DNA of 12,911 nt from the NCBI GenBank assembly GCA_028277515.1, contig JANQGC010000305.1:1-12911 (forward strand), given 5' to 3'. Each line of letters starts with the position of its first letter. Position 1 is the stretch's first letter. Below the pieces are notes generated by a model. The model made no database searches and was not told the DNA's origin. It was given only the letters and a program-made list of their open reading frames with translations. Shown here one piece after another: positions 1-12,911 of the stretch. Source of the stretch: Anaerolineae bacterium. Lineage in GTDB: Bacteria > Chloroflexota > Anaerolineae > Promineifilales > Promineifilaceae. The translations under genes were made by a program, and so were the position numbers.

Positions 1-660
1 GACGAATACATTGCCATTCATGCCAATGGCGATTCCTCTAACATCATCGAACTGGCCAGCGCCACCGCCAGGGAAGCCGGCCTGGCAGTTGGCGGCGGCG
101 GTGCAAACTTCATAGCCTGTAGATGGATTAGCGGCGTCTACATTCCAACCCCCAGCAGCGATAAATGGTCCGCCGCTGCTTAGTATTTGCAGCCTATTAT
201 TTTCTCCATCAGCGACATATAAATTGCCGGCGCTGTCAACCGCCATTCCATTTATCTCATCAAACTGCCCGGCGCCCCCACCTTGAATACCGGCCTGGCA
301 AGCATTGCTACAGATTTCGAATTGGTTTGCGCCACTTGCGACGCCCCAACCCCACATCTCGATGAAATTTCCATCACGGTCAAAAATTTGGATGCGATGA
401 TTAGAAGCATCAGCAGTATAGACGCGGTTGCCATCAACTGTAATGCCGCTGGGGCTATCAAATTGATTTTCGGCCGTGCCTGTGCTGCCCCAGCTCAACA
501 AAAAATTGCCAAGCCCATCAAATTTTTGTACGCGATCGTTGGATTCCCCGGTTACATAAACATTGCCTTGATCATCCGTAGCGATGTAGGAGGGACTTTC
601 AAATTGACCGTCACCGGAGCCGGTTTCACCCCACTCATTTTGTAAGAGCGGAGGCCCTTG
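1..660 (-). repeat. NHL beta-propeller 3 (partial, residues ~1323 onward)
   Basis: Three blades and the start of a fourth are visible: PSYIATD, PSGITVD, INGMAVD and VRGIAIG. The window ends in the fourth. The preceding nt 661-729 encode the N-terminal half of a third SpaA-like module (TVLKETDPPGGQNFDF), so its C-terminal half is predicted outside the window, after about two more blades. Confidence 0.75.
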
Positions 661-3600
661 ACGTCCATCGAGGATGAAATCGAAGTTTTGCCCGCCGGGC
701 GGATCGGTCTCTTTAAGGACCGTGAGCGAGCTAACCTGCTCATTGATCAAGGTGCAATCTGTCTCCTGGCCGGCCGGCAGCAGTAAATCAATCGAACTGC
801 CTATCTGGGTAACCTCTGTAGCGCCGCAATTCGCTTCGCTTAAAATCCATCCTGGCGGCAAATCCTCGCTGATGCGTGTGTGCACATCGGAGGCTAGCAA
901 ATTATTAAATGATTGAGACTGCCCATCTTGCAGCGAACTGGTGCTGATCTTGACCAAACCATCATCCAGAGCAAATAGATGTCCTGCAGAATTGACGTCA
1001 AGATTACCCTCACCAATAGACAAACTATCTAATAGATAGGTTAAATCGTCCACCAGGCTGCCGGCGGTGTCGACCACCAGCAGCATGCCTGGGGATTCAC
1101 TTAATACATAGATGTTATTTAGAGCATCAATGGCCAGGGCAATAGGTTCCTCAAATAAACCCGGCGCAAGCTCACCAAAGTAGGTGCCATCCGCTTCAAA
1201 AATTTGCACATTGTCATTTGCTTTGTCGGCAATATAGGCCCGGTCAGAGGGGCCGATAATGATGGCCGAGGGAGAATCAAATTGACCGGGCCCGCTCCCT
1301 GCTGCTCCCGCCTGGCAGGGACCTGGGGCTGTACAGATTTCAAAGCCTGCGCCGCCCCCGGGGTCGACATCCCAGCCATAGGTGAGCAAGAAGTTACCAC
1401 TGCTGTCGAATTTTTGTGCCCTGTTGTTATTGTTTTCAAGGATGTATATATTGCCGCTGTTGTCCACAGCAACATCGCCAGGAAAAAATAACTGACCGGC
1501 GCCTGACCCTGCTGTACCGGTCTTGCAATCGGCCGCTACAGTACAGACTTCAAAATCCGTATCCCCATTGCCGGCGATCACATCCCAGCCGGCCGCCCAA
1601 AGGAAATTTCCGCCGGCATCAAACTTTTGAATGCGCTGATTGATACTTTCGCTGACGATAATATCGTCATTGTTGGGATCAGCAGCCATGGCAGTAATGT
1701 TATTAAATTGTCCACCTAATGCGCCTGCCTCACCAAACGATATTAAGCCAATTAAATCGGGGTCATATTTTAAAATCTCATCAAATTGGCGAGAGCCAAC
1801 CAATATATTATCTGAACCATCTACAGCCAAACTATTGAGTGGTAAATTCTGATCCGGTTTTTCATAAAATTGGGTCACAGCGATATCAAAACTTTGGGTA
1901 TCATCACCAATAACCTCCTTGATCACATTCAAATCGGCACGAGAGTTGTTTTGGAAGGTACAGGTGATGTCGGAGCCAAGTTCGACCGGGATAATGACCC
2001 CGTTTTCAATTTGCTCAAGGATGAGGTTTTGATCGCCCTCTTGGCAGATGATGCCGCCCGGTTCCTGCAGCAGCCAGTTTTCAGGCAGCAGTTCGCTGAT
2101 ACTATAGTTTCCCTGCGGGGCGATTATTGACTGATATTGGGGGATGCCGTCCTCATCATCGGGAAAAGCTTCATCCAAAACCAGATCAACCGTTGAAAAC
2201 AACACCACTTGAAACCCACCCACGCTGACAAACACCTGGTCTGAACTTTTTACTGCCAGGCCCCTTGCTCTACCTCCTACATTCCATTGGTTTAGGAAGC
2301 TGCCGCTGCTGGAAAAAACCTGCACCCGATTATTGAATAAATCCGCAACATATATTTGGTTCAGGCTGTCAACATCGACGCCAACTGGGCCATCGAACAT
2401 GCCCGGCCCATTCCCAAAGCTGCCCCATTGGGTGAGAAATAGGCCATCATCACTAAAAATTTGCACCCGATGATTGCTCCTTTCGGCCACAATGACCCGC
2501 CCGCCGCCATCGACAGCGATGCCTTCAGGATTTCGAAATCCACCCGGATCGGCGCTAAAACTACCGGCCTGGCAGCCGGTTATACAAATTTCGGCCGCAC
2601 TGCCCCCGTTGACATCAAAACCCCACATGCGCAGAAAATTGCCGACAGCATCAAACTTCTGCACACGGTTGTTGCCCCGTTCAACGACGTAAATATTGCC
2701 GGCATTATCAACGGCAAGGTCATAGGGCTGGTCAAACTGTCCTTCGGCCGAGCCGCTGCTGCCAAATGTCAATAAATGATTGCCGCTGCCGTCGAATTTC
2801 TGTATACGATCATTGTCAGAATCGGCCACATAGACATTATCCGAACTGTCCACTGTCACGCCTCGGGGATTGTCAAACTGACCATCGGAAGTGCCAAAAC
2901 CACCCCACTGCAGCAAAAATTGACCATTGGCATCGAATTTTTGGATGATATCCTTGCCGCTATTACTGACAAACAGTTGTTCACTTGAATCAACGTCCAT
3001 ACCTTCAACATTGGCAAAAGATCCACCGAATAGATTGGAGCCGAATATCTCAAGTCCAGGAACAAACGGCCTGACAAAGGGCAGATCGGTCTCGAAGATG
3101 AAGTTGGTGCCATCCTGTGGGTCGGCCTCCTTGACGATGGTCACCAGGCCACCGTCCAGTTCATAAGCGCCGATGTCGCAGTCCGCTCCCTGCGGGCGGG
3201 TGACACCGCGCTGGTCGACGCTGTTCACCGGATCGCTGGTGCAGCTTGCCGTGTTCGCTGCATTGAAGGCATCGCTAGTAGGCAAGATAGCATGGGTCAA
3301 CGTCGGACCGCCGTTGCCGGCCAGCGGCTGAAGAAGGGCGCTGCCATCTTGGATGTCGTTGGGTTCCATAAAGCCGCAAGTTGTGCCGCTTTCCAGGTTG
3401 TGGTCATCAGATTGCAAAGAATTGGCATTATGTAGATAACAATCTTCCTCGTTGCGCTGATCGGCGACTATAGAATTTTCGATAAAGGCAATAGCACTGT
3501 CGTCATCAACAACATTAATGTAAATCCCAGACCCGGAATCTTCCGCAAAGTTATCGGTGACGGTAATGTTAATCAGATTAGCTTCGTTTTCATCATTAAT

Positions 3601-4626
3601 ATAAATTGCGCCGCCGTCATCAGCGACGTTGCCGCTGAAGGTGCTGTTAACGGCATTCAATGTGGATGGTTGGAAGATTGTTATATCTTCGAAATCTTCT
3701 TCTCCTGCCATATAGATGCCGCCACCGCTATACCCAGCGAAGTTGTTGATCACGGCCGAGCGGTCCAGGTTGAGAATACTACTGATGATAAGATATATGC
3801 CCCCGCCTAAACCGAAATCATTGGCAATATTATCGTTTAAGGTGCTCTCGGTGATGGTTAGTTCGATTCCAAACAGTGCCATGCCCCCCGCAAATGATGA
3901 TACATTGTGGGAAATGATGCTGTTATCGATCGAACCCATCCCACCAATAAGGGTCAAACCGCCGGCATTATTTTCAATTGTCGAATTGAAGGAGACGCTG
4001 CTGTCGTTCATGGTGAATTCAGCACCACTTCGATGTATGCCACCGCCTGCTAGATTATAAATAATTTGACTGTTTTCAACGGTCAGGTTGCCAATGGCCC
4101 GAATCCCACCGCCGAAACCATCCGGATTGCCATCGCGCACGGTGATGCCTTGAATGGTAAGCGATAGGTTTCGGTTTTCCTCGGGATCTAAATCTATAAC
4201 GCGATTACCGCTGCCAGGCGTTGTGGGATCCCCTAAACCATTACGAATGATGGTCAGGTCACTGCCTGCACCTTGAATGGTCAATGTGTCGGTGATATCG
4301 AGATCGCCACCAAGGTTTAAATCATCATTAAACCCTGGCGGCAAATCAAGGGTATAAACCCCGCCAGGGAGGATGATCGTGTCGTCACCTGTGCCTGCAT
4401 CGCAGTCACCGGATGTCGTGTCTGAATCGGTGTTGGCATTATTGATTGCTTCGCGCAGGGTGCACAGGTTGTCGCCGGCGATCAGGTTATCGTCGGTTGA
4501 GTCCACCGTGATCACCGCCAGGGCAAAGAGCTGCCGATAGGCGATGAGGATGGTGAGGATGATGGCAATGAGGATGCCGGCAAGAATCAAAGGGCGAGAA
4601 TCGGTGCTGCGAATCGAGGTTGTCAT
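1..4626 (-). CDS. Giant secreted CSLREA / beta-helix / NHL-propeller surface protein (partial, C-terminus outside window)
   Basis: I read this frame codon by codon and found no stop from the ATG at 4626 to position 1, giving at least 1542 residues with the C-terminus missing. An AGGAGG (4634-4639) lies 7 nt before the ATG. Residues 12-30 are hydrophobic and end near an ALA (35-37) signal-peptidase-like site, so export is likely. Residues 55-62 hold the CSLREA-type motif CTLREAIN. Residues about 80-430 are a beta-helix rich in GGGIY/GNV-type turns. CDIGAYEL (483-490) is the usual end of choice-of-anchor-Q/CSLREA domains. From 491 on, SpaA-like modules alternate with NHL propellers bearing motifs such as NRVQKFD.SGNFLL and P.GIAVD..GN.YVAD. 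Such proteins are usually extracellular adhesion or matrix proteins; the ligand cannot be read from sequence. No cell-wall or sorting anchor is visible because the end is missing. Confidence 0.93.
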   Translation of the reverse strand, partial: MTTSIRSTDSRPLILAGILIAIILTILIAYRQLFALAVITVDSTDDNLIAGDNLCTLREAINNANTDSDTTSGDCDAGTGDDTIILPGGVYTLDLPPGFNDDLNLGGDLDITDTLTIQGAGSDLTIIRNGLGDPTTPGSGNRVIDLDPEENRNLSLTIQGITVRDGNPDGFGGGIRAIGNLTVENSQIIYNLAGGGIHRSGAEFTMNDSSVSFNSTIENNAGGLTLIGGMGSIDNSIISHNVSSFAGGMALFGIELTITESTLNDNIANDFGLGGGIYLIISSILNLDRSAVINNFAGYSGGGIYMAGEEDFEDITIFQPSTLNAVNSTFSGNVADDGGAIYINDENEANLINITVTDNFAEDSGSGIYINVVDDDSAIAFIENSIVADQRNEEDCYLHNANSLQSDDHNLESGTTCGFMEPNDIQDGSALLQPLAGNGGPTLTHAILPTSDAFNAANTASCTSDPVNSVDQRGVTRPQGADCDIGAYELDGGLVTIVKEADPQDGTNFIFETDLPFVRPFVPGLEIFGSNLFGGSFANVEGMDVDSSEQLFVSNSGKDIIQKFDANGQFLLQWGGFGTSDGQFDNPRGVTVDSSDNVYVADSDNDRIQKFDGSGNHLLTFGSSGSAEGQFDQPYDLAVDNAGNIYVVERGNNRVQKFDAVGNFLRMWGFDVNGGSAAEICITGCQAGSFSADPGGFRNPEGIAVDGGGRVIVAERSNHRVQIFSDDGLFLTQWGSFGNGPGMFDGPVGVDVDSLNQIYVADLFNNRVQVFSSSGSFLNQWNVGGRARGLAVKSSDQVFVSVGGFQVVLFSTVDLVLDEAFPDDEDGIPQYQSIIAPQGNYSISELLPENWLLQEPGGIICQEGDQNLILEQIENGVIIPVELGSDITCTFQNNSRADLNVIKEVIGDDTQSFDIAVTQFYEKPDQNLPLNSLAVDGSDNILVGSRQFDEILKYDPDLIGLISFGEAGALGGQFNNITAMAADPNNDDIIVSESINQRIQKFDAGGNFLWAAGWDVIAGNGDTDFEVCTVAADCKTGTAGSGAGQLFFPGDVAVDNSGNIYILENNNNRAQKFDSSGNFLLTYGWDVDPGGGAGFEICTAPGPCQAGAAGSGPGQFDSPSAIIIGPSDRAYIADKANDNVQIFEADGTYFGELAPGLFEEPIALAIDALNNIYVLSESPGMLLVVDTAGSLVDDLTYLLDSLSIGEGNLDVNSAGHLFALDDGLVKISTSSLQDGQSQSFNNLLASDVHTRISEDLPPGWILSEANCGATEVTQIGSSIDLLLPAGQETDCTLINEQVSSLTVLKETDPPGGQNFDFILDGRQGPPLLQNEWGETGSGDGQFESPSYIATDDQGNVYVTGESNDRVQKFDGLGNFLLSWGSTGTAENQFDSPSGITVDGNRVYTADASNHRIQIFDRDGNFIEMWGWGVASGANQFEICSNACQAGIQGGGAGQFDEINGMAVDSAGNLYVADGENNRLQILSSGGPFIAAGGWNVDAANPSTGYEVCTAAANCQAGFPGGGAGQFDDVRGIAIGMNGNVFV
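937..1875 (-). repeat. NHL beta-propeller 2 (six blades, residues ~918-1230)
   Basis: Six more divergent blade cores are visible: LNSLAVD, ITAMAAD, PGDVAVD, PSAIIIG, PIALAID and EGNLDVN. The last one, ending in GHLFALDDGLVKIS, is degenerate. Two blades carry a paired-cysteine insert (FEVCT....C and FEICT....C). The propeller interrupts the second SpaA-like module (N-terminal half nt 1876-1938, C-terminal half nt 730-936). Confidence 0.75.
2161..3087 (-). repeat. NHL beta-propeller 1 (six blades, residues ~514-822)
   Basis: Six blade cores can be counted: VEGMDVD, PRGVTVD, PYDLAVD, PEGIAVD, PVGVDVD and ARGLAVK, each followed by a strand like NIYVVE or VYVAD and then an RVQKFD-type strand. Six blades is a normal closed NHL propeller. 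It sits inside a SpaA-like module, whose N-terminal half (nt 3088-3162) and C-terminal half (nt 1939-2160) flank it. Confidence 0.8.
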
Positions 4627-4633
4627 GATAGTT

Positions 4634-4639
4634 CCTCCT
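4634..4639 (-). promoter_or_regulatory. Ribosome binding site of the surface protein
   Basis: On the minus strand this reads AGGAGG, a full consensus Shine-Dalgarno, 7 nt from the ATG at 4626. It fixes the start of the giant gene. Confidence 0.85.
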
Positions 4640-4656
4640 GGTGGGGAATCTTTAAT

Positions 4657-4689
4657 CAGTGAGCAGTAAACAGTTGGCAGTGACGCAGT
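4657..4689. repeat. CAGTNNN heptamer tandem array
   Basis: CAGT occurs at 4657, 4664, 4671, 4678 and 4686: four steps of 7, 7, 7 and 8 nt. This is a short degenerate heptamer array in the probable 5' leader of the surface-protein gene, just upstream of its AGGAGG. Heptameric short tandem repeats are a known class in bacterial intergenic DNA. A function here is not evident. Confidence 0.6.
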
Positions 4690-4868
4690 CCGAAAAGACA
4701 AACACGGCCGGATCATGAGTGGATAATAACGATTTTAATGAGTTTTTCTGTTTTTGACCATTTAAATCCATTGTAAATGTAGTGGGCGAATCTTACAGGG
4801 ATTATTACGAGGGGAGTGGGCAAGTAGCGGGTGTGCGAGTGGCGAATTCATCGTCATCGAATGTGGTC
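4690..4868. other. Divergent intergenic region, no gene seen
   Basis: With its flanking sites, this makes up the 306-nt gap between the surface protein and the TetR gene. It contains an AT-rich stretch (about 4725-4780), one further TTGACC half-site-like hexamer (4754-4759) and one CGGCCG (4705-4710). I could not assign a convincing minus-strand promoter for the surface gene, and saw no small coding frame with a ribosome binding site. Confidence 0.5.
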
Positions 4869-4897
4869 TTGACCTGCGGTCATGTATCTGGTACTAT
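4869..4897 (+). promoter_or_regulatory. Sigma70-like promoter of the tetR-glycosyltransferase unit
   Basis: TTGACC (4869-4874) is followed after exactly 17 nt by TACTAT (4892-4897), which would start transcription near 4904, about 29 nt before the TetR ATG. A second -10-like TATAAT lies at 4911-4916 but has no good -35 element. The -35 overlaps TGACC/GGTC half-sites: GGTC-TT-GACC (4865-4874), and TGACC-TGC-GGTCA (4870-4882). A repressor bound there would block the polymerase. Confidence 0.5.
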
Positions 4898-4923
4898 TTG
4901 ACTAAATATGTATAATTGGTCAA
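4898..4923. promoter_or_regulatory. Candidate TetR operator (imperfect palindrome)
   Basis: TTGACTAAAT and AATTGGTCAA flank a 6-nt centre. Eight of ten positions of the two arms are complementary, giving a 26-bp palindrome with TTGAC/GTCAA ends. Its size and position, between the -10 element and the tetR start codon, fit an autoregulatory TetR-family operator. That function is inferred. Confidence 0.5.
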
Positions 4924-4932
4924 TAAGTCATC

Positions 4933-5595
4933 ATGTCTGAGAATCAAGAACGAGAAAAACGTATTCTATCCACCGCATCGGAGTTGTTCATCTACTATGG
5001 ATATGACAAAACAACGGTCAGCGATATCGCCGACCAGGCGGGGGTCAGCAAAGGGGCGATCTATCTCCATTTCTCCAGTAAGGAAGATCTCCTGGAAGCC
5101 CTGATCATCCGCGAAACTCAATCCTATGCAGAATCGTGGCTGGCGGCCATCGAGGCTGATCCCGCCGGCGGCACCATTGGCGGCATGTATAAAAATATAT
5201 TATCCGCCTTGAAAAGCAGTCCTTTCATGGCCGCCATGTTCAGCCAGGACGGCCGCATCCTGGGCAACTATCTGCGCAAACCGGACAACTTCTTTCGCCA
5301 GGAACAGTTCCAGGGAACACGCCACCAATTTTTGCAGGCTATGCAGCAGGCCGGGGTCATTCGCGATGACATCGACCCTAAGGTTTTGGCGCACATCATC
5401 AACATGATCGCCTATGGGCTGTTGGGTGTGGAAGAAGTTCTCCACAAAGATGAAATTCCCCCCCTGGAGGATGTCATTGACACAATTGCGTTGATTATGG
5501 ACCGCGCCTTGTCCCCGGAAAATGGGGCAGACAATGCCCAAGGGAAAGCCATATTACGGCAGTTCGCCGAACAACAAAGGCAGACAGTGATATGA
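4933..5595 (+). CDS. TetR/AcrR family transcriptional regulator
   Basis: A 220-residue protein of normal TetR length. The N-terminal DNA-binding domain is clear: about residues 9-55 include LFIYYGYDKTTVSDIADQAG and VSKGAIYLHFSSKEDLL, the classic helix-turn-helix followed by the YxHFxxKexL segment. Residues about 60-205 form the helical ligand-binding and dimerisation domain, which is poorly conserved, so the effector cannot be named. An in-frame TAA at 4924 makes the ATG at 4933 the first possible ATG. No Shine-Dalgarno precedes it, so the leader may be very short or translation weak. Its stop overlaps the next start as ATGA. It most likely represses its own promoter and the downstream glycosyltransferase. 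Confidence 0.93.
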   Translation: MSENQEREKRILSTASELFIYYGYDKTTVSDIADQAGVSKGAIYLHFSSKEDLLEALIIRETQSYAESWLAAIEADPAGGTIGGMYKNILSALKSSPFMAAMFSQDGRILGNYLRKPDNFFRQEQFQGTRHQFLQAMQQAGVIRDDIDPKVLAHIINMIAYGLLGVEEVLHKDEIPPLEDVIDTIALIMDRALSPENGADNAQGKAILRQFAEQQRQTVI

Positions 5596-6887
5596 AAGTT
5601 TTTATTAACACATTTGGATCGCGCGGCGATGTTCAGCCTTATGTAGCCTTGGGTAAAGGACTGGCGGCCGATGGACATGAGGTCACCGTATGCACGGCCG
5701 AAAGCTTTGCACCCTTCATCACCGAAAATGGCCTGAACTACGGTTATATGACGGATGAACTGCTGCAATTGGTGGACACGGACATCGGCCGTGAAGCGGT
5801 GGAAGAAACCGTCGGTGTCATCGGTTCGCTCAAGACAATGGCCAAATTAACCAAAATGGCCATGCCGCTCAACCGGCAGATGATCATCGACTCCTGGAAC
5901 GCCGCGCAAAAAGCACAGCCCGACCTGGTCATCTACCATCCCAAAGCGTTGGGCGCTGTTTCCATCGCCGAGGCGTTTGATGCGCCGGCGGTGATGGCTG
6001 TATTGATGCCCATGATGGCCCCAACGGCCGAATTCCCACCCATTGGCCTACCCCAGCTTAACCTTGGCGGTTGGTATAACAAACTGGGTTATAAGCTGAT
6101 CGGCCTGGGCTTCCGTCCCTATATCAAAACCGTCAATGAGCTGCGGCAAGAGATAATGGGCTTGCCTGAATTACCCAAAGGGAGTGGCATGACGGCCACG
6201 GCTGATGGGAAGATCGTGCCAATTATGCATGGCTTCAGCCCCCATGTCATCTCCCCACCCTCTGACTGGCCGGCATCAGCCGTCTGCACCGGTTACTGGT
6301 TTCTCGATCAGGGGCAGGATTGGCAGCCTTCGGCCGAACTCCAGGCCTTCCTCGCGGCCGGCGATCCGCCGGTTTATGCCGGATTTGGATCGATGGCCGG
6401 TAAAAATCCGCAGCGCCTGGCCAACATCGTGATTGAATCCATACAACAAGCTGGACTGCGCGCCATCATCGCTACCGGATGGGGCGGATTGAAAACCGGC
6501 GCTCTGCCGGACAACATTTTCCAGATCGATAAAGCGCCCCATGATTGGCTGTTCCCACGCATGTCGGCGGTCATCCATCATGGGGGAGCAGGCACAACCG
6601 CCGCCGGTCTGCGCGCCGGACGGCCGACCCTGATCTGCTCCTTTATGGGTGACCAGCCTTTCTGGGGCAAAAAGGTATATGATTTGGGCGTTGGCCCGCA
6701 GCATATCCCGCAGAAAAAGCTGACGGTAGAAAAGTTGACATTTGCCCTGAATGAATTAACCAGGGATATTACTATGCGTCAAACGGCCGAAGAATTAGGC
6801 CGGAAAATACAGGCGGAAGATGGGGTTGAGACGGCCGTAAAATTTATCTACAACATTATCGAAACCCAATCTACCTCCATAACTTAA
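5592..6887 (+). CDS. GT1-type glycosyltransferase (UDP-glucosyltransferase / macrolide- or sterol-glycosyltransferase-like)
   Basis: A 431-residue GT-B fold enzyme of typical length. The N-terminus has the acceptor-domain start GSRGDVQPYVALGKGL (residues 9-24). The C-terminal donor domain has HHGGAGTTAAGLRAGRP beginning at H329, and GDQPFWG with D354-Q355, the donor-sugar contacts of the GT1/GT28-like group related to sterol glucosyltransferases and bacterial macrolide glucosyltransferases. No signal peptide is seen, so it is cytosolic or membrane-peripheral. It would transfer a nucleotide-activated sugar to a small hydrophobic acceptor such as a lipid, sterol-like compound or xenobiotic. It starts in the tetR stop (ATGA) with only a weak AAAGG (5576-5580), so translation is probably coupled to tetR. 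Acceptor unknown. Confidence 0.9.
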   Translation: MKVFINTFGSRGDVQPYVALGKGLAADGHEVTVCTAESFAPFITENGLNYGYMTDELLQLVDTDIGREAVEETVGVIGSLKTMAKLTKMAMPLNRQMIIDSWNAAQKAQPDLVIYHPKALGAVSIAEAFDAPAVMAVLMPMMAPTAEFPPIGLPQLNLGGWYNKLGYKLIGLGFRPYIKTVNELRQEIMGLPELPKGSGMTATADGKIVPIMHGFSPHVISPPSDWPASAVCTGYWFLDQGQDWQPSAELQAFLAAGDPPVYAGFGSMAGKNPQRLANIVIESIQQAGLRAIIATGWGGLKTGALPDNIFQIDKAPHDWLFPRMSAVIHHGGAGTTAAGLRAGRPTLICSFMGDQPFWGKKVYDLGVGPQHIPQKKLTVEKLTFALNELTRDITMRQTAEELGRKIQAEDGVETAVKFIYNIIETQSTSIT

Positions 6888-6914
6888 CCCTGCTGTCAGG
6901 ATTAGGCCATCCTG

Positions 6915-6973
6915 TAAGTAGGCATCCTCAGATGCCGGTCCGGAAAAGCCGCGCATCTGAGGATACGCACTTA
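6915..6973. terminator. Large inverted repeat between convergent genes, probable bidirectional terminator
   Basis: ATCCTCAGATGC (6924-6935) and GCATCTGAGGAT (6953-6964) are perfect 12-bp arms around a 17-nt loop. The stem can be extended by TAAGT (6915-6919) with ACTTA (6969-6973). It lies in the 133-nt gap between the plus-strand glycosyltransferase and the minus-strand MgtC-like gene, where a shared terminator is expected. There is no strong T-run on either side, so a Rho-independent mechanism is not certain. Confidence 0.55.
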
Positions 6974-7020
6974 TCCTAATAGCCGCATTAATTAGCAAAG
7001 GTTCAAAAACCGGCAAAAAC

Positions 7021-8286
7021 TCAAATCAGCAGCACCGCCCCCAAACCCACAAAAAGGATCACCAGGAAACCAGGCAACATCACCCGCCTGATCGCGGCCG
7101 ATCCGCTGCTTAATACAATCCCACCTTTCACCAGTGTATTGGCCAAAATAGCGATGAGAATCGCCCGCGCGGCCGTTGTCAATGCCAGATCCCCGCTCCC
7201 GCTCAGCTCAGCCATTGAGAGGGTAATCGCATCAACATCAGCTAAACCGGAAACAAAACTGGAAATATAAACACCTGTTTCACCCAAATATTGCTGCGCC
7301 ACGTTAGAAATAAGCAAAATCGCCCCGAACAACAGGCCGAAGGTGATCGCCGGTTGCAATTCAAAAGGATTGGTCACCACCACATCCTCATCATCATCTT
7401 CATGAGGCGAGAGAAATAAGTAGCCGGCAAACAGCACGGCAATCAATCCGGTCATCCCCACCGGCAGCCAGGCCACCATAAACAAGGAACGGTTCACCAC
7501 CCAGATTTCCACCAAAACGCGGATGAACATGACCGACCAGGCGATGATGATCGCCATTGCAAAGGACCGGGCCAACCCACTATTGCTTCGACTGCGCTGG
7601 GAAAAACTTAAAGTGGTGGCTGTGCTGGAAACCAGTCCGCCCAAAAATCCGGTTAAGCTGATTCCGCGCCGGGTGCCTAAAAGTTTAAACAATACATAGC
7701 CTAAAAAACTGATACCCGATATCAAAACCACCATCAACCAGATGCGATATGGATTAATGACATCAAACGGAGGAGGCCAGATTGCTTCATTGGGCAAGAT
7801 AGGCAGAATAATCGCCGTGATCAAAGCGAATTTCAAGGCTGCAATGACATCTTCCCGGGTTAATTGTTGGGCGAAACCATGCAGTTCCAATTTAAAGGAG
7901 AGCAGCGCCGTTGTGATCACGGCAATAGCCACAGCCAGGGCAATTTGATCCCAAAAACAAAGCGCACCGGCGACCACGGTCACAATAGCAGCCATCTCCG
8001 TGGTCACGCCTGGTTTTCCGGCCGATCCGGTTATGGTATAGGAAACAATGATTAAGGTGCCAATCGTGAGCAGACCGGCGATAAAAACAAACGGCTCGCC
8101 GCTGAGATCGGCCAGGTAAGCGGCCGAACAACCAAAGAGACTAAACAAGGCAAACGTGCGGACGCCGGCGAAGGATTTTTCATTGCTGGAACTACCGCTA
8201 TCGTAGGCAAACTCACGCTGTAGCCCCACCAGAAATCCAATAAATAAAGCCACCCCAAAGCGAAAAAAGAGGCTGTTTGGTTCCAT
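7021..8286 (-). CDS. MgtC/SapB family membrane protein with DUF4010
   Basis: From the ATG at 8286 this is a 421-residue, strongly hydrophobic protein. The N-terminal MgtC/SapB domain shows VGLQRE (residues 20-25) and AGVRTFALFSLFG (about 38-50). The rest matches the longer MgtC-DUF4010 architecture, with many transmembrane segments, an acidic loop (SPHEDDDEDVV) and a DVDAITLSMAELSGSGD segment near the C-terminus. MgtC relatives act in the inner membrane and are linked to magnesium limitation or ATP synthase control in pathogens. The role of the DUF4010 version is not established. I chose 8286, not the in-frame ATG at 8409, because the longer form would run back through the divergent MFS start, and its extra 41 residues are charged and unlike the family. 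No clear ribosome binding site is seen. Confidence 0.88.
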   Translation of the reverse strand: MEPNSLFFRFGVALFIGFLVGLQREFAYDSGSSSNEKSFAGVRTFALFSLFGCSAAYLADLSGEPFVFIAGLLTIGTLIIVSYTITGSAGKPGVTTEMAAIVTVVAGALCFWDQIALAVAIAVITTALLSFKLELHGFAQQLTREDVIAALKFALITAIILPILPNEAIWPPPFDVINPYRIWLMVVLISGISFLGYVLFKLLGTRRGISLTGFLGGLVSSTATTLSFSQRSRSNSGLARSFAMAIIIAWSVMFIRVLVEIWVVNRSLFMVAWLPVGMTGLIAVLFAGYLFLSPHEDDDEDVVVTNPFELQPAITFGLLFGAILLISNVAQQYLGETGVYISSFVSGLADVDAITLSMAELSGSGDLALTTAARAILIAILANTLVKGGIVLSSGSAAIRRVMLPGFLVILFVGLGAVLLI

Positions 8287-8371
8287 ATCTGACTCAATTA
8301 GCTGACAAGTCTTATATTTATTGTAAACTTTTGGTGTACCGATTTCAAGAAGCGCCTGAGGAGGCAAAGAA
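8287..8371. promoter_or_regulatory. Short divergent promoter region
   Basis: This 85-nt AT-rich gap separates the divergent MgtC-like and MFS genes, so promoters for both must lie here or slightly inside the genes. TTATATTTATTGTAAA-like tracts (about 8311-8327) could supply -10 elements either way, but I could not fix a -35/-10 pair. GAGGAGG at 8358-8364 is the ribosome binding site of the MFS gene, 7 nt before its ATG. Confidence 0.45.
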
Positions 8372-9580
8372 ATGAGCACAATGCGCTCGCGCTCCTTCCG
8401 CCTGAGCATGTTTGGCGTCTTATATTTCGTCCAGGGATCCGCCCTGGCTTATTTCCGCAACTTCCAAAAACCGTACCTGGATAGCCTGGGCATTGATGCC
8501 GATGTGATCGGACTGCTGACCAGCCTGCTTCTGCTGCCTTTCATCTTGAAAATATTCATCGGCATGATCAGCGACCGGGTCAACCTTTTCAAGCTGGGAC
8601 ACCGCAAACCATATATCATCCTTGGCTTGCTGCTGGCAGCCCTGGCTTTTGGCGCAGCCAGTTTTGTGTTGCCCGATCAAAATTTCGCCCTGTTCGCGGT
8701 CTTAATCATCACCGCTTCTTTCAGCGTCGCTCTATTTGACTCGACGGCCGATGGATTGGCCATCGACACCACACCGGAAGCGGAACAAGGAGCTGTGCAG
8801 GGAACTATGGTCGGCGGTCGTGCGGCCGGATTCATCGTGCTATCCCTGCTGTTTGGCGCGCTGGTGCAAGGACAGGGATACAGCGTCGTCTTTCTGATTA
8901 TCGCCGCCAGCATGCTTCTGCCCCTCATCTGGATGCTGCGCCTCAAAGAACCGGCCGAACGGGAAATAAGCCAGACCTTTCAATGGTCCGCCTTTCGGAC
9001 GCTCCTGCGCCCGGCATTTCTCATATTTGGCGCTTATGCCATTTTTTATTCTATTGTTTCCTTCGGCGTCGATGGCCTGATCACTTTCTTCATGAGCAAT
9101 CAATTTGATGCTGCGCAGTCTACCATCGGCCAATATGGCGCGCTGCGCGGTGTTGGGGCTGTGCTCGGAGCAGCCACCGGAGCTTTGCTCATTGACCGCA
9201 TCGGCCGTTCAACGGCCGCTTACCTTGCCCTGCTTCTTGTATCCATCATGGCCATCATTATCGGCGCGGCAACCAGCGCGGGAACTCTACTGATCATTGG
9301 CATCATCTGGGGTATCGCCTGGGGTTTCCAGGAAACCGTCTTCGTCGCCCTGGCGATGGGCTTGGCCGACCCGCGTATCGCCGCTTCCATGTTCGCCTTG
9401 ATGATGGCGCTCTCCAATGTTGGTACGGCCGTCGGCGAAGGGCTAGCCACAGGGTTGACCGACAATATTGGCTTTTCGGCCGTGTTCTGGCTTCTGGCCG
9501 CCATCAACGTTATCAATGTGCCCATCCTTTGGGCCTTATTTAAACGCGCTGGTTCGCGTCCCCAATCCATTGGACGCTGA
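8372..9580 (+). CDS. MFS transporter, AmpG/PAT-like
   Basis: A 402-residue, twelve-helix major facilitator. The start is supported by GAGGAGG 7 nt upstream. After a short basic N-terminus, TM1 reads LSMFGVLYFVQGSALAYFRN. The loop after TM2 holds the MFS motif-A equivalent D68-R69...HRKP (77-80). The TM4 region ALFDSTADGLAIDTTPEAEQG (about 120-140) corresponds to the AmpG/PAT segment with SATQDI.IDAYRTE-like character. A soluble loop with RLKEPAE divides the two halves. AmpG imports anhydromuropeptides; other PAT members move acetyl-CoA or unknown solutes, so the substrate here is not assigned. It is divergent from the MgtC-like gene and separated from hpt by 107 nt, so it is probably transcribed alone. 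Confidence 0.87.
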   Translation: MSTMRSRSFRLSMFGVLYFVQGSALAYFRNFQKPYLDSLGIDADVIGLLTSLLLLPFILKIFIGMISDRVNLFKLGHRKPYIILGLLLAALAFGAASFVLPDQNFALFAVLIITASFSVALFDSTADGLAIDTTPEAEQGAVQGTMVGGRAAGFIVLSLLFGALVQGQGYSVVFLIIAASMLLPLIWMLRLKEPAEREISQTFQWSAFRTLLRPAFLIFGAYAIFYSIVSFGVDGLITFFMSNQFDAAQSTIGQYGALRGVGAVLGAATGALLIDRIGRSTAAYLALLLVSIMAIIIGAATSAGTLLIIGIIWGIAWGFQETVFVALAMGLADPRIAASMFALMMALSNVGTAVGEGLATGLTDNIGFSAVFWLLAAINVINVPILWALFKRAGSRPQSIGR

Positions 9581-9639
9581 CGAGAACGGATATTTCGACA
9601 AGCTCAATACAAGCTAAAGCGGATGATTGAATATAAAAA

Positions 9640-9668
9640 TTCCGCGTAATCCGTGCTGGTCCGCGTCC
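9640..9668 (+). repeat. Short degenerate direct repeat, TCCGCGTAATCCGTG-type
   Basis: The sequence repeats a TCCGyG core three times (TCCGCG, TCCGTG, TCCGCG) in the 107-nt gap before hpt. It may be a copy of a dispersed intergenic element or simply low-complexity DNA. Just upstream, TATAAA (9632-9637) is a -10-like hexamer without a clear -35. Confidence 0.3.
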
Positions 9669-9675
9669 TATATTT

Positions 9676-9683
9676 AAGGAGAG
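9676..9683 (+). promoter_or_regulatory. Ribosome binding site of hpt
   Basis: AAGGAGAG ends 4 nt before the ATG at 9688, with the AGGAG core about 6 nt away. This supports the chosen hpt start. Confidence 0.75.
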
Positions 9684-9687
9684 ACAA

Positions 9688-10236
9688 ATGAACAATTTAC
9701 CTGATCAACTAGCCCGCATTCTTTTAACTGAAGAAGCAATCCAGGCTCGCGTGCGTGAGTTAGCGGCCGAAATCGAAGCTGATTATGCCGGTGTGGAACG
9801 GATCACCCTGATCGGTGTCCTCAAAGGCGCTTTCATCTTCATGGCCGATCTGGCCCGCCACCTGCGAATCAACCACACCATTGAGTTCATTGCCGTTTCC
9901 AGCTATGGCCAAAGAGGCGCTCATTCCGGTGAAGTGCGCCTGCTGATGGACGTCAGAGAACCGGTCGTCAATGAGCATGTGCTGATCGTCGAGGACATCG
10001 TCGATTCCGGCAAGACGATCCAATATTTACAGGAAACCTTATCCGGCCGCCAACCGGCCTCATTGAAAACAGTCGCCTTTGTGGAAAAGGATCGGGAGCA
10101 AATCGCCCCGGCTAAAGTAAACTATCTGGGCTTTACTATCCCTGACGTCTGGGTCGTGGGCTATGGTTTAGACTATGCTGAACGATTCCGCACCTTACCC
10201 TATGTGGCGGAATTGAAGAAAGAGGTTTACTCATGA
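9688..10236 (+). CDS. hpt: Hypoxanthine phosphoribosyltransferase
   Basis: A 182-residue protein, the usual length for bacterial Hpt. It converts hypoxanthine (often also guanine) plus PRPP to IMP or GMP in cytosolic purine salvage. The PRPP-binding motif VLIVEDIVDSGKT spans residues 98-110, with the paired acidic residues E102-D103 and the catalytic-site D106. The pyrophosphate loop VLKG is at 44-47, the flexible-loop start SSYG at 71-74, and the C-terminal VGYGLDYAERFRTLPYV carries the purine-binding aspartate D162. All key residues are present. The stop codon overlaps the next gene's start as ATGA, so it is the first gene of a two-gene unit. Confidence 0.95.
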   Translation: MNNLPDQLARILLTEEAIQARVRELAAEIEADYAGVERITLIGVLKGAFIFMADLARHLRINHTIEFIAVSSYGQRGAHSGEVRLLMDVREPVVNEHVLIVEDIVDSGKTIQYLQETLSGRQPASLKTVAFVEKDREQIAPAKVNYLGFTIPDVWVVGYGLDYAERFRTLPYVAELKKEVYS

Positions 10237-11018
10237 CAATGCCCCATCCGCACCAACTATTCGATTTCAGCGGCAAAGTCGCCATCGTCACCGGCAGCGG
10301 TAGTGGCCTGGGCAGAGGCATTGCCAAACGTTTCGCCCAGGCCGGCGCGCAACTGGTGGTCAATTTCCGCTCCAGCGAGCGAGGAGCGCGGTGGGTGGTG
10401 GATCAAATCGAGGCGGCAGGCGGCCAGGCGATCCCCTTACAAGCGGACGTGAGCAAGAAGGAGCAGGTGCAGCGGCTGATCGCGCAAACTGTTTCCCATT
10501 TCGGCCGTCTAGACATCCTGATTAATAACGCCGGCGTTTATCCATCAAGCTCCGTGCTGGATATGAGCGAACAAGAATGGGACCTGGTCCTGGATAGCAA
10601 TTTACGCGGTACATTTCTCTGCACCCAGGCCGCGGCCAACATCATGATCGCACAAGGGGATGGCGGGGCCATCGTCAACATATCCTCCATTGAGGGTGAA
10701 AATCCGGCCCCGATCCACAGCCATTACAACGCCGCCAAAGGGGGTGTGCTGATGTACACGGCCGCCTCCGCCCAGGAACTTGGCCCGCACGGCATTCGCG
10801 TCAACGCCGTCTCACCCGGCCTGATCTGGACCGAGGGCATCGAAGAGAATTGGCCCAACGGCGTGACTCGCTGGCGCAGCACCGCTCCACTGACCCGTTT
10901 GGGCCGGCCAGAGGATGTGGCCGACGCCTGCCTTTTCCTGGCCTCTCCTGCCGCGCGTTGGATCACCGGCGCCAATCTGCGTGTTGACGGCGGGGTGATG
11001 ACCAGCCAGATTTTTTAA
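10233..11018 (+). CDS. SDR-family oxidoreductase (FabG-like)
   Basis: A 261-residue classical short-chain dehydrogenase/reductase. The Rossmann cofactor motif TGSGSGLG is at 20-27 and NNAG at 98-101. The catalytic serine is probably S152 in NISS, and YNAAK supplies Y165 and K169. NFRSS after the second strand (44-48) resembles the NADP-preferring NYRSS of FabG relatives. The C-terminus VDGGVMTSQIF has the usual VDGG. The cytosolic substrate cannot be told from sequence. The ATG overlaps the hpt stop, and AGAGG (10221-10225) lies 7 nt upstream, so it has its own ribosome binding site as well as likely coupling. Joint transcription with purine salvage has no obvious metabolic logic. Confidence 0.93.
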   Translation: MTMPHPHQLFDFSGKVAIVTGSGSGLGRGIAKRFAQAGAQLVVNFRSSERGARWVVDQIEAAGGQAIPLQADVSKKEQVQRLIAQTVSHFGRLDILINNAGVYPSSSVLDMSEQEWDLVLDSNLRGTFLCTQAAANIMIAQGDGGAIVNISSIEGENPAPIHSHYNAAKGGVLMYTAASAQELGPHGIRVNAVSPGLIWTEGIEENWPNGVTRWRSTAPLTRLGRPEDVADACLFLASPAARWITGANLRVDGGVMTSQIF

Positions 11019-11030
11019 GTCCCCCGTAAC

Positions 11031-11076
11031 ACAAATTGCCTAATTTGTGCGTCCAGGAGCAATTTAGGCAAATTGC
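11031..11076. promoter_or_regulatory. Two adjacent hairpins with complementary loops
   Basis: Hairpin A: ACAAATT (11031-11037), loop GCCT, AATTTGT (11042-11048). Hairpin B: GCAATTT (11059-11065), loop AGGC, AAATTGC (11070-11076). Each has a perfect 7-bp stem and a 4-nt loop, and the loops are complementary to each other. Alternatively TTGCCTAA (11036-11043) pairs with TTAGGCAA (11064-11071) into one hairpin. It may terminate the hpt-SDR transcript or control the rhodanese gene. Confidence 0.5.
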
Positions 11077-11084
11077 TTTACAAT

Positions 11085-11459
11085 ATGGAAATGACCAACT
11101 CCTTCGGCGTGCCTGGTATCACCGTTCAGGAACTCGCCGGCAAGATCGATAACGAAAAAGATTTTATTCTACTTGATATCCGTGAGGATATTGAGCGCCT
11201 CCAGGTCAACCTGGACCAGGTGACGTCCCAGGTTAAATATCTACCCTTAAGCCGCTTCAACCCTGCGGCCGTCCCCGAATTCCTGGCCGATGCTCTCAAT
11301 TCTCCCGCTAAAGAGCTGGTGATCATGTGCCACCATGGCATCCGTAGCGCCCAGCTAACCTATTGGCTGCTGGCGCAGGGCTATAACAACGTCGTCAACC
11401 TGGACTGTGGGATCGACGCCTATGCTATTGAAATCGATCCGCAAATCGGCCGATACTAA
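11085..11459 (+). CDS. Single-domain rhodanese-like protein
   Basis: About 124 residues from the ATG at 11085. A TTG at 11073 or the ATG at 11091 is also possible, and none has a good ribosome binding site at normal spacing. One rhodanese domain: FILLDIRED near residues 27-35 gives the conserved D.R, and the active-site loop CHHGIRS starts at C82. The end, ID.YAIEIDPQIGRY, matches the D..W....DP..PRY ending of stand-alone rhodaneses and of those fused to MoeB/ThiF. It would carry persulfide sulfur for sulfur transfer or detoxification in the cytosol. Oddly, the usual LxGGI before the last helix reads LDCGI, giving a second cysteine (C108). It is 66 nt from the SDR stop, with structured DNA between. 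Confidence 0.87.
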   Translation: MEMTNSFGVPGITVQELAGKIDNEKDFILLDIREDIERLQVNLDQVTSQVKYLPLSRFNPAAVPEFLADALNSPAKELVIMCHHGIRSAQLTYWLLAQGYNNVVNLDCGIDAYAIEIDPQIGRY

Positions 11460-11512
11460 CTCAAACCAGACAATACCGGCCATTAATTTGTTTGATCGCA
11501 AGGTTCCTTTCT

Positions 11513-11576
11513 AAGTGACAGTCACTTTATTGCTTACGAGACCACCCAATAATGACCAAAGTGACTGTCACATAAG
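11513..11576. repeat. Nested palindromic element (possible MITE-like repeat or terminator)
   Basis: AAGTGACAGTCACTT (11513-11527) is itself a 7-bp palindrome around a single A. AAGTGACTGTCAC (11559-11571) is nearly one as well. The two are inverted copies of each other: GTGACAGTCACTTT (11515-11528) and AAAGTGACTGTCAC (11558-11571) form a 14-bp perfect stem around 29 nt. It follows the rhodanese stop by 53 nt, so it could terminate that gene, or be a small mobile repeat. Confidence 0.6.
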
Positions 11577-11752
11577 AAAATTTAGCTTAAACCCCGCTCA
11601 ATTCCACTCATCTAATAAGCCAAAAGCAGCAAAATAGAATAAAATGGGATTTTACACGCAAAAAATTTACCAATGCTTCAGAAAAAAGCCAATTTTGCAC
11701 AATTCCATAATAAACCACGTATAGCAGATAAATTTGGGATTTTTCTGTCATC

Positions 11753-11778
11753 CATGTCTCACAACTTAGCGAGACATG
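11753..11778 (+). promoter_or_regulatory. Leader hairpin upstream of the UPF0182 gene
   Basis: CATGTCTC (11753-11760) and GAGACATG (11771-11778) form a perfect 8-bp stem with a 10-nt loop. The stem ends 5 nt before the AGGAG (11784-11788). It could be an operator or an RNA structure affecting ribosome access. Nothing in the sequence says which. Confidence 0.5.
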
Positions 11779-11794
11779 ATCGTAGGAGTCATAA

Positions 11795-12911
11795 ATGAGT
11801 CGAGACGATTTCGACATACCGGAAGTATTTCGCCGGGCGATGGAAGACGCCGGCTGGCGAGGAGAAGGCGGCGGTGACGGCAATGGAGGTGACGACGACG
11901 GCCGCAGATCGTCTCAACCTTCGTCCAGCCCCGTTCGTTTTAACCGCTCAATTTGGTTATTTGGCATTGTCCTCATTTTTATTCTCAGCTTCAATTGGAT
12001 AGTTAATGTTTACACCGATTGGCTGTGGTTCAACGAACTGGCCTATGAAGATGTTTGGCTGACCCAGTGGGCAGTTCGGGTGGCGGTTTTCAGCGTCTCC
12101 TTTATCATCGCCGTCATTTTGCTGCTGGGTAACTGGCTGATTGCCCGCAGCCGGGCCATTCGCGCCACTTCACCCTTCAACCCCCAGTTTCTAAAACCAT
12201 CGGGCATCGCCTGGCTGATCGCCGGTGTTGCTCTTTTCCTGGCCTTTACCTTCGCCAGCGCAGCCGCGAGCCAATGGGAAGAACTGCTACTATACATCAA
12301 CCGCGTTCCTTTTAATATTAGCGATCCCATCTTTGATCTCGATGTTGGCTTTTACATCTTTGCCCTGCCGGTGCTGGAGTTTGTTCAAGGCTGGCTGATG
12401 TCCCTGCTCTTTGTGGCCTTGATCGGCATCATTCCCATCTACGCTATTAACCAGCTTCCGGACATCCAGCGCGGCCGTTGGCAGCCACAAGAATCCGTCG
12501 ATTTACGCCGCCACGTCGCTATCATTGGCGGGCTTTTCTTGCTTCTTTGGGCAGCGGGCTATTTATTGGATGTTTATAACCTGCTTTACTCGCCGCGCGG
12601 CGTTGTCTTCGGCGCCAGCTATACGGACGTCAACGCCTCTCTATGGGCGCTGCGGGCGCAATTTGTGTTCATGCTGCTCACTGCCTTTGCCGTCTTTTTC
12701 AATTTCTTGCGATTTTCCCCGCGTCCAGTGTTGATCACCGGTGGGCTGTGGCTGGCGGCGACTTTCATCCTGGGCGGTCTCTATCCGACCCTCTTGCAAC
12801 GGTATTCGGTTGAGCCAAATGAAATCGTGCGCGAAGGGCCTTACATCGAGCACAATGTTGACTTCACGCGTATGGCCTTCAACCTGGATAAGATCGAGGT
12901 TCGGCCGTGGG
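11795..12911 (+). CDS. UPF0182 family integral membrane protein (partial, N-terminal 372 residues)
   Basis: The frame is open from the ATG at 11795 to the window end: 372 full codons of a family usually about 900-1000 residues long. AGGAG (11784-11788) lies 6 nt upstream. Family hallmarks are YTDWLWFNELAYEDVW (73-88), DPIFDLDVGFYIFALP (177-192), YLLDVYNLLYSPRGVVFGAS (256-275) followed by YTDVNA, and VEPNEIVREGPYIEHNV (339-355) followed by DFTRMAFNLDKIE. About seven hydrophobic segments are visible (roughly 52-71, 94-115, 137-156, 196-217, 241-257, 290-304, 311-328). The large extracytoplasmic domain has only begun. Residues 22-45 are an acidic, glycine- and serine-rich linker (GEGGGDGNGGDDD). 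The molecular function of the family is unknown. Confidence 0.93.
   Translation, partial: MSRDDFDIPEVFRRAMEDAGWRGEGGGDGNGGDDDGRRSSQPSSSPVRFNRSIWLFGIVLIFILSFNWIVNVYTDWLWFNELAYEDVWLTQWAVRVAVFSVSFIIAVILLLGNWLIARSRAIRATSPFNPQFLKPSGIAWLIAGVALFLAFTFASAAASQWEELLLYINRVPFNISDPIFDLDVGFYIFALPVLEFVQGWLMSLLFVALIGIIPIYAINQLPDIQRGRWQPQESVDLRRHVAIIGGLFLLLWAAGYLLDVYNLLYSPRGVVFGASYTDVNASLWALRAQFVFMLLTAFAVFFNFLRFSPRPVLITGGLWLAATFILGGLYPTLLQRYSVEPNEIVREGPYIEHNVDFTRMAFNLDKIEVRPW

What the first reader, a model, noticed from the sequence alone, without database searches (positions are those of the whole stretch)
1..3162. Three SpaA-like sandwich modules, each split at the same loop by a whole NHL propeller
The surface protein does not simply string domains together. 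Module 1 begins with LVTIVKEADPQDGTNFIF (from nt ~3150), is interrupted by a six-bladed NHL propeller (nt 2161-3087), and resumes with NYSISELLPENWLL...ITCTFQNN (nt 1939-2160). Module 2 begins at once with LNVIKEVIGDDTQSFDI (nt 1876-1938), is interrupted by another six-bladed propeller (nt 937-1875), and resumes with DGQSQSFNNLL...LPPGWIL...TDCTLINE (nt 730-936). Module 3 begins with TVLKETDPPGGQNFDF and enters a third propeller. In ordinary proteins of this type the KETDP...FDF strand leads directly into DGQSQTF...LPPGW...CTF.N. The same insertion point used three times implies duplication of a composite 'propeller in sandwich' unit, a possibly undescribed rod-with-heads surface architecture. 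The module assignments are seen in the sequence; the fold nesting is inferred.
Basis: partly seen in the sequence, partly recalled or inferred. Interest (0 to 1): 0.75.

Follow-up and report, generated by a model that had tools for sequence, protein, structure and literature searches.

The report
Propeller domains nested inside clasp domains
A bacterial surface protein carries wheel-shaped propeller domains, each set inside a small clasp-like domain at the same loop; relatives do the same, and the clasp keeps the residues that in related domains form a covalent lock, so this may be a natural way to display a domain on a stalk without pulling on it.

Summary
The 1572-aa open-ended ORF has two complete SpaA-type modules, each interrupted by a six-bladed NHL propeller, and the start of a third. 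Removing a propeller extends the match to Pfam SpaA_4 to positions 1-106 and 3-106 of 107; the natural order, C-half plus next N-half, does not. I tabulated 37 such composites in 20 proteins, window included. Relative P0123 carries an uninterrupted module next to a composite whose halves are 77% identical to it, nearly an empty-site and filled-site pair. AlphaFold gives both nine strands, with the propeller between strands 2 and 3.

SpaA_4 is listed as a predicted isopeptide-bond family (PMC12617251). Lys (before the propeller), Glu and Asn (after it) are all present in 31 of 37 composites. Best reading: a Lys-Asn clasp that closes a covalent loop around each propeller and takes it out of the line of tension. 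The bond is inferred, not shown.

Domain insertion into CnaB-like domains is known (thioester, vWFA, CnaB inserts). I found no propeller insert in print. Duplication of the composite unit is not established for the window. New variant of a known kind.

The parts
4624..4640 (-). Likely true start: ATG at 4626-4624 (residue 31 of the open frame) after AGGAGG at 4639-4634; hydrophobic signal/TM segment follows
   Evidence: sequence read; translation; start choice is inference
3157..4512 (-). Head region, residues 69-520: CSLREA-type start, repetitive beta-helix-like stretch, choice-of-anchor Q domain
   Evidence: NCBIfam TIGR04214 (23.4 bits, under its cutoff of 25) and NF041518 (72.3 bits, cutoff 25); beta-helix by inspection
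3070..3156 (-). Module 1, N-half (residues 521-549)
   Evidence: own N-half HMM 21.5 bits; joined with C1 gives SpaA_4 1-106/107
2191..3069 (-). Propeller 1, six NHL blades (residues 550-842)
1945..2190 (-). Module 1, C-half (residues 843-924)
   Evidence: SpaA_4 44-106/107 alone; own HMM 29-101 of 101
1882..1944 (-). Module 2, N-half (residues 925-945)
   Evidence: joined with C2 gives SpaA_4 3-106/107; no Pfam match alone, -0.4 bits with the N-half HMM
964..1881 (-). Propeller 2, six blades by eye (residues 946-1251)
   Evidence: NHL/TEN_NHL matches; strand pattern of the model
739..963 (-). Module 2, C-half (residues 1252-1326)
   Evidence: SpaA_4 28-106/107
676..732 (-). Module 3, N-half (residues 1329-1347)
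   Evidence: own N-half HMM 8 bits at 1331-1347
1..675 (-). Propeller 3, truncated by the window end (residues 1348-1572)
   Evidence: NHL/SGL matches; 44% identical to propeller 1 over 194 aligned
3130..3132 (-). Lys529, candidate isopeptide lysine of module 1
   Evidence: alignment column K
2092..2094 (-). Glu875, candidate catalytic glutamate of module 1
   Evidence: alignment column E
1948..1950 (-). Asn923, candidate isopeptide asparagine of module 1
   Evidence: alignment column N
2044..2046 (-). Cys891, pairs presumably with Cys919 (nt 1960-1962)
   Evidence: both Cys columns invariant in 37 of 37 composites
1918..1920 (-). Lys933, candidate isopeptide lysine of module 2
865..867 (-). 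Glu1284, candidate catalytic glutamate of module 2
742..744 (-). Asn1325, candidate isopeptide asparagine of module 2
826..828 (-). Cys1297, pairs presumably with Cys1321 (nt 754-756)
712..714 (-). Lys1335, candidate isopeptide lysine of the incomplete module 3
   Evidence: by sequence; its partners lie beyond the window

Best explanation
The gene encodes an exported multidomain surface protein whose stalk consists of SpaA_4 (CnaB-like) beta-sandwich modules, each opened at the loop between its second and third strands to hold a complete six-bladed NHL propeller. The propeller closes on itself: the strand just after the N-half completes its last blade, so its two ends sit side by side and fit a hairpin loop (shown at the level of predicted strands). 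N-half and C-half fold together as one sandwich (supported, not seen in coordinates). In each module a Lys in the first strand and an Asn in the last strand, with a Glu between, very likely form an autocatalytic isopeptide bond as predicted for SpaA_4 in the literature (inferred). The propeller would then lie inside a covalently closed loop, resembling the engineered 'SpyRing': pulling force would run from the first to the last strand through the bond and bypass the propeller, which is displayed sideways as a ligand-binding head (inferred). The ligand is unknown.
Against: No coordinates were returned, so strand pairing and the Lys-Asn distance were not measured. The window model has pTM 0.53 and mean pLDDT 54 and 30 in the two blocks just after N1. 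Both structure alignments had only 9 rows. Both P0081 composites lack Lys and Glu (one lacks Asn too), and L085 and L086 lack Glu and Asn, so the architecture can exist without the bond. The Lys of L085 and L086 was lost by my hand-cut N-half and is uncertain; L085 may have one. The seeds of my HMMs come partly from the same proteins as the composites. No solved structure is convincingly related in sequence to the uninterrupted P0123 module (best E 1). No structural match to a CnaB fold was obtained, because propeller-bearing chains filled the lists.
Confidence: 0.68

Rival explanations
1. The contiguous stretch between two propellers (C-half of one module plus N-half of the next) folds as its own circularly permuted sandwich linker, so propellers and linkers simply alternate and nothing is nested.
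For: Those segments are adjacent in sequence; the window model shows one long strand (model residues 402-422, window residues 916-936) running from C1 into N2.
Against: Natural-order C1+N2 and C2+N3 add nothing to the SpaA_4 match (22.6 and 27.7 bits against 22.9 and 27.8 for the C-halves alone). Open frames with one composite have no second half to pair with (P0123, L080, L082, L083, L087, L088; L082 and L083 are cut by their contig starts). P0123's composite follows a complete uninterrupted module and is followed by an Ig-like domain and another complete module.
Confidence: 0.08
2. The nesting is real but the clasp does not form an isopeptide bond; only the sandwich packing and the disulfide hold it, and the propeller is an ordinary ligand-binding insert.
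For: Cys pair in 37 of 37 composites while the K/E/N triad is complete in 31 of 37. The SpaA_4 bond is predicted, with no solved chain listed for that family, in the table of PMC12617251.
Against: The triad is kept or lost largely as a unit, and sits at positions that fit the published SpaA_4 triad.
Confidence: 0.22
3. The arrangement is an assembly or chimera artefact of repetitive genes.
For: Many sources are metagenome bins, and repeats assemble badly; L091 is spread over two frames and P0048 ends in an apparent frame change.
Against: The same junction in 20 proteins, not all independent (four loci are from G296, and P0001 and P0122 may share a contig), with no stops inside the matches listed and six blades in 30 of 37.
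Confidence: 0.02

Closest known systems
SpaA_4 (PF24514), predicted CnaB-like intramolecular isopeptide domain family (PMC12617251, passages)
   Same: Near end-to-end profile match of the joined halves; Lys, Glu and Asn fit the published triad; the paper notes disulfides are prevalent in the family
   Different: The uninterrupted modules (14 seeds) run straight through; here a propeller separates Lys from Glu and Asn
Domain insertion into CnaB- or CnaA-like isopeptide domains, as in Spy0125/Cpa and RrgA (PMC12617251; Cpa also in PMC6194298, passages)
   Same: A large domain inserted between the bond-forming residues of an isopeptide domain
   Different: Inserts named there are thioester, vWFA or CnaB domains; here an NHL propeller, repeated in tandem. 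The table row for 2XID (segments 291-384 and 588-598; that it is Cpa is recalled) puts the insert between Glu and Asp; here it lies between Lys and Glu
SpyRing (engineered; PMC4748275, abstract and opening text shown with the outline)
   Same: A domain cyclised by the two parts of a split CnaB domain
   Different: SpyRing is artificial; [quoted passage not shown] Here the parts are natural, in series, and the bond is unproven
Six-bladed NHL propellers (Thin, TRIM71, PknD)
   Different: I know of no insertion of those propellers in another domain (recalled, not searched); the ligand of the window's propellers is unknown

Membership tests
SpaA_4 (PF24514) | Profile match of one whole module | tested here: met
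   Joined module 2: 31.2 bits, 3-106/107, above the cutoff 27.3. Joined module 1: 25.2 bits, 1-106/107, below the cutoff on its own. Whole protein 39.5 bits
SpaA_4 (PF24514) | Lys, Glu and Asn at the predicted isopeptide positions | tested here: met
   Both complete window modules have all three; 31 of 37 composites do
SpaA_4 (PF24514) | Isopeptide bond formed | not testable with these tools
   Needs mass spectrometry or a structure
CnaB-like fold | Structural match to a solved CnaB domain | tested here: inconclusive
   Propeller-bearing chains filled the match lists; best PDB sequence match of an uninterrupted module E 1
Six-bladed NHL propeller | Six NHL repeats closing a ring, last blade completed by the N-terminal strand | tested here: met
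Domain insertion in an isopeptide domain (Cpa/RrgA kind) | Large domain inserted between the bond-forming residues | tested here: met
   In both complete window modules the propeller lies between Lys and Glu/Asn; that the residues bond is not shown
Fibrillar adhesin | Surface anchor and adhesive activity | not tested
   C-terminus lies outside the window; signal/TM-like segment by inspection
ScyF scytonemin-biosynthesis NHL protein (NF035926) | Equivalog score above cutoff | tested here: met
   381.3 bits against cutoff 350, but spread over 7 stretches of a protein with three propellers, best stretch 555-705; I judge the name misleading and do not file it there; scytonemin genes were not looked for

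The most novel reading that the evidence does not exclude
These are natural isopeptide-cyclised propellers in series: each clasp domain locks a propeller into a covalent ring and carries the stalk's tension past it, and the same scaffold accepts different inserts (two propeller subfamilies at one loop, a Laminin-G domain at another loop in P0124, a domain with weak galactose-binding-like matches at a third in L092 and L093), making SpaA_4 a general mount for binding heads.
Probability: 0.45. Interest if true: 0.72.

Novelty: new variant of a known kind. Interest (0 to 1): 0.56.

Why it matters
It would be a natural counterpart to engineered SpyRing cyclisation, and a way to display a folded head on a stalk without loading it. 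It supplies a near empty-site and filled-site pair within one protein (P0123), so the effect of the insert and of the bond on stability can be measured directly. It also warns that domain annotation can miss SpaA modules split by large inserts and can misname such proteins after their propellers.

Tried and rejected
Own whole genome: none held, so the contig could not be extended past position 1. The nearest genome among those sampled is G385 (65% and 68% identity over two neighbour genes), whose composite protein L079 has the closing C-half after its last propeller. A search with a single P0001 composite, scored on its last blade and C-half, had 67 candidates and none at E 1e-3. Class sample: 396 genomes, at most 12 candidates scored each, so composites in 5 of them are a lower bound. 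Family sample: 52 genomes, 18 with a match at E 1e-8; composites in 5 (G385, G296, G042, G073, G157). I inspected at least one matching stretch in 14 of the 18; G401, G412, G413 and G419 were not inspected, nor were all matches of G296. Phylum sample: 400 genomes, at most 12 candidates scored, matches starting at model position 1 only in G042 and G073; the fetched loci of the other genomes, L112-L118, hold no composite by my scan. Contrast: P0018, P0025, P0031 and P0037 carry propellers and one near-complete SpaA match elsewhere, and L103 has eleven blades before an uninterrupted module, so the two domains also co-occur without nesting. Fold searches of both models returned propeller-bearing chains in the rows shown. 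The Deinococcus SOD-propeller protein among them is described as a fusion; the passages I saw mention no inserted propeller (PMC12362111). Literature searches for a propeller or NHL domain with SpaA/CnaB/isopeptide domains; none seen in the listings (one search listed 20 of 41 papers, all with 0 uses of 'propeller'); only open-licence papers are held. Not measured: Lys-Asn distance. Searched but not used: (RrgA mechanics).

Full report
Observation. The minus-strand frame 4716..1 is open at position 1 and 1572 residues long. The likely start is the ATG at 4626, behind AGGAGG. After a signal/TM-like segment and a beta-helix-like region ending in a choice-of-anchor Q domain, the chain reads N1, six NHL blades, C1, N2, six blades, C2, N3, and about three and a half blades to the window edge.

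Test of the split. Pfam SpaA_4 (PF24514, 107 positions) matches the C-halves alone at 44-106 and 29-106. Joining each with its own N-half extends the match to 1-106 and 3-106 (25.2 and 31.2 bits, from 22.9 and 27.8). The natural order, C1 plus N2 or C2 plus N3, gains nothing (22.6 and 27.7 bits); the N-halves alone match nothing. The gain is small in bits because the N-halves are short. With an HMM from 14 uninterrupted modules, 22 composites of the window and 8 relatives give C-half matches starting at profile position 16-29 in 19 and 42-48 in 3, and N-halves above 5 bits in 15, ending at 20-32. The N-half HMM had 40 hits above 2 bits in the 16 proteins set aside as SpaA-bearing and none in the other 112; the 40 are 14 seeds, 19 N-halves before propellers and 7 starts of other SpaA modules. 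In the eleven genome-derived frames it finds 13 of 15 N-halves and nothing else above 2 bits.

Relatives. Protein searches (best 120 of 2050 listed, 9 listed) gave eight proteins with composites: P0001, P0003, P0048, P0081, P0115, P0121, P0122, P0123. A sample of 396 genomes of the class of G001, the genome of an Anaerolineales record, and the 52 genomes held for the family of G385, gave eleven more open frames with composites, in G385, G296, G042, G073 and G157. In total 37 complete composites in 20 proteins were tabulated with the window. My blade HMM counts six blades in 30 of 37; twelve in the second composite of L079, in L085 and in L086; five in each window composite (six by eye); fewer in L089. 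In P0121 (first composite) and P0122 (first and third) the propeller has the TVAG/FSGDGG-like repeat of the teneurin-like NHL type, against the WG...GQF type in the neighbours (subfamily naming partly by eye): two propeller subfamilies at one site. Propellers and SpaA modules also co-occur without nesting (P0031 and others; L103).

Mechanism. A survey of intramolecular isopeptide bonds (PMC12617251; introduction and passages read) lists SpaA_4 with Lys704, Glu766, Asn814 as predicted triad in its example. It places the bonded residues of CnaB-like domains on adjacent first and last strands, says both folds tolerate domain insertions (its figure legend names CnaB, vWFA and thioester inserts), and cites inextensibility of CnaB-like domains of Spy0128 under tension. 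In the composites the triad is complete in 31 of 37; the exceptions are P0003_1025 (K, E, D), L083 (K, E, S), both P0081 composites, L085 and L086. Of 14 uninterrupted seeds 9 are complete and two lost all three. Over the 51 modules none of the 6 lacking Glu has Lys in its column, and 43 of 45 with Glu do (Fisher p 1.6e-6; relatives are not independent, and the L085/L086 Lys is uncertain). Two Cys are present in 37 of 37. From this I infer a covalent clasp around each propeller, akin to the engineered SpyRing, whose authors wrote that the approach is not known in nature (PMC4748275). Load bypass and ligand display are inference; the ligand is unknown.

Other inserts in the same fold. P0124 has two SpaA_4-type modules split at profile about 75/77; Laminin-G domains are found in the protein, the best stretch (1222-1373) lying in the first of these inserts. 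L092 (twice) and L093 (once) are split at roughly profile 35-55 by about 145-200 residues, with only weak galactose-binding-like matches (E 0.015 and 0.0071, both under their cutoffs). L091 has an unknown insert at the propeller site, spread over two frames. So the fold looks like a general mount in these bacteria.

Evolution. For the window, scaffolds are 24% and propellers 39% identical. Nearest neighbours lie in the same protein for 12 of 29 scaffolds and 10 of 29 propellers (L085 and L086 left out, single-composite proteins not counted). Recent duplication fits L084 and some others; exchange or repeated insertion fits P0121 and P0122.

Verdict. Real, recurrent, an insertion architecture of a published kind with an insert I did not find in print. 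New variant of a known kind.

Noticed in passing
P0001, P0003, P0031, P0121, P0122 C-termini: Five of nine propeller-plus-SpaA relatives read end in a short tail [YF]LP[IFL]V.[KR]; P0123, P0115 and P0081 end in variants, P0048 in an apparent frame change. It could be an unrecognised C-terminal sorting tail.
   Followed up: no
P0124 residues about 1061-1525 and 1535-2003: SpaA_4 modules split near the last strands by about 370 residues, with Laminin-G domains, a second insertion site in the same fold.
   Followed up: partly
L092 and L093 (open frames of 3068 aa and, cut by the fetched stretch, 3400 aa): SpaA_4 modules split at a third place by a domain with only weak galactose-binding-like matches.
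   Followed up: partly
L091, minus strand, frames at 3880 and 4844: An unknown insert at the same loop as the propellers, spread over two frames.
   Followed up: partly
L079 (second composite), L085, L086: Twelve NHL blades between the two halves: two propellers in one loop, or a larger ring.
   Followed up: no
window 1..4716 minus: NCBIfam would name this protein ScyF (381.3 bits, cutoff 350), probably because matches in several propellers add up.
   Followed up: no
P0001 and P0122: Both come from contigs of the same length (42978), perhaps one contig with two such proteins.
   Followed up: no
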